Assembly: GCF_006716095.1 (NCBI RefSeq)
Contig: NZ_VFOK01000001.1
Location: 899,375-963,374 of the forward strand
DNA from: Barrientosiimonas humi
GTDB lineage: Bacteria > Actinomycetota > Actinomycetes > Actinomycetales > Dermatophilaceae
Reading direction: 5' to 3'
Length of the DNA stretch: 64,000 nucleotides
Below are positions 1 through 64,000 of this stretch, in pieces; positions within the stretch are counted from its first letter, which is position 1, and each line of letters opens with the position of its first letter. Under the pieces are notes generated by a model that saw only the letters and a program-made list of their open reading frames with translations, ran no database searches and was not told the origin of the DNA. Made by a program: the position numbers and the translations under genes.

Positions 1-1
1 C

Positions 2-682
2 GACATCGACGCGATCAGCGACCGCGGCGCGGTCCCGGTCGTCGTCGGCGGGTCCGGGCTCTACGTGCGGGCAGCGCTCGACCGGTTGGAGATCCCGCCC
101 ACCGACGCCGCCGTGCGCGCCCGCTGGGAGTCGCGCCTGGCGGCCGAGGGCCCAGCCGCGCTGCACGCCGAGCTCGCCGCTCGCGACCCCGCCGCCGGCG
201 CCGCGATCCTCCCCAGCAACGGCCGTCGCGTCGTGCGGGCGCTCGAGGTCGTCGAACTGACCGGCCGGCCGTACAGCGCGACCATGCCGACCCGCGAGCT
301 CGTCCGTCCCACCGTCATGCTCGGCCTCCGGGCCGACCGCGACACCCTTGACCGACGGGTCGAGGCCCGCGCCCGGAGGATGTACGACCAGGGCCTGCTC
401 GACGAGGTCCGCTCGCTCCTCCCGCACGGGCTTCGCGACGGGCGCACGGCCAGCCGCGCCATCGGCTACGCCCAGGCGCTGCGCGTGCTCGACGGCGCCC
501 TGACGCCCGAGGAAGCCGTCGCCGAGACCGCGCAGGCCACCCGCCGGCTCGTCCGGCGGCAGGAGTCGTGGTTCCGCCCCGACCCGCGCATCCACTGGCT
601 CGACGCGACGGCGCCCGACCTGCTCCAGCAGGCGCGACGACTCGTGGAACGCCCAGCAGACTCTGCGACGATGGGCCGGTGA
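2..682 (+). CDS. miaA: tRNA dimethylallyltransferase MiaA, 3' part
   Basis: MiaA transfers a dimethylallyl group to N6 of A37 in tRNAs that read UNN codons. The frame is open from the left edge and 226 residues are visible. The family is usually about 300 long, so the ATP-binding N-terminus lies outside the window. Visible family hallmarks are VVVGGSGLYVRA at the left edge (the GGTGLY segment of MiaA) and, near the end, TASRAIGYAQAL followed by RRLVRRQESWFR, which matches the conserved C-terminal RRQ.WFR region. The stop overlaps the GTG start of dapF (GTGA, 679-682), so the two are translationally coupled, a common arrangement in actinobacteria. Confidence 0.95.
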   Translation, partial: DIDAISDRGAVPVVVGGSGLYVRAALDRLEIPPTDAAVRARWESRLAAEGPAALHAELAARDPAAGAAILPSNGRRVVRALEVVELTGRPYSATMPTRELVRPTVMLGLRADRDTLDRRVEARARRMYDQGLLDEVRSLLPHGLRDGRTASRAIGYAQALRVLDGALTPEEAVAETAQATRRLVRRQESWFRPDPRIHWLDATAPDLLQQARRLVERPADSATMGR

Positions 683-1548
683 CCACCACCATCCCGTTCG
701 CCAAGGGCCACGGCACGCACAACGACTTCGTGCTCGTGCCCGACCCCGACGGCCGGCTGCCGCTCGAAGCCGGCACCGTCGCCTTCCTGTGCGACCGCCG
801 CGGCGGCATCGGCGGGGACGGTCTGATCCGCATCACCCGCGCGGCCCACGTCGACGACGCCCCGGAGGGCCTCGACCCGCAGGCGTGGTTCATGGACTAC
901 CGCAACGCCGACGGCAGCGTCGCGGAGATGTGCGGCAACGGCACCCGGGTGGTCGCCCAGTGGCTCACCGAGGCCGGCGAGATGCGCGACTCCGTCGACC
1001 TCGCGACCCGCGCCGGGGTGAAGCGGATCGTCAAGACCGACAACGGTTTTGCGGTCGACCTCGGCCCCTGGGGGCTCAGCCGCGCCGACGAGGCGCAGCA
1101 GCGCGGCATGGACAGCGTGGTGCAGGTCGTCGGCGCGCCCGACCCCCTGCCCTCGCTCAGCCTCGACCTGGGCAACCCGCACACGGTGGTCGCGCTCCCG
1201 CCGGAGTTCGACCTGCAGGCCCTCGACCTGACCGCCGCACCCCACGTCGACCCGCACCCCCCGCACGGCACCAACGTCGAGATCGTGCGCGCGATCGGCA
1301 CCGGTCACATCGCCATGCGGGTGCACGAGCGTGGCGTCGGCGAGACCCAGTCGTGCGGCACCGGGGCGGCGGCCGCGGCCCTCGCGACCTGGTGGTGGGC
1401 CGGCCAGCCGCAGGACCAGCTCGACTGGCGGGTCGACGTGCCCGGCGGCACGGTCGGCGTGCACATCGCTCGTGACCGGGTGACCCTGTCCGGCCCGGCG
1501 GTCATCGTCGCCCGGGGCGAGGTCAGCCTCCCGGCTCCTCGCGGCTGA
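679..1548 (+). CDS. dapF: Diaminopimelate epimerase DapF
   Basis: Interconverts LL- and meso-diaminopimelate for lysine and peptidoglycan synthesis in the cytoplasm. The 289-residue length is normal. The start is taken as GTG 679, giving TTTIPFAKGHGTHNDFVL, the typical DapF N-terminus; the open frame further upstream lies inside miaA. The two catalytic cysteines are visible: Cys85 in MCGNGTR and Cys226 in SCGTGA, each in its family motif. It overlaps miaA by 4 nt, so it is probably co-transcribed. Its last 26 nt overlap the 3' end of the convergent methyltransferase gene. Confidence 0.97.
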   Translation: MTTTIPFAKGHGTHNDFVLVPDPDGRLPLEAGTVAFLCDRRGGIGGDGLIRITRAAHVDDAPEGLDPQAWFMDYRNADGSVAEMCGNGTRVVAQWLTEAGEMRDSVDLATRAGVKRIVKTDNGFAVDLGPWGLSRADEAQQRGMDSVVQVVGAPDPLPSLSLDLGNPHTVVALPPEFDLQALDLTAAPHVDPHPPHGTNVEIVRAIGTGHIAMRVHERGVGETQSCGTGAAAAALATWWWAGQPQDQLDWRVDVPGGTVGVHIARDRVTLSGPAVIVARGEVSLPAPRG

Positions 1549-2167
1549 CCCGCAGCACCCGGAAGCCCTTCGAGCTGGCCAGCCGCGCGGCGGTCAGGCC
1601 GGGCAGCTCCCGCCCGATCCAGCTCTGCAACGAGTCGGCCCCGAGGTTCTTCTGCACCACGAGGTATGCCCGCCCGCCCGGCGCGAGCCGGGGCAGCCAG
1701 GTGCGCAGCAGCTCGTGCAGCACCGCCTTGCCGACCCGGATCGGCGGGTTGGACCAGATCTCGTCGAACACGACGTCGGCCGGCACCTCGTCGGCGGTCA
1801 CCGCGCGCACGCCGTCGCAGCCGAGCCGAACGGCGTTGCGCCGCAACAGGTCCAGCGCCCGCTGGTTCACGTCGACGCCCCACACCACGGCCTGCGGCTG
1901 GGCCAGCGCGAGCGACAGCGAGATCGGTCCCCAGCCGCAGCCGAGGTCCAGGAAGGTGCCGGCCGACTCAGGCGGCTCGACCTGGCGCAGCAGCACGGAC
2001 GTCCCGGCGTCGATCCGCCCGGGGGAGAAGACGCCGGGGGCCACCTCGACCTCGCGCGGGGCGCCGGCGAGCTCGACGCTGAGCGTGCGGCGCTCGTCGG
2101 CGCTGGCCGGCTCGGCGGTGAAGTAGTGGTCGCCCGGCTCGTCGGGCCCGGGCCGCTCGGGGGTCAC
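1523..2167 (-). CDS. RsmC-like class I SAM-dependent methyltransferase
   Basis: 214 residues starting at GTG 2167; no ATG is available in frame before the upstream stop. A SAM-binding motif FLDLGCGWGP lies at about residues 72-81 and a catalytic NPPI tetrapeptide at 140-143. That combination is typical of the MTS domain that methylates exocyclic amino groups of rRNA guanines (RsmC/RlmG type). No Shine-Dalgarno sequence precedes the GTG, and only 11 nt separate it from the stop of the upstream polymerase-domain gene, so translation is probably coupled. The rRNA target is not predictable from sequence. It converges on dapF with a 26-nt tail overlap. Confidence 0.85.
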   Translation of the reverse strand: MTPERPGPDEPGDHYFTAEPASADERRTLSVELAGAPREVEVAPGVFSPGRIDAGTSVLLRQVEPPESAGTFLDLGCGWGPISLSLALAQPQAVVWGVDVNQRALDLLRRNAVRLGCDGVRAVTADEVPADVVFDEIWSNPPIRVGKAVLHELLRTWLPRLAPGGRAYLVVQKNLGADSLQSWIGRELPGLTAARLASSKGFRVLRVSREEPGG

Positions 2168-2178
2168 GTCGCAGGAGC

Positions 2179-3153
2179 CTAGGAGTCGTCGTCGCCGGGC
2201 ACGTCGAGACCCTCCCGCTCGTCGCGGTCGGCCCACTCCAGCAACGGGGTGAGGTCGTGCTCGACGTCGTCGATGCCGGCGTGCAGGTCGCCCAGCTCGG
2301 CGAACCGCGCGGGCACGGTGGCCATGGTCAGCTCCTGCGGCTCGACGTCGGCGATCTCGTCCCAGCGGATCGGGGTCGACACGGTGCCGCGCGGGTTGCC
2401 GCGCACGCTGTAGGCCGAGGCGATCGTGTGGTCGCGCGTGTTCTGGTTGTAGTCGACGAAGACCGCTGCAGGGTCGCGGTCCTTGCGCCACCACGTCGTG
2501 GTCGTGTCCTGCGGTGCCCGCCGCTCGACCTCGCGGGCGAAGGCCAGGGCCGCCCGGCGTACGTCCGCGAACCCCCAGTCGGGCCGGATCCGCACGTAGA
2601 CGTGCAGCCCGTCGCCGCCGGAGGTCTTCGGGAAGCCGGTGATCTGCAGCTCGTCGAGCACCTCCTGCGCGACGCCCGCGACGCGGCGCACCCGGTCGAA
2701 GCCGGCCTCGGGCATCGGGTCGAGGTCGATGCGCCACTCGTCGGGGCGCTCGGTGTCGGCGCGGCGGCTGTTCCACGGGTGGAGCTCCACGGTCGACATC
2801 TGCACCGCCCAGATCACCGACGCCAGCTCGGTGACGCACAGCTCGTCGGCCGTGCGGTCATACCTCGGGAAGGTCACCCGCACCGTCTCCAGCCAGTCGG
2901 GTGCCCCGCGCGGGACCCGCTTCTGGTGCACCTTCTCGCCGGCGAGGCCCTCGGGGTAGCGGTGCAGCATGCACGGCCGCTCGTAGAGCGCCCGCACGAT
3001 GCCCTCGCCGACCGCGAGGTAGTAGTCGGCGAGGTCGCGCTTGGTCGCCCCCGTCTCGGGGAAGTAGACCCGGTCAGGGCTGGAGAGGCGTACGACTCGC
3101 TCACCGACCGTCAGCTCCACCGGTTCGCCGTGCTCGGACTTCTTGCCCGCCAT
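2179..3153 (-). CDS. LigD-type polymerase/primase domain protein, stand-alone
   Basis: 324 residues. The ATG at 3153 is preceded by GGAGG, so it is preferred to the further upstream in-frame ATG. The whole protein is the archaeo-eukaryotic primase-like domain found in bacterial LigD: the metal-binding DLDP at 143-146, SGGDGLHVYV at 178-187, FVDYNQNTRDHTIASAYS around 232-249, and STPIRWDE at 259-266. In NHEJ this domain adds nucleotides, often ribonucleotides, at double-strand ends. No ligase domain, nuclease domain or Ku gene is in the window, so it is either a partner of a split LigD system elsewhere or a PolDom-only repair polymerase. It probably forms an operon with the methyltransferase downstream. 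Confidence 0.9.
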   Translation of the reverse strand: MAGKKSEHGEPVELTVGERVVRLSSPDRVYFPETGATKRDLADYYLAVGEGIVRALYERPCMLHRYPEGLAGEKVHQKRVPRGAPDWLETVRVTFPRYDRTADELCVTELASVIWAVQMSTVELHPWNSRRADTERPDEWRIDLDPMPEAGFDRVRRVAGVAQEVLDELQITGFPKTSGGDGLHVYVRIRPDWGFADVRRAALAFAREVERRAPQDTTTTWWRKDRDPAAVFVDYNQNTRDHTIASAYSVRGNPRGTVSTPIRWDEIADVEPQELTMATVPARFAELGDLHAGIDDVEHDLTPLLEWADRDEREGLDVPGDDDS

Positions 3154-3266
3154 CTCGCCTCCGCCGTTGCGCCGCGACGCCGCCCCGGACGCCGCGACCC
3201 AGGCTGCCACCTCGGGCTCCCGCGGGGAGTAAACAACTCGCCCGCGGCGTTGACGGGTGAGAACCT

Positions 3267-4745
3267 ATGGAGAACATGACTGAACGAGACGAGCTGCTGA
3301 GCGGCCGCGCCGAGGCGCTGGCCGCCACCAACGACACCGACCCGCGCTACGACGAGTCCGGCTTCCTCATCGACGGTTACGACGGCGAGCAGCTGGACCG
3401 TCAGGAGCGTGCTGCGCTGCGCCGGGTCGAGGGCCTGAGCACCGAGCTGCAGGACATCACCGAGGTCGAGTACCGCCAGCTCCGCCTGGAGCGGGTCGTG
3501 CTGGCCGGCGTCTGGTCCGAGGGGACCGCCGAGGACGCCGAGAACTCGCTGCGCGAGCTGGCCGCGCTGGCCGAGACGGCCGGTTCGACCGTGCTCGCCG
3601 GCGTGATCCAGCGCCGCAGCCGGCCCGACCCCGGCACCTGGATGGGGTCCGGAAAGGCCGAGGAGCTGCGCGAGGTCGTGATCGCCGAGGGCGCCGACAC
3701 CGTCATCGCCGACAGCGAGCTCGGCCCGAGCCAGCGCCGCGCGCTGGAGGACATCGTCAAGGTGAAGGTCATCGACCGCACCGCGCTGATCCTCGACATC
3801 TTCGCCCAGCACGCGAAGTCCAAGGAGGGCAAGGCGCAGGTCGAGCTGGCCCAGCTGAGCTACCTCCTCCCGCGCCTTCGCGGGTGGGGTGAGTCCATGT
3901 CGCGCCAGGCCGGCGGTCAGGCCGCCGGCGGCCAGGGCATGGGGTCGCGCGGTCCGGGTGAGACCAAGATCGAGCTCGACCGGCGTCGCATCAACAGCCG
4001 GATGGCCAAGCTCCGCAAGGAGATCGCCACGATGAAGACCGCCCGCGACACCAAGCGTCACTCCCGGCGGTCGAACCACGTGCCGAGCGTCGCGATCGCG
4101 GGCTACACCAACGCCGGCAAGTCCTCCCTGCTCAACCGGCTGACGGGTGCGGGCGTGCTGGTGCAGAACCAGCTGTTCGCGACCCTCGACCCCACGGTGC
4201 GTCGCGCCGAGACCCCCGACGGCCGCCTCTACACGTTGGCCGACACGGTCGGGTTCGTGCGCGCGCTGCCGCACCAGCTGGTCGAGGCGTTCCGCTCCAC
4301 GCTGGAGGAGGTCGCCGACTCCGACCTGCTGCTGCACGTGGTCGACGGTTCCCACCCCGACCCCGAGTCGCAGATCTCCGCGGTGCGCGCGGTGCTCGCC
4401 GACGTGGGCGCGACCTCCGTCAAGGAGATCATCGTCGTCAACAAGGCCGACCTCGCCGACCCCGAGGTCGTCGACCGGCTGCTGCGCAGCGAGAAGCACG
4501 CCATCGCGGTGTCGGCCCGCACCGGCGCCGGCATCGACGAGCTGCGCCGGCTGGTCGCCGACGAGCTGCCGCGGCCCGACATCCGGGTCGACGTGGTGCT
4601 GCCCTACGACCGCGGCGACCTGCTCTCCCGCCTGCACGACGAGGCCGAGATCATCTCGACCGAGCACGAGGCCGACGGCACCCACGTCCACGCGAAGGTG
4701 ACCCCGACCCTGCAGGCCGAGCTCGAGGCGTACGCCCGCGTCTGA
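3267..4745 (+). CDS. hflX: GTPase HflX
   Basis: Ribosome-associated GTPase; in other bacteria HflX splits stalled 70S ribosomes after stress. 492 residues. An N-terminal HflX domain runs from about 60 to 250, with a glycine-rich linker (GGQAAGGQGMGSRGPGETK) at about 216-234. A coiled segment precedes the G domain, whose P-loop GYTNAGKSS is at 279-287; DTVGFVRALP (G3), NKAD (G4) and a G5-like VSARTG follow. Two starts are possible, ATG 3267 and ATG 3276 (GGAG just upstream). I list the longer one because a GGTGAG lies at normal spacing before it. Confidence 0.96.
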   Translation: MENMTERDELLSGRAEALAATNDTDPRYDESGFLIDGYDGEQLDRQERAALRRVEGLSTELQDITEVEYRQLRLERVVLAGVWSEGTAEDAENSLRELAALAETAGSTVLAGVIQRRSRPDPGTWMGSGKAEELREVVIAEGADTVIADSELGPSQRRALEDIVKVKVIDRTALILDIFAQHAKSKEGKAQVELAQLSYLLPRLRGWGESMSRQAGGQAAGGQGMGSRGPGETKIELDRRRINSRMAKLRKEIATMKTARDTKRHSRRSNHVPSVAIAGYTNAGKSSLLNRLTGAGVLVQNQLFATLDPTVRRAETPDGRLYTLADTVGFVRALPHQLVEAFRSTLEEVADSDLLLHVVDGSHPDPESQISAVRAVLADVGATSVKEIIVVNKADLADPEVVDRLLRSEKHAIAVSARTGAGIDELRRLVADELPRPDIRVDVVLPYDRGDLLSRLHDEAEIISTEHEADGTHVHAKVTPTLQAELEAYARV

Positions 4746-4765
4746 GCGAGCGGTTCGCGCGCCCC

Positions 4766-4771
4766 TATCCT
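4766..4771 (+). promoter_or_regulatory. -10 box TATCCT of the GH63-like gene
   Basis: TATCCT ends 7 nt before GTG 4779, so the transcript would begin at or next to the start codon. No Shine-Dalgarno sequence lies in between. Confidence 0.55.
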
Positions 4772-4778
4772 CGGGCGC

Positions 4779-7412
4779 GTGAGCACACCGAAGCCCACCG
4801 CCGAGCACGCCCGCCTGGCCGAGTCCGAGGACGACCTCGCCCCGTGGCGCGTCTGGGGTCCCTACCTCAGCGCGCGGCAGTGGGGGACCGTGCGCGAGGA
4901 CTACTCCGTCGACGGGAACGCCTGGGACTCCTTCCCGTTCGAGCAGGCGCACACCCGGGCCTACCGCTGGGGTGACGACGGGATCGCCGGCCTCACCGAC
5001 CGCTACGGCTTCCTCAACGTCGCGGTGGCGTGCTGGAACGGGCGCGACGACCGGCTCAAGGAGCGGCTGTTCGGGCTCACCAACGGGCAGGGCAACCACG
5101 GCGAGGACGCCAAGGAGTACTGGTGGCACCTGGACGCCACTCCGACCCACTCGTTCGCGCAGTACCTCTACCGCTACCCGCAGGCCGCGTTCCCCTACGC
5201 CCGGCTGGTCGAGGAGAACGCCCGGCGCGGCCGGGACGAGGACGAGTTCGAGCTGTCCGACACCGGCGTGCTCGAGGGCGACCGGTTCTTCGACGTCGTG
5301 ACCACCCACGCCAAGAACGGTCCGTTCGACGTGGTGGTGCGCATCGAGGCGACCAACTGCGGACCCGACCCCGCGCCGCTCGACCTGGTGCCGCAGGTGT
5401 GGTTCCGCAACACCTGGTCGTGGGGTCGCGACGACCGGCGGCCGTCCCTGCGCCGCGACGGAGACGGGTTGCTGCTGCAGCACGACTGGCTCGGCGAGTA
5501 TCGGCTGACGCTCGATCCTGTTGCCCGAATCTTGTTGTGCGACAACGAGACCGACGTCATGGCGACGTTCGGCGGTGCGGACGGGCAGCCGGCGTACCCG
5601 ATCACGGCGGTCGACCGGGCGGTCGTGCACGGCGACGACTCGCTCCTCGCGCCCGACGACCACGCCGCGACCAAGGCCGGGCTGTGGTGGCACTTCGAGC
5701 AGGTCGCACCGGGCGAGACGGTCGGCGTGACGCTGCGGCTGACCCGCACCGACCAGGACGCCGGCGCGACCGCCGACGAGGTCGTCGCCCGCGGGCGCCG
5801 CGAGGCCGACGAGTTCTACGGCCAGGTCATCCCGGCCGGCACCAGCGAGGTCGACCGGCAGGTGGCCCGCCGCGCGTTCGCCGGGCTGCTGTGGTGCAAG
5901 CAGCTCTACCGCTACGACGTGCGGCAGTGGCTCGAGGGCGACCCGGCGCAGCCGGCACCGCCGCCCGAGCGGCTGCAGCCCCAGCCGGCGGGTCGCAACA
6001 CCGACTGGCGCACGCTGTCGCTCGCCGACGTGATCTCGATGCCGGACGAGTGGGAGTACCCCTGGTTCGCGTGCTGGGACCTGGCGTTCCACACGGTGGC
6101 GCTGGCCCACCTCGACCCGTGGTTCGCCAAGGAGCAGCTGGTCCTGATGTGCCGCGAGTGGGCGATGCACCCCAACGGCCAGCTCCCGGCGTACGAGTGG
6201 AACTTCTCCGACGTCAACCCGCCCGTGCACGCGTGGGCGGCCTGGCAGGTGTACGAGCTCGACGGCCGGACCGACACCGGGTTCCTCGTGCGGATCTTCA
6301 CCAAGCTGCTGCTCAACTTCGGCTGGTGGGTCAACCGCAAGGACTCCGACGACTCCAACCTGTTCGAGGGCGGCTTCCTCGGGATGGACAACATCGGCCC
6401 GTTCGACCGCTCCGCACCGCTGCCGGAGGGGCAGCGGCTGGAGCAGTCCGACGCGACGAGCTGGATGGCGTTCTTCTGCCTGTCGATGCTGCGCATGGGG
6501 TGGGAGCTGGCGCGCATCGACCGGGCCTGGGACGACACGGCCACGAAGTTCCTCGAGCACTTCCTGTCGATCGCCGAGGCGATGGACAGCTTCGGCACCA
6601 CCAACGTCTCGCTGTGGGACGAGGACGACGGCTTCTTCTACGACGTGGTCGTCGACGACGACGGCAGCGTCACGCAGGTGCGGGTCCGCTCGCTCGTCGG
6701 TCTGCTGCCGCTGCTCGCGGTCGTCTGCGAACCCGACTGGGTGCGAACGGATCTCGCCGACTACACCGCTCGGATGGGGTGGCTGCTGGAGCGGCGCCCG
6801 GAGCTCACCGACGCGGTGGTGCACAGCGAGCACGACGGCAGTCCCGACACCACGCTGTCGGTGCTCACGAACGAGCGGCTGCAACGGCTCCTCGGGCGGA
6901 TGCTCGACGAGGGCGAGTTCCTCTCGCCGCACGGCATCCGGTCGCTGTCGGCGGTCTACCGGCAGGGCACGACCGTGCCGATCGACGGGGCCGACCTGCC
7001 GATCGCGTACGAGCCCGCCGAGTCGCGCAGCAACCTGTTCGGCGGCAACTCCAACTGGCGCGGACCCGTGTGGTTCCCGATCAACCTGCTGCTCACCGAC
7101 GCCCTGCGCACCTTCGCCACGGACATGGCCCGCGACCTGCAGGTGGAGTTCCCCACCGGGTCGGGTCGCCAGGCCGGTCTCGTCGAGGTCGCCGACGCGA
7201 TCGACGACCGGCTCATCGCGCTGTTCCGGCCCGACGCGTCGGCCGACGGGCGGCGGCCGAGCGACCCGGTGCACGTGCCGACGGGGGAGCGGTGGCAGGC
7301 GCACCCGACGTTCAGCGAGTACTTCCACGGCGACACCGGCCGCGGCCTCGGCGCCTCCCACCAGACCGGCTGGACCGCCGGCGTCGCCCACCTGATCTGC
7401 CGCCCGCGCTGA
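4779..7412 (+). CDS. GH63-like glycoside hydrolase (MGH1-like), (alpha/alpha)6 barrel type
   Basis: 877 residues from GTG 4779. No signal peptide or membrane segment is visible, so it is probably cytoplasmic. The sequence is rich in aromatic and acidic motifs typical of (alpha/alpha)6-barrel alpha-glucosidases of GH63 type: YGFLNVAVACWNGRDDR, LWCKQLYRYDVRQWLEGD, EYPWFACWDLAFHTVALA, PAYEWNFSDVNPPVHAWA and NSNWRGPVWFPINLLL. The WDLAFHTVA and GPVW blocks usually flank the active site. Related enzymes act on glucosylglycerate, mannosylglycerate or trehalose-type compounds, but the substrate cannot be read from sequence. It is about twice the size of the characterised mannosyl/glucosylglycerate hydrolases because of a large N-terminal beta-rich region (about residues 1-330). 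A leaderless promoter is likely. Confidence 0.8.
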   Translation: MSTPKPTAEHARLAESEDDLAPWRVWGPYLSARQWGTVREDYSVDGNAWDSFPFEQAHTRAYRWGDDGIAGLTDRYGFLNVAVACWNGRDDRLKERLFGLTNGQGNHGEDAKEYWWHLDATPTHSFAQYLYRYPQAAFPYARLVEENARRGRDEDEFELSDTGVLEGDRFFDVVTTHAKNGPFDVVVRIEATNCGPDPAPLDLVPQVWFRNTWSWGRDDRRPSLRRDGDGLLLQHDWLGEYRLTLDPVARILLCDNETDVMATFGGADGQPAYPITAVDRAVVHGDDSLLAPDDHAATKAGLWWHFEQVAPGETVGVTLRLTRTDQDAGATADEVVARGRREADEFYGQVIPAGTSEVDRQVARRAFAGLLWCKQLYRYDVRQWLEGDPAQPAPPPERLQPQPAGRNTDWRTLSLADVISMPDEWEYPWFACWDLAFHTVALAHLDPWFAKEQLVLMCREWAMHPNGQLPAYEWNFSDVNPPVHAWAAWQVYELDGRTDTGFLVRIFTKLLLNFGWWVNRKDSDDSNLFEGGFLGMDNIGPFDRSAPLPEGQRLEQSDATSWMAFFCLSMLRMGWELARIDRAWDDTATKFLEHFLSIAEAMDSFGTTNVSLWDEDDGFFYDVVVDDDGSVTQVRVRSLVGLLPLLAVVCEPDWVRTDLADYTARMGWLLERRPELTDAVVHSEHDGSPDTTLSVLTNERLQRLLGRMLDEGEFLSPHGIRSLSAVYRQGTTVPIDGADLPIAYEPAESRSNLFGGNSNWRGPVWFPINLLLTDALRTFATDMARDLQVEFPTGSGRQAGLVEVADAIDDRLIALFRPDASADGRRPSDPVHVPTGERWQAHPTFSEYFHGDTGRGLGASHQTGWTAGVAHLICRPR

Positions 7413-7442
7413 CCCGGCCCCTCCCCGCCCCGAGTCCGTCCG

Positions 7443-7510
7443 CATGAAACCGGGTTAGGTGCATGTGACCCTGATCCAGTGGGGTCAGATGCACCTAACC
7501 CGGTTTCATG
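7443..7510 (+). repeat. Long intergenic hairpin (22 bp perfect plus 6 bp)
   Basis: Left arm 7443-7464 is the exact reverse complement of right arm 7489-7510. After one mismatch six more base pairs form (7466-7471 with 7482-7487), leaving a loop of about 10 nt. The arm includes TGAAACCGGGTTAGGTGCAT. It lies between the GH63-like stop and the gpx promoter. A terminator role is plausible, but there is no T-run. The arm resembles the hairpin at 29791 (shared TGAAAC..GGTTAG). Confidence 0.9.
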
Positions 7511-7516
7511 CCGGCG

Positions 7517-7522
7517 TAGCCT
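7517..7522 (+). promoter_or_regulatory. -10 box TAGCCT of gpx
   Basis: Ends 6 nt before ATG 7529 and begins 6 nt after the 7443-7510 hairpin. This spacing implies a leaderless transcript. Confidence 0.5.
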
Positions 7523-7528
7523 CCGACC

Positions 7529-8008
7529 ATGACCTCCCTCTCGCAGTTCAGCGCCACCACGATCAGCGGCGAGGACAAGCTGCTGTCCGACTACGACGGA
7601 CAGGTCGTGCTGGTCGTCAACACCGCGAGCGAGTGCGGTTTCACCCCGCAGTACGCCGGGCTCGAGGAGCTGCAGGGCAAGTTCGCCGGCCGCGGGTTCA
7701 CCGTGCTGGGCTTCCCCTGCAACCAGTTCGGCGGGCAGGAGCCGGGCGACGCGCAGCAGATCGGCGCGTTCTGCGAGAAGAGCTACGGCGTCACCTTCCC
7801 GATGTTCGACAAGGTCGAGGTGAACGGCTCCGGCGCGCACCCGCTCTTCGCGTGGCTGCGCACCCAGAAGTCGGGGCTGCTCGGCGACCGCATCAAGTGG
7901 AACTTCACCAAGTTCCTGCTCGGCCGCGACGGGCAGGTGATCGAGCGCTACGCCCCGACCACCAAGCCCGAGGCGCTCGAGGCCGACATCGAGCGCGCGC
8001 TGGGCTGA
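7529..8008 (+). CDS. Glutathione peroxidase family thiol peroxidase
   Basis: 159 residues, cytoplasmic, reducing hydroperoxides. The peroxidatic cysteine is Cys36 in NTASECGFTPQY. GFPCNQFGGQEPG (61-73) supplies the catalytic Gln70 and Cys64, and WNFTKFLL around 128 supplies the Trp/Asn of the tetrad. Cysteine rather than selenocysteine, together with family knowledge, suggests a thioredoxin-dependent BtuE/Gpx-type enzyme rather than true glutathione use, since actinobacteria use mycothiol. It stands alone between a hairpin and the repeat remnant at 8027. Confidence 0.93.
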   Translation: MTSLSQFSATTISGEDKLLSDYDGQVVLVVNTASECGFTPQYAGLEELQGKFAGRGFTVLGFPCNQFGGQEPGDAQQIGAFCEKSYGVTFPMFDKVEVNGSGAHPLFAWLRTQKSGLLGDRIKWNFTKFLLGRDGQVIERYAPTTKPEALEADIERALG

Positions 8009-8026
8009 CGCGCCCGGGCCCGCACG

Positions 8027-8130
8027 GCGCCGGAGGTCCGTTCCGCTGCTGCGGTGCTCCGCCGGAGGGTGCGCTGAGCCGCACGGTTCTGCGGTGGTCC
8101 GCGAGGGCGTACGCCCGCGGCGGAGCCGCC
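8027..8130 (+). repeat. Diverged copy of the modular GC-rich repeat
   Basis: Positions 8056-8101 read GCTCCGCCGGAGGGTGCGCT, then GAGCCGCACGGTTCTGCGG and TGGTCCG. This follows the type-1 module of the 28265-28698 array with a few substitutions. It continues into CGAGGGCGTACG, the same junction seen at 60160. It is one degenerate copy, downstream of gpx and upstream of dinG, in the same orientation as the other loci. Confidence 0.7.
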
Positions 8131-8178
8131 GTGCACCGCACCTGGGGACGACGCTCCGACCCGTGCGCCGGATCGGCC

Positions 8179-8184
8179 TACCCT
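8179..8184 (+). promoter_or_regulatory. -10 box TACCCT of dinG
   Basis: Followed by 7 nt (GGGCCGC) and ATG 8192. Leaderless architecture; no ribosome binding site. Confidence 0.55.
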
Positions 8185-8191
8185 GGGCCGC

Positions 8192-10414
8192 ATGCCACCG
8201 ACGCCCTCGCTCGACGAGCTGATCCATCAGGCGGTCACGGCGATCGGGGGGACCGAGCGCCCCGGCCAGGTGCAGATGGCGCACGCGGTCGCCGAGGCCG
8301 TGCAGACCGGCGAGCACCTGCTCGTCCAGGCCGGGACGGGCACCGGCAAGTCGCTGGCCTACCTCGTGCCGGCCGTGGTGCACGCCCAGCGCAGCTCGCG
8401 CCCGGCGATCGTCGCGACCGCGACCCTGGCCCTGCAGGCGCAGATCGTCGACCGCGACCTGCCCCGGCTCGCCGACGCGCTGCAGCCGGTGCTGGGCCGC
8501 CGCCCGACGTACGCCCTCGTCAAGGGCCGCCGCAACTACCTGTGCAAGCACAAGCTCGAGGGCGGTTACCCCGACGACGACGAGGGCCTGCTCTCCGTCG
8601 GTGAGGTCGACTCCGCCGCCGGGCGCGTCGGCCAGGAGGTCGTGCGCCTGCGCGAGTGGGCCGACGAGACCGAGTCGGGCGACCGCGACGAGCTGGTGCC
8701 CGGGGTGTCCGAGCGGGCGTGGCGGCAGGTGTCGGTCTCGGCCCGCGAGTGCCTCGGCAGCAAGTGCCCGATGGTGCAGGAGTGCTTCGTCGAGCAGGCG
8801 CGGGCCGTGGCGAAGGACTCCGACGTCGTCGTCACCAACCACGCGTTCCTCGCGATCGACGCCTTCGAGGGGCGGCACATGCTGCCCGAGCACGACCTGC
8901 TGGTGGTCGACGAGGGCCACGAGCTGGTCGACCGGGTCACCTCGACCATCACCGACGAGATCGCCGCCGGCTCGGTCGCGGGCGCCGCCAAGCGGGTCGG
9001 GCGGCTCGCCGAGACCGAGGCGCTGGTCGACGCCGGCGAGGGCCTCGGGCAGGCGCTGGGGCAGATCGCCGAGGGGCGGGTGCTCAACCTGCCCGAGGTG
9101 CTGGTCGCCGCGCTCGGCCGGGTGCGCGACACCTCGCGCGACCTGCTGTCGGAGCTGAAGTCGCAGGGCTCCGGCGAGGGCGACGGCGGCCGCCAGATGG
9201 CCCGCGCCGCCGTGCAGGAGCTGTTCGACATGGCCGAGCGGGTGCTCGAGCAGCGCGAGCTCGACGTGGTGTGGGTCTCCGAGGACCCCCGCCGCGGCCC
9301 CGTGCTGCGGGTGGCGCCGATGAGCGTCGCGATGCTGCTGCGCGACGCGATCTTCGACGAGCGCACCGTGGTGCTGACCTCTGCGACCCTCGAGCTCGGC
9401 GGCACCTTCGACGCGGTGGCCGGGCAGCTCGGCCTGCGCGGCGAGGGCGGCCCGAAGTGGCGCGGCCTCGACGTCGGGTCGCCGTTCGACTACCCCCAGC
9501 AGGCGATGGCGTACGTCGCCCAGCACCTCCCCGCGCCCGGTCGCGACGGCATGTCGGGGCAGGCGTTCGACGAGATCGAGGCGTTGATCCGCGCGGCCGG
9601 CGGCCGCACGCTCGGGCTGTTCTCCTCGCGCCGCGCCGCCGAGGCGGCGGCCGAGGAGATGCGCGCCCGGTTCGGCGACGAGATCCCCGTGCTGTGCCAG
9701 GGGGACGACCAGCTGCCCACGCTGGTGCGTCAGTTCGCGGCCGACGGCCCGACCTGCCTGTTCGGCACCCTGTCGCTGTGGCAGGGCGTCGACGTGCCCG
9801 GCTCGGCCTGCCAGCTGGTGATCATCGACCGCATCCCCTTCCCCCGCCCCGACGACCCGCTGTCGTCGGCGCGCTCGCAGGCGATCGCCAAGATGGGCGG
9901 CAACGGGTTCATGGCCGTCTCGGCGACCCACGCGGCGCTGCGCCTGGCGCAGGGGGCCGGCCGGCTCGTACGCCGTTCCACCGACCGCGGGGTCGTCGCC
10001 TTCCTCGACTCGCGGATGATGACGGCCCGCTACGCCGGGTTCCTGCAGCGCTCGCTGCCGCCGTTCTGGCCCACGACCGACCGCACGCTCGTGCTCAAGG
10101 CGCTCGGCCGGCTGGACGCGACGGCGCCCGAGGTCGTCGGGGTCGACACCCCGGCGCTGCGCGGGGTCGGCGGGGGAGCGCCGGCCACCCCCGCGCCGGA
10201 CGCGGTGCCCGACGCCCCGGTCGAGACGCCGGTCGCCGACTCGTCGCGCACCGCCGTGACCGATGGCCGGGCCTGGAGCGAGGAGGACGACGAGGAGCTG
10301 CGCGACGGCGCCGACATGGGCCTGACCGTCGAGGAGCTCGCCGACCACCTCGACGTCTCCGCCGAGCAGGTGAGCGCCCGCGCCGGCCAGCTCGGCCTGG
10401 TGCTCGAGGGGTGA
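8192..10414 (+). CDS. dinG: DinG-like (XPD family) ATP-dependent DNA helicase
   Basis: Superfamily 2 5'-3' helicase for unusual DNA structures and damage repair. 740 residues. Walker A AGTGTGKS is at 47-54. Cysteines 118, 187, 192 and 198 (LCKH, ECLGSKCPMVQEC) form a four-cysteine iron-sulfur cluster motif between motifs I and II. The DEAH-like box reads DEGHE at 240-244. Motif IV-VI blocks follow, ending in QGAGRLVRR. An Ala/Pro-rich linker leads to a C-terminal extra of about 50 residues (WSEEDDEELRDGADMGLT then VEELADHLDVSAEQVSAR). This looks like a small helix-turn-helix domain and is not part of E. coli DinG. Leaderless start. Confidence 0.93.
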   Translation: MPPTPSLDELIHQAVTAIGGTERPGQVQMAHAVAEAVQTGEHLLVQAGTGTGKSLAYLVPAVVHAQRSSRPAIVATATLALQAQIVDRDLPRLADALQPVLGRRPTYALVKGRRNYLCKHKLEGGYPDDDEGLLSVGEVDSAAGRVGQEVVRLREWADETESGDRDELVPGVSERAWRQVSVSARECLGSKCPMVQECFVEQARAVAKDSDVVVTNHAFLAIDAFEGRHMLPEHDLLVVDEGHELVDRVTSTITDEIAAGSVAGAAKRVGRLAETEALVDAGEGLGQALGQIAEGRVLNLPEVLVAALGRVRDTSRDLLSELKSQGSGEGDGGRQMARAAVQELFDMAERVLEQRELDVVWVSEDPRRGPVLRVAPMSVAMLLRDAIFDERTVVLTSATLELGGTFDAVAGQLGLRGEGGPKWRGLDVGSPFDYPQQAMAYVAQHLPAPGRDGMSGQAFDEIEALIRAAGGRTLGLFSSRRAAEAAAEEMRARFGDEIPVLCQGDDQLPTLVRQFAADGPTCLFGTLSLWQGVDVPGSACQLVIIDRIPFPRPDDPLSSARSQAIAKMGGNGFMAVSATHAALRLAQGAGRLVRRSTDRGVVAFLDSRMMTARYAGFLQRSLPPFWPTTDRTLVLKALGRLDATAPEVVGVDTPALRGVGGGAPATPAPDAVPDAPVETPVADSSRTAVTDGRAWSEEDDEELRDGADMGLTVEELADHLDVSAEQVSARAGQLGLVLEG

Positions 10415-10472
10415 GCGCCGCGGCCGGGGCAGCGCGCGTCCCCGTGTCGGTGGCGCCTGGCAGGCTGGCCCC

Positions 10473-11429
10473 GTGAGCGTGCCACCCCTGGTCCTGATCT
10501 CCGGGCCCGAGCAGGTCATCGCCGACCGGGCGCTCGCCGAGACGCTCGACGCGGTGCGCCAGGACGACCCCGAGGCCGAGATCATCCGCATCGACGGCTC
10601 GGCCTACGCCCCCGGCGACCTCTCGATCCACACCAGCCCGAGCCTGTTCGGCGGCACCAAGGTCGTCGTCGTGCGCGACCTCGACGAGGGCACCGACGCG
10701 CTGATCGACGAGCTCACCACCGTCGTGCAGCAGGGCGTCGACGGCGTGCTGATCGTCACCCACAAGAGCGGCCAGCGCGGCAAGCGCGCGCTCGACGCGA
10801 TCAAGAAGGCCGGTCCGCGGGTCGTCAACGCCCCGGCGATCAAGAGCGACCGCGACAAGAGCGCCTTCGTCACCAACGAGTTCCGCGCCCGCCGGCGCAA
10901 GGTCACGCCCGACGCGGTGCGCGCGCTGCTCGAGGCCGTCGGCAAGGACCTGCGCGAGCTGGTGCAGGCCTGCCAGCAGCTGGTCGACGACACCGAGGGC
11001 CTCATCGACGCCGACGTGGTGGCGAGATATCACGGCGGCAAGGTCGAGGCCACCGGCTTCCGGGTCGCCGACGCCGCCGTCGCGGGCGACGCCCCCGAGG
11101 CGCTGCGCCTGCTGCGGCACGCCCTCGCGAGCGGGGTCGACCCGGTGCCGATCGTGGCGGTGCTCGCGAGCCAGCTGCGCCAGGTCGCCCGGGTGGCCAG
11201 CGCCGGCCGCGGCCGCTCCGACCAGCTCGCCAAGCAGCTGGGCATGGCCCCCTGGCAGATCGACCGCGCCCGCGCCGCCTCCCGCGGCTGGGACGGCGAC
11301 CGCCTCGGCCGGGCGATCCAGGCGGTCGCCGCCGCCGACTTCGACGTCAAGGGCGGCGGGCGCGACCCGGTCTACGCCGTCGAGCGGGCCGTCCTGGAGA
11401 TCACCCGCCAGCGGCACGCCACCGCCTGA
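10473..11429 (+). CDS. holA: DNA polymerase III delta subunit HolA
   Basis: Clamp-loader subunit that opens the beta sliding clamp. 318 residues, normal length. The N-terminal VLISGPEQVIADRAL, LFGGTKVVVVRDLDE, the central GKDLRELVQACQQLVDD and SQLRQVARVAS in the C-terminal collar region are typical of HolA. The start is GTG 10473; CAGGCT ends 6 nt upstream and could serve as a weak -10. In most actinobacteria holA follows comEC and precedes rpsT. Here it follows dinG and is separated from comEC by about 7 kb, with rpsT, leuS and degV in between. Confidence 0.93.
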   Translation: MSVPPLVLISGPEQVIADRALAETLDAVRQDDPEAEIIRIDGSAYAPGDLSIHTSPSLFGGTKVVVVRDLDEGTDALIDELTTVVQQGVDGVLIVTHKSGQRGKRALDAIKKAGPRVVNAPAIKSDRDKSAFVTNEFRARRRKVTPDAVRALLEAVGKDLRELVQACQQLVDDTEGLIDADVVARYHGGKVEATGFRVADAAVAGDAPEALRLLRHALASGVDPVPIVAVLASQLRQVARVASAGRGRSDQLAKQLGMAPWQIDRARAASRGWDGDRLGRAIQAVAAADFDVKGGGRDPVYAVERAVLEITRQRHATA

Positions 11430-11513
11430 CCGCCCGCAGACCCTCGCCCTGTCCCCGGCGAGCCCCGCCCCGGCATCCTCCTGCGCACCCGGCTGCCCGC
11501 CGGACCGCCCGCG

Positions 11514-11594
11514 CGACGACGGCGGACCAGAAACCACGACGGCGGCACAGATCAGATCTGTGCCGCCGTCGTCGTACGTGGGCCGCCGTCGTCG
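11514..11594 (+). repeat. Nested double palindrome, element 1
   Basis: The outer arms are CGACGACGGCGG (11514-11525) and its complement at 11583-11594. Inside, an 18-bp inner arm (11536-11553) pairs perfectly with 11555-11572, centred on CAGATCAGATCTG. The left spacer reads CCAGAAACC and the right spacer reads CGTACGTG. The scaffold matches 47713-47787 almost base for base while the centre differs. It lies between convergent holA and the protease gene, so it may terminate both, though there is no T-run. Confidence 0.88.
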
Positions 11595-11621
11595 GGCGGC
11601 GGGCCACCGCGCGAGCCGGCC

Positions 11622-12485
11622 TCAGCCGGCCGTCACGCCGAACGTCGCCAGCCAGTCCTGCACGCCCTGGATGTCGACGCGCTGCATGCCGTCGAGGTAG
11701 CGGCAGTTCTGGGTGTAGCCGTAGCTGGTGACCGTGACGACCTGCCCCTGGTAGAACGTCGGGCCGCCGGAGTCGCCGAAGCAGGACCCGCCGCCGCCGC
11801 GCACGTCGTTCGGGTTGCCGTTGAGCTGCAGGATCTGCGGCGTCAGCTTCTGCCCGGGCGCGGTGGTGTTGCGCCGGATCAGCGGGTAGCTCATCGGCGT
11901 CGGCTTCTGCGGGCCGCTCTCGGGCTTGCGCACCTCGGTGCCGTATCCGACGATCGTGAACAGCGTGTGCGCCAGCTGCGACCGCGGGATCTCGTCCAGC
12001 GTGCCGACGGGAGCGATCTCGGCGGGCTCGATGCCGGTGATCGGCTCGTCGAGCACGATCACGCCGACGTCGTTCCAGTTCGCCATGTCGGTGAAGTCGG
12101 AGTAGTCGGGGTGGCTGTAGGCCGTGCCGATGTACCAACCCTCCTCACCCGCGATGTCCTCGGGCGTGTAGCCGACGGAGGGGTCGGACGCCTCCGGGAT
12201 GCCCGACGGGGGCTCCTCGGCGATGACCGGGTCGAAGGTGACGATCGTCTGGCCGACGGTGCCGCTGGTGCAGTGCGCCGCGGTCAGCAGCACGGTCGGG
12301 CTGACCAGCGTGGCGCTGCAGCGATAACGACCGGTGCCGTCGTAGAACAGGATCAGCCCCACGTTGGGGTGCTGGTTGCCGTCCGGCTCGCCGCCGGTGA
12401 TCGCGGTGGCACGCAGCGCGGGCGCGAACATCATCGCCATGGCCACCAGGATCACGGCGATGAAGCGCCGATAGGTGCGGGTCAC
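11622..12485 (-). CDS. Secreted trypsin-like serine protease
   Basis: 287 residues from GTG 12485, chosen because GGGAG lies 7 nt upstream and a signal peptide follows at once ([18 protein letters not shown], predicted cleavage near ATA). The chymotrypsin-fold triad is complete: His71 in TAAHC, Asp139 in NDVGVI and Ser239 in GDSGGP. ITGGE right after the signal region resembles the activation N-terminus IVGG of S1 proteases, so the mature end may begin near residue 29. It is exported through Sec and released or loosely wall-associated. The physiological substrate is unknown. It is transcribed away from rpsT. Confidence 0.92.
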
Positions 12486-12609
12486 GGGTTCTCCCTTGTC
12501 CGGTGTGCGGATCCCCGAGACTTCGCAGTCAACTCCCGCCCGGGCGGGGTGTCCAGCGATTCCCGCGATTGACGTACGCCCTCGCCGGGCTCCGCGCGGC
12601 CGGCTCGTT

Positions 12610-12639
12610 TTGGGGGAGCGGCGCCAGCGCTGGTAACTT
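12610..12639 (+). promoter_or_regulatory. Promoter of rpsT
   Basis: TTGGGG (12610-12615), 18 nt, TAACTT (12634-12639). It sits about 145 nt upstream of the rpsT start, leaving a long untranslated leader where S20 autoregulation could act. TTTGGGGGAG at the -35 also contains the polar heptamer discussed in the findings. Confidence 0.5.
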
Positions 12640-12784
12640 TGCTCATTGCGTGCGCGCTCTGGTCGTGCGCGCATGCAAGCACCAACCACCGCCGCTCGTC
12701 GCCGGGTGTCCCCACGCCCCATCCCGAGCCGGCGGACCGTCGCCCTCAACGACACCGACACAGACCGACCGAGGAAGAGTTTTC

Positions 12785-13045
12785 GTGGCAAACATCAAGT
12801 CGCAGATGAAGCGGATCAAGACCAACCAGGTCCGCACCGAGCGCAACCGGGCCTACAAGTCCGAGCTGCGCACCTGGATCCGCAAGTTCCGCGAGGCCGC
12901 CGAGTCCGGCGACAAGGCCGCTGCCGCGGACGCGCTGCGCGCGGCGTCGACCAAGCTCGACAAGGCCGTCACCAAGGGCGTCATCCACAAGAACCAGGCG
13001 GCCAACAAGAAGTCCGCCATGGCCAAGGCGCTCAACAAGATCTAG
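12785..13045 (+). CDS. rpsT: 30S ribosomal protein S20
   Basis: 86 residues of helical, basic S20. The GTG start at 12785 ([14 protein letters not shown]) is preceded by GAGGAAGAG at good spacing; the long in-frame extension upstream is untranslated leader. [20 protein letters not shown] matches the conserved C-terminal 16S-binding helix. A single-gene transcription unit is likely, since it has its own promoter at 12610 and a strong terminator at 13137. Confidence 0.98.
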
Positions 13046-13136
13046 TTCGTTCTGCCGCGTCTCCTCCTCCCGGTGGACTCGCGGGCTCGCCCACCCGGCA
13101 TCGTCGACACGGCGATGCTCCCGGGCCGGCACGAAT

Positions 13137-13172
13137 CCGACGGCCGCCTTCCCTCGGGGAGGCGGCCGTCGG
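13137..13172 (+). terminator. rpsT terminator
   Basis: A 12-bp perfect stem (CCGACGGCCGCC at 13137-13148 with 13161-13172) around a short loop. No U-tract, as is common in high-GC actinobacteria. Confidence 0.75.
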
Positions 13173-13193
13173 CGTACCCGCTCCCGGCTGCGC

Positions 13194-13199
13194 TATCCT
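13194..13199 (+). promoter_or_regulatory. -10 box TATCCT of the leuS leader
   Basis: TATCCT ends 6 nt before ATG 13206, the start of an 11-residue leucine-containing leader peptide. The leader is therefore probably leaderless and translated from the first nucleotide. Confidence 0.6.
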
Positions 13200-13205
13200 G
13201 CGGCC

Positions 13206-13241
13206 ATGAAGCGCTCGCTGCTCCTTACCCGGCCGCGTTGA
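13206..13241 (+). CDS. leuS leader peptide MKRSLLLTRPR
   Basis: Twelve codons, ATG to TGA, with three consecutive leucine codons CTG CTC CTT (13218-13226). CTT is rare in this genome. It lies between a good -10 box and an intrinsic terminator that precedes leuS by about 90 nt. This is the layout of ribosome-mediated attenuation: when charged tRNA-Leu is scarce the ribosome stalls on the Leu codons and the terminator should not form. The short length and lack of any domain fit a regulatory peptide. The interpretation rests on arrangement; no homology search was possible. Confidence 0.72.
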   Translation: MKRSLLLTRPR

Positions 13242-13262
13242 CCGACTCGGACATCAACGCGG
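13233..13262 (+). promoter_or_regulatory. Attenuator first hairpin
   Basis: CCGCGTTGA (13233-13241) pairs with TCAACGCGG (13254-13262), nine base pairs. The left arm covers the last codons and stop of the leader peptide, so a translating or stalled ribosome would control whether it forms. Confidence 0.6.
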
Positions 13263-13264
13263 CG

Positions 13265-13290
13265 AACCCCTCCATGGTGAGGGGTTTTCT
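13265..13290 (+). terminator. leuS attenuator terminator
   Basis: AACCCCTC (13265-13272) and GAGGGGTT (13279-13286) form an 8-bp stem with a CATGGT loop, followed by TTTTCT. A canonical U-tailed terminator is rare in this GC-rich DNA. Its place directly before leuS argues for regulated read-through. Confidence 0.75.
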
Positions 13291-13381
13291 CATGGGCGAG
13301 TCCGCGCCTCCCGACCGAGACCCGGTCACCTGAGCCTTCGAGCACCACCTGAGCTTCGAGCAACCCGCGAGGACGACCACT

Positions 13382-16252
13382 GTGAACGCACAGACCGACG
13401 CAGACACCCCTGCACACCGGTACACCGCCACGCTGGCCGGCGAGATCGAGCGCCGCTGGCAGGACCGGTGGGAGGCCGACGGCACCTTCGAGGCGCCGAA
13501 CCCGAGCGGCCCGTGGGGCGAGCCGGGCGTGGCCGAGCAGCCCAAGCTGATGATCCAGGACATGTTCCCCTACCCCTCCGGGGCGGGGCTGCACGTCGGG
13601 CACCCGCTGCCGTTCATCTCGACCGACGTCTACGCGCGCTACCAGCGCATGCGCGGCAAGAACGTCCTCTACACCCAGGGTTTCGACGCGTTCGGCCTGC
13701 CCGCCGAGCAGCACGCCGTGCAGACCGGGCAGCACCCGCGCAAGACGACCGAGGACAACATCGTCAACTTCACCCGGCAGACGCGACTGCTGGGGCTCTC
13801 GCACGACCCGCGCCGCCGGATCCAGACCATCGACCCCGGCTACTACCGCTGGACGCAGTGGATCTTCCTGAAGATCTACGACAGCTGGTACGACCAGCGC
13901 GCCGGCAAGGCCCGTCCGGTCAGCGAGCTGCGGGCCGGGCTGGAGAGCGGCGAGATCGAGACGCGCGCGGGCCGCCCGTGGTCGGAGCTGACCGAGGACG
14001 AGCGGCGCGAGGAGATCGACGGGCGGCGGCTGGCGTACCGCAAGGACGTGCCGGTCAACTGGGCGCCCGGCCTGGGCACCGTCGTCGCCAACGAGGAGGT
14101 CACCAACGAGGGCCTCACCGAGCGCGGCGACATGCCTGTCTTCCGGCGCAACCTGCCGCAGTGGATGATGCGCATCACCGACTACGCCGACCGGCTGCTC
14201 GACGACCTGGACCGCGTGGAGTGGACCGAGTCGATCAAGCTGATGCAGCGCAACTGGATCGGCCGGTCGCACGGTGCGTCGGTGCGCTTCCCCGTCGAGG
14301 GCGCCGCGCCGCTGGAGGTCTTCACCACCCGTCCCGACACCATCTTCGGCGCGACGTTCATGGTCGTGGCCCCGGAGCACCCGCTGCTGGTCGGCGCGGT
14401 GCCGCAGGCGTGGCCCGAGGGCACCAAGGAGGCCTGGACCGGCGGGGCGAGCACGCCGCGCGAGGCGGTCACGGCCTACCAGGCGCAGGCGGCCCGCAGG
14501 TCCGAGCTCGACCGGCAGACCGACGACAAGGCCAAGACGGGCGTCTTCACCGGCATCCTGGCCACGAATCCCGTGACGGGCCAACAGGTTCCGGTCTTCA
14601 CGGCCGACTACGTGCTGATGGGCTACGGCACCGGCGCGATCATGGCGGTGCCGGGGGAGGACCCCCGCGACTGGGCGTTCGCCGCGGCCTACGACCTGCC
14701 GGTCGTGCGCACCGTACAGCCGCCCGAGGGGCACGACGAGAACACCGCCTACACCGGCGCCGGCCCGCTGATCAACTCCTCCAACGACCGAATCTCGTTG
14801 GACGGCAAGGAGATCGAGGAGGCGAAGGCCGAGACCATCGCGTTCCTCGAGCGCGAGGGGACGGGACGCGGCACGGTCACCTACAAGCTGCGCGACTGGC
14901 TGTTCAGCCGGCAGCGCTACTGGGGCGAGCCGTTCCCGATCGTCTACGACGAGCAGGGCAACGCGCACGCGGTGCCCGACGAGCTGCTCCCCGTCGAGCT
15001 GCCCGAGGTCGCGGACTACTCGCCGAAGACGTACGCCCCCGACGACGCCGCCTCGATGCCGGAGTCGCCGCTGTCGCGCGCGACGGACTGGGTCGAGGTC
15101 GAGCTCGACCTGGGCGACGGGCCGAAGACGTACCGCCGAGAGACCGACACCATGCCCAACTGGGCCGGATCCTGTTGGTACGAGCTGCGATACACCGACC
15201 CCGACAACACCGAGCGCTTCGTCGACCGCGGCTGCGAGGAGTACTGGATGGGTCCCGGGCGCGGCGCCGGCGAGGGCGTCGCGAACGACCCCGGCGGCGT
15301 CGACCTGTACGTCGGTGGCCCGGAGCACGCCGTGCTCCACCTGCTCTACGCCCGGTTCTGGCACAAGGTGCTGTTCGACCTGGGCGAGGTCAGCTCGGAG
15401 GAGCCGTTCCGCCGGCTGTTCATCCACGGTTACGTGCAGGCCTACGCCTTCCGCGACGGCCGTGGTCAGCCGGTCCCGGCGGCCGAGGTCGAGGAGGGCG
15501 TCTCCGCCGACGGCACCACGGCGAGCTGGACCTGGCAGGGCCAGCCGGTCACCCGTGAGTACGGCAAGATGGGCAAGTCGCTGAAGAACGTCGTGACGCC
15601 TGACGAGATGGCGCGCGACTACGGCGCCGACACCTTCCGCGTCTACGAGATGTCCACCGGGCCGCTGGACCAGTCGCGTCCGTGGGAGACGCACGCCATC
15701 GTCGGCGCGCACCGCTTCCTGCAGCGGCTGTGGCGCACCGTCGTCGACGAGACGACCGGCGAGGTGCGGCTGGCCGACGAGATGCCGCTGGAGCTGCAGC
15801 GGGAGCTGCACCGCACCATCGACGGCGTCACGCGCGACTACGACGAGCTGGGCTTCAACACCGCGGTGGCCAAGCTGACGTCGTGGGTCAACTCGGTGAC
15901 CAAGGCCGGGGCCATGACCCGTGAGGCGGCCGAGGCGACCGTGCTGCTGCTGGCGCCGCTGGCGCCGCACGTCGCCGAGGAGCTGTGGTCGCGGCTGGGG
16001 CACGAGGAGTCGCTGGCGCACCAGCCGTTCCCGACGGCCGACCCGGCGCTGCTGGTGCAGGAGTCGGTGACCTGCGTGGTGCAGGTGCAGGGGAAGGTGC
16101 GCGACCGCCTGGAGGTGTCGCCCGACGTCTCCGACGAGGAGCTGGAGGAGCTGGCGCGAGCCAGCGAACGCGTACGGGCTGCGTTGGGGGACAAGCAGAT
16201 TCGCAAGGTGATCGTGCGCGCCCCCAAGCTGGTCAACATCGTCGCGGGCTGA
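13382..16252 (+). CDS. leuS: Leucyl-tRNA synthetase
   Basis: Class Ia synthetase charging tRNA-Leu. 956 residues, GTG start 13382. The HIGH signature is HVGH at 71-74 and KMSKS is KMGKS at 729-733. The editing (CP1) domain carries TTRPDTIFGATFMVVAPEH around 314-332, with the threonine-rich stretch that hydrolyses misacylated tRNA. WSGSCWYELRY-type sequence (WAGSCWYELRY) near 600 is also conserved. The extra segment RRIQTIDPGYYRWTQWIFLK after the HIGH region is family-typical. Expression is probably governed by the leader peptide and terminator at 13206-13290. degV follows after 12 nt. Confidence 0.98.
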   Translation: MNAQTDADTPAHRYTATLAGEIERRWQDRWEADGTFEAPNPSGPWGEPGVAEQPKLMIQDMFPYPSGAGLHVGHPLPFISTDVYARYQRMRGKNVLYTQGFDAFGLPAEQHAVQTGQHPRKTTEDNIVNFTRQTRLLGLSHDPRRRIQTIDPGYYRWTQWIFLKIYDSWYDQRAGKARPVSELRAGLESGEIETRAGRPWSELTEDERREEIDGRRLAYRKDVPVNWAPGLGTVVANEEVTNEGLTERGDMPVFRRNLPQWMMRITDYADRLLDDLDRVEWTESIKLMQRNWIGRSHGASVRFPVEGAAPLEVFTTRPDTIFGATFMVVAPEHPLLVGAVPQAWPEGTKEAWTGGASTPREAVTAYQAQAARRSELDRQTDDKAKTGVFTGILATNPVTGQQVPVFTADYVLMGYGTGAIMAVPGEDPRDWAFAAAYDLPVVRTVQPPEGHDENTAYTGAGPLINSSNDRISLDGKEIEEAKAETIAFLEREGTGRGTVTYKLRDWLFSRQRYWGEPFPIVYDEQGNAHAVPDELLPVELPEVADYSPKTYAPDDAASMPESPLSRATDWVEVELDLGDGPKTYRRETDTMPNWAGSCWYELRYTDPDNTERFVDRGCEEYWMGPGRGAGEGVANDPGGVDLYVGGPEHAVLHLLYARFWHKVLFDLGEVSSEEPFRRLFIHGYVQAYAFRDGRGQPVPAAEVEEGVSADGTTASWTWQGQPVTREYGKMGKSLKNVVTPDEMARDYGADTFRVYEMSTGPLDQSRPWETHAIVGAHRFLQRLWRTVVDETTGEVRLADEMPLELQRELHRTIDGVTRDYDELGFNTAVAKLTSWVNSVTKAGAMTREAAEATVLLLAPLAPHVAEELWSRLGHEESLAHQPFPTADPALLVQESVTCVVQVQGKVRDRLEVSPDVSDEELEELARASERVRAALGDKQIRKVIVRAPKLVNIVAG

Positions 16253-16264
16253 GCCGAGCCGCCC

Positions 16265-17155
16265 ATGATCGCGCTCGTCACCGACTCGACCGCCGGGCTC
16301 CCGCCGGAGCTCGCGGCCGAGCTCGGTGCGCGCGTGGTGCCGCTGCACGTGCTCCTCGACGGGGAGTCGTTCGTCGAGGGCGTGGACATCGGCCCCGACG
16401 AGGTGGCGGCGGCGCTGCGCGAGGGTCGGCGGGTGTCGACCTCGAAGCCGTCGGCCGGGGCCTTCCTCGACGTCTACGAGGAGGCGGTCGCGGCGGGGGC
16501 CGAGCAGATCGTCTCGGTGCACCTGTCGAGCGCGATGTCGGGCACGATCGCGTCGGCGCGGGTCGCGGCCGACGAGGTGCCCGTGCCCGTCACCGTCGTC
16601 GACTCCCGGTCGCTCGGCATGGCCCTCGGCTATGCCGTCGCGAGCGCCTCGGAGGCCGTCGCCTCCGGCCGGTCGGCGCTGGCGACCGCCGCCTCCGCGC
16701 GGGAGCGGGCCGAGGCCGCCTCCACGGTGTTCTACGTCGACACGCTGGAGTACCTCCGTCGCGGCGGGCGCATCGGCCGCGCGTCCGCCCTCGTCGGGTC
16801 CGCGCTGGCGATCAAGCCGCTGCTGCAGCTCAGCGAGGGCGAGGTGGGTCCGCTGGAGCGGGTGCGCACGTCGTCCAAGGCGCTGGCCCGGCTCGAGGAG
16901 CGCACGGTCGAGGCGGCCGAGGCGGCGGCCGACAACCCGCTCGGCCTCGATATCGCGGTGCAGCACGTCGACGCCGGGGAGCGGGCCGAGGCGCTGCGCG
17001 ACCGGTTGCGCGAGCGGTGCGCCGACGCCCACGAGGTACGTCTGGTCGGGCTCGGCGCGGTCGTCGCCGCCCACGCCGGGCCGGGAGCGATCGGCACCGT
17101 GGTGAGCCCGCGCGTGCGCACCACGCCCCCGGTGATCGGCGCCGCCGCGGTCTGA
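16265..17155 (+). CDS. DegV family fatty-acid-binding protein
   Basis: 296 residues, cytoplasmic. The DegV fold is shown by MIALVTDSTAGLP at the start, STSKPSAGAF around 60, HLSSAMSGTIASA around 85-97 (serine-rich fatty-acid carboxylate site), VVDSRSLGMALG, and YLRRGGRIGRASA around 164. Such proteins bind acyl chains, and some serve as FakB subunits of fatty acid kinase. No FakA kinase is nearby, so only the binding role can be claimed. It starts 12 nt after leuS and probably shares its transcript. Confidence 0.9.
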   Translation: MIALVTDSTAGLPPELAAELGARVVPLHVLLDGESFVEGVDIGPDEVAAALREGRRVSTSKPSAGAFLDVYEEAVAAGAEQIVSVHLSSAMSGTIASARVAADEVPVPVTVVDSRSLGMALGYAVASASEAVASGRSALATAASARERAEAASTVFYVDTLEYLRRGGRIGRASALVGSALAIKPLLQLSEGEVGPLERVRTSSKALARLEERTVEAAEAAADNPLGLDIAVQHVDAGERAEALRDRLRERCADAHEVRLVGLGAVVAAHAGPGAIGTVVSPRVRTTPPVIGAAAV

Positions 17156-17201
17156 GCGGCCGGCGGCGCGGCCGTGCCGCTGCGTGCCCAGCCCCCCTTG
17201 G

Positions 17202-17284
17202 CGAGGAGGGGCGGCCCAGATGATGCAGGGGCGGCCCAGTTAACAAGGGGGCCACCCCTGTCGTATGGGGGCCGCCCCTCCTCG
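17202..17284 (+). repeat. Nested double palindrome, element 2
   Basis: Outer arms CGAGGAGGGGCGGCCC (17202-17217) and 17269-17284 pair over 16 bp. Inner arms CAGGGGCGGCCC (17226-17237) and 17249-17260 pair with one G.U, around a GTTAAC centre. The left spacer begins CCCAGA and the right spacer is TCGTATG, as in elements 1 and 3. It lies between degV and comEA, both on the + strand. Confidence 0.85.
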
Positions 17285-17374
17285 GCGGGAGGCGGCCGTC
17301 CACAGGGCATACGTCCGGGGCCGGGTTGTCCACAGGGCCGTCGGCGGCCGCAGCGGGAACCTCGTTGTCCCGCT

Positions 17375-17380
17375 TAGGTT
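17375..17380 (+). promoter_or_regulatory. -10 box TAGGTT of comEA
   Basis: Seven nt (CTCGGAC) separate it from ATG 17388. A leaderless start is inferred. Confidence 0.55.
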
Positions 17381-17387
17381 CTCGGAC

Positions 17388-18581
17388 ATGTCACGCCAGA
17401 CGTCGTCTCCGCCGCCCGACCGGCTCGCCGCCGTGCTGGGCGAGGTCGACCGTGCGCGCCGGGGCGAGGGGTGGACCCCGGCTGAGCCACCGGACGACCG
17501 GGGCCGGCGGCGTGCCCGCAGGGGTGGCGCGGCGGGCGACCGCGAGCTGGACCAGCGGTCCGGTCGGCGCAGCGGCCGCGGGCGGGAAGGGGCCGCGCGC
17601 GACGAGCCGGGGGAGCGGCGGCGCGGCGGGCGCCACCGGCGCGACCCCGACGCCGACGACGACGTGCTGCGCCCGCACACCCCGCTGGTCCGGGCGCCGG
17701 TGAGCCTGCGCGACGCCGTGGTGGCGCCCGGGAGGCTCGCGGCGGTCGCGGTGCTCGTGCTGGTGATCGCGGCCGGGTCGGTGCTGGGCGGTCGGCTGCT
17801 GTGGATGCGGGCGACCAGCGAGCCGCGTCCGGCGTCGGCCTCGATGCTGCCCGACGCGTCCGGCAGCCCCGGGCTGCAGGGCACGCCCCGGGCCTCGGCA
17901 CCGGCTGCCGCAGGGGTGCAGCCGGGCGGGGCGCCAGGCGTGCCCGGACCAGGGGCGAGCGGACCGGGCGCGGCACCCGGCGCGGCAGCACCCGGTGCCG
18001 CGGGGCCTGGTGTGGCAGGGCCTGGTGCGGCAGGGCCCGGGGCCGCGAGCACCGGTGCCGCCGCACCCGCCACCGTGTTCGTCCACGTGGTCGGCCAGGT
18101 CGCACGCCCGGGCGTGGTGACCCTGCGGCCCGGCGCGCGGGTGCGCGACGCGGTCGCCGCGGCCGGCGGCGCTCGTGACGGCGCCGACCTGGCCAGGGTC
18201 AACCTGGCCCGGCCGGTGTCGGACGGCGAGCAGGTCGTGGTCCCGAAGCCGGGGGAGGAGGTGACCCCGGCCCCCGGAGCCCCCGCCCCCGGCGGCCTCC
18301 CAGGATCACCCGGCGGGGCGCCCGGTGCGGGCGGCGCCCCGCCGGGCGGGGCCGCGGGCAGCGCGCCCGGGGCGGCCGGTCCGGCGACGGGGCCGGTCAA
18401 CCTCAACCAGGCCGACGCGGCGGCCCTCGACACGCTGCCGGGCATCGGACCGGTGCTCGCCTCACGCATCGTGCAGTGGCGCACCGACAACGGCCGGTTC
18501 ACGTCGGTCGACGAGCTGGGCGAGGTGAGCGGCATCGGCGACAAGCTGCTCGAGCAGGTGCGGCCGCTGGTCACCGTCTGA
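17388..18581 (+). CDS. comEA: ComEA-like DNA-binding protein with SLBB and HhH domains
   Basis: 397 residues from ATG 17388; the open frame further upstream is ignored because the promoter lies inside it. Layout: charged Arg-rich cytoplasmic segment (1-105), one membrane span (LAAVAVLVLVIAAGSVLGG, about 120-140), a Gly/Pro/Ala low-complexity linker of collagen-like appearance, an SLBB-like domain (VFVHVVGQVARPGVVTLRPG), a second Gly/Pro/Ala linker, and a C-terminal double helix-hairpin-helix (VNLNQADAAALDTLPGIGPV and GIGDKLLEQVRPL). It would bind incoming DNA outside the membrane for transport through ComEC. comEC starts 4 nt after the stop. No pilus or comF gene is in the window. Confidence 0.93.
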   Translation: MSRQTSSPPPDRLAAVLGEVDRARRGEGWTPAEPPDDRGRRRARRGGAAGDRELDQRSGRRSGRGREGAARDEPGERRRGGRHRRDPDADDDVLRPHTPLVRAPVSLRDAVVAPGRLAAVAVLVLVIAAGSVLGGRLLWMRATSEPRPASASMLPDASGSPGLQGTPRASAPAAAGVQPGGAPGVPGPGASGPGAAPGAAAPGAAGPGVAGPGAAGPGAASTGAAAPATVFVHVVGQVARPGVVTLRPGARVRDAVAAAGGARDGADLARVNLARPVSDGEQVVVPKPGEEVTPAPGAPAPGGLPGSPGGAPGAGGAPPGGAAGSAPGAAGPATGPVNLNQADAAALDTLPGIGPVLASRIVQWRTDNGRFTSVDELGEVSGIGDKLLEQVRPLVTV

Positions 18582-18585
18582 GGCG

Positions 18586-20988
18586 GTGACCGACCACGAG
18601 AGCGACGAGCCGGACGCGGCGGACGCGGCGGACGCCGTCCGCCGGCTCGACGTCCGGCTGCTGCTCCCGGCCGGGTGCGCCTGGATCGCCGTGCTCGTCG
18701 GGCTGCGCTTGACCCCGGCCGTCCTGCTGCCGACCGCGGTCGCCGCCGGGTCCACCGCGCTGCTGCTGGCCCGGCGCGACCTCGGCAGCGCGCGCAGCAT
18801 CGCCGCCCTGTGCCTCGCCGCGACGTCGCTCACGACGCTCGCCACCGGGCTGCACCAGGCCACCGCCCAGGTCGGCCTGGTCGACGAGCTGACCGCCCAG
18901 CGCGCGACCGTCACGGTGCGTGCCTCGCTGGCGACCGACCCCCGGCTGGTCAGCAGGCGCTCGGACGCCGCCGGAGCCGACGACCCGATGTACGTCCTCA
19001 CCCTCACCGTGCGCGAGGTCGCCGGCCGCGGGGAGCAGAGCGGTTCGGGCGCCCGAGTGCTCGTCTTCGGCGACGAGGCGTGGGCCGAGATGCGTTGGGG
19101 CCAAACGGTTCTCGTGACCGGACGCCTGTCCGAGCCCGACCCGGGAGCGGCCGAGACGGCCGTGCTCGCGGTGTCCCGGCCGCCCCGGCTCGTGGCCGAC
19201 GCCCCGGCGCCCTTCCGCGCCGTCGAGGTGCTGCGCGAGCGGTTGCGTGAGGCCACCGACCCGCTGCCGGCCGACCCCCGCGGGCTCGTCCCCGCGCTGG
19301 TGATCGGCGACACCTCGCGGCTGCCGGGCGACCTCGTCGACGACATGCGGGCGACGGGCATGACCCACCTGACCGCCGTGAGCGGCGCCAACGTCTCGAT
19401 CCTGCTGCTGGCGGTGGTGTGGTGCTGCGGCTGGCTGCGCATCCCGCGCCGTGGCCGGCTGCCGGTCTGCCTCGTGGCGCTGGCCGTCTTCGTGCTGCTG
19501 TGCCGACCCGAGCCGAGCGTGGTGCGCGCCTCGGCCATGGGGGTCGTCGGGCTGCTCGCCACCAGCTCGGGCCGCCCCCGCGCCGCGGCACCCGCGCTCG
19601 GTGCCGCCGTCGTCGGACTGCTGGTCATCGACCCGTGGCTCGCGGCGTCGTACGGCTTCGCGCTGTCCGTGCTGGCCACGCTCGGCCTGGTGCTGTTCGC
19701 CCGCAGCTGGGGCCGGCGGATCGCATCAGCGCTGCCGCGCAGGCTCGCCTGGCTGGGGGAGCCGATCGCGATTCCCGTTGCGGCACAAGCGATGTGCGCG
19801 CCCGTCATCGTCCTGCTGCAGAGCTCGGTGAGCGTGGTCGGCGTGCCGGCCAACCTGCTCGCCGCACCCCTCGTCGCGCCCGCCACGCTCGGCGGCATCG
19901 CAGTGGTGCTCCTCGCTCCGCTGTCCCTGCCGCTCGGGGTCGCGATCGCCTGGGTCGCCGGCCTGCCGGCCTGGGGCATCGCGGCCGTCGCTCACCTGGC
20001 GGCCCAGGTGCCGTGGGGCAACCTGCCCTGGCCGGCGGGTCCGCCCGGGGCGCTGTTGCTGGCCGCGCTCGTGCTGCTCGCCCTGCTCACCGGCCCGCGG
20101 CTGGTCGTGCGCGGCCGCCGGCACCCGGTCGTCGTGCTGGCCTGCGCGTTGCTGGTCTCGGCGGCCGTGTGGCCGCTGCCGCAGCCGGGCTGGCCACCCC
20201 CGGGCTGGGTGCTCGTCGTCTGCGACGTGGGCCAGGGCGACGCCGCGGTGCTGCGCACCGGCCCCGACCGGGCGCTCGTGATCGACGCCGGACCCGACGA
20301 GGCCGCCGTCGGCCGGTGCCTCGACGACCTGGGCGTGCGCCGCGTCGAGGCCGTCGTCCTGACCCACCTGCACGCCGACCACGTCACCGGCCTCCCGACC
20401 CTGCTCGACGGACGCGGCGTCGGTGAGGTCGTCACCACCCCGGTCCGCGCCGAGGACTCCGGCGCCGCCGAGCAGCCGACCGTGGGTCCGCTCGTGGTGC
20501 GCGCGTCGGCCGCCGCCGGCGTACCGCTCACCGAGGCGCGCGCCGGGGACCGGTTGTCCTGGGGGCGGGTGCAGGCCACGGTGCTGTGGCCGGGCCGCAC
20601 CATCCGCACCGGTTCGCTGCAGAACAACGGCTCGGTGGTGCTCGACGTGCGCGTCGCGGGCGTACGCCTGCTGCTGCTCGGCGACGCCGAGCAGGAGGCG
20701 CAGCGCGAGACGCGGCGAGCCCTGGCCCGCCTCGGTGACCCCACCCCGGTGCTGGCCATGAAGGTGGCCCACCACGGCTCGTCCAACCACGACCCGGCGC
20801 TGCTGCGCCAGGTGCGGGCGACGTACGGGCTGATCAGCGTGGGGTCCGACAACGACTACGGGCACCCGGCGCCGCGGCTGCTCGGCTCGCTGCGCGACTC
20901 CGGGACGCTCGCCGTGCGCACCGACCGCGGGGGCGACCTGGCGGTCGTGGTGCGCGAGGGGCGCGGGTCGGTGGTGAGCCGACGATGA
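18586..20988 (+). CDS. comEC: ComEC/Rec2 competence membrane protein
   Basis: 800 residues, GTG 18586. Order: an N-terminal pair of membrane helices, an extracellular OB-like region, a competence domain with many membrane helices (about 225-530; GMTHLTAVSGANVSILLL is the conserved entry), and a metallo-beta-lactamase domain with VCDVGQGDAAVL, the metal motif THLHADH at 593-599 and HHGSSNH. In natural transformation ComEC forms the inner-membrane DNA channel, and the MBL domain is the proposed nuclease for the non-transforming strand. Coupled to comEA. It converges on the LysR regulator, 66 nt apart. Confidence 0.95.
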   Translation: MTDHESDEPDAADAADAVRRLDVRLLLPAGCAWIAVLVGLRLTPAVLLPTAVAAGSTALLLARRDLGSARSIAALCLAATSLTTLATGLHQATAQVGLVDELTAQRATVTVRASLATDPRLVSRRSDAAGADDPMYVLTLTVREVAGRGEQSGSGARVLVFGDEAWAEMRWGQTVLVTGRLSEPDPGAAETAVLAVSRPPRLVADAPAPFRAVEVLRERLREATDPLPADPRGLVPALVIGDTSRLPGDLVDDMRATGMTHLTAVSGANVSILLLAVVWCCGWLRIPRRGRLPVCLVALAVFVLLCRPEPSVVRASAMGVVGLLATSSGRPRAAAPALGAAVVGLLVIDPWLAASYGFALSVLATLGLVLFARSWGRRIASALPRRLAWLGEPIAIPVAAQAMCAPVIVLLQSSVSVVGVPANLLAAPLVAPATLGGIAVVLLAPLSLPLGVAIAWVAGLPAWGIAAVAHLAAQVPWGNLPWPAGPPGALLLAALVLLALLTGPRLVVRGRRHPVVVLACALLVSAAVWPLPQPGWPPPGWVLVVCDVGQGDAAVLRTGPDRALVIDAGPDEAAVGRCLDDLGVRRVEAVVLTHLHADHVTGLPTLLDGRGVGEVVTTPVRAEDSGAAEQPTVGPLVVRASAAAGVPLTEARAGDRLSWGRVQATVLWPGRTIRTGSLQNNGSVVLDVRVAGVRLLLLGDAEQEAQRETRRALARLGDPTPVLAMKVAHHGSSNHDPALLRQVRATYGLISVGSDNDYGHPAPRLLGSLRDSGTLAVRTDRGGDLAVVVREGRGSVVSRR

Positions 20989-21054
20989 CGCGACGGGCGC
21001 CGCGACCGGGCCGGGCCCGTGGGCTCGACCGGCGGGGCCTCACCCTGCGAGGCC

Positions 21055-21999
21055 TCAGCCCGCGGGCGCCGCCTCGACGTCGGGCCGGCAACCGGTCTGC
21101 TTGGCCGCCTCGGCGAGCGCCTCGACGGTCGCCTGCACCGCGGGCACGCGGGCGAGGTCGGGGGTGGTCACCAGCTGCACGGTGCGGCGGTTGGGCGGGT
21201 TCATCGGCCGCACGACCACGCCGTCGTTGCTGGTGGAGCGCAGGATCAGCTCGGGCACGAGCGCCACCCCGAGGCCCGCGGCCACGAGCGCGAGCACCGC
21301 GACGTAGTCCTCGGTCTCGAAGGCCACCTCGGGCTCGAAGCCCGACTGCTGCGCGAGCGAGAGCAGGTGACCGCGACAGCGCGGGCAGCCGGCGATCCAG
21401 GCCGACTCGTCGAGGTCGGCGAGGTCGACGCGCTCCTGCGCGGCCAGCGGGTGGTCGCGGGGGAGAACGATGCGCACCTCGTCCTCGAGCAGCGTCTGCA
21501 CCGAGAACGGGTCGAGGTCGTCCTCGCCGCGCGGCAGGGTGTCACCGTCGTAGACGAACGTCACCGCCACGTCGCAGTCGCCCGCGCGCAGCGAGGCCAG
21601 CGCCTCGGGCGGCTCGGCCTCGGTGAAGGCGACCCGCACGTCGGGGAAGCGCTGCTTGACCAGCGCCAGGGCCTGCGGCACCAGCGTCGAGGCGGCCGAC
21701 GGGAACGCGGTGAGACGCACCCGCCCCGACTGCAGCCCCGCGATGGCGCGGATCTCGCCCTCGGCCCGGTCCAGCGCGGTGAGCACCGGCACGGCGTGCC
21801 GCGCGAGCACCTCGCCGGCCTCGGTGAGCCGCACGCTGCGCCCGATGCGCTCGACGAGCACGGTTCCGGTGCGTTCCTCGAGGCGGCGCACCATCTGGGA
21901 GATGGCGGGCTGGGAGTAGCCCAGCGACGCGGCCGCCGCGGTGAAGCTGCCCTCTTCGGCGATGGCGCGCATCACGCGCAGCCCAGCGGCGTCGATCAT
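21055..21999 (-). CDS. LysR-type regulator, OxyR-like group
   Basis: 314 residues from ATG 21999, preceded by GGAGG. The start is fixed by MIDAAGLRVMRAIAEEGS, the usual N-terminus of the winged helix-turn-helix (residues 1-60). The rest is a two-lobe effector-binding domain. Two cysteines lie close together in AGCPRCRGHLLSL near residue 200. OxyR also uses a cysteine pair in this region, but the spacing here is CxxC, so redox sensing is only a possibility. TAGGAT lies 8 nt upstream of the start. It is divergent from the sirtuin gene with a shared 40-nt promoter region, so that gene is the first candidate target. Confidence 0.88.
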   Translation of the reverse strand: MIDAAGLRVMRAIAEEGSFTAAAASLGYSQPAISQMVRRLEERTGTVLVERIGRSVRLTEAGEVLARHAVPVLTALDRAEGEIRAIAGLQSGRVRLTAFPSAASTLVPQALALVKQRFPDVRVAFTEAEPPEALASLRAGDCDVAVTFVYDGDTLPRGEDDLDPFSVQTLLEDEVRIVLPRDHPLAAQERVDLADLDESAWIAGCPRCRGHLLSLAQQSGFEPEVAFETEDYVAVLALVAAGLGVALVPELILRSTSNDGVVVRPMNPPNRRTVQLVTTPDLARVPAVQATVEALAEAAKQTGCRPDVEAAPAG

Positions 22000-22039
22000 G
22001 CCTCCGGATCCTACGTTCTCGCTGACGGATACTGGTCGG

Positions 22040-22900
22040 GTGCTGACCTCCACCACCCCTGACCCGGCCCTGGCGCCGGGCCTGTGGGACGAGCTCGTCC
22101 GGCTGGTGCGCGGCGGCGACGTGTGCGTGCTGACCGGCGCCGGCATCTCCACCGAGTCGGGCATCCCGGCCTACCGCGGCGCCGACGGCGAGCGGCGCGT
22201 GACCCCCATGACCGTGTCCGAGCTGCTCCGGAGCCCGGCGGCGCGACAGCGCTACTGGGCGCGGGCGTACACAGGCTGGCCGAGGTTCGCCGCGGCCGAG
22301 CCGAACGACGGGCACCGCGCGGTCGCGCGGCTACAGGACCTCGGCCTGGTCGGCGCGGTCATCACCCAGAACGTCGACGGGCTGCACCAGCAGGCGGGCG
22401 CGCGCGACGTCACCGAGCTGCACGGGTCGTTGTCGTTCGTCGTCTGCGCCGACTGCGGGGAGCGGTACGCCCGCGAGGTCGTCGACGAGTGGCTCGCCGG
22501 GGCGAACCCGCACTTCGACCGGGAGATCAGCGGTCAGGTCCGGCCCGACGGCGACGTCGTGCTCACCGACGAGCAGGTGGCCGGCTTCCGGATCGCCGCG
22601 TGCGTGGTCTGCCGGTCGGACCGGCTCAAGCCCGACGTCGTGATGTTCGGCGAGTCGGTCGTGCGGCCGGTGGTCGACGCGTGCTTCGAGGCGGTCGACC
22701 GGTCCCGGGCGCTGCTGGTGCTGGGCTCGTCGCTGATGGTCATGTCGGGCTACCGCTTCGCCCGGCACGCGGCCCGCGAGGGCATCCCGGTCGCCGCGAT
22801 CACCCACGGCGTCACCCGGGCCGACGACCTGATCGACGTGAAGGTGGACGCCCCGCTGGGGCCGACCCTGCGCAGGCTCGTCGAGGCGGTCGCGGCGTAG
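22040..22900 (+). CDS. Sirtuin, NAD-dependent protein deacylase
   Basis: 286 residues from GTG 22040. GATACT ends 6 nt upstream, so it is probably leaderless; the in-frame ATG at 21941 lies inside the LysR gene. Sirtuin motifs are GAGISTESGIPAYRG (NAD binding), TQNVDGLHQQAG and LHGS with the catalytic His. Zinc cysteines come in pairs CADC and CVVC, and MFGESV follows. NDGHRAVARL and a DVKVDAPLGPTL ending resemble the class used for protein deacetylation in actinobacteria. It removes acyl groups from lysines using NAD. Its stop lies 26 nt from the end of convergent lexA. Confidence 0.93.
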   Translation: MLTSTTPDPALAPGLWDELVRLVRGGDVCVLTGAGISTESGIPAYRGADGERRVTPMTVSELLRSPAARQRYWARAYTGWPRFAAAEPNDGHRAVARLQDLGLVGAVITQNVDGLHQQAGARDVTELHGSLSFVVCADCGERYAREVVDEWLAGANPHFDREISGQVRPDGDVVLTDEQVAGFRIAACVVCRSDRLKPDVVMFGESVVRPVVDACFEAVDRSRALLVLGSSLMVMSGYRFARHAAREGIPVAAITHGVTRADDLIDVKVDAPLGPTLRRLVEAVAA

Positions 22901-22925
22901 AGCCCGCGCCGGGTAGGCCCGGCGG

Positions 22926-23642
22926 TCAGACGCGGCGCAGGACCGCGGTGACCTTGCCGAGGATGGTGGCGTCGCTGCCGTCGATCGGCTCGTAGGCCTC
23001 GTTGTGCGGCATCAGCCAGACCTTGCCCTTGGTGCGCTTGAAGGTCTTGACGGTCGCCTCGTTGTCGAGCATCGCGGCCACGATGTCGCCGTTGCTGGCG
23101 GTCGGCTGCTGCCGCACGACCACCCAGTCGCCGTCGCAGATGGCCGCGTCGACCATCGAGTCGCCGACCACCTTGAGCAGGAACATGTCACCCTCGCCGA
23201 CGATCTGGCGGGGGAGGGGGAAGACGTCCTCGACGACCTCCTCGGCAAGGATCGGGCCACCCGCGGCGATGCGGCCGACGACCGGGACGTACTCGGCCTC
23301 GGGGTGGTCGTCGTGCAGGCCGGTCTCGTCGACCAGGCTCTCGCTCGCCTGGCTCACCGAGCGGCCGCGATAACCGCGCTCGCGCTTGCTCTGCCCGGGG
23401 GCGATCACCTCGATGGCGCGCGGGCGCATCGGGTCACGGCGCAGGTATCCCTTGCGCTCGAGCATCGTCAGCTGGTGGGCCACCGAGCTGGGTGAGGTCA
23501 GGCCGACGGCGTCGCCGATCTCGCGCATGCTCGGCGGGTATCCGCGGCGGTCGACCGAGTTGCGGATCACCTCGAGCACCTTGCGCTGACGCGTGGTCAG
23601 GGCCTGCCCGTCGGGTTCGGGCATCTCGTGGATCTTGGCCAT
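22926..23642 (-). CDS. lexA: SOS repressor LexA
   Basis: 238 residues, ATG 23642. N-terminal winged helix ([40 protein letters not shown] recognition region). C-terminal S24 protease domain with the self-cleavage pair Ala127-Gly128 in RIAAGGP, nucleophile Ser162 in GDSM and general base Lys199 in EATVKTF. It represses DNA-damage genes until RecA filaments trigger cleavage. A LexA box overlaps the -35 of its own promoter at 23763-23803, so autoregulation is expected. It is divergent from the LysM gene, as in mycobacteria (lexA/Rv2719c) and corynebacteria (lexA/divS). Confidence 0.98.
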
Positions 23643-23762
23643 GGGTTTCGGTCCTCGTTCCGCGTCGCGCCGCGGCCGGTGACGGTGCCCGCTGGCGCCG
23701 GACCGGTCGTCGTCGGCGAGGGGCTGTCGGTGGTCGCTGCTTGTCTTGGTGACTGTGCGAAC

Positions 23763-23803
23763 AGCCTATGAAGACCCGCAGCAGGTTTCAAACACCTGTA
23801 CGA
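23763..23803 (-). promoter_or_regulatory. lexA promoter with LexA box
   Basis: On the - strand TTGAAA (23786-23791), 17 nt, TAGGCT (23763-23768). CAAACACCTGTACG at 23789-23802 differs from the actinobacterial SOS consensus CGAAC-N4-GTTCG at two positions and overlaps the -35. Confidence 0.75.
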
Positions 23804-23847
23804 CGCGTGTCGGCGGGGTCTCCCGGCCGAGCCGGCCGCGCGAGGCC

Positions 23848-23891
23848 TTGAGCCGTTCGAACGTCCGTGCTATACATCGTACAGACGTTCC
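23848..23891 (+). promoter_or_regulatory. LysM-gene promoter with two LexA boxes
   Basis: TTGAGC (23848-23853), 17 nt, TATACA (23871-23876), among the best housekeeping promoters in the window. CGAACGTCCGTGCT (23858-23871) lies in the spacer and CGTACAGACGTTCC (23878-23891) directly after the -10. Each has two mismatches to CGAAC-N4-GTTCG. Binding at either would block polymerase. Confidence 0.75.
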
Positions 23892-23937
23892 ATCGCACAC
23901 TTGTTCGTCGAGTTCGTCACCGTCCTTGGAGGAAGAC

Positions 23938-24333
23938 ATGAGCGCCGCCACCGTCACGCCGGCCATCGCCCCGCACCCGCGGTTCGGGTCCGCCCAGCCC
24001 GCGCGGCGCCGGCACCTGCGAGTCGTGCCGCCGCTGCCCCAGCAGGAAGCCCGCCCCGCGGCCTTCCGGCTCACCCGCCGCGGCCGCCGCGCGCTGGCCC
24101 TCGCCGTGGTCGTCCTGGCGATCCTGGTCGGCGCGGCCATCAGCGCGACCGCTGGGGGAGCGCAGGCCCAGCAGGTCGTCACCGTGAGCTCCGGGGAGAC
24201 CCTGTCCGACCTGGCCCGTGCCCACCTTCCCGGCGTCCCGGTCGGCACGGCCGTCGCCCAGATCCAGGTGGCCAACGGCCTCAACTCCCTGCAGGTCTCC
24301 AGCGGTCAGCAGCTGGTGATCCCGGCGCCCTGA
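23938..24333 (+). CDS. SOS-induced LysM membrane protein, ChiZ/DivS-like division inhibitor
   Basis: 131 residues from ATG 23938 (TTGGAGGAAGAC upstream). A Pro/Arg-rich cytoplasmic N-terminus (1-50), one membrane span (about 51-69, ALALAVVVLAILVGAAIS) and a single LysM domain (about 79-129, TVSSGETLSDLARAHLP to QQLVIPAP) facing the wall. The divergent position to lexA and LexA boxes in its promoter match Rv2719c (ChiZ) of mycobacteria and DivS of Corynebacterium, which delay division during SOS. Sequence alone shows the membrane-LysM layout; the division role is by synteny. Confidence 0.85.
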   Translation: MSAATVTPAIAPHPRFGSAQPARRRHLRVVPPLPQQEARPAAFRLTRRGRRALALAVVVLAILVGAAISATAGGAQAQQVVTVSSGETLSDLARAHLPGVPVGTAVAQIQVANGLNSLQVSSGQQLVIPAP

Positions 24334-24379
24334 GCAGGGTGCAGGTCAGTCGCCCGAGCGCGGCGACAGCCTCGATCTC

Positions 24380-24413
24380 GTGGCCGGTGACGGGCTCCTC
24401 CGTCACCGGCCAC
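24380..24413 (+). terminator. Terminator after the LysM gene
   Basis: GTGGCCGGTGACG (24380-24392) and its exact complement (24401-24413) with an 8-nt loop. The 359-nt gap 24334-24692 holds this hairpin and the NrdR boxes; I see nothing else there. Confidence 0.75.
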
Positions 24414-24528
24414 GTCCACTTCTCCCGCCGTTCCGGGCGCCTGAGCGGGTGGTGCGCGGGTGACGTGGTGAGCGACACGCAGGCCGCCGCGGCGCGGCCT
24501 TGCGCGTCGGGCCAAAGCGTCCTAACCT

Positions 24529-24576
24529 CCCTATATCTAGTAGTTACAGCCGTGTAAGTTCTCCACATCTAGTCCA
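24529..24576 (+). promoter_or_regulatory. Two NrdR boxes upstream of nrdR-nrdJ
   Basis: CCCTATATCTAGTAGT (24529-24544) and CTCCACATCTAGTCCA (24561-24576) share ATCTAGT and are offset by 32 bp, three helical turns. The shape and spacing match paired NrdR operators of ribonucleotide reductase genes. The AT-rich run stands out in this DNA and also holds the likely promoter. Confidence 0.8.
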
Positions 24577-24692
24577 CAAGGACATCCACAGCCGGAGGCC
24601 GGTTTTCCACCGTCCGTCCCCAGGTTTTCCCCCGAACCGGCCTCGTGGAGCGCCCTCCCGGACCCGATCGAACCGCGCGAAGGAGGTGCCCG

Positions 24693-25238
24693 ATGCACTG
24701 CCCGTTCTGCCGCCACGACGACTCCCGAGTCGTCGACAGTCGTACGTCCGAGGACGGCACCAGCATCAAGCGGCGCCGCCAGTGCCCGGCCTGCGGCAAG
24801 CGGTTCAGCACCCTGGAGACCGCGAGCCTGACCGTGGTCAAGCGCTCGGGGGCGAGCGAGCCGTTCGCCCGCGGCAAGGTGCTGGCCGGGGTCCGCAAGG
24901 CCTGCCAGGGCCGACCGGTCTCCGACGACGACCTGGCGCTGCTGGCGCAGCAGGTCGAGGAGAGCATCCGCTCCCAGGGGCTGGCCGAGATCGACGCGCA
25001 CGACGTCGGGCTGGAGATCCTGGGGCCGCTGCGCGCGCTGGACGAGGTGGCCTACCTGCGCTTCGCCAGCGTCTACCAGGCCTTCGAGTCCACCGACGAC
25101 TTCGAGACCGCCATCACGCTGCTGCGTGCCGAGCGCGAGGCCGCGGGCGTCGAGCCCGACCGGGCCGAGCGCCCCGCGTCGACCTCGTCGACGGGGCCTG
25201 TCGGTGGTGGCGGCGACGATGAGACCGCCAGCACCTGA
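24693..25238 (+). CDS. nrdR: Transcriptional repressor NrdR
   Basis: 181 residues from ATG 24693, which follows AAGGAGG at ideal spacing; the in-frame upstream ATG 24645 has none. An N-terminal zinc ribbon with Cys3, Cys6, Cys31 and Cys34 (CPFC, CPAC) is followed by an ATP-cone domain (about 46-136) that senses dATP/ATP. It represses ribonucleotide reductase genes when dNTPs are sufficient. The C-terminal 30 residues are low-complexity (Ser/Thr/Gly/Asp) and add to the usual length of about 150. nrdJ follows after 55 nt and the tandem boxes upstream fit autoregulation of the pair. Confidence 0.97.
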
Positions 25239-25293
25239 GCACCACCCCCCGAAGAAACCTGCCGAGCACAAGACACCCACCGGAGGAGCTGTC

Positions 25294-28191
25294 ATGACCG
25301 AGACGACCAGCGCTGGATCCAGGGCCCGTCGCAAGAACAAGGGCCTGAAGATCGAGCGCATCTACACGACCCCGGGCGTCCACCCCTATGACGAGGTGAC
25401 CTGGGAGTCGCGTGATGTCGTCCAGCAGAACTGGAAGACCGGCGAGACCATCTTCGAGCAGCGCGGCGTGGAGTTCCCCGACTTCTGGTCGCTCAACGCC
25501 TCGACCATCGTCACGACGAAGTACTTCCGCGGTGCGCTCGGCACCGACGCGCGCGAGCGCAGCCTGAAGCAGCTCATCGACCGCGTCGTGCTGACCTACG
25601 TCAAGGCCGGCAAGGAGCACGGCTACTTCGCCTCCGACGACGACGCCGACGTCTTCGAGCACGAGCTCACCTACGCCCTGCTGCACCAGGTGTTCTCGTT
25701 CAACTCCCCGGTGTGGTTCAACGTGGGCACCAAGAGCCCGCAGCAGGTCTCGGCGTGCTTCATCCTGTCGGTCGACGACTCGATGGACTCGATCCTCAAC
25801 TGGTACAAGGAGGAGGGGTTCATCTTCAAGGGCGGCTCCGGTGCCGGCCTCAACCTCTCCCGCATCCGCTCGTCCAAGGAGCTGCTGTCCTCCGGCGGCA
25901 CCGCCTCGGGTCCGGTCTCCTTCATGCGCGGCGCCGACGCCAGCGCCGGCACCATCAAGTCCGGTGGCGCCACCCGCCGCGCCGCCAAGATGGTCGTGCT
26001 CGACGTCGACCACCCCGACATCGAGGAGTTCATCGAGACCAAGGCGCGCGAGGAGGACAAGATCCGCGCGCTGCGCGACGCCGGCTTCGACATGGACCTC
26101 GGCGGCAAGGACATCACCTCCGTCCAGTACCAGAACGCCAACAACTCCGTCCGCGTGAGCGACGAGTTCATGCGCGCGGTCGAGGAGGGGACCTCCTTCG
26201 GCCTGCGCGCCCGCGGCACGGGTGAGGTCATCGAGCAGGTCGACGCCCGCGAGCTGTTCGGCAAGCTCAACCAGGCCGCGTGGGAGTGCGCCGACCCGGG
26301 CGTCCAGTACGACGACACCATCAACGCCTGGCACACCAACCCCGAGACCGGCCGCATCACCGCGTCCAACCCGTGCTCGGAGTACATGTCGCTCGACAAC
26401 TCCTCGTGCAACCTGGCGAGCCTGAACCTGCTGAAGTTCCTCAAGGACGACGACACGTTCGACACCGAGACCTTCCAGAAGGTCGCCGAGCTGGTCATCA
26501 CCGCGATGGACATCTCGATCTGCTTCGCCGACTTCCCGACCGAGGCGATCGGCGACACGACCCGCGACTACCGCCAGCTGGGTATCGGCTACGCCAACCT
26601 CGGCGCGCTGCTCATGGCGACCGGTCACGGCTACGAGTCCGAGGGCGGCCGCAGCCTCGCCGCCGCGATCACCTCGCTGCTCACCGGTGCCGCCTACAAG
26701 CGTTCCGCCGAGATCGCCGGCGTGGTCGGCCCGTACGCCGGGTTCGCCCGCAACGCCGAGGCGCACCGCCGCGTCATGCGCAAGCACCAGGCCGCCAACG
26801 ACCAGGTGCGCACGCTCGACGCGATGGACTCCGGCATCCACGCCGCGGCCACCAAGGCGTGGGCCGACGTGATCTCCCTCGGTGAGCGCAACGGCTTCCG
26901 CAACGCCCAGGCGTCGGTGCTCGCGCCCACCGGGACCATCGGCTTCATGATGGACTGCGACACCACCGGCATCGAGCCCGACTTCTCGCTGGTGAAGTTC
27001 AAGAAGCTCGTCGGCGGCGGGTCGATGCAGATCGTCAACCAGACCATCCCGCGCGCCCTGAAGAAGCTCGGCTACCAGCCGGAGCAGATCGAGGCGATCG
27101 TCGAGCACATCGCCGAGAAGGGTCACGTCATCGACGCCCCGGGGCTGAAGACCGAGCACTACGAGGTCTTCGACTGCGCGATGGGCGAGCGGGCGATCAC
27201 GCCCATGGGCCACGTGCGGATGATGGCGGCCTGCCAGCCGTTCCTGTCCGGCGCGATCTCCAAGACCGTCAACCTGCCCGAGACCGCCACCGTCGAGGAC
27301 ATCGCCGAGGTGCACCTCGAGGGCTGGAAGCTCGGCCTCAAGGCGCTCGCGGTCTACCGCGACAACTGCAAGGTCGGCCAGCCGCTGTCCGACGGCAAGA
27401 AGCAGGACAAGCCGGCCGCCACCGAGGAGCCCGTGCTCGAGAAGGTCGTCGAGTACCGCCCGGTCCGCAAGCGGATGCCCAAGCGCCGCAGCAGCCAGGT
27501 GACCTCGTTCGCCGTGGGTGGCGCCGAGGGCTACCTCACCGCCAGCCGGTACGACGACGGCGAGCTCGGCGAGATCTTCCTCAAGCTCGGCAAGCAGGGC
27601 TCCACCCTCGCCGGGATGATGGACGCCTTCTCGCTGGCGATCTCGGTGGCGCTGCAGTACGGCGTGCCGCTGGAGACGTACGTCGAGAAGTTCACGAACA
27701 TGCGGTTCGAGCCGGCCGGCCTGACCGACGACCCGGACGTGCGGATGGCGCAGTCGATCATGGACTACGTCTTCCGTCGCCTGGCGCTGGACCACCTCGA
27801 CTTCGAGACCCGCTCGTTCATGGGCATCCACTCCGCCGAGGAGCGGGCGCGCCAGCTCGAGACCGGTTCGTTCGCCGAGGCCACCAGCGAGAGCGACTCC
27901 GGCGACGACGTGGCCGACGAGCTCGAGGGCTACTCCCAGTCGGCGGCGCCGGCGGTCAAGAAGGCCGAGGCCGAGCAGGCCGACGTCGAGGCAGACGACG
28001 TGAAGTCCGGCTCCGGCGCGGCCGACGTGCGTGAGGTCTCCTCCGAGATCCACTCCTCGGCCGAGCTGATGGAGAAGTTCCAGGGCAAGGCGGCCGACGC
28101 CCCGATGTGCATGACCTGCGGCACGAAGATGCGCCCCGCCGGTTCCTGCTACGTCTGCGAGGGCTGCGGCTCCACCAGCGGCTGCAGCTGA
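25294..28191 (+). CDS. nrdJ: Vitamin B12-dependent ribonucleotide reductase (class II)
   Basis: 965 residues from ATG 25294 (GGAGGAG upstream). It makes deoxyribonucleoside di/triphosphates using adenosylcobalamin to generate the thiyl radical. Visible: SACFILSVDDSMDS with the first redox cysteine (around 150), FKGGSGAGLNLSRIRSS, the NPCSEYM active-site loop with radical cysteine (around 365), LAPTGTIGFMMDCDTTGIEP and a long acidic linker from about 865. The tail contains two CxxC pairs and a final CGSTSGCS, used to re-reduce the active site. It needs no oxygen, so DNA synthesis could continue under low oxygen if cobalamin is present. I found no cobalamin riboswitch; control seems to be by NrdR. 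Confidence 0.98.
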   Translation: MTETTSAGSRARRKNKGLKIERIYTTPGVHPYDEVTWESRDVVQQNWKTGETIFEQRGVEFPDFWSLNASTIVTTKYFRGALGTDARERSLKQLIDRVVLTYVKAGKEHGYFASDDDADVFEHELTYALLHQVFSFNSPVWFNVGTKSPQQVSACFILSVDDSMDSILNWYKEEGFIFKGGSGAGLNLSRIRSSKELLSSGGTASGPVSFMRGADASAGTIKSGGATRRAAKMVVLDVDHPDIEEFIETKAREEDKIRALRDAGFDMDLGGKDITSVQYQNANNSVRVSDEFMRAVEEGTSFGLRARGTGEVIEQVDARELFGKLNQAAWECADPGVQYDDTINAWHTNPETGRITASNPCSEYMSLDNSSCNLASLNLLKFLKDDDTFDTETFQKVAELVITAMDISICFADFPTEAIGDTTRDYRQLGIGYANLGALLMATGHGYESEGGRSLAAAITSLLTGAAYKRSAEIAGVVGPYAGFARNAEAHRRVMRKHQAANDQVRTLDAMDSGIHAAATKAWADVISLGERNGFRNAQASVLAPTGTIGFMMDCDTTGIEPDFSLVKFKKLVGGGSMQIVNQTIPRALKKLGYQPEQIEAIVEHIAEKGHVIDAPGLKTEHYEVFDCAMGERAITPMGHVRMMAACQPFLSGAISKTVNLPETATVEDIAEVHLEGWKLGLKALAVYRDNCKVGQPLSDGKKQDKPAATEEPVLEKVVEYRPVRKRMPKRRSSQVTSFAVGGAEGYLTASRYDDGELGEIFLKLGKQGSTLAGMMDAFSLAISVALQYGVPLETYVEKFTNMRFEPAGLTDDPDVRMAQSIMDYVFRRLALDHLDFETRSFMGIHSAEERARQLETGSFAEATSESDSGDDVADELEGYSQSAAPAVKKAEAEQADVEADDVKSGSGAADVREVSSEIHSSAELMEKFQGKAADAPMCMTCGTKMRPAGSCYVCEGCGSTSGCS

Positions 28192-28225
28192 CGCCGCGAC
28201 CGCGCCCCGCGCGGTCCCGCCCGGC

Positions 28226-28258
28226 CGGCCCCGGCACGCACCCCGCGTGCCGGGGCCG
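28226..28258 (+). terminator. nrdJ terminator
   Basis: A 14-bp perfect stem, CGGCCCCGGCACGC (28226-28239) with 28245-28258, and a 5-nt loop. The repeat array begins 7 nt after it. Confidence 0.75.
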
Positions 28259-28264
28259 ACCCAT

Positions 28265-28698
28265 GTCCGCCGGGAGTGCGGTGGGGTGCACGGTTCGGCG
28301 GTGGTCCGCCGGAGGGTGCGGTGGGGCGCACGGTTCGGCGGTGGTCCGTGCGGGCGTACGGGGCTTGGTCACGCTTGCGCGGTGGTCCGCTGAGAGGTGC
28401 GGTGGGGCGCACGGTGCGGCGGTGGTCCGGGAAGACGGGGGAGTCACGACCTGGCGGTGGTCCGCCGGGGGGTGCGGTGGGGCGCACGGTTCGGCGGTGG
28501 ACCGGGAAGACGGGGGAGTCACGACCTGGCGGAGGACCGCCGGGGAGTGCGGTGGGGCGCACGGTTCGGCGGTGGACCGTGCGGGCGTACGGGGCTTGGT
28601 CACGCTTGCGCGGTGGTCCGCTGAGAGGTGCGGTGGGGCGCACGGTTCGGCGGTGGTCCGGGAAGACGGGGGAGTCACGTCCTGGCGGAGGACCGCCC
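28265..28698 (+). repeat. Modular GC-rich repeat array
   Basis: Eleven modules of three kinds separated by CGGTGG(T/A)CCG or close variants. Type 1 contains GTGCGGTGGGGCGCACGGTT. Type 2 contains TGCGGGCGTACGGGGCTTGG. Type 3 contains GGAAGACGGGGGAGTCACG. The order is 1-1-2-1-3-1-3-1-2-1-3. Type 1 can fold (GTGCG/CGCAC). Copies are near-identical, so the expansion is recent or homogenised. Single or double modules occur at 8056 and 60064. There are no regular spacers, so it is not CRISPR. Frames cross it on both strands but contain only repeat-encoded sequence. Confidence 0.92.
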
Positions 28699-28705
28699 GA
28701 CGTGG

Positions 28706-28723
28706 TTACATAGAGTTATGCAA
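28706..28723 (+). promoter_or_regulatory. AT-rich inverted repeat upstream of the CDO operon
   Basis: TTACATA-GAGT-TATGCAA, arms identical except one base. It is the most AT-rich spot for hundreds of bases and includes TAGAGT as a possible -10. A third half-site TATGTA follows at 28739-28744. It looks like a regulator's operator; the regulator is unknown. Confidence 0.5.
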
Positions 28724-28942
28724 AACAAAGCACGCGATTATGTACGGCGGGGGCCGTGCCTGCGTGCGCCCGGCGGCCGGGTCTACCTCCCGCACCGCCG
28801 GATCCACCTCGATCTGCAGCTGCGCCTCGGCCTGGTCTGTCGCGAGCGTCCGCACGCCCGCCACCACCAGACCTCGAAGGAGCAGTCCCATGACCACGAT
28901 CCACCGTGCCCTGCCGACCGGCCTGGCACCCGCCGACCCTGA
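28718..28942 (+). CDS. Candidate leader ORF with HxDL...CR motif (sulfur-operon leader type)
   Basis: A 74-codon frame from ATG 28718 that ends 53 nt inside the cysteine dioxygenase gene in another frame. Its middle, HRRIHLDLQLRLGLVCR (28793-28843), matches from memory the motif of short actinobacterial 'putative leader peptides' found before sulfur genes (R-x-H-x-D-L ... C-R, same spacing from His to Cys-Arg). Those peptides are usually shorter and do not overlap the next gene, and no closer start codon is visible here. It may act as a cysteine-sensitive attenuator or translational coupler. A chance frame cannot be excluded. Confidence 0.45.
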   Translation: MQNKARDYVRRGPCLRAPGGRVYLPHRRIHLDLQLRLGLVCRERPHARHHQTSKEQSHDHDPPCPADRPGTRRP

Positions 28943-29369
28943 CGAGCTGCTGCGTCTCACGCTGCTGCTCGCCCACGACGAGCGCCTGCCCGAGCTGCTC
29001 GACCTGACCTCTCCCGAGCGCAGCTGGACCCGGCTCGAGGCCACCGACCTGATGGAGGTCTGGCTCATCGGCTGGCCGCCCGGCACCGCGACCGGTTGGC
29101 ACGACCACCAGGGATCCAGCGGCGCGTTCCGGGTCGTCCACGGCGCGCTGACCGAGCACACCTGGGACCGCGGCCCGCGCACCCGCGACCTCGCCCGCGG
29201 CGAGGGGCGCTCGTTCGCGGCCTCGCACGTGCACGACGTGCGCAACGAGGGGTCGACCGCGGCGGTGTCGGTGCACGCCTACGCGCCGGCGCTGCGCGGG
29301 ATGACGCGGTACGCCGTCGCGGGCGGAGCGCTCGTGCGCCAGCAGGTCGAGCGGGCCGGCCAGTGGTGA
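28890..29369 (+). CDS. Cysteine dioxygenase-like cupin
   Basis: 159 residues from ATG 28890 (AAGGAG upstream). The longer upstream frame runs through the repeat array and is discounted. Cupin iron ligands are HDH (His71, His73) in TGWHDHQGSSGAFRVVHG, plus His113 or His115 in ASHVHDVRNEG. Family enzymes oxidise cysteine to cysteine sulfinate with iron and oxygen. The sequence has no cysteine, so no Cys-Tyr crosslink is possible, as is usual for bacterial CDO. The stop overlaps the start of a rhodanese gene (GTGA), a pairing known from other actinobacteria. Confidence 0.88.
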   Translation: MTTIHRALPTGLAPADPDELLRLTLLLAHDERLPELLDLTSPERSWTRLEATDLMEVWLIGWPPGTATGWHDHQGSSGAFRVVHGALTEHTWDRGPRTRDLARGEGRSFAASHVHDVRNEGSTAAVSVHAYAPALRGMTRYAVAGGALVRQQVERAGQW

Positions 29370-29794
29370 GGCCGCAGCAGCTGGTCGAGCCGGCGCCGAC
29401 GTACGACGGGATCGACGGCATGCTGGCCGACGCCCGCAGCCGGCTGACCCGGGTCACCGCGCAGCGGGCGTACGCCCTCGTCGCCGCCGGCGACGCGCTG
29501 CTGGTCGACATCCGGCCGGCCGCCCAGCGCAGCGCCGAGGGTGAGGTGGCCGCCGACGTCGGGGCGCTGGTCGTCGAGCGCAACGTGCTGGAGTGGCGCC
29601 TCGACCCGCGCCAGGACGCGAGCCTGCCGGTCGCCGACCTCGAGGCGCGGGTGCTCGTGCTGTGCCAGGAGGGCTACACCTCCTCGCTGGCCGCCGACAG
29701 CCTGCAGCGCATCGGTGTGCACCGGGCGACCGACGTGATCGGCGGCTTCCGGGCCTGGCGCGCGGCCGGCCTCCCCGCCACCCGAGCGCGCTGA
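29366..29794 (+). CDS. Rhodanese-like sulfurtransferase
   Basis: 142 residues from GTG 29366, overlapping the CDO stop by 4 nt. A single rhodanese domain with the active-site loop LCQEGYTSSLAA, Cys100 being the persulfide carrier. VDIRPAAQR near 47 replaces the usual DVR start of the fold. The loop is six residues, of the single-domain rhodanese type. With CDO it probably handles sulfane sulfur or sulfite from cysteine breakdown. The stop codon lies inside the left arm of the hairpin at 29791. Confidence 0.88.
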   Translation: MRPQQLVEPAPTYDGIDGMLADARSRLTRVTAQRAYALVAAGDALLVDIRPAAQRSAEGEVAADVGALVVERNVLEWRLDPRQDASLPVADLEARVLVLCQEGYTSSLAADSLQRIGVHRATDVIGGFRAWRAAGLPATRAR

Positions 29795-29856
29795 AGCGCG
29801 GTTAGAGCGCTACGACTCCGCTGCAGCGAAGTGCAAGCGCTCTAACCGCGTTTCAG
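29791..29856 (+). repeat. Long convergent hairpin with inner palindrome
   Basis: Arms 29791-29811 and 29836-29856 pair over 21 positions with one G.U. The left arm includes TGAAGCGCGGTTAGAGCGCT. The loop holds a second palindrome, CGCTGCAGCG. It starts inside the rhodanese stop codon and lies 51 nt from the end of convergent phoD. A bidirectional terminator is the simple reading. Confidence 0.88.
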
Positions 29857-29907
29857 CACCGGGGCGCTGCCCCACCGGCCGGTACGCCGGCGCGGCCGGC
29901 CCCGGGG

Positions 29908-31494
29908 TCAAGCCTTGCGGCGCAGCCCCCGCTGCCCGTCCACCAGCTCGAACGAGGCCGCCGTGCTGATCGGGCGGTCCTTGACCGTCACGGCGTCCAG
30001 CACCTTGAAGTCGGCGGTCATCGACTGCGGGCGGATGGTCGTCGAGACGTAGCCGCGCTGGTCGGCGTAGTACTTCAGGTGCGGGTTGATCGCCAGGTTG
30101 GGGTTGGTGGCACCAGGCTTCCCGTTCCCGGTCGAGGTGATCGAGGTGCACACCAGCTCCGAGCCGACGACGGGCGCGTCGGGGTCGCGGTAGTCGACCT
30201 TGAGGTCGTTGGCCCAGTGGCGGTGCACGTCGCCGGTCAGCACCACCGGGTTGCGCACCCCGGCCGACACCCAGCCCTGCGTGATGCGCTTGCGGGAGGC
30301 GGCGTAACCGTCCCAGGAGTCCATCGACACGTCGGTGACGCCCTCGCTGGCGTTGCGGTCCTGCTCGGCGAAGAAGACCTGCTGCCCGAGGATGTCCCAC
30401 TGCGCCTTGGACGCCTTGAACCCGTCGAGCAGCCACTTCTCCTGGCGCGCCCCGGTGATCGACCGGTTCGGGTCCAGCCGCGGCTCGCAGTTGGCCTTCC
30501 ACCCGTCGCCGCACGCCTGGTCGTCGCGGTACTGCCGGGTGTCCATCATGTGGAAGTTCGCGAGCCGGCCCCACTGCAGCCGGCGGAACACCTGCATGTC
30601 CGGGCCGCTCGGGATGCTGCTGCGCCGCAGCGGCATGTTCTCCCAGTACGCCTGGAACGCCGCCGCCCGCCGCGCCCGGAAGCGCGCGGTCGTGTCGTTG
30701 CCCTCCCAGGAGTTGGTGTTCTCCGGGATCTCGTCGGCCCAGTTGTTGTCGACCTCGTGGTCGTCGAACACCACGAGCCACGGCGCGGCCGCGTGCGCCG
30801 CCTGCAGGTCGGCGTCGGACTTGTACTGCCCGTGCCGCTGGCGGTAGGTCGCCAGGTCGGTCGTCTCCGGACCGGCGTGGTCGCGCACGTTGCCGTCGCG
30901 CCCGAGGTACGACTTCGCCTTGTACTCGTACTGGTAGTCACCCAGGTGCAGCACCAGGTCGGGGTTCTCCTCGGCCATCCGGCGGTAGGCGGTGAACCAG
31001 CCGTGCTCGAACTGCGAGCACGACGCGAACGCCATGGTCAGCGCCGCGGGCAGCTCGTGACCCGCCGGGGCGGTGCGCGTGCGACCCACCGGGCTGATGT
31101 GCCGACCGGTGCGGAAGCGGAACCAGTACTCCGCCCCCGGCCGCAGCCCGGTGAGCTCGACGTGCACCGAGTGCGCCGACTCAGGTCGGGCAATCACGTT
31201 GCCGCGCTTGACGACTCGGCGCATGCCCTCGTCGCTGGCGACCTCGTAGCGCACCGACACGGGGCGGCTCGGCATCGCGCCGGTGCCCGACTCGTCGACC
31301 GGGTCCAGGGCCAGTCGGGTCCAGAGCACGACACCGTCGGGGGTGGGGTCGCCCGAGGCGACACCGAGGGTGAAGGGGGACACGCGCAGCGCGGCGCCGG
31401 GGGAGGGGTCGGCGGCGCGGGCGGGGATCGTGGTCGCGGCGACGGCCGTCGTCGCGAGGGTGCCGGTGAGGAGGGTTCTGCGGGAGAGTTCCAT
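29908..31494 (-). CDS. phoD: Alkaline phosphatase D (PhoD family), Tat-exported
   Basis: 528 residues from ATG 31494. N-terminal Tat signal SRRTLLTGTLATTAVAATTI at 4-23, cleavage near ARA-A. A fibronectin-like N domain (SPFTLGVASGDPTPDGVVLW) is followed by the metallophosphatase core: MAFASCSQFEHGWF, HLGDYQYEY, DDHEVDNNW and LTGDVHRHW. These carry the iron/calcium ligands seen in PhoD. It hydrolyses phosphomonoesters and diesters outside the membrane, typically under phosphate starvation. I saw no clear Pho box upstream in the 99-nt divergent region. Confidence 0.95.
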   Translation of the reverse strand: MELSRRTLLTGTLATTAVAATTIPARAADPSPGAALRVSPFTLGVASGDPTPDGVVLWTRLALDPVDESGTGAMPSRPVSVRYEVASDEGMRRVVKRGNVIARPESAHSVHVELTGLRPGAEYWFRFRTGRHISPVGRTRTAPAGHELPAALTMAFASCSQFEHGWFTAYRRMAEENPDLVLHLGDYQYEYKAKSYLGRDGNVRDHAGPETTDLATYRQRHGQYKSDADLQAAHAAAPWLVVFDDHEVDNNWADEIPENTNSWEGNDTTARFRARRAAAFQAYWENMPLRRSSIPSGPDMQVFRRLQWGRLANFHMMDTRQYRDDQACGDGWKANCEPRLDPNRSITGARQEKWLLDGFKASKAQWDILGQQVFFAEQDRNASEGVTDVSMDSWDGYAASRKRITQGWVSAGVRNPVVLTGDVHRHWANDLKVDYRDPDAPVVGSELVCTSITSTGNGKPGATNPNLAINPHLKYYADQRGYVSTTIRPQSMTADFKVLDAVTVKDRPISTAASFELVDGQRGLRRKA

Positions 31495-31581
31495 GCTCGC
31501 CAGGCAACCGCGCCGGGGCGACGCCCGGGGTGTCGCGCGCATGACGACCGGATGAACCCTGGCGCGGACGCCTCCCGTGGC

Positions 31582-31587
31582 TACCCT
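31582..31587 (+). promoter_or_regulatory. -10 box TACCCT
   Basis: Six nt before GTG 31594 of the small unknown protein. Leaderless layout. Confidence 0.55.
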
Positions 31588-31593
31588 GGCGCC

Positions 31594-31956
31594 GTGCCTT
31601 TCTGGAAGCGACGCACCGATGCCGACCTGCCCGACGACGACGCCGAGCCCCTCGAGCCGCGCGCCCTGCTGCGCCTGTTCGACGAGATCGGCCAGTCGTG
31701 CGCCGACGAGGTGGGCCGCCTGGGCGGCGACCGCGACCAGGTGATCGCCACGGTCTGGTTCGCCGAGAACCAGGAGGTCAGCCGGGTCAACCTCACCAGC
31801 GACGGCCTCCCGGTCAACGCCGGCAAGAAGTTCGTGCGCGAGCTGTCGACCCAGGCCGCGCCGCTGCGTCGCCAGCCCTCCGACGGGCGGCTCGACCGGC
31901 TCGACGCCACGGTCGAGAACGGCGCCCTGAGCACCCAGGTGACCTATCGCGACTGA
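31594..31956 (+). CDS. Unknown 120-residue cytoplasmic protein
   Basis: I do not recognise a family. GTG 31594 (PFWKRRTDADLPDDDAEP) follows a good leaderless promoter. The charged N-terminus leads to a compact alpha/beta region (LLRLFDEIGQSCADEVGRLG, ATVWFAENQEVSRVNLTSDG, GKKFVRELSTQAAPLR). No membrane span or signal. Codon use is normal for the genome. The HD-domain gene begins just after or overlapping its end, so the two are probably an operon. Confidence 0.75.
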   Translation: MPFWKRRTDADLPDDDAEPLEPRALLRLFDEIGQSCADEVGRLGGDRDQVIATVWFAENQEVSRVNLTSDGLPVNAGKKFVRELSTQAAPLRRQPSDGRLDRLDATVENGALSTQVTYRD

Positions 31957-31996
31957 CCAGCCGTTCGACTCCTGGTGGCCGCTGCGCGACCGGGCG

Positions 31997-32602
31997 GTGC
32001 TGGGGGAGCTGCTCCAGGCGTACGCCGACCCCGGCCGGGGCTATCACGACCAGGAGCACCTGCGCGAGGTGCTGGAGCGGGTCGACGAGCTGGCCGCCGC
32101 CGACCCGCGCCCGCTCGACCTCGACGTGATTCGCCTGGCGGCGTTCTTCCACGACGCCGTCTATCGCACCGGTCCGCCGGAGCCGGACGGGGCGGACGCG
32201 CAGCCGTCGAACGAGGAGGCCTCTGCCCGCTGGGCCGAGCGTGCCCTCGGCCACGAGCCGCAGCTCGCCGCGCGCGTGGCCGGGTTGGTGCGCGCCACGA
32301 CCACCCACGAGGCCCCGTCCGACGACGCCGAGGCCGCCGTGCTGCTGGACGCCGACCTGGCGATCCTCGCGGCCCCGCCCGAGCGCTACGCCCGCTACGC
32401 CGCCGGCGTGCGCCGGGAGTACGCCTGGGTCGCCGCGCCCGACTTCCGCGCCGGCCGTGCCCGGGTGCTGCGCGACCTGGCGAGCCGGGAGCGGATCTAC
32501 CGCACGGCGTACGCCCGCGCCCGCTGGGAGGGTCCGGCCCGGGCCAACCTCGCGGCCGAGCTGGACGACCTCGAAACTCCCAAGAATGATCGAGACGGAT
32601 AG
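31997..32602 (+). CDS. HD-superfamily metal-dependent phosphohydrolase
   Basis: 201 residues from GTG 31997. Metal ligands are YHDQEHL (His at about 16 and 20), FFHDAVY (HD pair) and a later DADLAIL aspartate, the layout of predicted HD hydrolases of COG4339 type. Coding-like sequence continues upstream in frame to about 31943 (PFDSWWPLRDRAV), and homologs usually start with such a segment. Between the previous stop and 31997 there is no ATG, GTG, TTG or CTG apart from a mid-segment CTG. The true start may therefore be a rare codon such as ATC 31946, overlapping the previous gene. The substrate is unknown. Confidence 0.8.
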   Translation: MLGELLQAYADPGRGYHDQEHLREVLERVDELAAADPRPLDLDVIRLAAFFHDAVYRTGPPEPDGADAQPSNEEASARWAERALGHEPQLAARVAGLVRATTTHEAPSDDAEAAVLLDADLAILAAPPERYARYAAGVRREYAWVAAPDFRAGRARVLRDLASRERIYRTAYARARWEGPARANLAAELDDLETPKNDRDG

Positions 32603-32639
32603 GCACGCCGGTCCGCCTCGATCATTCTCGGGTGTTTCG
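32572..32639 (+). repeat. Long convergent hairpin
   Basis: Arms 32572-32594 and 32617-32639 pair over 23 positions with one mismatch and one G.U (right arm ends TCATTCTCGGGTGTTTCG). The last codons and stop of the HD gene lie within it, and the quinone oxidoreductase gene ends 3 nt beyond. Probably terminates both. Confidence 0.88.
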
Positions 32640-32642
32640 CCG

Positions 32643-33611
32643 TCAGTCGCGCACCTGCAGCAGCACCTTGCCGGCCGCCTTGCGCTCGTCCAGCGTGGCG
32701 ATCGCCTCGCCGACGTCCTCCAGGTCGAGCCGGGCGCCGATCGGCGGCGCGACGTGGCCGCCCTCCCACAGCTCGAGCAGCCGGGTCCACTGCTGCTGCA
32801 GGTATGCCGGCTGCCGCAGCCAGAAGGCGCCCCACCCGACGCCGACGACCGAGATGTTGTTCAGCAGCAGGCGATTCACCTTCACCTCGGGGATGGAGCC
32901 GCCGGTGAACCCGATGACCAGCAGACGCCCCTCGGGGCCGAGCGAGCGCAGCGAGTCGGTGAATCGGTCACCGCCGACCGGGTCGACCACCACGTCGACC
33001 CCGCGCCCCTCGGTGAGGTCCTTGACGGCGTCCTTGAACCCGTCGGCCAGCACGACCTCGTCGGCCCCGGCGACGCGGGCGGTGTCGGTGCGGTCCTCGC
33101 TGGACACGACGGCGATCGTGCGGGCACCGAGCGCCTTGGCCAGCTGCAGCGACGCGGTGCCGATGCCGCCGGAGGCGCCGTGCACCAGCACGGTCTCGCC
33201 CTCGGCGAGGCGCCCGCGGTGCTCCAGCGCGAACAGGCAGGTGAGGTAGTTCATCGGCAGCGCGGCGGCGGTGTCGAGGTCCATCGCGTCCGGCAGCGCG
33301 AAGACCATGTCCGGCCCGACCGCCACCTGCTCGGCGAACCCGCCGAAGCCGGGGAAGGCGGCCACCCGCTGACCCGGCTCGAACGTGCCGGCCGGCGCCT
33401 GGCGTACGACACCGGCCACCTCACCGCCCGGGACGAACGGCAGCTCGGGCTTGAGCTGGTACTCACCCCGGGTCAGCAGCACGTCGGGGTAGGCCACGCC
33501 GGCACGGTGCACGTCGACCAGCACCTGGTCCTCGCCGGGCTGCGGCTCCGGCAGGTCGGCGACCTTCACCGACGCCGGGCCGTCGAGCGTGCTGACCTGG
33601 GCTGCGCGCAT
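32643..33611 (-). CDS. NADPH:quinone oxidoreductase family, MDR superfamily
   Basis: 322 residues from ATG 33611 with GAGGAG at good spacing. GroES-like N domain, then a Rossmann fold with VLVHGASGGIGTASLQLAKA around 145-164 (AxxGGxG form typical of quinone reductases). The zinc-binding residues of alcohol dehydrogenases are absent, as expected for the QOR branch. It reduces quinones or enones with NADPH, but the natural substrate cannot be assigned. Divergent from serA. Confidence 0.9.
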   Translation of the reverse strand: MRAAQVSTLDGPASVKVADLPEPQPGEDQVLVDVHRAGVAYPDVLLTRGEYQLKPELPFVPGGEVAGVVRQAPAGTFEPGQRVAAFPGFGGFAEQVAVGPDMVFALPDAMDLDTAAALPMNYLTCLFALEHRGRLAEGETVLVHGASGGIGTASLQLAKALGARTIAVVSSEDRTDTARVAGADEVVLADGFKDAVKDLTEGRGVDVVVDPVGGDRFTDSLRSLGPEGRLLVIGFTGGSIPEVKVNRLLLNNISVVGVGWGAFWLRQPAYLQQQWTRLLELWEGGHVAPPIGARLDLEDVGEAIATLDERKAAGKVLLQVRD

Positions 33612-33729
33612 GGGAACTCCTCGATCCGGGGACGAGCTTTCGCGCCAACCTACCTGCGGGTCACCCCGGACCTTCCGCTGCGCGGACACCACCCCGGCGA
33701 GGGGGCCGCCCCCTGAGACACTGGGGGGC

Positions 33730-34926
33730 GTGAAGGCTTTGTTGCTGGAGAGCGTGCACCCCCTGGCCGAGAAGATGCTCGGTGACGCCGGCGTGGAGAT
33801 CGAGTCCCGTCCCGGCGCCCTCGACGAGGACGAGCTGATCGAGGCGCTGCAGGGCGTCGACCTGCTGGGCATCCGGTCCAAGACCGAGGTGACCGACCGG
33901 GTGCTCGCCAGCGCGCCGCAGCTGCAGGCGGTCGGCGCGTTCTGCATCGGCACCAACCAGATCGACCTCGCCGACGCCGCCGGCCGCGGCATCCCGGTGT
34001 TCAACGCGCCGTTCTCCAACACCCGCTCGGTCGTGGAGCTCGCGATCGCCGAGATCATCGTCATGGCGCGCCGCCTCACCGAGAAGGACCGCGCGCTGCA
34101 CGACGGCGTCTGGGACAAGAACGCCAAGGGCAGCCACGAGATCCGCGGCCGCCGGCTCGGGATCGTCGGCTACGGCAACATCGGCTCGCAGCTGTCGGTG
34201 GTCGCCGAGATGCTCGGGCTGCAGGTGTTCTTCTACGACACCGACGACAAGCTCGCGCTCGGCAACGCCCAGCGCTGCTCGAGCCTGAACGAGCTGCTCG
34301 ACATCGCCGAGGTCATCACGCTGCACGTCGACGGCCGCAACGGCAACGCCGGCTTCTTCGGCGCCGAGCAGTTCGCGCGCATGCGCCCCCGCTCGCTGTT
34401 CCTCAACCTTTCCCGCGGCTTCGTCGTCGACTACGAGGCGCTGCGCGACAACCTGCTGTCCGGCCACATCGCCGGTGCCGCGGTCGACGTCTTCCCGCAG
34501 GAGCCCAAGCGGCGCGGCGACCCGTTCAGCTCGCCGCTGCAGGGCATCCCCAACGTCGTGCTCACCCCGCACGTCGGCGGCTCCACCGAGGAGGCGCAGG
34601 AGGACATCGGCCGGTTCGTCGCCGGCAAGCTGCGCGACTACGTCGCCCAGGGCACCACGACGCTCAACGTCAACATGCCGGCGCTCAGCCTCGGCTCGAC
34701 GCCGGGGGAGTGCCGCCTGGTGCACTTCCACGCCAACGTCCCGGGCGTGCTGGCCAAGGTCAACAGCGTGCTCGCCGAGCACGGCGTCAACATCGACGGC
34801 CAGATGCTCAGCACCCGCGGCGAGACGGGCTACGTCGTCACCGACGTGGCCGAGGGCCTGTCCGACGCGGTGCTCGACGAGCTGCGCGCGATGCCCGAGA
34901 CCATCCGGCTGCGCGTCATCGACTGA
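33730..34926 (+). CDS. serA: D-3-phosphoglycerate dehydrogenase
   Basis: First step of serine synthesis. 398 residues from GTG 33730; GACACT ends 7 nt upstream. Substrate and NAD domains: GIRSKTEVTDRVL, FNAPFSNTRSVVELAIAEII, the nucleotide motif GIVGYGNIGSQL (about 143-154), LNLSRGFVVDYEAL with the catalytic Arg region nearby and HVGGST containing the catalytic His. A C-terminal ACT domain (about 325-398, VHFHANVPGVLAKVNSVL) should give serine feedback. This is the E. coli-type length, without the extra domain of mycobacterial SerA. Its end overlaps the convergent DUF gene by 11 nt. Confidence 0.95.
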   Translation: MKALLLESVHPLAEKMLGDAGVEIESRPGALDEDELIEALQGVDLLGIRSKTEVTDRVLASAPQLQAVGAFCIGTNQIDLADAAGRGIPVFNAPFSNTRSVVELAIAEIIVMARRLTEKDRALHDGVWDKNAKGSHEIRGRRLGIVGYGNIGSQLSVVAEMLGLQVFFYDTDDKLALGNAQRCSSLNELLDIAEVITLHVDGRNGNAGFFGAEQFARMRPRSLFLNLSRGFVVDYEALRDNLLSGHIAGAAVDVFPQEPKRRGDPFSSPLQGIPNVVLTPHVGGSTEEAQEDIGRFVAGKLRDYVAQGTTTLNVNMPALSLGSTPGECRLVHFHANVPGVLAKVNSVLAEHGVNIDGQMLSTRGETGYVVTDVAEGLSDAVLDELRAMPETIRLRVID

Positions 34927-35587
34927 GCCGGCCACGCTGCTCGACGTCTTCGGGCGGCGCGACCTCGTGCAGCGCGTGCCCGTGGAACGGCACCGCCCAG
35001 CGCACCGGAGCGACCACGACCCGCTGGCGCTCCTCGTCGTCCTCGGCCACCGGCAACCCCTGCGCACCCAGCACCTCGCGCACGCGCTCGGCGACCTCGG
35101 CGACGCTGAGCCCGGTCTCCGCGAACACGCCGTACGTCATCGGCAGCCGACCCTCGGCCACCAGCTCGGCCACGTCGGAGGAGGTCGAGTAGCAGTAGCC
35201 CTCGACCGTCGCCCCGTGCCCGATGGCCACCCCTGCCGAACGCACCACCGCGTCGAGCGCGGCGTCGTCGTCGCCGCCCTCGCCGAAGCTCACCGCGAGC
35301 CCGCGCGTGGGAAGCCCGTCGATCGCGTCGAGGAGTTGGATCGCCTCGGGCGTGGCCCGGCGTACGTGCTCGTTGTGGTCGGCGATCACCGCGTCGACGA
35401 GGTCGGCGACCTCGGCGGGGGTCGGCTGCGTCTCGCCCGGGAAGACGTCCGGCACGTCGACGTCACCGAAGCCCTCGACCAACGCGTCGCGGGTGTCGAT
35501 GGCCGCCGCGACCCGCAGCGCGATCGTGCCGGCGAAGGTGTCGCGCGCCGGCGGGAAGCGGCGCGGTGCGGTCTGGTCGTTGCTCAC
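34916..35587 (-). CDS. Uncharacterised protein, possibly DUF6891-like
   Basis: 223 residues from GTG 35587. No signal or membrane span. TIALRVAAAIDTRDALVEGF at the start, GYCYSTSSDVAELVAEGRLP in the middle and VAPVRWAVPFHGHA near the end recall the DUF6891 pattern (an N-terminal helix pair and a central GY-Y-HxxD segment). The cysteines common in that family are missing, so the assignment is weak. Divergent from the single-span protein at 35661, sharing about 70 nt. It converges on serA. Confidence 0.7.
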   Translation of the reverse strand: MSNDQTAPRRFPPARDTFAGTIALRVAAAIDTRDALVEGFGDVDVPDVFPGETQPTPAEVADLVDAVIADHNEHVRRATPEAIQLLDAIDGLPTRGLAVSFGEGGDDDAALDAVVRSAGVAIGHGATVEGYCYSTSSDVAELVAEGRLPMTYGVFAETGLSVAEVAERVREVLGAQGLPVAEDDEERQRVVVAPVRWAVPFHGHALHEVAPPEDVEQRGRLSR

Positions 35588-35660
35588 GTGGGGTGCCTCT
35601 CCGTCGGCGGCGGGTCTCCCGGACGATACTGATCCCGTCGTCGACCCGAAGGGCTTCCCC

Positions 35661-36197
35661 GTGTTCCGCAACGCCGGCCTGATCCTGCTGCTCATCGTGA
35701 TCGCCTCGATCGTGTGGTTCTTCGTCAAGGGTCGGGTCACCCGGGCACAGGAGCAGGTGCGCGACCGCGCGCTCGAGGGGGCCAGCGTGGGCCGGGCCGC
35801 GACCGCGCGCCCCGCGGCGAAGCACCTGGCGATGATGGGCCGCACGCTCACCCTGGCCGCCGACCCGCAGCGCACCGGTGAGCTCATCGCGCAGGTGGCC
35901 GGTGCCGACGACCGGGTCACCGACGTACGTCCGGAGCCGCAGGCCCTGATCGTCGAGATCGACGGTTCTCGCCCGCTGGTGCGGGCGCACCTGCTCCCCG
36001 ACCGCACGGTCGTGGGGGTCGACGAGATGACCTGGGAGATGGGCTTCCCGCAGGGGGCGTCGGTGTGGGACCGGGTCGCCGCGGCCATCGCCCAGGCCGC
36101 GACCGCGCAAGGCATCCCGGTCTCGGAGGGGACCCGGGAGTTCGTGCGGGCGGACCGGCCGCAGGAGCGCGCGGAGGTGTGGGTCGTCAAGACCTGA
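35661..36197 (+). CDS. Single-span membrane protein of unknown function
   Basis: 178 residues from GTG 35661, preceded by AAGGG at 7 nt. One N-terminal membrane helix (AGLILLLIVIASIVWFFV, about 4-21), then a positively charged stretch (KGRVTRAQEQVRDR), so the remaining 150 residues are probably cytoplasmic. The soluble part has a repeated alpha/beta look (LTLAADPQRTGELIAQVAGA; VWDRVAAAIAQAATAQG). I recognise no family. GATACT at 35625 could be the promoter. Confidence 0.7.
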   Translation: MFRNAGLILLLIVIASIVWFFVKGRVTRAQEQVRDRALEGASVGRAATARPAAKHLAMMGRTLTLAADPQRTGELIAQVAGADDRVTDVRPEPQALIVEIDGSRPLVRAHLLPDRTVVGVDEMTWEMGFPQGASVWDRVAAAIAQAATAQGIPVSEGTREFVRADRPQERAEVWVVKT

Positions 36198-36307
36198 CCG
36201 GAAAAGTCGGTCACGATCGCGGAACGGAGCAGGTGGCTGCGGCGTCGCACCATTACTCTCAGCACGGCAGCAGGGGAGCTGCCTTCTTTCCCCGAAGGGA
36301 CTACACA

Positions 36308-37045
36308 ATGAAGAACCGCCGCGCCAGCCTCCTGGTGGTGCCCGCCGTCCTCGCCGCCATGACGTTGTCGGCGTGCCAGGACGAAGCGCCCACGGCCGCC
36401 CCTCCGACGCCGGCGTCACAGCCACCGTCGCCCACGCAGACGCAGCAGCCGCAACAACCCGCCCCGTCGACCCAGGCGCCGGCCCCTGCTCCGAGCACGT
36501 CGGAGGCGCCCGCCCCGGCGCCGACGACCCAGACCCCGTCGTCGTCCGCCGCGCCGGCTCCGAGCGGTAGCGGTGCGGGCGGTCAGTGCGAGAGCAGCTC
36601 GCTGTTTCCGATCAAGCGCGGTTCGGTGCAACCAAAGCCCCTGAACACCCCGCAGACCGGCACGAGCCTCTCCGACCGCACGGCCGAGATTCGGATCGGC
36701 AACCCCGAGATCGACACCTCCGGTGGGGACAGCTACTTCCCTGGTGACGGCATGCAGACCGTGATCTACCCGGTGACCATGAAGATCACCAACGGCAGCT
36801 TCATCGTGGCCCGGCTCGCATACGGGCTCGTCGACGACCAGGACAACCCGTGTCAGCCGGACACCCTCGGCGGGGTGCTGCCGAAGGGGGAGCAGTTCGA
36901 GGTCGAAACCGTCCAGGAGGGCTCGAGCCTGACCAAGAAGATCGCCTTCGCCGTCCCGATCGGGGCCGACCTGAGCAAGTACAGCGTCGTCTTCGCTGAC
37001 GACTACAACTCCGGCGACGCCGAACTGGCCTGGACGGCCAAGTGA
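36308..37045 (+). CDS. Lipoprotein, tandem paralog 1
   Basis: 245 residues. Type II signal peptide with lipobox LSAC, Cys23 being the lipidated residue. A Pro/Thr/Ala/Gln linker of about 70 residues (24-95) would span the wall. A C-terminal beta-rich domain follows with two cysteines (GQCESS, NPCQPD) that could form a disulfide. GMQTVIYPVTMKITNGSF and TKKIAFAVPIGADLSKYSVV suggest an immunoglobulin-like fold of the DUF4352 kind, by pattern only. Upstream TACTCT may be the -10. The next gene is a close paralog, 89 nt away. Confidence 0.88.
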   Translation: MKNRRASLLVVPAVLAAMTLSACQDEAPTAAPPTPASQPPSPTQTQQPQQPAPSTQAPAPAPSTSEAPAPAPTTQTPSSSAAPAPSGSGAGGQCESSSLFPIKRGSVQPKPLNTPQTGTSLSDRTAEIRIGNPEIDTSGGDSYFPGDGMQTVIYPVTMKITNGSFIVARLAYGLVDDQDNPCQPDTLGGVLPKGEQFEVETVQEGSSLTKKIAFAVPIGADLSKYSVVFADDYNSGDAELAWTAK

Positions 37046-37134
37046 CCCAGTGGCGTGACCGCCACACCGATGCACGACGACCCAGCTCGACAGCCGTGGC
37101 GCTGTCCGGCACGCCCGAGAGGAAACCGAACGCT

Positions 37135-37863
37135 ATGAGCAAGACCCGCCGAGCCAGCCTGGCCGTGGTGCCCGCCGTCCTCGCCGCCATGACCTTGTCG
37201 GCGTGCCAGGACGAGGCGCCGACCGCCGCGCCTCCCACGGCTGCGTCCCAGCCGCCGTCACCGAGCCAGACCCAGGAGCCTGCTCCGACCAGCCAGGCGC
37301 CGGCCCCCGCGCCGTCGACCACCGAGCAGCCAGCGCCGACGCCCACGTCGGTGCCGCCTAGCTCGGCGGCACCCGCGCCGTCGGCCAGCGGTAGCGGAGG
37401 TGGTGTGTGCGAGGACACCGGCTCCTACACGATCGATCGTGGGTCCGTGAGCGCCAAGCCCCTGAACACCGTGCAGAAGGGCAAGGGCATCGGCGGGACG
37501 ATCGACATCAGCTTCGGTCAGCCCACCCTCGACACCTCCAGCGGCAACAGCTTCTTCCCGGGGGAGGGGATGCAGACGGTGATCTACCCGGTGACCCTCA
37601 AGCTCTCGGACGGCGACTTCTTCACGGCGAGCTACCTGAAGTTCGGACTCACCGACCAGTCCGGAAACCCGTGCAAGGCAGACGTGCTGAACGCGGTGAT
37701 CTCCGGCAGCGACAAGCTCGACGTCGAGTCGCTGAGCCCCGGCGACACGCTGACCAAGAAGCTGGCATTCGCCGTGCCGGTGGGCGCCGACCTGAGCAAG
37801 TACTCCCTGGTCTTCAACGACGATTCCAACGGCGACGCCGAGGTGGCCTGGACGGCCAAGTAG
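37135..37863 (+). CDS. Lipoprotein, tandem paralog 2
   Basis: 242 residues with lipobox LSAC (Cys24). The first 50 residues are almost identical to paralog 1 (ACQDEAPTAAPPT shared). The C-terminal domain is clearly related (GMQTVIYPVT, LTKKLAFAVPVGADLSKYS, AEVAWTAK) but diverged in between. A local duplication is the simplest origin. AGAGGAAA lies about 10 nt before the ATG. The pair ends in a strong terminator at 37892. Function unknown; surface exposed by prediction. Confidence 0.88.
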   Translation: MSKTRRASLAVVPAVLAAMTLSACQDEAPTAAPPTAASQPPSPSQTQEPAPTSQAPAPAPSTTEQPAPTPTSVPPSSAAPAPSASGSGGGVCEDTGSYTIDRGSVSAKPLNTVQKGKGIGGTIDISFGQPTLDTSSGNSFFPGEGMQTVIYPVTLKLSDGDFFTASYLKFGLTDQSGNPCKADVLNAVISGSDKLDVESLSPGDTLTKKLAFAVPVGADLSKYSLVFNDDSNGDAEVAWTAK

Positions 37864-37891
37864 GTCGTGACCGCTCCGGGAGACCGGATCA

Positions 37892-37924
37892 CAGACGCCG
37901 CGCGGGCCACCCGCGCGGCGTCTG
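37892..37924 (+). terminator. Terminator of the lipoprotein pair
   Basis: A 15-bp perfect GC stem (CAGACGCCGCGCGGG with 37910-37924) and a 3-nt loop. Confidence 0.8.
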
Positions 37925-38030
37925 CGCGTCGGGACGCACCGGTGACAGGCCGCTGCCCGACGGTGCGCCGTGTGGTGCCGGATAGGGTTGCCGCCGTTGT
38001 CGTCCCGCGTGACGCGAAGGAACCTCGAGC

Positions 38031-39305
38031 GTGACCCAGTCCACCCGCCCTGATGCTGTCGCCGGCCCGTTGCTGGGCCCGGCCGACGAGCAGCGTCGCG
38101 CCGGCCTGCGCCGGATGCGGCTGGTCGCGACGGGGCTGCTCGGCCTGGCCGCGGTGATCTTCGTGCTCACCCTGGACCGCGACGGCTTCTGGGGATACGT
38201 CAACGCGGCGTCCGAGGCCGCGATGGTCGGTGCGGTCGCCGACTGGTTCGCCGTGACCGCGCTGTTCCGCCACCCGCTCGGCCTCAAGGTGCCGCACACC
38301 GCGCTGATCCCGCGCAAGAAGGACCAGCTCGGCGCGAGCCTGGAGGACTTCGTCACCGAGAACTTCCTCACCCCCGAGCTGGTCCAGGAGCGGCTCGCGC
38401 AGGCCGACGTCACGCTGCGCCTGGGGGAGTGGCTGCGCCAGCCGGAGAACGCCGACCGCGTGGTGCAGGAGGTGGCGCCCACCCTGGCCCACGCCGTGGG
38501 GTCGGTGCGCGACGACGAGGTGCGCACCCTGCTGGAGAACTTCCTGCTGCCGCGTCTGGCCCGCGAGCCGATCAGCCCGGTGGCCGGCAGCCTGCTGGAG
38601 GGCGTGGTCGAGGACGGCTCGCACCACGGGCTGGTCGACATCGCCACCCGCGAGCTGCACACCTGGGCCTCGGCCAACAAGGCCGTCATCGCCGGCATCA
38701 TCGGCGAGCGCGCCCCCTGGTGGTCGCCCAAGTGGCTCGACGACACGGTCATCGACCGCATGTACGTCGAGATCATGAGCTGGCTCACCGACGTGCGCGA
38801 CCAGCCGCAGCACCCCGCCCGGCGCGCGCTCGACGACCTGCTGCGCCAGCTCGCGCAGGACCTGCAGCACGACCCCTCGACCATGCAGCGCGCCGAGCAG
38901 CTCAAGGCCCGGCTGCTGCTGCACCCCGGCGTCGCCGACGGGATGCTCTCGCTCTGGGGGTCGGTGCAGCGCACGGTCGTCGACGCGCTGGGCGACCCCG
39001 GCGGCCCGCTGCGCACCCGCCTCGCGGTGATCCTCGCCGACCTCGGTGACCGGGTCGTGCGCGACGCCGACCTGCGCGACTCGCTCGAGCGCCGGCTCAG
39101 CGACGCCGTGGGCTACGTCGTGCAGACCCACGGCCGCGAGATCTCCACCCTCATCTCCCAGACCGTGGCGCGCTGGGACGGCGACGAGGCCGCCCGCCGC
39201 ATCGAGCTGCAGGTCGGGCGAGACCTGCAGTTCATCCGGATCAACGGCACCGTCGTCGGCGGGCTCGTCGGCCTGGTCATCCACGCCCTGACCCAGCTGG
39301 CCTGA
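38031..39305 (+). CDS. DUF445 family membrane-anchored protein
   Basis: 424 residues from GTG 38031 (GAAGGAA upstream; TAGGGT near 37983 as possible -10). One membrane helix near 33-50 (LVATGLLGLAAVIFVLTL), then the DUF445 hallmark AASEAAMVGAVADWFAVTAL-type segment and FRHPLGLKVPHTALIPRKKD. A long helical body follows, and a second hydrophobic end (TVVGGLVGLVIHALTQL) closes the protein, an anchor-body-anchor layout. DUF445 proteins are widespread but uncharacterised. Confidence 0.9.
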   Translation: MTQSTRPDAVAGPLLGPADEQRRAGLRRMRLVATGLLGLAAVIFVLTLDRDGFWGYVNAASEAAMVGAVADWFAVTALFRHPLGLKVPHTALIPRKKDQLGASLEDFVTENFLTPELVQERLAQADVTLRLGEWLRQPENADRVVQEVAPTLAHAVGSVRDDEVRTLLENFLLPRLAREPISPVAGSLLEGVVEDGSHHGLVDIATRELHTWASANKAVIAGIIGERAPWWSPKWLDDTVIDRMYVEIMSWLTDVRDQPQHPARRALDDLLRQLAQDLQHDPSTMQRAEQLKARLLLHPGVADGMLSLWGSVQRTVVDALGDPGGPLRTRLAVILADLGDRVVRDADLRDSLERRLSDAVGYVVQTHGREISTLISQTVARWDGDEAARRIELQVGRDLQFIRINGTVVGGLVGLVIHALTQLA

Positions 39306-39382
39306 CCCGGTCCGGCGCCGACCCTTCTCGCGATGCGAGAGCGGCGTCCTGCGCGTCAAGACGCTGTCGTACGCTCGACGCA

Positions 39383-39512
39383 GGTCAAGAGCGCCAGCGC
39401 CAAGTCCCGGCTCGCTGGCCGGCAACCCTCCACCGCGGTGGGGTGCCCCGGGAACAGACCTGGCCGGTGCTCGACGGGAGGGCCCGGCAAGCGCGGGCGC
39501 AGAGTCCCTGAA
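39383..39512 (+). ncRNA. SAM-IV riboswitch upstream of metY
   Basis: GTCAAGAGCGCCAGCG, then CCCGGCTCGCTGGCCGGCAA, CCCTCC, GCGGTGGGGTGCCCCGGG and a later AGTCCCTGAA pseudoknot strand. This is the actinobacterial SAM-IV pattern. TACGCT at 39370 is a fitting -10. High S-adenosylmethionine should lower expression of the downstream sulfhydrylase. The second copy is at 56490. Confidence 0.9.
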
Positions 39513-39567
39513 CCCGCACCGCCACCGGCGCGGGCCGGTGGCGACCGTTCGACGCGAGGAGACGGCC

Positions 39568-40896
39568 ATGACCACCGAGACCACCAGCCCCAACTGGTCC
39601 TTCGAGACCCGCCAGCTGCACGCCGGCCAGGAGCCCGACCCGACCACGGGCGCCCGGGCGCTGCCGATCTACCAGACGACGTCGTACGTCTTCAAGGACA
39701 CCGAGCAGGCGGCAAACCTGTTCGGGCTCAAGGAGTTCGGCAACATCTACTCCCGCCTGATGAACCCCACGCACGACGTGGTGGAGCAGCGGATCGCGAG
39801 CCTCGAGGGTGGCGTCGCCGCGCTGCTCGTCGCCAGCGGCCAGGCGGCCGAGACGCTGGCCATCCTCAACATCGCCGAGGCCGGTGACCACGTGGTGGCC
39901 AGCCCCTCGCTCTACGGCGGCACGTTCAACCTGCTGAAGTACACGCTCCCGAAGTACGGCATCGAGGTCACCTTCGTCGAGGACCCCAACGACCCCGAGT
40001 CGTGGCGGGCAGCCGCGAAGGACAACACCAAGCTGTTCTTCGGCGAGACGATCTCCAACCCCAAGAGCGAGGTGCTCGACATCGAGGGGGTGGCCGCGGT
40101 GGCGCACGACCTCGGGGTGCCGCTGGTGGTCGACAACACCATCGCGACGCCGTTCGTCACCCGCCCGCTCGAGCACGGGGCCGACATCGTGGTGCACTCG
40201 GCGACGAAGTACCTCGGCGGCCACGGCACGACCATCGCCGGTGTCATCGTCGACGGCGGCAGCTTCGACTTCGGCAAGGACCCCGAGAAGTTCCCCAACT
40301 ACAACACGCCCGAGGAGAGCTACCACGGGCTGGTCTACGCCCGTGACCTCGGCGTCGGCAGCGAGCTCGGCGCCAACCTGGCGTTCATCCTCAAGGCGCG
40401 CGTGCAGCTGCTGCGCGACCTGGGCCCGGCGAGCTCGGCGTTCGACGCCTTCCTCATCGCGCAGGGACTGGAGACGCTGAGCCTGCGCATCGAGCGGCAC
40501 CTGGAGAACACCCGCAAGGTCGCGGAGTTCCTGCAGGGCCACGACCAGGTCGAGTCGGTGCGCTGGGCCTCGCTGCCCGGCGACGACAGCTACGAGCAGG
40601 CGCAGAAGTACGCCCCGCGCGGCGCGGGCGCGGTGCTCGCCTTCGAGATCGCCGGCGGCATCGACGCCGGTCGGCGCTTCGTCGACGGCGTGACCCTGCA
40701 CTCGCACGTGGCGAACATCGGCGACGTGCGCTCGCTGGTCATCCACCCGGCCTCGACCACGCACAGCCAGGGCGGCGACGAGGACCGGCTGGCCGCCGGG
40801 GTCACCCCGGGGCTCGTGCGCCTCTCGGTGGGCATCGAGCACATCGACGACATCATCGCCGACCTCGAGCAGGGGTTCGCCGCCGCGAAGGGCTGA
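39568..40896 (+). CDS. metY: O-acetylhomoserine aminocarboxypropyltransferase (sulfhydrylase)
   Basis: PLP enzyme that makes homocysteine (or methionine) from O-acetylhomoserine and sulfide. 442 residues from ATG 39568 (GAGGAG upstream), preferred to the in-frame GTG 39538 further up. Lysine 214 in HSATKYLGGHG forms the Schiff base. YSRLMNPTHDVVEQRIASLE and ASGQAAETLAIL are typical of the MetY branch rather than MetB/MetC. The SAM-IV element in its leader links it to metX at 56637, the enzyme making its substrate. Confidence 0.95.
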   Translation: MTTETTSPNWSFETRQLHAGQEPDPTTGARALPIYQTTSYVFKDTEQAANLFGLKEFGNIYSRLMNPTHDVVEQRIASLEGGVAALLVASGQAAETLAILNIAEAGDHVVASPSLYGGTFNLLKYTLPKYGIEVTFVEDPNDPESWRAAAKDNTKLFFGETISNPKSEVLDIEGVAAVAHDLGVPLVVDNTIATPFVTRPLEHGADIVVHSATKYLGGHGTTIAGVIVDGGSFDFGKDPEKFPNYNTPEESYHGLVYARDLGVGSELGANLAFILKARVQLLRDLGPASSAFDAFLIAQGLETLSLRIERHLENTRKVAEFLQGHDQVESVRWASLPGDDSYEQAQKYAPRGAGAVLAFEIAGGIDAGRRFVDGVTLHSHVANIGDVRSLVIHPASTTHSQGGDEDRLAAGVTPGLVRLSVGIEHIDDIIADLEQGFAAAKG

Positions 40897-40932
40897 CCAG
40901 CGAGCGTCCAGCCAGTCTTCAGGCGCACCGCC

Positions 40933-40938
40933 TAGGGT
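40933..40938 (+). promoter_or_regulatory. -10 box TAGGGT of the DsbA-like gene
   Basis: Seven nt before GTG 40946; sets the choice between three in-frame GTG codons. Confidence 0.5.
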
Positions 40939-40945
40939 GCGCCGC

Positions 40946-41728
40946 GTGGTGAGCGAATCAGCAGACGTACGAACCGCTTCCGGTGACCGAGCCTGGCGCC
41001 CGACGACGCGCGGTCGGGGAGTGACCCGGCGCAGCGCGCTCGTCGGGGGCTCGGTGCTGGGCGCGCTGGCCCTCGCCGGCTGCAGCGACGACGCGAGCTC
41101 CGGCGGCGGCTCCGGGACGTCTGCGTCCGGGTCGGGGGCCTCCGGCTCCGGCGGCGCGACGCAGGCGACGCCGCTGAAGCACCCGGCCGGGCTGTCCTAC
41201 GGCACCTGGCTGCGGCCGACCTCGCACCTGCTCGACGCCGCCAGCACCAAGGCGGTGCTCGTGGAGTTCCTCGACTTCGAGTGCGAGGCCTGCGGCGGCA
41301 TCTTCCCGGTCATCGAGCAGCTGCGCGAGGAGCTCAAGGGCCAGCTGACGTACGCCATCCGCTTCTTCCCGCTGGGCGGTCACCGCAACTCGGTGCCGGC
41401 CGCGCAGGCCGCCGAGGCCGCCGCGCGGCAGGGCAAGCTGGAGCCGATGTATCGCCAGCTGTTCCAGAACCAGACCGCATGGACCGAGCAGCAGGGACCG
41501 GTCGACCAGCAGCTGCGCGGCTTCGCCCAGGCCGCGGGCCTCGACCTGACCCAGTGGCAGCGCGACCGCACCTCGCAGTCGGTCGCGAGCCGGGTGCAGG
41601 CCGACCTGACTGACGCGAACACCCTTCGGCTGCAAGGGACTCCGAGCTTCTTCTTCAACGGCCAGCCGTTCCAGCCGCAGAGCGTCGACGACATCCGCAA
41701 CCGGGTGCGCGACGCGAACAAGGCATGA
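40946..41728 (+). CDS. DsbA-family thiol oxidoreductase, lipoprotein/Tat type signal
   Basis: 260 residues from GTG 40946 (GTG 40949 equally possible). The signal has TRRSALVGGSVLGALALAGC: twin arginine plus lipobox LAGC with Cys46, so an exported lipoprotein. A Ser/Gly linker follows, then a thioredoxin fold with CEAC (Cys113, Cys116) in DFECEACGGIFP and the cis-Pro segment QGTPSFFFNG. It overlaps the VKOR gene (ATGA). VKOR re-oxidises DsbA in actinobacteria, so the two probably form the extracytoplasmic disulfide-forming system. Confidence 0.9.
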   Translation: MVSESADVRTASGDRAWRPTTRGRGVTRRSALVGGSVLGALALAGCSDDASSGGGSGTSASGSGASGSGGATQATPLKHPAGLSYGTWLRPTSHLLDAASTKAVLVEFLDFECEACGGIFPVIEQLREELKGQLTYAIRFFPLGGHRNSVPAAQAAEAAARQGKLEPMYRQLFQNQTAWTEQQGPVDQQLRGFAQAAGLDLTQWQRDRTSQSVASRVQADLTDANTLRLQGTPSFFFNGQPFQPQSVDDIRNRVRDANKA

Positions 41729-42198
41729 GCGGGCACGGGGTGGCGATGCCGCGGTGGCGCGCCGCGGTCGTCACGGTGGCCGGGCTGATCGGCCTGGCCG
41801 CCGCCCTGGTGCTGTCGATCGAGAAGTACCAGCTGCTCGTCAACCCGTTCTACCGGCCCTCGTGCAGCGTCAACGAGAAGGTCAACTGCACGGCCGTGAT
41901 GCAGTCCGAGCAGTCGGCGCTGCTCGGCTTCCCCAACCCCTACCTCGGGCTCATCGGCTTCGCGATCGTGCTGACGATCGGCGTGGCTGCGCTCGCCGGC
42001 ACCCGCTTCCCGGGGTGGATCTGGAAGGGCCTGTCGCTCGGCATCCTGGCCGGGCTCGCGCTCGTGGCGTGGCTGGCGTACCAGAGCATCGTGGTGATCG
42101 AGGCGCTGTGCCCCTACTGCATGGCGGTGTGGGTCGTGACGATCGTGCTGGCCGCCGTGGTGTGGCCGTTCGCGCTGCGCCGGTCCTCCTCCCGCTGA
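41725..42198 (+). CDS. Vitamin K epoxide reductase (VKOR) family membrane protein
   Basis: 157 residues, four membrane helices. Redox cysteines are Cys129-Cys132 (CPYC) facing the quinone and the loop pair Cys47/Cys55 (CSVNEKVNC) that passes electrons from DsbA. It oxidises DsbA and reduces menaquinone, replacing DsbB. It starts at ATG 41725 within the DsbA stop; ATG 41746 is an alternative. Both genes are in one transcript. Confidence 0.94.
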   Translation: MSGHGVAMPRWRAAVVTVAGLIGLAAALVLSIEKYQLLVNPFYRPSCSVNEKVNCTAVMQSEQSALLGFPNPYLGLIGFAIVLTIGVAALAGTRFPGWIWKGLSLGILAGLALVAWLAYQSIVVIEALCPYCMAVWVVTIVLAAVVWPFALRRSSSR

Positions 42199-42246
42199 GG
42201 AACGGGGGAGCGGGCCGCGAGCGGCGGGTGGGAAGATGGGGGACTG

Positions 42247-45200
42247 ATGAGTTCTGCTGCCCCCGCCGAGTCGCGTCCGCCCCGCCGACGGGGGCGCGGA
42301 CGCGGCCACCGACGTACGCCGGAGTCGCCCGAGCAGCGCCGCGCGCGGCAGGAGCGGCGCCGGGCGACGGTGCCCGCCATCACCTATCCCGAGGCGCTGC
42401 CCGTCTCGGCGGCGCGCGACGACATCGCCGCGGCGATCCGCGACCACCAGGTCGTGGTCGTCGCCGGAGAGACCGGCTCCGGGAAGACCACCCAGCTGCC
42501 GAAGATCTGCCTGGAGCTGGGGCGCGGCATCGACGGGACGATCGGCCACACCCAGCCGCGGCGCATCGCCGCCCGGTCGGTGGCCGAGCGGATCGCCGAG
42601 GAGCTCGACGTCGAGCTGGGCCAGCAGATCGGCTACCAGGTGCGCTTCACCGAGCAGGCGCAGCGCGACACCCTGGTCAAGGTGATGACCGACGGCATCC
42701 TGCTGTCGGAGATGCAGCGCGACCGCGACCTGCGCCGCTACGACACGCTGATCATCGACGAGGCGCACGAGCGGTCGCTCAACATCGACTTCATCCTCGG
42801 CTACCTCAAGCAGCTGCTGCCGCGCCGCCCCGACCTCAAGGTGATCATCACCTCGGCCACCATCGACCCCGAGAAGTTCGCGAATCACTTTGCGGTCGAA
42901 GGGGTTCCGGCGCCCATCATCGAGGTGTCGGGGCGGACGTACCCCGTCGAGGTGCGCTATCGCCCGCTGGTGCGCACCGAGGAGACGGGGGAGGGCGCGA
43001 CCGAGGTCGACGTCGACCAGGTCACCGGCATCGTCGAGGCGGTCGAGGAGCTGTGGACCGAGGCGCGGCCCGACGGCGGGCCGCAGGACATCCTCGTCTT
43101 CTGCTCGGGCGAGCGCGAGATCCGTGACGCTGCAGAGGCGTTGGCGGGTCTGCAGCTGCCCAGCACCGAGATTCTGCCGCTGTTCGCCCGGTTGTCGGCG
43201 GCCGAGCAGCACCGGGTGTTCAGCCGGCACAGCGGTCGCCGGGTCGTGCTGGCCACCAACGTCGCCGAGACCTCGCTCACCGTGCCGGGCATCCGGTACG
43301 TCATCGACACCGGCACGGCGCGCATCTCGCGCTACAGCCAGCGGCTCAAGGTGCAGCGGCTGCCGATCGAGCCGGTCTCGCAGGCCTCGGCGACGCAGCG
43401 CACCGGTCGTGCCGGGCGGCTCGCCGACGGGATCTGCATCCGGCTCTACTCCGAGGAGGACTTCGCGTCCCGGCCGGAGTTCACCGACCCGGAGATCCAG
43501 CGCACCAACCTGGCCTCGGTCATCCTGCAGATGACCTCGCTGGGCCTCGGCGACATCGCGCGCTTCCCGTTCGTCGACCCGCCCGACGCGCGGCAGATCA
43601 CCGACGGTCTGCGGCTGCTCGAGGAGCTCCAGGCGGTCGACCCGCACGCGGTGGACCCGCGCAAGCGGCTGACGGCGGTCGGCCGGGCGATCGCGCCGCT
43701 GCCGGTCGACCCGCGGCTGGCGCGCATGCTGGTGGCCGCCTCGGAGAACGGCTCGCTGCGCGAGGTGCTCGTGATCGTGGCGGCGCTGTCGATCCAGGAC
43801 CCGCGGGAGCGGCCGGCCGACCAGCAGGCGCAGGCCGACCAGAGCCACGCCCGGTTCAAGGACGAGCACTCCGACTTCGTCGGCTACCTCAACCTCTGGC
43901 GATACCTCAAGGAGCAGCAGAAAGCGTTGAGCGGCAGCGCTTTTCGGCGCATGTGCAAGCGCGAGTTCCTGCACTACCTGCGGGTGCGCGAGTGGCAGGA
44001 CCTGCACACCCAGCTGCGGCAGGCGTGCAAGCAGCAGGGCCTTGTGCGCAGCGACAACGACGCCTCGCCCGACCAGATCCACCAGGCGCTGCTCACCGGG
44101 CTGCTGTCGCACGTCGGCCTGCGCGACCGCGACCGCCGCGACTACTTCGGCGCCCGTGGTGCACGGTTCGCGATCCAGCCGGGCTCGACGCTGTTCCGCC
44201 GGCAGCCGGACTGGGTCATGTCGGCCGAGCTCGTCGAGACCACCCGGTTGTGGGCGCGCACCAACGCCGTCACCGACCCGGCCTGGGTCGAACGCGCCGC
44301 TGCGCACCTGGTGAAGCGGACGTACGCCGAGCCCCACTGGTCGCGCAAGCGCGGCAGCGTCATGGCGGCCGAGCGGGTGACGCTGTACGGCGTGCCGCTG
44401 GTGGCCGGGCGACAGGTCGGCTACGGGTCGGTCGACCCGGCGCTCTCCCGCGAGCTGTTCATCCGCAACGCGCTGGTCGAGGGCGACTGGGAGACGCGGC
44501 ACGCGTTCTTCCGCGAGAACCAGCAGCTGGTGCGCGAGCTGTCCGACCTCGAGGCGCGGGCGCGACGCCGCGACCTGCTCGTCGACGACCACGCGCTGAT
44601 GGAGTTCTACGACGAGCGGATCCCCGAATCCGTCGTGTCCGCAGCGCATTTCGACGCCTGGTGGAAGAAGCAGTCGCGCGAGACGCCCGACCTGCTGACC
44701 TACAGCCGCGAGCTGCTGCTGGCCGAGGGGGCCGAGGAGGTCGACCAGTCGGCCTTCCCCAAGAGCTGGCGGCAGGGCGAGCTGCGGCTGCGGCTGACCT
44801 ATCAGTTCGAGCCCGGCACCGACGCCGACGGCGTGACCGTGCACATCCCGGTCGAGCAGCTCAACCAGGTCGACGACGAGGGGTTCGACTGGCTGGTGCC
44901 CGGCATGCGCGAGGAGCTCGCGGTGGCGCTGATCAAGTCGCTGCCCAAGGCGATCCGCCGCAGCGTCGTGCCCGCGCCCGACCACGCGCGGGCCGCGCTC
45001 GCGACGATCGGCCCCGAGGACGGTCCGCTCGACGAGGCGCTGGCCAGGGCGCTGCGCGAGCGGGTCGGTGCGCCGGTCGCTGCGGCCGACTTCGACTCGG
45101 CGCGGGTGCCCGACCACCTGCGCATGACGTTCCGCGTCGAGGACCACCGGCGCCGCCGGCTCGCCGAGGGGAAGGTGCTCGCCGAGCTGCAGCAGCAGAT

Positions 45201-46125
45201 GGCCGGACGGGTGCGCTCGACGATCGCGCGAGCCGCGTCGTCGGTCGAGCGAGAAGGCTTGCGGCAGTGGAGCTTCGGCGACCTGCCCGCGACGTTCGAG
45301 ACCAAGCAGGGCAAGCGCAGCGTGCAGGGCTTCCCCGCGCTGGTCGACGAGGGCGACTCGGCGGCGGTCAAGGTGCTGGCGAGCCGGCAGGAGGCCGATG
45401 CCGCCAGCCGCCTCGGCGTGCGGCGGCTGCTGCTGCTCGGCACCGACGTGCCCTGGAAGCGCATCCTCGGGCTGCTCGACAACCGGCAGCGGCTCGCGCT
45501 CGGCAGCAACCCGCACGGCACCATGCAGGACCTGCTCGACGACGCCCTGGCCGCGGCCGTCGACTCGGTCGTGGCCGAGCAGCCGCAGGGCCAGGTGCGC
45601 AGCGACGCGGCGTTCGAGCAGGCCCTCGCCGGCGTGCGCCAGCAGGTGGTGCCGCGCGTCATCGAGATCGTCGACGACCTGGTGCCGGTGCTCGACCACA
45701 GCCGGCAGCTGACGTTGCGGCTCGACGCGATGAGCCAGCCGTCCGTGGCCCAGCTGCGCGAGGACGTACGTCAGCAGCACGCCGCGCTGATCTTCCCGGG
45801 CTTCGTGGCGGCGACCGGCAAGGGGCGCCTGCGCGACCTCGACCGATATCTGCGGGCGGCGCTGGAGCGGCTCGACAAGGCGCCGGGTGACCTGCCCCGC
45901 GACGACGAGCGCGCGGCGGTCGTCGCGACGGTCGAGCGTGAGCGCGCCGACCTGCTCGCGAAGCTGCCCGCGCCCCGCCGCCTCGACCGCGACGTGGTGG
46001 AGCTGCGCTGGATGACCGAGGAGCTGCGGGTCAGCCTGTTCGCGCAGCGCCTCGGCACGGCCTACCCGGTCTCGGAGAAGCGGATCTACGCCGCCATGGA
46101 CGCGGTGGAGGACGCCACCGCCTGA
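42247..46125 (+). CDS. hrpA: DEAH-box RNA helicase HrpA
   Basis: 1292 residues. An Arg-rich N-terminus, then Walker A GETGSGKT at 74-81, DEAH at 171-174 (IIDEAHERSLN), TNVAETSLTVPGI, and motif VI QRTGRAGR near 385. The HrpA-specific C-terminal half carries OB-fold and DUF3418 regions (FPALVDEGDSAAVKVL; DRYLRAALERLDKAP). HrpA acts on stalled or collided ribosomes and mRNA in other bacteria. It starts 48 nt after the VKOR gene. Confidence 0.96.
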   Translation: MSSAAPAESRPPRRRGRGRGHRRTPESPEQRRARQERRRATVPAITYPEALPVSAARDDIAAAIRDHQVVVVAGETGSGKTTQLPKICLELGRGIDGTIGHTQPRRIAARSVAERIAEELDVELGQQIGYQVRFTEQAQRDTLVKVMTDGILLSEMQRDRDLRRYDTLIIDEAHERSLNIDFILGYLKQLLPRRPDLKVIITSATIDPEKFANHFAVEGVPAPIIEVSGRTYPVEVRYRPLVRTEETGEGATEVDVDQVTGIVEAVEELWTEARPDGGPQDILVFCSGEREIRDAAEALAGLQLPSTEILPLFARLSAAEQHRVFSRHSGRRVVLATNVAETSLTVPGIRYVIDTGTARISRYSQRLKVQRLPIEPVSQASATQRTGRAGRLADGICIRLYSEEDFASRPEFTDPEIQRTNLASVILQMTSLGLGDIARFPFVDPPDARQITDGLRLLEELQAVDPHAVDPRKRLTAVGRAIAPLPVDPRLARMLVAASENGSLREVLVIVAALSIQDPRERPADQQAQADQSHARFKDEHSDFVGYLNLWRYLKEQQKALSGSAFRRMCKREFLHYLRVREWQDLHTQLRQACKQQGLVRSDNDASPDQIHQALLTGLLSHVGLRDRDRRDYFGARGARFAIQPGSTLFRRQPDWVMSAELVETTRLWARTNAVTDPAWVERAAAHLVKRTYAEPHWSRKRGSVMAAERVTLYGVPLVAGRQVGYGSVDPALSRELFIRNALVEGDWETRHAFFRENQQLVRELSDLEARARRRDLLVDDHALMEFYDERIPESVVSAAHFDAWWKKQSRETPDLLTYSRELLLAEGAEEVDQSAFPKSWRQGELRLRLTYQFEPGTDADGVTVHIPVEQLNQVDDEGFDWLVPGMREELAVALIKSLPKAIRRSVVPAPDHARAALATIGPEDGPLDEALARALRERVGAPVAAADFDSARVPDHLRMTFRVEDHRRRRLAEGKVLAELQQQMAGRVRSTIARAASSVEREGLRQWSFGDLPATFETKQGKRSVQGFPALVDEGDSAAVKVLASRQEADAASRLGVRRLLLLGTDVPWKRILGLLDNRQRLALGSNPHGTMQDLLDDALAAAVDSVVAEQPQGQVRSDAAFEQALAGVRQQVVPRVIEIVDDLVPVLDHSRQLTLRLDAMSQPSVAQLREDVRQQHAALIFPGFVAATGKGRLRDLDRYLRAALERLDKAPGDLPRDDERAAVVATVERERADLLAKLPAPRRLDRDVVELRWMTEELRVSLFAQRLGTAYPVSEKRIYAAMDAVEDATA

Positions 46126-46173
46126 CCCGAACCGGTCGCGGAGGACGGCGTGGCGGAGCGAGACCGCGATGCC

Positions 46174-46229
46174 GAGTGGTCACTCGTTGCCGGTGCTGAC
46201 GCCGCGCAACCCGCAACGAGTGACCACTC
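46174..46229 (+). repeat. Convergent hairpin, 17-bp perfect stem
   Basis: GAGTGGTCACTCGTTGC (46174-46190) pairs exactly with 46213-46229, with a 22-nt loop. Lies between the convergent hrpA and methyltransferase-fusion genes. No T-run. Confidence 0.88.
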
Positions 46230-46296
46230 AGCACGCCACGGGCGTGGCCGCGTCGGCGCCGAAGCGTGGGGGCGTGGTCGGCGTGGGGGGCGTGGC

Positions 46297-47568
46297 TCAT
46301 GGTGCGGTGATCCAGACCGAGGGGGACCCGTAGGGCCGGCCGGTGGCGCGCCGGGCCCGCACGGGCGTACGCCCGGCGACGGCGTGTCCGGCGCGCGTCA
46401 CGTGGATCTGCGCCGAGCACTCCGGGCGCGGGTCGTAGCAGCTGACCAGGAGTCGCCCGCCCGGGGTCGTGCTCGCGAGGGCGTTCGTGATCGCGGCGGC
46501 GTGCAGCCCGGCGGGAAGCACGTCCAGCAGCAGGTGCACCAGGTCGAACCGCTGCCCCTCCGGGTGCCGCCAGTCGAGGGCGTCTCCCACCCAGAAGCGT
46601 TGCGACCACTGCGGATTCAGCTCGCGTGCTCGCTCGACGAGCTCGGGGCTGATGTCGACGCCATGTGGCTCGACCAGGACCCCGCGCTCGGCGCCCCAGG
46701 TGACCATGCTGGCGGCGAGGTGACCGTTGGCGCTGCCGAGGTCGAGGAGGGTCACCGGCAGGCCCGGCCGTCCGAGGTCGTCGGCGAGCCCGTCGAGCGC
46801 GGCCGCCAGCCCCGACCGGGCGTCGCGCCAATCGTCCTCGTCGCCGCCGAACCCCGAGCCGCCGGCGTGCGTGCTCGACCGGAGGTAGGCGCCGGTGAGG
46901 GTGCGGCGCAGGTCGCGCTTGTGCCGGTCGTACGTCATCGCGTCCTGGTCCTCGCCGGCCGCCTCGACCAGGCGCGCCAGGGCGCCGTCGCCCTGCTGGG
47001 TCAGCAGGCGGGCCGCCTCGGCGATGGTCAGCGTGCGCGTCTCTGCGTCGCGTCGGTGCGGCTTCGCGCCGGTATAGAGAGACCCGTCCACCCAGAAGGC
47101 GACGTGCCGTCGTGCGTCGTCGATGGCGTACGCGTGCGTGCCCTGTCGTCGAAAACCCATGGCCTGCAACGGGATCCGCAGCACCGCGTCGTCCCACGGG
47201 TCCTCCCCGCGCAGCAGGCTGCCGCGCGGCGCGACCCAGCGCTCGCCGTCGCGGTAGAGCATGACCCGGCCCGGCTGCGGCAGGCAGACCACCGTCACGG
47301 CGCGGACACGCTCCCACGGGATGGTGGCGAGCTCGGCGGGCGCGAAGGACTCGGCGTCGCGGACCAGCGCGGCCCACGAGTCGTAACCGGCCTCTCGGGC
47401 GAGCGCGTGCTGGGCGTCGCTCAGCAGCACGGGGGAGTGCGGCCGGTGCAGCCGCGCGACCGCCGTGAGGTCTCCTGCGCGAGCGTCGGCCAGGAGCCGT
47501 CGCGCGGCCCGTCGGGCGGTGCGCAGGTCGGGGCGCTGCTCGGCGCGCGGGGAAAGGTGCTCGGACAT
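46297..47568 (-). CDS. Ankyrin-like/Nudix-like/methyltransferase fusion protein
   Basis: 423 residues from ATG 47568 (GAGGAG upstream). Three parts. Residues 17-70 are an ankyrin-type helical module (RRLLADARAGDLTAVARL, DAQHALAREAGYDSWAALV). Residues 88-190 resemble a Nudix fold (VTVVCLPQPGRVMLYRDGER; WVAPRGSLLRGEDPWDDAVL), but the REUxEE glutamates that bind metal are missing, so hydrolysis is unlikely. Residues 271-385 are a class I methyltransferase with LLDLGSANGHLA, VDISPELVERA, DALDW and a GGRLLVSCYDP strand. I know no characterised protein with this order. A regulator of, or partner for, small-molecule methylation is conceivable; the substrate is unknown. Divergent from the HIT gene. 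Confidence 0.8.
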   Translation of the reverse strand: MSEHLSPRAEQRPDLRTARRAARRLLADARAGDLTAVARLHRPHSPVLLSDAQHALAREAGYDSWAALVRDAESFAPAELATIPWERVRAVTVVCLPQPGRVMLYRDGERWVAPRGSLLRGEDPWDDAVLRIPLQAMGFRRQGTHAYAIDDARRHVAFWVDGSLYTGAKPHRRDAETRTLTIAEAARLLTQQGDGALARLVEAAGEDQDAMTYDRHKRDLRRTLTGAYLRSSTHAGGSGFGGDEDDWRDARSGLAAALDGLADDLGRPGLPVTLLDLGSANGHLAASMVTWGAERGVLVEPHGVDISPELVERARELNPQWSQRFWVGDALDWRHPEGQRFDLVHLLLDVLPAGLHAAAITNALASTTPGGRLLVSCYDPRPECSAQIHVTRAGHAVAGRTPVRARRATGRPYGSPSVWITAP

Positions 47569-47712
47569 GACGGTGCTCCTCGGGGCGCCGGAGGTCCGCT
47601 GGACCGGCAGAGCGACCGTGGGGCGGTCCTGCACGTGTGGAGCCGGGTGGCCTGGCCTTCCCGCGGACGGGCGGCGCCCCGGAGCGCCTGGTCAACCCTA
47701 GCCCCGCCGCGA

Positions 47713-47787
47713 CGACGGCGGCCCAGAAACCACGACGGCGGACCACGTAATAAGTGGTCCGCCGTCGTACGAGCTGTGCCGCCGTCG
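47713..47787 (+). repeat. Nested double palindrome, element 3
   Basis: Outer arms CGACGGCGG (47713-47721) and 47779-47787. The inner 15-bp arms ACGACGGCGGACCAC (47732-47746) and 47754-47768 close on GTAATAA. The left spacer CCCAGAAACC and the TCGTACG on the right repeat element 1. Unlike that one it lies between two divergent genes, so transcription termination cannot be its main job here. Confidence 0.88.
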
Positions 47788-47837
47788 AACGGCACGGCCG
47801 ACCGCCGTCGCCGATGCCGGGCGGGGCACGGCGGCCG

Positions 47838-47843
47838 TAGGCT
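47838..47843 (+). promoter_or_regulatory. -10 box TAGGCT of the HIT gene
   Basis: Six nt (CGGGGC) before ATG 47850. Confidence 0.55.
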
Positions 47844-47849
47844 CGGGGC

Positions 47850-48275
47850 ATGGCCACCTTGTTCACCAAGATCATCGACGGCGAGATCCCCGGGAAGTTC
47901 GTGTGGAAGGACGACACCTGCGTCGCCTTCCTGGTCATCGACCCGATCACCGACGGGCACACCATCGTGGTGCCGCGCGAGGAGGTCGACCAGTGGCTCG
48001 ACGCCGACCAGGCGCTGCTGGCGCACCTCACCGACGTGGCGCAGCAGATCGGCCTGGCGCAGCGGGCGACGTTCGACGCGCCGCGGGTGTCGCTGCTGAC
48101 CGCAGGCTTCGAGGTGCCGCACCTGCACCTGCACGTCTTCCCGATCACCGGTGAGGCCGACATCTCCTTCGCCAACGCCCAGCGCGGGCAGGACCCGGAG
48201 GTGCTCGACGCCAACGCCGCCAAGCTCAAGGCCGCGCTGCGCGACCAGGGCCACGGCGAGCGGGTGCCGGACTGA
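47850..48275 (+). CDS. HIT family nucleotide hydrolase
   Basis: 141 residues. The histidine triad is HLHLHVFP at 91-98, with His91, His93 and catalytic His95. FTKIIDGEIPGKFVWKDD at the start is the usual HINT-branch opening. Such enzymes hydrolyse adenosine phosphoramidates or dinucleotides. Cytoplasmic. Leaderless start expected. PAC2 follows after 109 nt. Confidence 0.94.
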   Translation: MATLFTKIIDGEIPGKFVWKDDTCVAFLVIDPITDGHTIVVPREEVDQWLDADQALLAHLTDVAQQIGLAQRATFDAPRVSLLTAGFEVPHLHLHVFPITGEADISFANAQRGQDPEVLDANAAKLKAALRDQGHGERVPD

Positions 48276-48384
48276 CCGAGCCGGCCGCGGGCGTACGCCC
48301 TCCACCCCCCGAGGGGGAATCGCCGGGCTGGGTCGTGCGTTGTCCCGACCAAGACGTTGACCACCCTGCGACCAGGAGACACCT

Positions 48385-49353
48385 GTGCTGGACCCCGCCG
48401 CGCTCTACCGGCTGGAGACCGACCCGACCCGTGACGACCTGCACGCCTCGACGCTCATCGTGGCGCTCGGCGGGCTGATCGACGCCGGCATGACCCAGCG
48501 CCTGATGATCGACCACGTGCTCGAGGTCAGCGACGCCGAGGTCATCGCCTCCTTCGACATCGACCAGCTGCTCGACTACCGCGGGCGGCGCCCGGCGATG
48601 ACGTTCAGCAGCGACCAGCTGACGTCGTACGACGACCCCACGCTGCTGCTGCACCGCGTCACCGACGAGGAGGGCAACGCCTTCTTCGTGCTCGAGGGGC
48701 CCGAGCCCGACTACCAGTGGGAGCGGGTCGTCGAGGCCGTGCGCCAGCTGGTCCGGCTCCTCGGCGTGCGCCTCGTCGTGAGCGCCCAGGGCATCCCGAT
48801 GGCCGTGCCGCACACCCGCCCGGTCGGCATGACGCGCTACGCCAGCGACCGCAGCCTCATCCCCGAGAACGACCCGGTCTTCGGCACCATGCAGATCCCC
48901 TCCAGCCTGGAGAACCTGCTGCACCTGCGGCTGGCCGAGTCCGGCACCGACACCGTCGGGTTCGCCGTGCACGTGCCGCACTACCTCGCGCAGGTCGAGT
49001 TCGGCGACGCCGCCGTCGCGGCGCTGGAGGCCATCCACGGCGTGACCGGTCTGGCCATCCCGATCACCGACCTGGCCGCCCAGGCGGGGCTGCACCGCGC
49101 CGAGATCGCGCGGCAGATCGAGGAGAACCCCGAGGTCACCCAGGTCGTTTCGGGCCTCGAGCAGCAGTACGACACGTTCATGGAGGGCCGCGAGCGCAAG
49201 AGCCTGCTGGCCACCGAGATGGCCGAGCTGCCCTCCGCCGACGAGATCGGCGCGCAGCTCGAGCAGTTCCTGCGCGAGGAGACCGACGAGGTCGACGAGG
49301 ACGAGGCGGTCGAGAGCGACCGGCACGACGAGGGGCCCGACTTCCTGCGCTGA
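48385..49353 (+). CDS. PAC2 family protein
   Basis: 322 residues from GTG 48385 (CAGGAG upstream). Core PAC2 features: LYRLETDPTRDDLHASTLIV start, DAEVIASFDIDQLLDYRGRR, LLHRVTDEEGNAFFVLEGPE and GIPMAVPHTRPVGMTRYASD. The fold is that of eukaryotic proteasome-assembly chaperone 2. In actinobacteria the role is not settled, though such genes are often near proteasome-containing genomes' housekeeping loci. It has an acidic C-terminal tail (EETDEVDEDEAVESD). Soluble. Confidence 0.92.
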   Translation: MLDPAALYRLETDPTRDDLHASTLIVALGGLIDAGMTQRLMIDHVLEVSDAEVIASFDIDQLLDYRGRRPAMTFSSDQLTSYDDPTLLLHRVTDEEGNAFFVLEGPEPDYQWERVVEAVRQLVRLLGVRLVVSAQGIPMAVPHTRPVGMTRYASDRSLIPENDPVFGTMQIPSSLENLLHLRLAESGTDTVGFAVHVPHYLAQVEFGDAAVAALEAIHGVTGLAIPITDLAAQAGLHRAEIARQIEENPEVTQVVSGLEQQYDTFMEGRERKSLLATEMAELPSADEIGAQLEQFLREETDEVDEDEAVESDRHDEGPDFLR

Positions 49354-49371
49354 GGTCTCGTGGGGCGGGTC

Positions 49372-49416
49372 TGGTCTCGATACGGCCTCGCCCAGCGGCT
49401 CGGCCTGCTCGACCAG
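49372..49416 (+). repeat. REP-like element TGGTCTCGATACG...CTCGACCAGC
   Basis: It begins TGGTCTCGATACGGCC and ends GCTCGACCAGC, with self-complementary ends. Very similar short palindromes are scattered between genes of many Micrococcales and Nocardioides genomes, as I recall. It lies between convergent PAC2 and polymerase genes. One copy here. Confidence 0.6.
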
Positions 49417-49428
49417 CATGGGGGTGGG

Positions 49429-51189
49429 TCAGTCCTTGGCCTCCGACCAGCGGTGCACCAGGCGGGCGTCGACGACGAACCGCACCGGCGCCCCGCCCGA
49501 CCAGCGGCGGCCGGCCGCGGCGAGGGTCTGCTCGACCAGGTCGAGCGCGCCCTCGGCGTCACGCTCGGGCAGCTCGATCAGCAGCTCGTCGTGCAGCATC
49601 AGCACGATCCGCCCGGCGCCGCTGCCGTGGTCGGCGAGGGCCGCGCGCACGGTCAGCGCCCACGCCTTGAACAGCTCCGCCGCGGCGCCCTGCACCACCG
49701 CGTTGCGCGTGAATCGCCCTGTCGCACGGGCCTGTTCGCCGTTCGTCGGGTGCGCGACGCGCACCACCCGCCCGCCGTACGTCTGCACCGGCTGCCCCTG
49801 CTCACCGCGCCGTGCCGCGGTCTGCAGGAAGCGCATCGCGGTGGGGTAGGTGCGCTCCATCCGCGCCAGGGCGGCGCCGGCCGGGCCGCTGGTCTGGCCG
49901 TACATCGCCGCGAGCACCGCGATCTTGGCCGTGGGGCGGTCGACGCCGAGCTGCCCGGCGACGTCGGCGTAGAGGTCGTCGGCGCGGCTCGCCTCGGCGA
50001 ACGCCGGGTCGCGCGAGACGACCGCCAGCACCCGTGGCTCGACCTGCCCCAGGTCAGCGCGCAGCAGCACCCGACCCTCGGGTGCCGCGATGCCCGGCCG
50101 CAGCGCGGCGGGGAGGCTGTGCAGCCCGGCGCCGGCCGTCATCCGCCCCGCCCCGCCGTCGCACACCGTCCACGACCCGCGCAGCCGGTCGTCGGCGCCG
50201 ACGTGCCGGTCGAGCCAGGCCCAGCCGTACGTCGTCGCGATCCGCTCGGCCTTGCGCCACTCCAGCAGCGGACCGACCACCGGGTGGGTGTGCCGGTGCG
50301 CCTCGAGCCGCCCCGATCGGGTGTCGTCGACCAGCACCCCGACGCCGCGCAGCAGCTCCAGCACCTGCGCCGGGTTGCGCAGGTCGGTGCCCTGGCGTCC
50401 GGGCACGTGGCGCAGCACCTCGGCGTCGCGCTGCCGCCGCAGCCGCACCGCCTCGGCCTCGCTGCGCGGCCGCTCGCCGGCGAACCGGGTGATCAGCCCC
50501 TCCAGCGTCGGCCGGTCGACGCCGAGGCCCAGCTGCTCCAGCTCGGTCACCAGCACCGCCGCCCCCGACTCGCTGTACGCCGTCGCCACCGCCTGCGGTC
50601 CGCGCTCGCCGAGCAGCGCGGCCTGGTGCCGGCAGACGTGCAGCGCGAGCGCACCCCAGGCGCTCAGCTGGTCGGGCCGGGGGAGCTCACCGGTGAGCAG
50701 CTGGGGCTCGAGATAGCCGTCGGCGCGCACCAGCCCCTCGTCCGCGGTCGGGGCGAGGTCGAACAGGTCACCCGTCGGCACCGGGGGCAGGCCGTCGTGG
50801 GGGAGTCCGACCGCGCTCGCCCACACCTGGTCCAGGCGCGCCGACCAGCCGCCGACGAGCAACCGGTGGACCTCCTGCAGGTCCCACCCGCGGCGCAGCC
50901 GGGCACCCCGGGCCGCGAGCGGCGCCAGGTCGGCGCGGTCCCACCACACGAGGCGGGTCGCGGGCGCGCTGCGCGCGAGCTCCTCGAGCACCGGCAGCAG
51001 CGCGCCGGCGTCGCCGGTGAAGCGCAACCTCCCGGCGCCCGGGGGGTCCCCGGCCGCGGCGCCGTCGGCCGGGACGCGGGAGGAGGGGCCGCCGTCGGAG
51101 GCAGCGGACGCGTCGTCGCCGGACTCGACGAGGGCGTACGTCTCGGTGCCGGGGGCGCGCACCAGCGCCAGCAACGACGAACCCCGCAC
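49429..51189 (-). CDS. Family A DNA polymerase with degenerate 3'-5' exonuclease domain
   Basis: 586 residues from GTG 51189; TTG 51174 is the alternative. The C-terminal half is a polI palm/fingers: DLGQVEPRVLAVVSRD (motif A, near 377), RPTAKIAVLAAMYGQTSG (motif B region) and LMLHDELLIELPE (motif C, near 530). The N-terminal half aligns only loosely with a 3'-5' exonuclease and shows no DxE...D metal set I can trust. This is the actinobacterial second polA-like type rather than full PolI, since the 5' nuclease is absent. Its GTG lies inside the terminator hairpin of the gene upstream. Confidence 0.88.
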   Translation of the reverse strand: MRGSSLLALVRAPGTETYALVESGDDASAASDGGPSSRVPADGAAAGDPPGAGRLRFTGDAGALLPVLEELARSAPATRLVWWDRADLAPLAARGARLRRGWDLQEVHRLLVGGWSARLDQVWASAVGLPHDGLPPVPTGDLFDLAPTADEGLVRADGYLEPQLLTGELPRPDQLSAWGALALHVCRHQAALLGERGPQAVATAYSESGAAVLVTELEQLGLGVDRPTLEGLITRFAGERPRSEAEAVRLRRQRDAEVLRHVPGRQGTDLRNPAQVLELLRGVGVLVDDTRSGRLEAHRHTHPVVGPLLEWRKAERIATTYGWAWLDRHVGADDRLRGSWTVCDGGAGRMTAGAGLHSLPAALRPGIAAPEGRVLLRADLGQVEPRVLAVVSRDPAFAEASRADDLYADVAGQLGVDRPTAKIAVLAAMYGQTSGPAGAALARMERTYPTAMRFLQTAARRGEQGQPVQTYGGRVVRVAHPTNGEQARATGRFTRNAVVQGAAAELFKAWALTVRAALADHGSGAGRIVLMLHDELLIELPERDAEGALDLVEQTLAAAGRRWSGGAPVRFVVDARLVHRWSEAKD

Positions 51190-51212
51190 CGGATCGCGCC
51201 GGTGCGGGGTTC
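51179..51212 (-). terminator. Hairpin after the Gly/Tyr/Gln protein gene, overlapping the polymerase start
   Basis: GAACCCCGCACCGG pairs over 14 bp across a 6-nt loop. It lies 13 nt past the stop of the gene at 51225-52445. The polymerase's GTG start is within the distal arm, so folding would also hide that start. Confidence 0.65.
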
Positions 51213-51224
51213 CCTCGGTCTGGG

Positions 51225-52445
51225 TCAGTTGTTCTGGCCTCGGCCGTCGTCGTTGCTCTGCCAGGACGAACCCTGCGTCGGGTTGTTGCCCTGCTGCCAC
51301 GGCTTCTGGTCGTCCTGCACCGGGGTGGCGCGGGTGGCCTGGTCGTGCACGTCGTCGCCGCCGCCCTCGACCGGTCGGACCGCCTGCGTGGGGGCGTCGT
51401 GGTCGCCGGACTGCCCGGTGCCCTCGCCCTGGCCGTAACCCTGGCCGAGCCCGCCCTGGTTGCCCTGCTGGCCCTGGTCGAAACCGCCCTGGCCGTAACC
51501 GGACTGGCCGCCCTGCTGGCCGTAGCCGGACTGGCCCTGGTCGAAACCGCCCTGGCCGTAGCCGGACTGACCGCCCTGCTGGCCGTAGCCCTGGCCCTGG
51601 TCGTAACCCTGCTGGCCGTAGCCGGACTGGCCGTAGCCGGACTGGCCCTGGTCGTAACCGCCCTGGCCGTATCCGGACTGACCGGCCTGCTGGCCGTAAC
51701 CCTGCTGGCCGTAGCCGCCCTGGCCCTGGTCGTAACCCTGCTGGCCGTAGCCACCCTGGCCGTAGCCGGACTGGCCCTGGTCGTAACCGCCCTGGCCGTA
51801 TCCGGACTGACCGGCCTGCTGGCCGTAACCCTGCTGGCCGTAGCCGCCCTGGCCCTGGTCGTAGCCCTGCTGGCCGTAGCCGCCCTGGCCGTAACCGGCG
51901 CCGCCGGCGTAGCCGTACTGACCCTGGTTCTGGTCGTAGCCGCCCTGCGTCGCGGGCTGAGCCTTCTTGCCGCGCATCAGCGAGAACGCGATGAGGGCGA
52001 GGCCGGCCAGCAGCAGGATCGGGCCGAGGATGAGGCCGAGCATGCGCATGGCGCCGCCACCGATGTTGTCGGCGCGCGGGCCGGCGAACAGGTTGCCGGA
52101 GCTGCCGTCGCACTGGACGGTGTAGGCGCCGGCGCCGAGGCCGTCGGTGCTGCGGGCGATCTCGTAGTAGGTGCTGCCGTCGGCCTCCACGGAGAAGTCG
52201 GAGGCGGGCCGGCCGAGCGTCGTGGCGTTGCCGTTCTGCTCGGCGGTGCAGGTGGAGCTGGCACGGGCGCCCTGCTCGGTGCTGAACACCGAGAAGCCGG
52301 CGTCCTCGGCGTTGATCGACTGTCCGTTCTGGAACGGGTTGAGCTTGACGCCACCGCCGGACATCAGCCCGACCACCAGCAGGACGAGCCCGATCAGGGC
52401 GAGCGCGGCACCGATCCCGAGGGGGGCCTTCGAAGACTTGGACAT
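51225..52445 (-). CDS. Two-span membrane protein with Gly/Tyr/Gln repeat tail
   Basis: 406 residues. Membrane helix 10-29, an external domain of about 100 residues with Cys66 and Cys112 (possible disulfide), and a second helix 135-157. A cytoplasmic tail follows. Residues 166-345 are built of YGQ, GYDQ and QSGYGQ units, nearly free of charge apart from Asp; a 43-residue unit occurs in direct tandem at 188-230 and 231-273 with a partial third. The composition resembles [G/S]Y[G/S]Q domains of FUS-type proteins. The promoter TAGGTT lies 6 nt before ATG 52445, inside sufE. Function unknown. Confidence 0.88.
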
Positions 52446-52960
52446 GCGCGAAACCTAACGTAAGGCGGGGCAGGTGAGCCTAACGACCCCGCGGACTTGT
52501 CGCGGATCTGACGCTTGATCCGAGCCAGCATCGCGACCATGCCGCGCATGCGCAACGGAGACACGGCCTGCGAGAGCCCGATCCGGAACGGGATGTCGTC
52601 GGGGACGCCCAGCACGGCCGAGACGGGCTGCCCGTCCAGACCGGTGTGCAGGATGCCGGCGAAGCCACGGGTCGTCGGTGCCTCGGGGGGCGCCCGGAAG
52701 AACAGGCGTACGACCGGCTCGGCGGCGCCGGGCCCCTCACCGGCGGCGTCGGCGGCGTCTTCCAGCTCGACCGCGAGGAACAGCGGCGACTGGCACTCGT
52801 GCACCTGCTCCATCTCGACGTCGGCGTAGCGCTCGGGCAGGTCGGGCAGCTCGTCGCTGAGCTCGAGCAGCAGCTGGAGCCGGTCGGGCTCGCTGAGCGC
52901 GTCGAAGTCGTCGATGACCTCGGCGAGCGGGGCCGGCAGGTCGTCGGTGACCTCGCTCAC
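52394..52960 (-). CDS. sufE: SufE family sulfur acceptor
   Basis: 188 residues from GTG 52960, overlapping the sseA stop (GTGA). Fe-S cluster assembly protein that accepts persulfide sulfur; the acceptor is Cys56 in [10 protein letters not shown]. The SufE fold ends near RIKRQIRDK, but the frame runs on for about 28 Pro/Ser/Arg-rich residues. The last 17 codons lie inside the next gene. This tail is probably not structured and may be tolerated only because the downstream promoter sits there. Pairing with a rhodanese mirrors sseA-sufE in Mycobacterium. Confidence 0.92.
52452..52457 (-). promoter_or_regulatory. -10 box TAGGTT of the Gly/Tyr/Gln protein gene
   Basis: Six nt before ATG 52445 on the - strand, within the 3' end of sufE. 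A second TAGGCT lies about 22 nt further upstream. Confidence 0.6.
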
Positions 52961-53844
52961 GACGGCTTGCCCTGCTCGACGGGCACACCGACGGAGTTGC
53001 CCCACTCGGTCCACGAGCCGTCGTAGTTGCGGACCTTGTCGAAGCCCAGCAGGTGGGTGAGCACGAACCAGGTGTGCGAGGAGCGCTCGCCGATGCGGCA
53101 GTAGGCGACGACGTCGTCGCCCGTGTCGAGGCCCTGCTCCTCGAGGTAGATCGCGGCCAGCTCGTCGCGGCCCTTGAAGCGGCCGTCGTCCTGGGCGGCG
53201 CGGGCCCACGGCACCGACTTGGCCCCGGGGATGTGGCCGCCGCGCACCGAGCCCTCCTGGGGGTAGTCGGGCATGTGCAGCAGCTCGCCGGAGAACTCAC
53301 CGGGCGAACGCACGTCGACCAGCGGCTTGCCGAGGTGGCGCAGCACGTCCTCGCGCATGGCCCGGATCTGGGAGTCGTCGCGCTCGACCACGGGGTAGTC
53401 GACCGGCTCGACCTGCGGGACTTCGCGGGTGAGCTCGCGGTCCTCGGCGACCCAGGCGGCGCGGCCGCCGTCGAGGAGGCGCACGTCGGGGTGACCGAAC
53501 AGCGACATGACCCACAGGGCGTACGCCGCCCACCAGTTGGACTTGTCGCCGTAGATCACGACGGTGGTGTCGCGGCCGATGCCGCGCTCGGACATCATCT
53601 GCGCGAACCGCTCGCCCCCGACGTAGTCCCGCACGACGGGGTCGTTGAGGTCGGTGTGCCAGTCGAGCTTGCGGGCACCCGGGATGTGGCCGGTGTCGTA
53701 GAGCAGGACGTCCTCGTCGGACTCCAGCACCACCAGGTCGGAGTCACCCTTCGCCAGCTGGTCGGCGAGCCACGAGGTCGACACCAGGCGCTCGGGGTGG
53801 GCGTAGTCGGCGAAGGCCGGGTTGTCGTCGATGGGTGCTGACAT
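52957..53844 (-). CDS. sseA: Thiosulfate/3-mercaptopyruvate sulfurtransferase SseA
   Basis: 295 residues from ATG 53844. Two rhodanese domains. The C-terminal one is active, with Cys249 in CRIGERS (thiosulfate-type loop CRxGxR). The N-terminal one has lost the cysteine ([14 protein letters not shown]). [20 protein letters not shown] and [16 protein letters not shown] mark each domain. It probably loads sulfane sulfur onto SufE, whose gene overlaps it. A possible -10 GATACC lies 9 nt before the start. Confidence 0.95.
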
Positions 53845-53933
53845 GGTCACCACGGTATCCGCCGGGTCCGACACTCCCGGGACACCCTTTGGGGGAGCGT
53901 CCGCGACGCGGGACCGCTGGCACAATGCGGGCC

Positions 53934-54635
53934 ATGTTCGGATTCGGCAAGGACAAGAAGGACGAGACCGACCGTGCGGTCGCGCGCGCCAAGAACCCCG
54001 GAGAGGGCGGCGCGGTCGACGCGATGGCCACCGGGCTGGTCGAGCGGCTGCTCGCCACCGGTTTCGACGGCAAGCTCGCCTTCGACTCCGCCCACGAGGT
54101 GGCCCAGGCGGCCCTGAAGAAGCACAACGGCAACCGCGACAAGGCGATCGACGAGGTGATCGCCGACCACCGCAAGATGGCCGCGACCAGCGGTTTCGTC
54201 ACCGGGCTCGGCGGCCTGTTCACCATGCCCGTCGCGCTGCCCGCCAACGTCATCGGCTTCTACCTGCTCGCCACCCGCATGGTCGCGGCCGTCGCGGAGC
54301 TGCGCGGCCACGACATCAACCGCCGCGAGCTGCGCTCGGCCGTGCTCCTCACCCTGGTCGGCACCGAGGCCGACGACGTGCTGGCCAAGGCCGGCGTCGC
54401 GACCACCGGCCGCCTCGCCGGCATGGCCTCGCAGAAGCTGCCGCCCGCCCTGCTGATGGTCGTGAACAAGGCCGTCGGATTCCGGCTCATCGGCCAGGTC
54501 GGCGCCAAGGCGTTCGCCCGCGTCGGCAAGGCCATCCCGGTCGCCGGCGGCGTGATCGGGGCGGGTCTGGACCTGCTGCTGCTCAACAAGATCGCGGCCA
54601 ACGCGCGCGAGCAGTTCCCGACCGCCGGCGCCTGA
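53934..54635 (+). CDS. EcsC family protein
   Basis: 233 residues from ATG 53934; CACAAT ends 7 nt upstream. [20 protein letters not shown] (about 82-101) and [20 protein letters not shown] (about 201-220) are hydrophobic helices typical of EcsC. The helical region between them carries [20 protein letters not shown]. EcsC proteins are membrane-associated; the role is poorly defined. The DUF1232 gene starts 3 nt after its stop. Confidence 0.88.
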
Positions 54636-54638
54636 GCG

Positions 54639-55028
54639 ATGGCACCGAGCCGAGGTGTCCCGCGGCGGTCGCGCGCTGCCCAGTGGTCGGCGGTGCGCGA
54701 GCTGAGCAACGCCGTACGCCGGGCCAGCGCACCCGGTGCGCCGAGCCTCGCGACCCGCATGTCGGCGGTGCCGCGCATGGTGAAGGCGTCGTTGAACGGT
54801 GAGTACGACGGGGTCTCCCCGCTGCGCCTCGCGGCGCTGGCGGGGGCGGCGGCCTACGTCGTCTCGCCGGTCGACCTGCTCCCGGAGGCGGTGCTGTCGG
54901 TCGTCGGTCTCGCCGACGACGCGGTGGTGCTCGCCTGGTTCGCGACGGCGCTGGTGCAGGACACCGACGACTTTCTCGCGTGGGAGGCCCGGCGCAAGGG
55001 GACGGTGCGCGGCCAGCGGCTGCGCTGA
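54639..55028 (+). CDS. DUF1232 (YkvA) family small membrane protein
   Basis: 129 residues from ATG 54639. Family signature SPVDLLPEAVLSVVGLADDAVVL (about 78-100), a helical membrane-associated hairpin. The Arg-rich N-terminus is cytoplasmic. Three nt after the EcsC gene, so co-translated. Function unknown for the family. Confidence 0.9.
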   Translation: MAPSRGVPRRSRAAQWSAVRELSNAVRRASAPGAPSLATRMSAVPRMVKASLNGEYDGVSPLRLAALAGAAAYVVSPVDLLPEAVLSVVGLADDAVVLAWFATALVQDTDDFLAWEARRKGTVRGQRLR

Positions 55029-55132
55029 CCCGTCGGCGTACGCCGTGCACAGGGGTGCGAGACCGTCACCCGGTTTCCACAGGGGTCGCGTTCCCTCCTG
55101 ACGGGGCGGTCCGGTCGCAGCACCGTGGGGGC

Positions 55133-56461
55133 ATGACCGAGACCAGATCCGAACCCCGACACGTCTTGCACGGGCTGGGCGAGCTCGTCGCCTACGTCCC
55201 CTACCTGCTGGGCTTCCACCCCCGCGAGTCCGTCGTCGTGCTCGGCGGCGGGCCGGACGGTTACGGCCCCAGCGCGAGGTACGACATCGTCGCCCCGCCC
55301 GACCAGCGCGCGGAGCTGCTGCGCCAGGTCACGCAGATGATGCAGCGCGCCGGTGTCGCCTGGCACGACGTCGTGGTGTTCTCCGCCGCCCCCGATGTCG
55401 CGGCCGTCGCCGACGAGGCGGCCGAGGCGCTGCGGGCGGCGAACCCCGTCAACCACGTCGTGCTGGTGCGCCCCGCCGAGGGCGACCGGCCCGCGCAGTG
55501 GTGCATCGACGACTGCCGGTGCGGCGGCCGCTGCCCGCGCGAGGTGTGGCAGGCGGTGCCCGCCGCCGACCGCATCCCCGCCGTCGCCGACCACGTGCTG
55601 GGGGAGCGCACGCCCGCGGCCGAGCGCGAGGACCTGGTGCGCTCGCTGCGCCCGGCTCCGCTGCGCCCGGGCGCGGTCGCGCAGTGGGTCCAGACCCGCG
55701 TGCTCGGCCCGCACGAGGAGGGCGAGCTCGACGACCTCGACGACCGCTTCGCCGACTGGGCCGAGGCCACGGCCGACGACGACCTGTGCGACGACTGGGA
55801 CGACGCGTGGGCGGCGGAGTGGGGCGAGCCCGACGACGATCGCGACGATCCCGACCTCGACCCCGACCACGTCGGCCCCGCCGGTGGGGAAGCGCTGCTC
55901 GACGCGCTCGAGCGGTCGGCGCAGGCGGCGAGACGGCTCGCCTGCCCCAACCCGTACGTCTGGGGCGACTACCCCGCGGCGCTCGCCCGGGTGCTCGACC
56001 CCTCGCTCGACGCGCCGAGGGTGCGCGACCTGCCCGTCGGCGACCTCGGCACGGTGCTGATGACGCTGCGCGAGCGGAACCTGCGCGACCACCTGATGGG
56101 CTGGCTGGCGATGACGCCGATGACGGTGCCCGGCCTGTTCCCCGACCTCACGCGGGCGATCCGCCGGGCGGGCGCCGTGCCGTTCGACGACCGGGTGCTC
56201 ACCCCTGCCGAGGTCACCCGCGTCACCGAGCGGCTGCGCGAGCTGGTGCGCTCCGCGCCGGAGCCGATGGTGCCGGCTCCGGCCACGCTGCTGGCGTACT
56301 GGTGCTGGACGCACGGCGGGGGAGCGCTCGCGCTGGTCGCGCTCGACCGCGCCCTGGAGGCCGACCCCGACTACCGCATGGCAAGGCTGCTGATGCAGGT
56401 CGTGACCCACGGGATGCGGCCGCTCGACCTGTGTCCCACGACGCGAGAGGCGGCGGTCTGA
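55133..56461 (+). CDS. DUF4192 family protein
   Basis: 442 residues from ATG 55133. DUF4192 hallmarks: LHGLGELVAYVPYLLGFHPR at the start (the family's LL.Y.PyllGf.P.eS) and ESVVVLGG. A mid-region with four cysteines (CIDDCRCGGRC) and the C-terminal LLAYWCWTHGGGALALVALD, MARLLMQVVTHGM are also visible. A very acidic stretch (DDDLCDDWDDAWAAEWGEPDDD) lies near 215-245. Soluble; role unknown. The metX riboswitch begins 28 nt after its stop. Confidence 0.9.
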   Translation: MTETRSEPRHVLHGLGELVAYVPYLLGFHPRESVVVLGGGPDGYGPSARYDIVAPPDQRAELLRQVTQMMQRAGVAWHDVVVFSAAPDVAAVADEAAEALRAANPVNHVVLVRPAEGDRPAQWCIDDCRCGGRCPREVWQAVPAADRIPAVADHVLGERTPAAEREDLVRSLRPAPLRPGAVAQWVQTRVLGPHEEGELDDLDDRFADWAEATADDDLCDDWDDAWAAEWGEPDDDRDDPDLDPDHVGPAGGEALLDALERSAQAARRLACPNPYVWGDYPAALARVLDPSLDAPRVRDLPVGDLGTVLMTLRERNLRDHLMGWLAMTPMTVPGLFPDLTRAIRRAGAVPFDDRVLTPAEVTRVTERLRELVRSAPEPMVPAPATLLAYWCWTHGGGALALVALDRALEADPDYRMARLLMQVVTHGMRPLDLCPTTREAAV

Positions 56462-56489
56462 CCGCTCGGCCCGGTGCTAGCGTCGGTCG

Positions 56490-56623
56490 CGTCAAGAGTC
56501 TCAGCGACAAGCCCCGGCTGGCTGAGCGGCAACCCTCCACCGCGGTGGGGTGCCCCGGGTGAGGACAAGGTCGGCGACGCCGTCGACAAGCGCGGGGCAG
56601 CGACAGGTGCGAGCCCCCTGACC
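56490..56623 (+). ncRNA. SAM-IV riboswitch upstream of metX
   Basis: CGTCAAGAGTCTCAGCG, CCCCGGCTGGCTGAGCGGCAA, CCCTCC, GCGGTGGGGTGCCCCGGGTG and a terminal GAGCCCCCTGACC strand. The core is identical to the element at 39383. TAGCGT (56478-56483) is a suitable -10. The 3' end lies 13 nt before the start codon, so translation control is likely. Confidence 0.9.
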
Positions 56624-56636
56624 GGGAGCGAGGCCG

Positions 56637-57824
56637 ATGACGCTGCAGGACCGACACCGCCCGCTGACGCGCCCGGCCTACGGCCGCCGCCCGGAGTGCT
56701 GGGTCCCGCTCGGTGCGGGCACCAACCCCGACGCGTTCGGGCTGCGCGTGGGTTCGGTGCCGCTGGAGACCGGGGGGCTGCTGCCCGACGTGGTCGTGGC
56801 GGTCCAGACCTGGGGCACGCTCGCCCCCGACGGCAGCAACGCGGTCCTGGTCGAGCACGCCCTCACCGGCGACACCCACGTCGTCGGCCCACCCGGTCCG
56901 GGGCAGCCGACGGCTGGCTGGTGGCCCGGGCTCGTCGGACCCGGCGCCGCCATCGACACCGACCGCTGGTTCGTCGTGGCCACCAACGTGCTGGGCGGCT
57001 GCCGCGGCACCACCGGGCCCGCCACCGAGGCCGCCGACGGGCAGCCGTGGGGCTCGCGGTTCCCCGAGGTCACGATCCGCGACCAGGTCCGGGTCGAGGC
57101 GCTGGTCGCCGACCTGCTCGGCATCCCCGCCTGGGCGCTGGTCATCGGCGGCTCGATGGGCGGGATGCGCGCGGCCGAGTGGGTCGCGACCTATCCCGAC
57201 CGCACCCGCGCCGCCGCCGTCGTCGCCGCGTGCGGCGCCGCGACGGCCGACCAGATCGCCTGGGGCCAGGCGCAGACGCTGGCCATCGAGCAGGACCCCG
57301 ACTGGCGGGGCGGCGACTACCACCGCAGCGGCGTCTCGCCCGACCAGGGCCTCGGGCTCGCGCGCCGCATCGCCCACACGACCTACCGCAGCGCGCCGGA
57401 GCTCGAGGAGCGCTTCGGGCGCTCGCCGCAGCCGGGGGAGGACCCGATGCGCGGCGGGCGGTTCGCGGTCGAGAGCTACCTGGACCACCACGCCCGCAAG
57501 CTGTCCGCCCGGTTCGACGCCGGGAGCTACGTCACGCTCACCCGCGCGATGGCGACCCACGACATCGGCCGCGGGCGCGGCGGCATCGCCAAGGTGCTGC
57601 GCCGCTACACCGGCGACCTCGTGGTGGCCGGGGTCGACAGCGACCGGCTCTTCCCGCTGGAGCTCTCCCAGCAGCTGGCCGCCGCGCACGGGCGCCGTCC
57701 GGCCGCCGTCATCGAGTCGGCGCACGGCCACGACGGGTTCCTCGTCGAGGTCGACCAGGTCGCCGATCTCGTCTCCGGCCAGCTCGCCCGATTGGCCTCC
57801 CGCCACCACCGCCGCGTCGGGTAG
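56637..57824 (+). CDS. metX: Homoserine O-acetyltransferase MetX
   Basis: 395 residues. Alpha/beta hydrolase with nucleophile Ser173 in GGSMGGM, the catalytic Asp region VDSDRLFP and His in SAHGHDGFL. TNVLGGCRGTTGP is the family's substrate loop. First committed step of methionine synthesis, giving O-acetylhomoserine for MetY. The pair share the riboswitch type though 17 kb apart. GGGAG lies upstream of ATG 56637. Confidence 0.96.
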   Translation: MTLQDRHRPLTRPAYGRRPECWVPLGAGTNPDAFGLRVGSVPLETGGLLPDVVVAVQTWGTLAPDGSNAVLVEHALTGDTHVVGPPGPGQPTAGWWPGLVGPGAAIDTDRWFVVATNVLGGCRGTTGPATEAADGQPWGSRFPEVTIRDQVRVEALVADLLGIPAWALVIGGSMGGMRAAEWVATYPDRTRAAAVVAACGAATADQIAWGQAQTLAIEQDPDWRGGDYHRSGVSPDQGLGLARRIAHTTYRSAPELEERFGRSPQPGEDPMRGGRFAVESYLDHHARKLSARFDAGSYVTLTRAMATHDIGRGRGGIAKVLRRYTGDLVVAGVDSDRLFPLELSQQLAAAHGRRPAAVIESAHGHDGFLVEVDQVADLVSGQLARLASRHHRRVG

Positions 57825-57882
57825 CGTCAGCCGCACCGGTGGCGCCGACGCCCCGGAGACGCCGCAGCGCAGGAGGCTCGAG

Positions 57883-58257
57883 ATGACCGTGCTCGTGGGA
57901 TTCGTCCCGACCGCCGAGGGGCGCGCCGCCCTGACCCGCGCCGTCGACGAGGCGCGGCGGATGTCCACCCAGCTCATCGTGCTGGACTCCGGCGGCGGCC
58001 AGTCGTCCGAGCTCGACGCCGTCGTCGCCGAGGCCGAGCAGTCCGGCGTGCAGGTCGAGCGCCGCCCCATCGAGCACAAGAAGGACCCGGCCGAAGACAT
58101 CATCGCGGTCTCCGAGAAGGAGGGCGTCGACCTCATCGTCATCGGGCTGCGCCGGCGCACCCCGGTCGGCAAGCTGATCCTCGGCTCCAACGCCCAGCGC
58201 ATCCTGCTCGACGCCGCCTGCCCGGTGCTCGCGGTCAAGGCCGACGCCGCCGACTGA
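57883..58257 (+). CDS. Universal stress protein, single domain
   Basis: 124 residues from ATG 57883 (AGGAGG upstream). UspA fold: VLVGFVPTAEGRAALTRAVD, DLIVIGLRRRTPVGKLILGS, then NAQRILLDAACPVLAV. The nucleotide motif G-2x-G-9x-G(S/T) is only partly kept (the first glycine is followed by LRRR), so ATP binding is uncertain. It follows metX by 58 nt and may share its transcript. Confidence 0.9.
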   Translation: MTVLVGFVPTAEGRAALTRAVDEARRMSTQLIVLDSGGGQSSELDAVVAEAEQSGVQVERRPIEHKKDPAEDIIAVSEKEGVDLIVIGLRRRTPVGKLILGSNAQRILLDAACPVLAVKADAAD

Positions 58258-58335
58258 CCGAGGTGCCGCCGAGGGGCGAGCCGGCACCGGCGTACGTCGG
58301 GCTCGGGGGCCGCCCGACCCGCCGCCGGAGACGGT

Positions 58336-58392
58336 GGAACAACGCCACGGCGTGGGCGGTTGGAAAGAACGTCCCGTGCGTCGTTTTATAAT
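58336..58392 (+). promoter_or_regulatory. Two promoters of the principal sigma factor gene
   Basis: TATAAT (58387-58392) is a perfect housekeeping -10, with no clear -35 at 17 nt. GGAAC (58336-58340), 18 nt, GTT (58359-58361) fits the SigR/SigH-type stress promoter known before hrdB/sigB genes in other actinobacteria. A leader of about 155 nt precedes the GTG. Confidence 0.55.
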
Positions 58393-58553
58393 GGTCGTGG
58401 AGCGTTCAGGAGATCAGCGTTCATCAGGTCCCCGATCAGGCGAACATTGATCCCAGACCGCGAGGCCCGCTCCACCCCCAACAACTCGGGCGCCGCCGAC
58501 CGGCGGTGTCTCGTGGTGCCCAGACGGCGCCGCCCCGTGACGGAAGGTTGCTC

Positions 58554-59981
<1,428 letters not shown>

Positions 59982-60011
59982 GCGCTCCCGCGGCGTCTCG
60001 CCGCCCGAGCC

Positions 60012-60052
60012 CGAGCCCGGCCCGGACCCGTGATGGGTCCGGGCCGGGCTCG
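60012..60052 (+). terminator. sigA terminator
   Basis: An 18-bp perfect stem (CGAGCCCGGCCCGGACCC at 60012-60029 with 60035-60052) and a 5-nt loop; TCTCGTCT follows. Confidence 0.82.
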
Positions 60053-60063
60053 TCTCGTCTCGG

Positions 60064-60172
60064 CTGGTCCGCGCGGGCGTGCGGGCACGCGGGCCGGTCA
60101 CGCTTCGGCGGTGGACCGCCGGGGGGTGCGGTGGGGCGCACGGTTCGGCGGTGGACCGCGAGGGCGTGCGGG
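60064..60172 (+). repeat. Modular GC-rich repeat, two-module copy
   Basis: A type-2-like module (GTCCGCGCGGGCGTGCGGGC to GTCACGCTTCGG), CGGTGGACCG, a perfect type-1 module (GTGCGGTGGGGCGCACGGTT) and CGGTGGACCG again, ending in CGAGGGCGTGCGGGC. Same orientation as the 28-kb array. It lies between sigA and the end of the transglutaminase gene. Confidence 0.88.
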
Positions 60173-60177
60173 CGGCG

Positions 60178-62523
60178 CTACCCCCTGCGGCGCTGGGCGA
60201 GCCGGTCGTAGCCGCGGCGCGCCGCGCGGCCGGGGGCACCCGCCACCCGACGTACGCCCTCGGCCAGGGCCCGCCGGCCCGTCGCCGGGAACGCCACGGC
60301 CGAGACCCGGGTGGGCAGCGAGGACTGCTCGCGCACCTCGCGCACGATCCGGTCGGCGTCCTGCTGCAGGGTCGGCGGCTCGCCGGCGGGGGAGGCGTAG
60401 CGGGCGCGCTCGAGCGTCTGCACCGCGCGGTGCAGCGCCTCCTTGCCCTCGGCCTCCAGCGGCGCGCGCTGACGGTAGTGCTTCTCCAGCTGGCGCGGGC
60501 TGCGCTCGCCGGGGGAGTCGATGCCGAGGTCGTGCAGCCGCGACTCCAGCGCGCTCCACTCGGCCTCGACGTGGTCGCGCGGCTCGGCCGCGGCGCGCAG
60601 GTCCTGGTCGCGCCGCCAGCGCGCGGCGAGCGGCAGCACCATCGCGCCGGCGCCGCCGAGGATGACGGCGAGCAGCAGCCAGCGCAGCCACACCGGGAAC
60701 CAGTCGCGGCCCTCACCGGCGGCCTGCGGCGCGGCCGACGGCGACGCGGTGGGCGCGGCGCTGGTCTGCGGGGCGGCGCTGCTCTCGCTCGGCTGGGCGG
60801 TGGTGCGGGTCGCGCGGGTGGCGGCCTCGTCGGCCTGCGGCAGCGTGTACGCCGGCACCTCGCCCGAGCGCACGCCGGGGGTCGGCTCGAACCGGGTCCA
60901 GCCCATGCCGGGGAAGTACAGCTCGGGCCAGGAGTGCGCGTCGGCCGCCCGCACCTGCAGGTTGCCGTTCTCGGCCGGGGAGCCCGGCAGGAAGCCGACC
61001 GCCATCCGCGCCGGGATCCCCTCGGCGCGGGCCATCATGATCATCGCGGTGGAGAACTGGGTGCAGTACCCGCGGCGGGTGACCAGGAAGTTGCTCAGCG
61101 GGTCGTAGGGCTGACCGTCGGGGCCGTTCTGCGTGGGCGCCAGCTGCAGCGAGTAGGTGAACCGGGACGGGTCGCGCAGCCAGTCCTGCATCGCGACGGC
61201 CTTGCCGAACGTGTCGTTGTCGTCGACGCCCTCGAGCGCCGCGGCGTTGGCCGCGGTGATCTGAGCCGTCGCCCGCGGGTCGGTGCGCAGCGTGAGCGGG
61301 TCGACCTGGGAGATCACCGGGCCGTCGCCGGGGCGGGCGTCGTCGGCGAGCACCTTGTAGGTGGTGCTGTACGCCGACGTGCGCTCGCGCACCCGCGGCT
61401 GGACCCCGGCGGGGTCGTAGTACCACGGGCTGCCCTGCATGTTGGCCTGCTCGACCGGCCACGGCGAGGCGATGTAGGGCTGCGTCAGGCCGTTGCCGAC
61501 CACGTTGATCCGCTCGAGCCGGCGCGGGGTCTCGGAGTCCATGCCGATCGGGTCGGGCATCCGGGCGTTGTCCCGCCCGGTCACCGTGCGCGGGGGGTCC
61601 TCGCGCACCCACTGGCCACCGGCGTACGACGAGAGCGTGAGCACCTTCAGCGGCGGCGGGTTGGAGTCGGTGGTGGCATAGGTGAGGATCGGCGTCTGGT
61701 TGTCGCTGTTGAGGTCGGTCGACAGGTCCAGGGTGTCGGTGAAGCCGACCGAGGCGACGTCGCTGGACCCGGTGCGCTGGGCCAGTCCGTCGGCGAGATA
61801 GCGCGGCGGCAGGTGCGGGATCACGGCCGGCAGGGCGAGGGCGATGACGAGCGTCACCAGGCCCATCCAGCGCGCGGTGGCCGAGAAGGCGCCGAGGCCG
61901 AGCCGGTCCTCCTGCCGCTCGGGGGTGCGCGCGAACGCCTCGGTGGAGGACCAGGTGCTCACCTGGTTCATGCCCTGCTGCAGCAGCAGCACGAGCCAGA
62001 CGACCGCGAGCGCCAGGAAGTAGACCGGGTTGAGGGCCTCGCCGGAGTTGGACGTGGAGAACAGGAAGATGCCGAGCAGCGGCAGCCCCGCGGCCGCGGG
62101 CATGCGCAGCCCGGCGGCGAGCACGTCGACGACGACGCCGACCAGCGGCAGGGTCAGGCTCAGCACGAACAGCACGCCCGGCGACAGCGGCGCGGGCGCG
62201 GAGTACGTCGTGAGCGTCTCGCGCGCGTCGAGCAGCAGGTCGTTGACCGCGAACGGCAGCTCGTCCCAGGCGGTCGGGACGAGCGTGTCGCCGACGTGCA
62301 GGGCCAGCACCGCGAGCACGACGGTGACGACCTGCACGGTCGCGGTGGCCCAGGTGCGCCAGCCGGCGTAGCGCCCGGCCATGCCGATCGCGGCCTGCAG
62401 GAGCAGCAGCAGCAGGACCGGCCGCACCCAGCTGCCGTCGTCGAGCAGGGTGGTGAGCGGCCAGCTGGCCACGAGCGTGCCGAGCGCGGCGAGGAGTCCG
62501 GGGACGACCCGGGCGCGGGTCAT
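60178..62523 (-). CDS. Membrane transglutaminase-like protein (TgpA/DUF3488 type)
   Basis: 781 residues from ATG 62523, overlapping the DUF58 stop (TGATG). N-terminal membrane helices (about 5-215 plus one at 240-260), then an external transglutaminase-like domain with Cys487 in RRGYCTQFSTAMIMMARAEG, His530 in DAHSWPELYF and FEPTPG. A Ser/Thr/Ala linker, one more membrane helix (WLLLAVILGGAGAMVLPLA) and a cytoplasmic DUF4129-like helical tail follow. It forms an operon with DUF58 and MoxR, a set common in actinobacteria and thought to act at the envelope; the substrate is unknown. Confidence 0.94.
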   Translation of the reverse strand: MTRARVVPGLLAALGTLVASWPLTTLLDDGSWVRPVLLLLLLQAAIGMAGRYAGWRTWATATVQVVTVVLAVLALHVGDTLVPTAWDELPFAVNDLLLDARETLTTYSAPAPLSPGVLFVLSLTLPLVGVVVDVLAAGLRMPAAAGLPLLGIFLFSTSNSGEALNPVYFLALAVVWLVLLLQQGMNQVSTWSSTEAFARTPERQEDRLGLGAFSATARWMGLVTLVIALALPAVIPHLPPRYLADGLAQRTGSSDVASVGFTDTLDLSTDLNSDNQTPILTYATTDSNPPPLKVLTLSSYAGGQWVREDPPRTVTGRDNARMPDPIGMDSETPRRLERINVVGNGLTQPYIASPWPVEQANMQGSPWYYDPAGVQPRVRERTSAYSTTYKVLADDARPGDGPVISQVDPLTLRTDPRATAQITAANAAALEGVDDNDTFGKAVAMQDWLRDPSRFTYSLQLAPTQNGPDGQPYDPLSNFLVTRRGYCTQFSTAMIMMARAEGIPARMAVGFLPGSPAENGNLQVRAADAHSWPELYFPGMGWTRFEPTPGVRSGEVPAYTLPQADEAATRATRTTAQPSESSAAPQTSAAPTASPSAAPQAAGEGRDWFPVWLRWLLLAVILGGAGAMVLPLAARWRRDQDLRAAAEPRDHVEAEWSALESRLHDLGIDSPGERSPRQLEKHYRQRAPLEAEGKEALHRAVQTLERARYASPAGEPPTLQQDADRIVREVREQSSLPTRVSAVAFPATGRRALAEGVRRVAGAPGRAARRGYDRLAQRRRG

Positions 62524-63785
62524 CACGTGAGCACCCCCGGCCGGCCGGAGGCGGTGAGCAGCTGCCACGCCTCGGGGATGCTGGTCTGCCCGCCGACCGG
62601 GACCGCCCGCCAGCCGGCGCGGTGCAGCAGCGCCTGGTGACCGAGGGTGACCTCGCCGACCTCGGCCGCGCCCTGCTGGAACGCGTCGGGGTCGATGACC
62701 ATCGCCTGCGCGCCGGTGCCGGGGCGGCGCAGCGCCGCGAGGGTCGGCATCGACAGGTCGTCGACCGAGGTCACGACGGCGACGAGCCCGCCGGTGCGCT
62801 CGGTCAGGTCCTGCGCGGCCTGCACGAGGCGCTCGTGCTCCTCGTCGCTGCCGCGCTCGGCGACGGCGAGCTGCTCGAGGACGCTGGCGGGGTCGAGGTC
62901 GGTGTCGAGCTCCCCGGCGGCGAGCGTCTCGCGGGTCGCGAGGTGCAGGGTGTAGCCGAACCGGCCCAGGTGAGTGGCCACGGAAGCAACAGCGCTCACG
63001 GCCCACTCGAAGGTTCCCGAGTAGCTGCCGGGGGAGTGCCCGCTCTCGCGCGAGTCCAGCAGCAGCACCGCCGAGCGGCGGGCCGGGCGGTCCTCCTGGC
63101 GCACCATCAGCTCGCCGCGGTGCGCGGTCGCCGGCCAGTGCACCTTGCGCAGGTCGTCGCCGTCGCGGTAGGCGCGGATGCTGACGTCGTCCTCGCCGTG
63201 CAGGGCGACCATCTGCGGCGTCTCGCCCTCGATGCCCATGCCCGACCCGGCCGGCTGCCCGGCGCCCAGCGGCACCACGCGCGGCAGCACGACCACCTCG
63301 CTCTCGGAGCGGACCATCAGGTCGACGTGGGTCAGGCCGAACGGGTCCTGCTGCTGCAGCGCGATCGGCCCGAGGCGGTGCCGCCCGCGCACCTGGCTGC
63401 GGATGGCGTACGTCAGGCGCCGGCGGGCGCCCGGCTCGAGCCGGGGGAGCAGGAAGCGGGGTCGGTCGCCGAGGACGAAGTCGACCTGCTCCTCGGCGGT
63501 GTAGAGGGTGGTGCTGCGCGACCCGAGGTTGACGAAGTCGACGGCCACGTCGGCGCGCTCGTCGGGCTGCAGCCGGGTCGGCACCACGTGCCGCTCGACC
63601 GACAGCTGCGGCGGGCGGCGACGGGCGATCAGGCGGGCGACCAGCGGCAGCGCCATGAGCAGCACGCCGATGCGGGTGAGGTCAGGGAAGCCCAGCAGCA
63701 CACCGGCGAGGACCAGCACGACGCCGCAGGCGAGCAGTGCGCGCCCGCGCCCGGTGAGGGTGCGGAATCTCTTGGCTCCGGCCAC
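62523..63785 (-). CDS. DUF58 domain protein, two membrane spans
   Basis: 420 residues from GTG 63785. Two helices near 14-50, then an external beta region and the DUF58 motif YRDGDDLRKVHWPATAHRGE (about 208-227) followed by a VWA-like fold (VLLLDSRESG as a degenerate MIDAS). Partner of MoxR ATPases and the transglutaminase in the same operon. It starts 3 nt after the moxR stop. Confidence 0.93.
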   Translation of the reverse strand: MAGAKRFRTLTGRGRALLACGVVLVLAGVLLGFPDLTRIGVLLMALPLVARLIARRRPPQLSVERHVVPTRLQPDERADVAVDFVNLGSRSTTLYTAEEQVDFVLGDRPRFLLPRLEPGARRRLTYAIRSQVRGRHRLGPIALQQQDPFGLTHVDLMVRSESEVVVLPRVVPLGAGQPAGSGMGIEGETPQMVALHGEDDVSIRAYRDGDDLRKVHWPATAHRGELMVRQEDRPARRSAVLLLDSRESGHSPGSYSGTFEWAVSAVASVATHLGRFGYTLHLATRETLAAGELDTDLDPASVLEQLAVAERGSDEEHERLVQAAQDLTERTGGLVAVVTSVDDLSMPTLAALRRPGTGAQAMVIDPDAFQQGAAEVGEVTLGHQALLHRAGWRAVPVGGQTSIPEAWQLLTASGRPGVLT

Positions 63786-63788
63786 GGC

Positions 63789-64000
63789 TCACCGCGCCGC
63801 GGAGGGGACCGGGACCCGGCGCATCAGGTCGTGCAGCACGTCGGTGGTCGTGCGGTGCGCGACCTGGGTCTCGGCGCTGGGCAGCAACCGGTGCGCCAGC
63901 ACCGCCGGCACCAGCGCCACGACGTCCTCGGGGATGACGTGGTCGCGGCCCTCGAGGGCGGCGTGCGCCCGGGAGGCCCGCAGCAGCTGCAGCGCCGCGC
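63789..64000 (-). CDS. MoxR-type AAA ATPase, C-terminal end
   Basis: Only about 69 residues are visible, reading from the right edge to TGA at 63789: LLRASRAHAALEGRDHVIPE, DVVALVPAVLAHRLLPSAET, then a VLHDLMRRVPVP end. This is the lid region of MoxR ATPases (sensor II side), with the typical ASRAxAxLxGRDxVxPEDV sequence. Heads the operon moxR-DUF58-transglutaminase. The ATP site is outside the window. Confidence 0.9.
   Translation of the reverse strand, partial: AALQLLRASRAHAALEGRDHVIPEDVVALVPAVLAHRLLPSAETQVAHRTTTDVLHDLMRRVPVPSAAR

Follow-up and report, generated by a model that had tools for sequence, protein, structure and literature searches.

The array and its surroundings

The window analysed here is a stretch of 64,000 nt of the Barrientosiimonas humi genome. 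Between a putative nrdJ-like ribonucleotide reductase ORF and a putative cysteine-dioxygenase-like gene, both named from a sequence-only reading, it holds a tandem array of hairpins that was picked up independently by a repeat finder and by TRF. The features discussed below all lie on the + strand:

25126–28191, + strand: putative nrdJ-like ribonucleotide reductase ORF (predicted start), upstream of the array
28223–28261, + strand: 17-nt inverted repeat in the nrdJ–array interval, 94% complementary, without a T run; possible terminator
28265–28698, + strand: tandem hairpin array of six 36-nt palindromic units (module 1), two type 2 spacers and three type 3 spacers
28287–28360, + strand: 74-nt dimer, two inverted palindromes around a unit; top R1 covariance-model match within the array (82.0 bits)
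28297–28466, + strand: 170-nt block, repeated at 28528–28697 with 95% identity; trace of a tandem duplication
28306–28341, + strand: reference 36-nt unit CCGC-N28-GCGG; identical 36-mer at loci 1602k, 2819k and 2970k
28346–28382 and 28577–28613, + strand: spacer module type 2, from splitting at the joints
28427–28457, 28502–28532 and 28658–28688, + strand: spacer module type 3, from splitting at the joints
28890–29369, + strand: putative cysteine-dioxygenase-like gene (159 aa), downstream of the array
8040–8113, + strand: single dimer of the array family, 74 nt, 77.5 bits, flanked by two + strand genes
60097–60170, + strand: single dimer of the array family, 74 nt, 82.6 bits, in a convergent gap

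Splitting the array at its conserved joints exactly reproduced the architecture reported in the initial annotation, with eleven modules in the order 1-1-2-1-3-1-3-1-2-1-3 and eleven joints. The modules measure, in this order, 44, 40, 41, 40, 35, 40, 35, 40, 41, 40 and 35 nt. Module 1 is a 36-nt hairpin, CCGC-N28-GCGG, with the common form CCGCCGGRGG GTGCG GTGGGG CGCAC GGTTCGGCGG; the first copy in the array has 35 nt and the other five have 36 nt. The hairpin is flanked by 4-nt linkers, which are TGGT, TGGA or AGGA in the window array and TCCT, TTGT and others at other loci. Including its linker, module 1 is 40 nt long at nearly all loci listed, under a joint splitting that imposes no constraint on length. 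Each joint read across the linker forms a 34-nt palindrome. A single locus therefore spans 74 nt and comprises two palindromes in inverted orientation, separated by a 6-nt spacer.

Three module types had been proposed. Module 1 is indeed a general unit, whereas modules 2 and 3 are locus-specific spacers, that is, the stretch between two dimers with half-palindromes at its borders, which differs from locus to locus and is repeated within a locus. CRISPR, which has unique spacers of regular size, was rejected because the spacer modules recur within the locus, as the annotation had done already. An integron attC site, with its core site GTTRRRY, was rejected as well, since this core is absent from the array and its 1.5 kb flanks, where 2.2 occurrences are expected by chance. 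Recombination or slippage at the joint, the earlier explanation of the mixed module order, was a sensible lead, but nested tandem duplications would explain this order more simply, as the two 170-nt blocks suggest.

The array was also thought to separate an nrdJ terminator from the promoter of a CDO operon. Consensus scans of 27800–29200 yielded no intrinsic terminator (a GC hairpin plus a T run) and no sigma-70 promoter; what had been read as the terminator is the 17-nt inverted repeat. No Rfam family reached its gathering score at the window loci. Folded as single-stranded DNA, the array attained −121.3 kcal/mol (z −4.5) and its complement −92.8 kcal/mol (z −3.8).

Distribution in the genome

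The array is one of 36 or more loci of its kind in the B. humi genome, of which 34 are chromosomal. The consensus pattern with up to three mismatches occurred at 58 forward and 41 reverse sites genome-wide, versus none for the backward control, which contradicts a local duplication only. The further copies that had been reported near 8056–8101 and 60064–60172 are present as the two 74-nt dimers of the window. BLAST against the genome returned 68 matches (E up to 10). With a covariance model derived from a single dimer of each locus, a search of both strands gave at least 146 matches. As this model search scored 150 of 12,999 candidates, the census of loci is a lower bound, biased to this subfamily. 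The locus set was defined by 80 units that deviate from a fixed template at one position at most and make up 34 loci, and was extended by two loci from the model search; template matches with more mismatches and weaker BLAST places were left out. In one convergent gap, we also noted a lone, fully symmetric 36-nt unit at C1:3302561–3302634.

All 34 loci first examined lie outside predicted genes and both added loci lie between predicted genes, with predicted gene ends overlapping four loci by 2–26 nt. The 36 loci occupy 17 convergent, 14 tandem and 4 divergent gaps and one unassigned gap, while the 91 other gaps of at least 60 bp in the fetched stretches comprise 11 convergent, 55 tandem and 25 divergent ones. 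Convergent gaps are thus enriched among the loci (17 of 35 vs. 11 of 91), in a comparison where genes were called by a codon-usage script, not taken from annotation, and background genes were scored slightly more strictly. Of the 35 loci whose flanking genes were both called, 30 have a same-strand gene that ends upstream.

Units are more alike within loci (identity 0.938, 90 pairs) than between loci (0.807, 561 locus pairs; maximum of 2000 permutations 0.863), which suggests that unit and spacer have been duplicated together, locally and in tandem. One locus has 13 joints.

The placement at the 3' ends of genes and in convergent gaps might be explained by elements that act as RNA, in the form of 3' UTR hairpins, of U-less terminators working in one or both directions, or of mRNA stabilisers, and that are selected via the transcript. 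Sense-strand G-U pairs and stable RNA folds are in line with this, as are several lone hairpins in two related genomes (G057 and G004, described below), which on visual inspection are no more than tens of bases away from stop codons. However, the scanned region around the window array contains no T-run terminator, and 13 joints at a single locus go beyond what a terminator needs. Moreover, a separate hairpin of at least 10 bp occurs at 4 of the 49 array-facing gene ends and at 9 of the 90 other ends. These rates are alike, and hence the arrays neither follow nor replace such hairpins. Together with the orientation data presented next, this makes an action as RNA unlikely.

Orientation relative to replication

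Our results show that, of the 34 loci on the chromosome, 32 point in the direction of replication (binomial p 7e-8). Orientation was first set by G excess, and for the two added loci by the better-scoring model strand. The gene dnaA lies at C1:3194885 and the terminus was assumed to lie directly opposite, at 1.50 Mb. Since the interval from 1.15 to 1.60 Mb is free of loci of the set, the exact terminus site within it is immaterial. The agreement holds for 16 of 16 loci in convergent gaps, 12 of 13 in tandem gaps, 3 of 4 in divergent gaps and the one in the unassigned gap, with loci 825k and 1839k as the exceptions. Placement and orientation are therefore not random. The initial annotation described all copies as sharing one orientation, downstream of a + strand gene, and this is accurate within the window, whereas genome-wide the orientation flips with the replichore.

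These data bear directly on an action as RNA. Convergent gaps are neutral with respect to gene direction, and there the orientation follows replication without exception. Genes oppose the direction of replication at just two tandem loci, and these split 1:1 in orientation.

An alternative explanation might be that only neutral DNA processes are at work: chance palindromes, symmetry maintained by template-switch correction (quasipalindromes), amplification by slippage, and strand-biased mutation that generates the orientation. The homogenisation within loci and the one-sided C-G to T-G changes on the leading-sense strand are both consistent with this explanation. Since the units are near-palindromic, strand-biased mutation might indeed mimic the lock, and for this reason the units of 32 loci were compared in the replication sense regardless of their G content. 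Locus pairs sharing units at up to two mismatches were co-oriented in 63 cases and anti-oriented in none, and 35 of the 63 were between replichores, i.e. on opposite strands. The corresponding counts were 105 vs. 1 at up to three and 148 vs. 2 at up to four mismatches, where the locus pairs counted are non-independent events. An exact asymmetric 36-mer is common to 16 locus pairs, all of them co-oriented and 9 of them between replichores, and two 36-mers occur unchanged at five and four loci, respectively, on both replichores. Such co-oriented sharing across replichores indicates that the asymmetry was inherited, and not re-created at each locus. In addition, the leading-sense strand of the arrays has a GC skew of 0.243, nine times the value of 0.027 for the remaining intergenic DNA in the stretches analysed. 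The shared asymmetric 36-mers, the skew and the preferred spacing in two other genera (see below) all argue against neutral processes only, which we consider improbable.

The leading-sense strand, which equals the lagging-strand template, folds more stably than its complement at 29 of 32 loci, with RNA as well as DNA parameters. The orientation lock to replication is established in the focal genome only.

Hairpins in two other genera

The relatives searched included no genome of the same genus. A model search of 119 genomes of the family, which scored 41 candidates per genome under strict filters, gave matches above 38 bits only in B. humi among the candidates scored. Weak matches of 32–37 bits in G057, G123 and G015 led us to look more closely at the sequences of the relatives, and G057 and G004, which belong to two other genera, proved to carry hairpins of matching length. 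Exact pairs of GTCCGC and GCGGAC had a spacing of 28 in 19 of 22 cases in G004 (232 kb) and in 9 of 14 cases in G057 (358 kb), versus 0 or 1 each at this spacing for four control word pairs. The exact form GTCCGC-N28-GCGGAC was absent from 60-kb samples of G015 and G010 and from 288 kb of B. humi sequence. The B. humi copies have the CCGC-N28-GCGG core in common with the relatives, while the bases outside the core are usually unpaired. As only the core is common to B. humi and the relatives, homology rests on length, ends and palindromy. The 60 elements of the three genera align without a gap.

In G004, five tandem arrays occur in 232 kb (3, 6, 5, 3 and 2 copies; period 62–64; one copy with one mismatch), and a lone palindrome adjoins nrdJ. 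In the stretches compared, contig C20 of G004 is collinear, in reverse, with 899–962 kb and 1025–1081 kb of B. humi. At the positions corresponding to the window loci, the nrdJ side has a related palindrome, inspection by eye showed none at the 907k position, and the sequence at the 959k position includes a run of N. Copies in G057 are dispersed and include a GTCAGC variant. No Rfam family reached its gathering score for the hairpins at 5 loci of the relatives. A tandem repeat of 57 nt (3.2 copies) at 11953–12133 of L212 in G004 is unlike the hairpin arrays.

The orientation in G004 was read in two ways. Units show a G excess on the predicted leading strand at 5 of 6 loci, with 22k as the exception; loci 22k, 188k and 219k lie outside the collinear stretch tested. 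By sequence similarity, the units at 219k run counter to those of loci 22k and 32k, and the other comparisons were close calls. This conflict between similarity and G excess is why we state the lock for the focal genome alone.

In 119 genomes of the family and 394 of the class, the joint pattern had 89 matches per strand in B. humi and 1–10 matches in 2 other family and 17 other class genomes, which by eye are unrelated tandem repeats. The pattern demands the B. humi joint and misses the G004 arrays, and hence these counts are no proof that the class of elements is absent elsewhere. A pattern scan of a named genome collection, which may omit B. humi, gave no matches, and a protein scan of it found one Pedococcus relative. 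The plasmid search returned a single weak match, from Streptomyces (66.8%, covering 53% of the query), and phages and viral contigs returned none.

Covariation of the stem pairs

Within the focal genome, covariation did not exceed that of shuffles. Across the three genera, with 60 elements and 11 inner pairs, covariation was 0.409; shuffling gave 0.216, with none of 500 shuffles reaching the observed value, and sliding gave no more than 0.163. All 11 inner pairs have changed on both sides. The elements of the relatives were chosen by their outer six bases, which do not enter into this count, and their orientation was set by the excess of G and T. The two measures least prone to inflation by relatedness gave weak results: 11 pairs changed on both sides vs. 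9.8 when shuffled (reached in 23 of 500), and 34 further pair types vs. 31.9 (reached in 104 of 500). For G057 alone, covariation was 0.355 vs. 0.223 when shuffled (1 of 500), and on these two measures the observed value was reached in 111 and 60 of 500 shuffles. Covariation across genera agrees with an action as RNA, and the weak outcome of the more robust measures agrees with neutral DNA processes.

The preferred spacing predicts a protein that recognises the element. Possibly, the elements are binding sites, with half-sites at fixed spacing, for a nucleoid factor, gyrase, or a replication or segregation factor, and a fork-polar function selects their orientation, for instance as a hairpin for lagging-strand priming or pausing. 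The half-site spacing of 28 with a variable inner sequence in the two other genera, the 36-nt unit and the orientation lock in B. humi, and the convergent gaps, where supercoiling stress is expected, would all be consistent with such sites. Yet, the inner arms change and still stay paired, which a site bound as duplex does not need, and in G004, where by similarity the 219k units oppose those of 22k and 32k, the orientation may not be uniform. Protein-binding sites thus seem quite unlikely.

Partner proteins

The initial annotation saw no associated protein, and this holds for the two families tested. The Y1 (RAYT-type) transposase PF01797 had no match in the B. humi genome, while control matches were obtained in 5 of 14 genomes. 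Among the 119 genomes of the family, PF01797 occurs in 4, all less than 90% complete, and in none of the 101 high-quality genomes.

A complete DUF222 gene (31.4 bits; C1:822966–825011), part of which we take from its sequence to be an HNH domain, adjoins the 825k array. At 1032k, an inverted relative of the 825k array, the adjoining 86 bp (C1:1032277–1032362) match the 3' end of this gene at 96.5%. A complete DUF222 gene is therefore found beside 1 of the 36 loci and a DUF222 remnant beside one more. DUF222 as a general partner was rejected, because even the best model match within 1.5 kb of the other 5 DUF222 genes is weak (16.8 bits, E 0.11).

Comparison with known repeat families

Repetitive extragenic palindromes are 20–40 bp long and occur in many extragenic copies, and with 36 nt and 80 copies at 34 loci, plus two loci, the B. 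humi unit is of this kind. In E. coli, BIMEs consist of two inverted palindromes plus a linker, are extragenic and often form consecutive tandem copies (PMC8266576). The B. humi array has the same build, with inverted palindromes, a short linker, tandem copies and an extragenic position, but differs in that no Y1 transposase was found and the GTAG tag is almost absent. A replication-locked orientation as found here is not described for BIMEs in the available part of PMC8266576.

The GTAG and CGTC REPs are extragenic, lie between unidirectional or convergent genes and have G-T pairs in their stems; their large clusters consist of tandemly repeated dimers together with flanking DNA that varies in length, and the CGTC REPs have no dedicated transposase (Di Nocera et al., 2013; PMC3733652). 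The main text of that study contains no word starting with actinobacter- or actinomycet-. Our elements resemble these REPs, as far as the available text describes them, in size, extragenic placement, tandem dimers with variable flanks and G-T pairs. In contrast to these superfamilies, GTAG and CGTC each occur in 1 of 80 copies within 6 nt of the unit ends; G004 hairpins often do contain CGTC, but there it pairs with GACG. Like REPINs, the elements form an inverted doublet able to fold into one long hairpin, but no RAYT-type (Y1) gene was found with them.

The mycobacterial MIRU and VNTR loci are likewise tandem repeats between actinobacterial genes, some tens of bases in length. Compared by description, they share the intergenic tandem arrangement, whereas the elements described here have a palindromic 36-nt geometry.

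The initial annotation had offered a REP/MIRU-like element, an RNA structure or a binding platform. Of these, REP/BIME-like repeats are the best reading, which we favour by a modest degree, and the RNA and binding options are the rival readings weighed above. Since there is no Y1 transposase and the GTAG and CGTC tags are nearly absent, the array is not a member of the described superfamilies, and we therefore write REP/BIME-like. No published description of the element was found in titles and abstract openings among open-licence full texts.

Possible origin

Tandem amplification and dispersal follow from the sequence. A 36-nt palindrome with conserved ends, CCGC-N28-GCGG, has been dispersed over the extragenic DNA, in most cases to the 3' end of a gene. 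It was then multiplied, along with some adjoining DNA, by tandem duplication on the spot, which gave arrays of unit, spacer, unit and spacer, in which the copies are alike within a locus.

The dispersal itself may have involved folded single-stranded DNA that left or entered the lagging-strand template, in the manner of IS200/IS605. If so, orientation would be set at insertion. Precedents for single-strand spread are IS200/IS605 and the TnpA_REP enzymes, and IS200/IS605 transposition uses the lagging-strand template (PMC6006769, PMC8266576, available parts; for the template, PMC6006769). Such template use would predict an orientation bias like that in B. humi, and it is from the orientation and these precedents that we infer single-strand spread. 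Unlike IS200/IS605 elements, those described here have no coding sequence, no ends or target site were identified for them, and no Y1 enzyme was found. The BIMEs, on their part, are bound by gyrase, IHF or DNA polymerase I.

A more specific proposal would be a fixed-length class of actinobacterial hairpins, with the core CCGC-N28-GCGG and the form GTCCGC-N28-GCGGAC in two genera, which is either handled as a folded single strand by a recombinase other than Y1 or used as a polar site of lagging-strand replication, and which in the focal genome has spread almost only in one fork orientation. We offer this proposal tentatively and consider it rather doubtful as a whole. If true, it would extend REP/BIME-like repeats to an actinobacterial family, with the presumed spreading enzyme in 4 of 119 genomes and not in B. 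humi, and would provide a clean replication-orientation signal for testing single-strand dissemination.

Other repeats and RNAs in the window

Very long, near-perfect hairpins occur at 7446–7507, 32579–32632 and 46174–46229 of the window (arms of 26, 21 and 22 nt, respectively), with sequences unlike the array. Two further hairpins, at 11536–11572 and 47732–47768, have the common ends ACGACGGCGG...CCGCCGTCGT and are preceded by CCAGAAACC; this ACGACGGCGG family has two copies, both in the window, and no further ones in the part of the B. humi genome examined. The window also contains two SAM-IV riboswitches (39383–39499 and 56490–56598) and, at 51574–51898, a tandem repeat with a period of 129 (2.5 copies, 95% matches) that is surrounded by repeats of shorter period.
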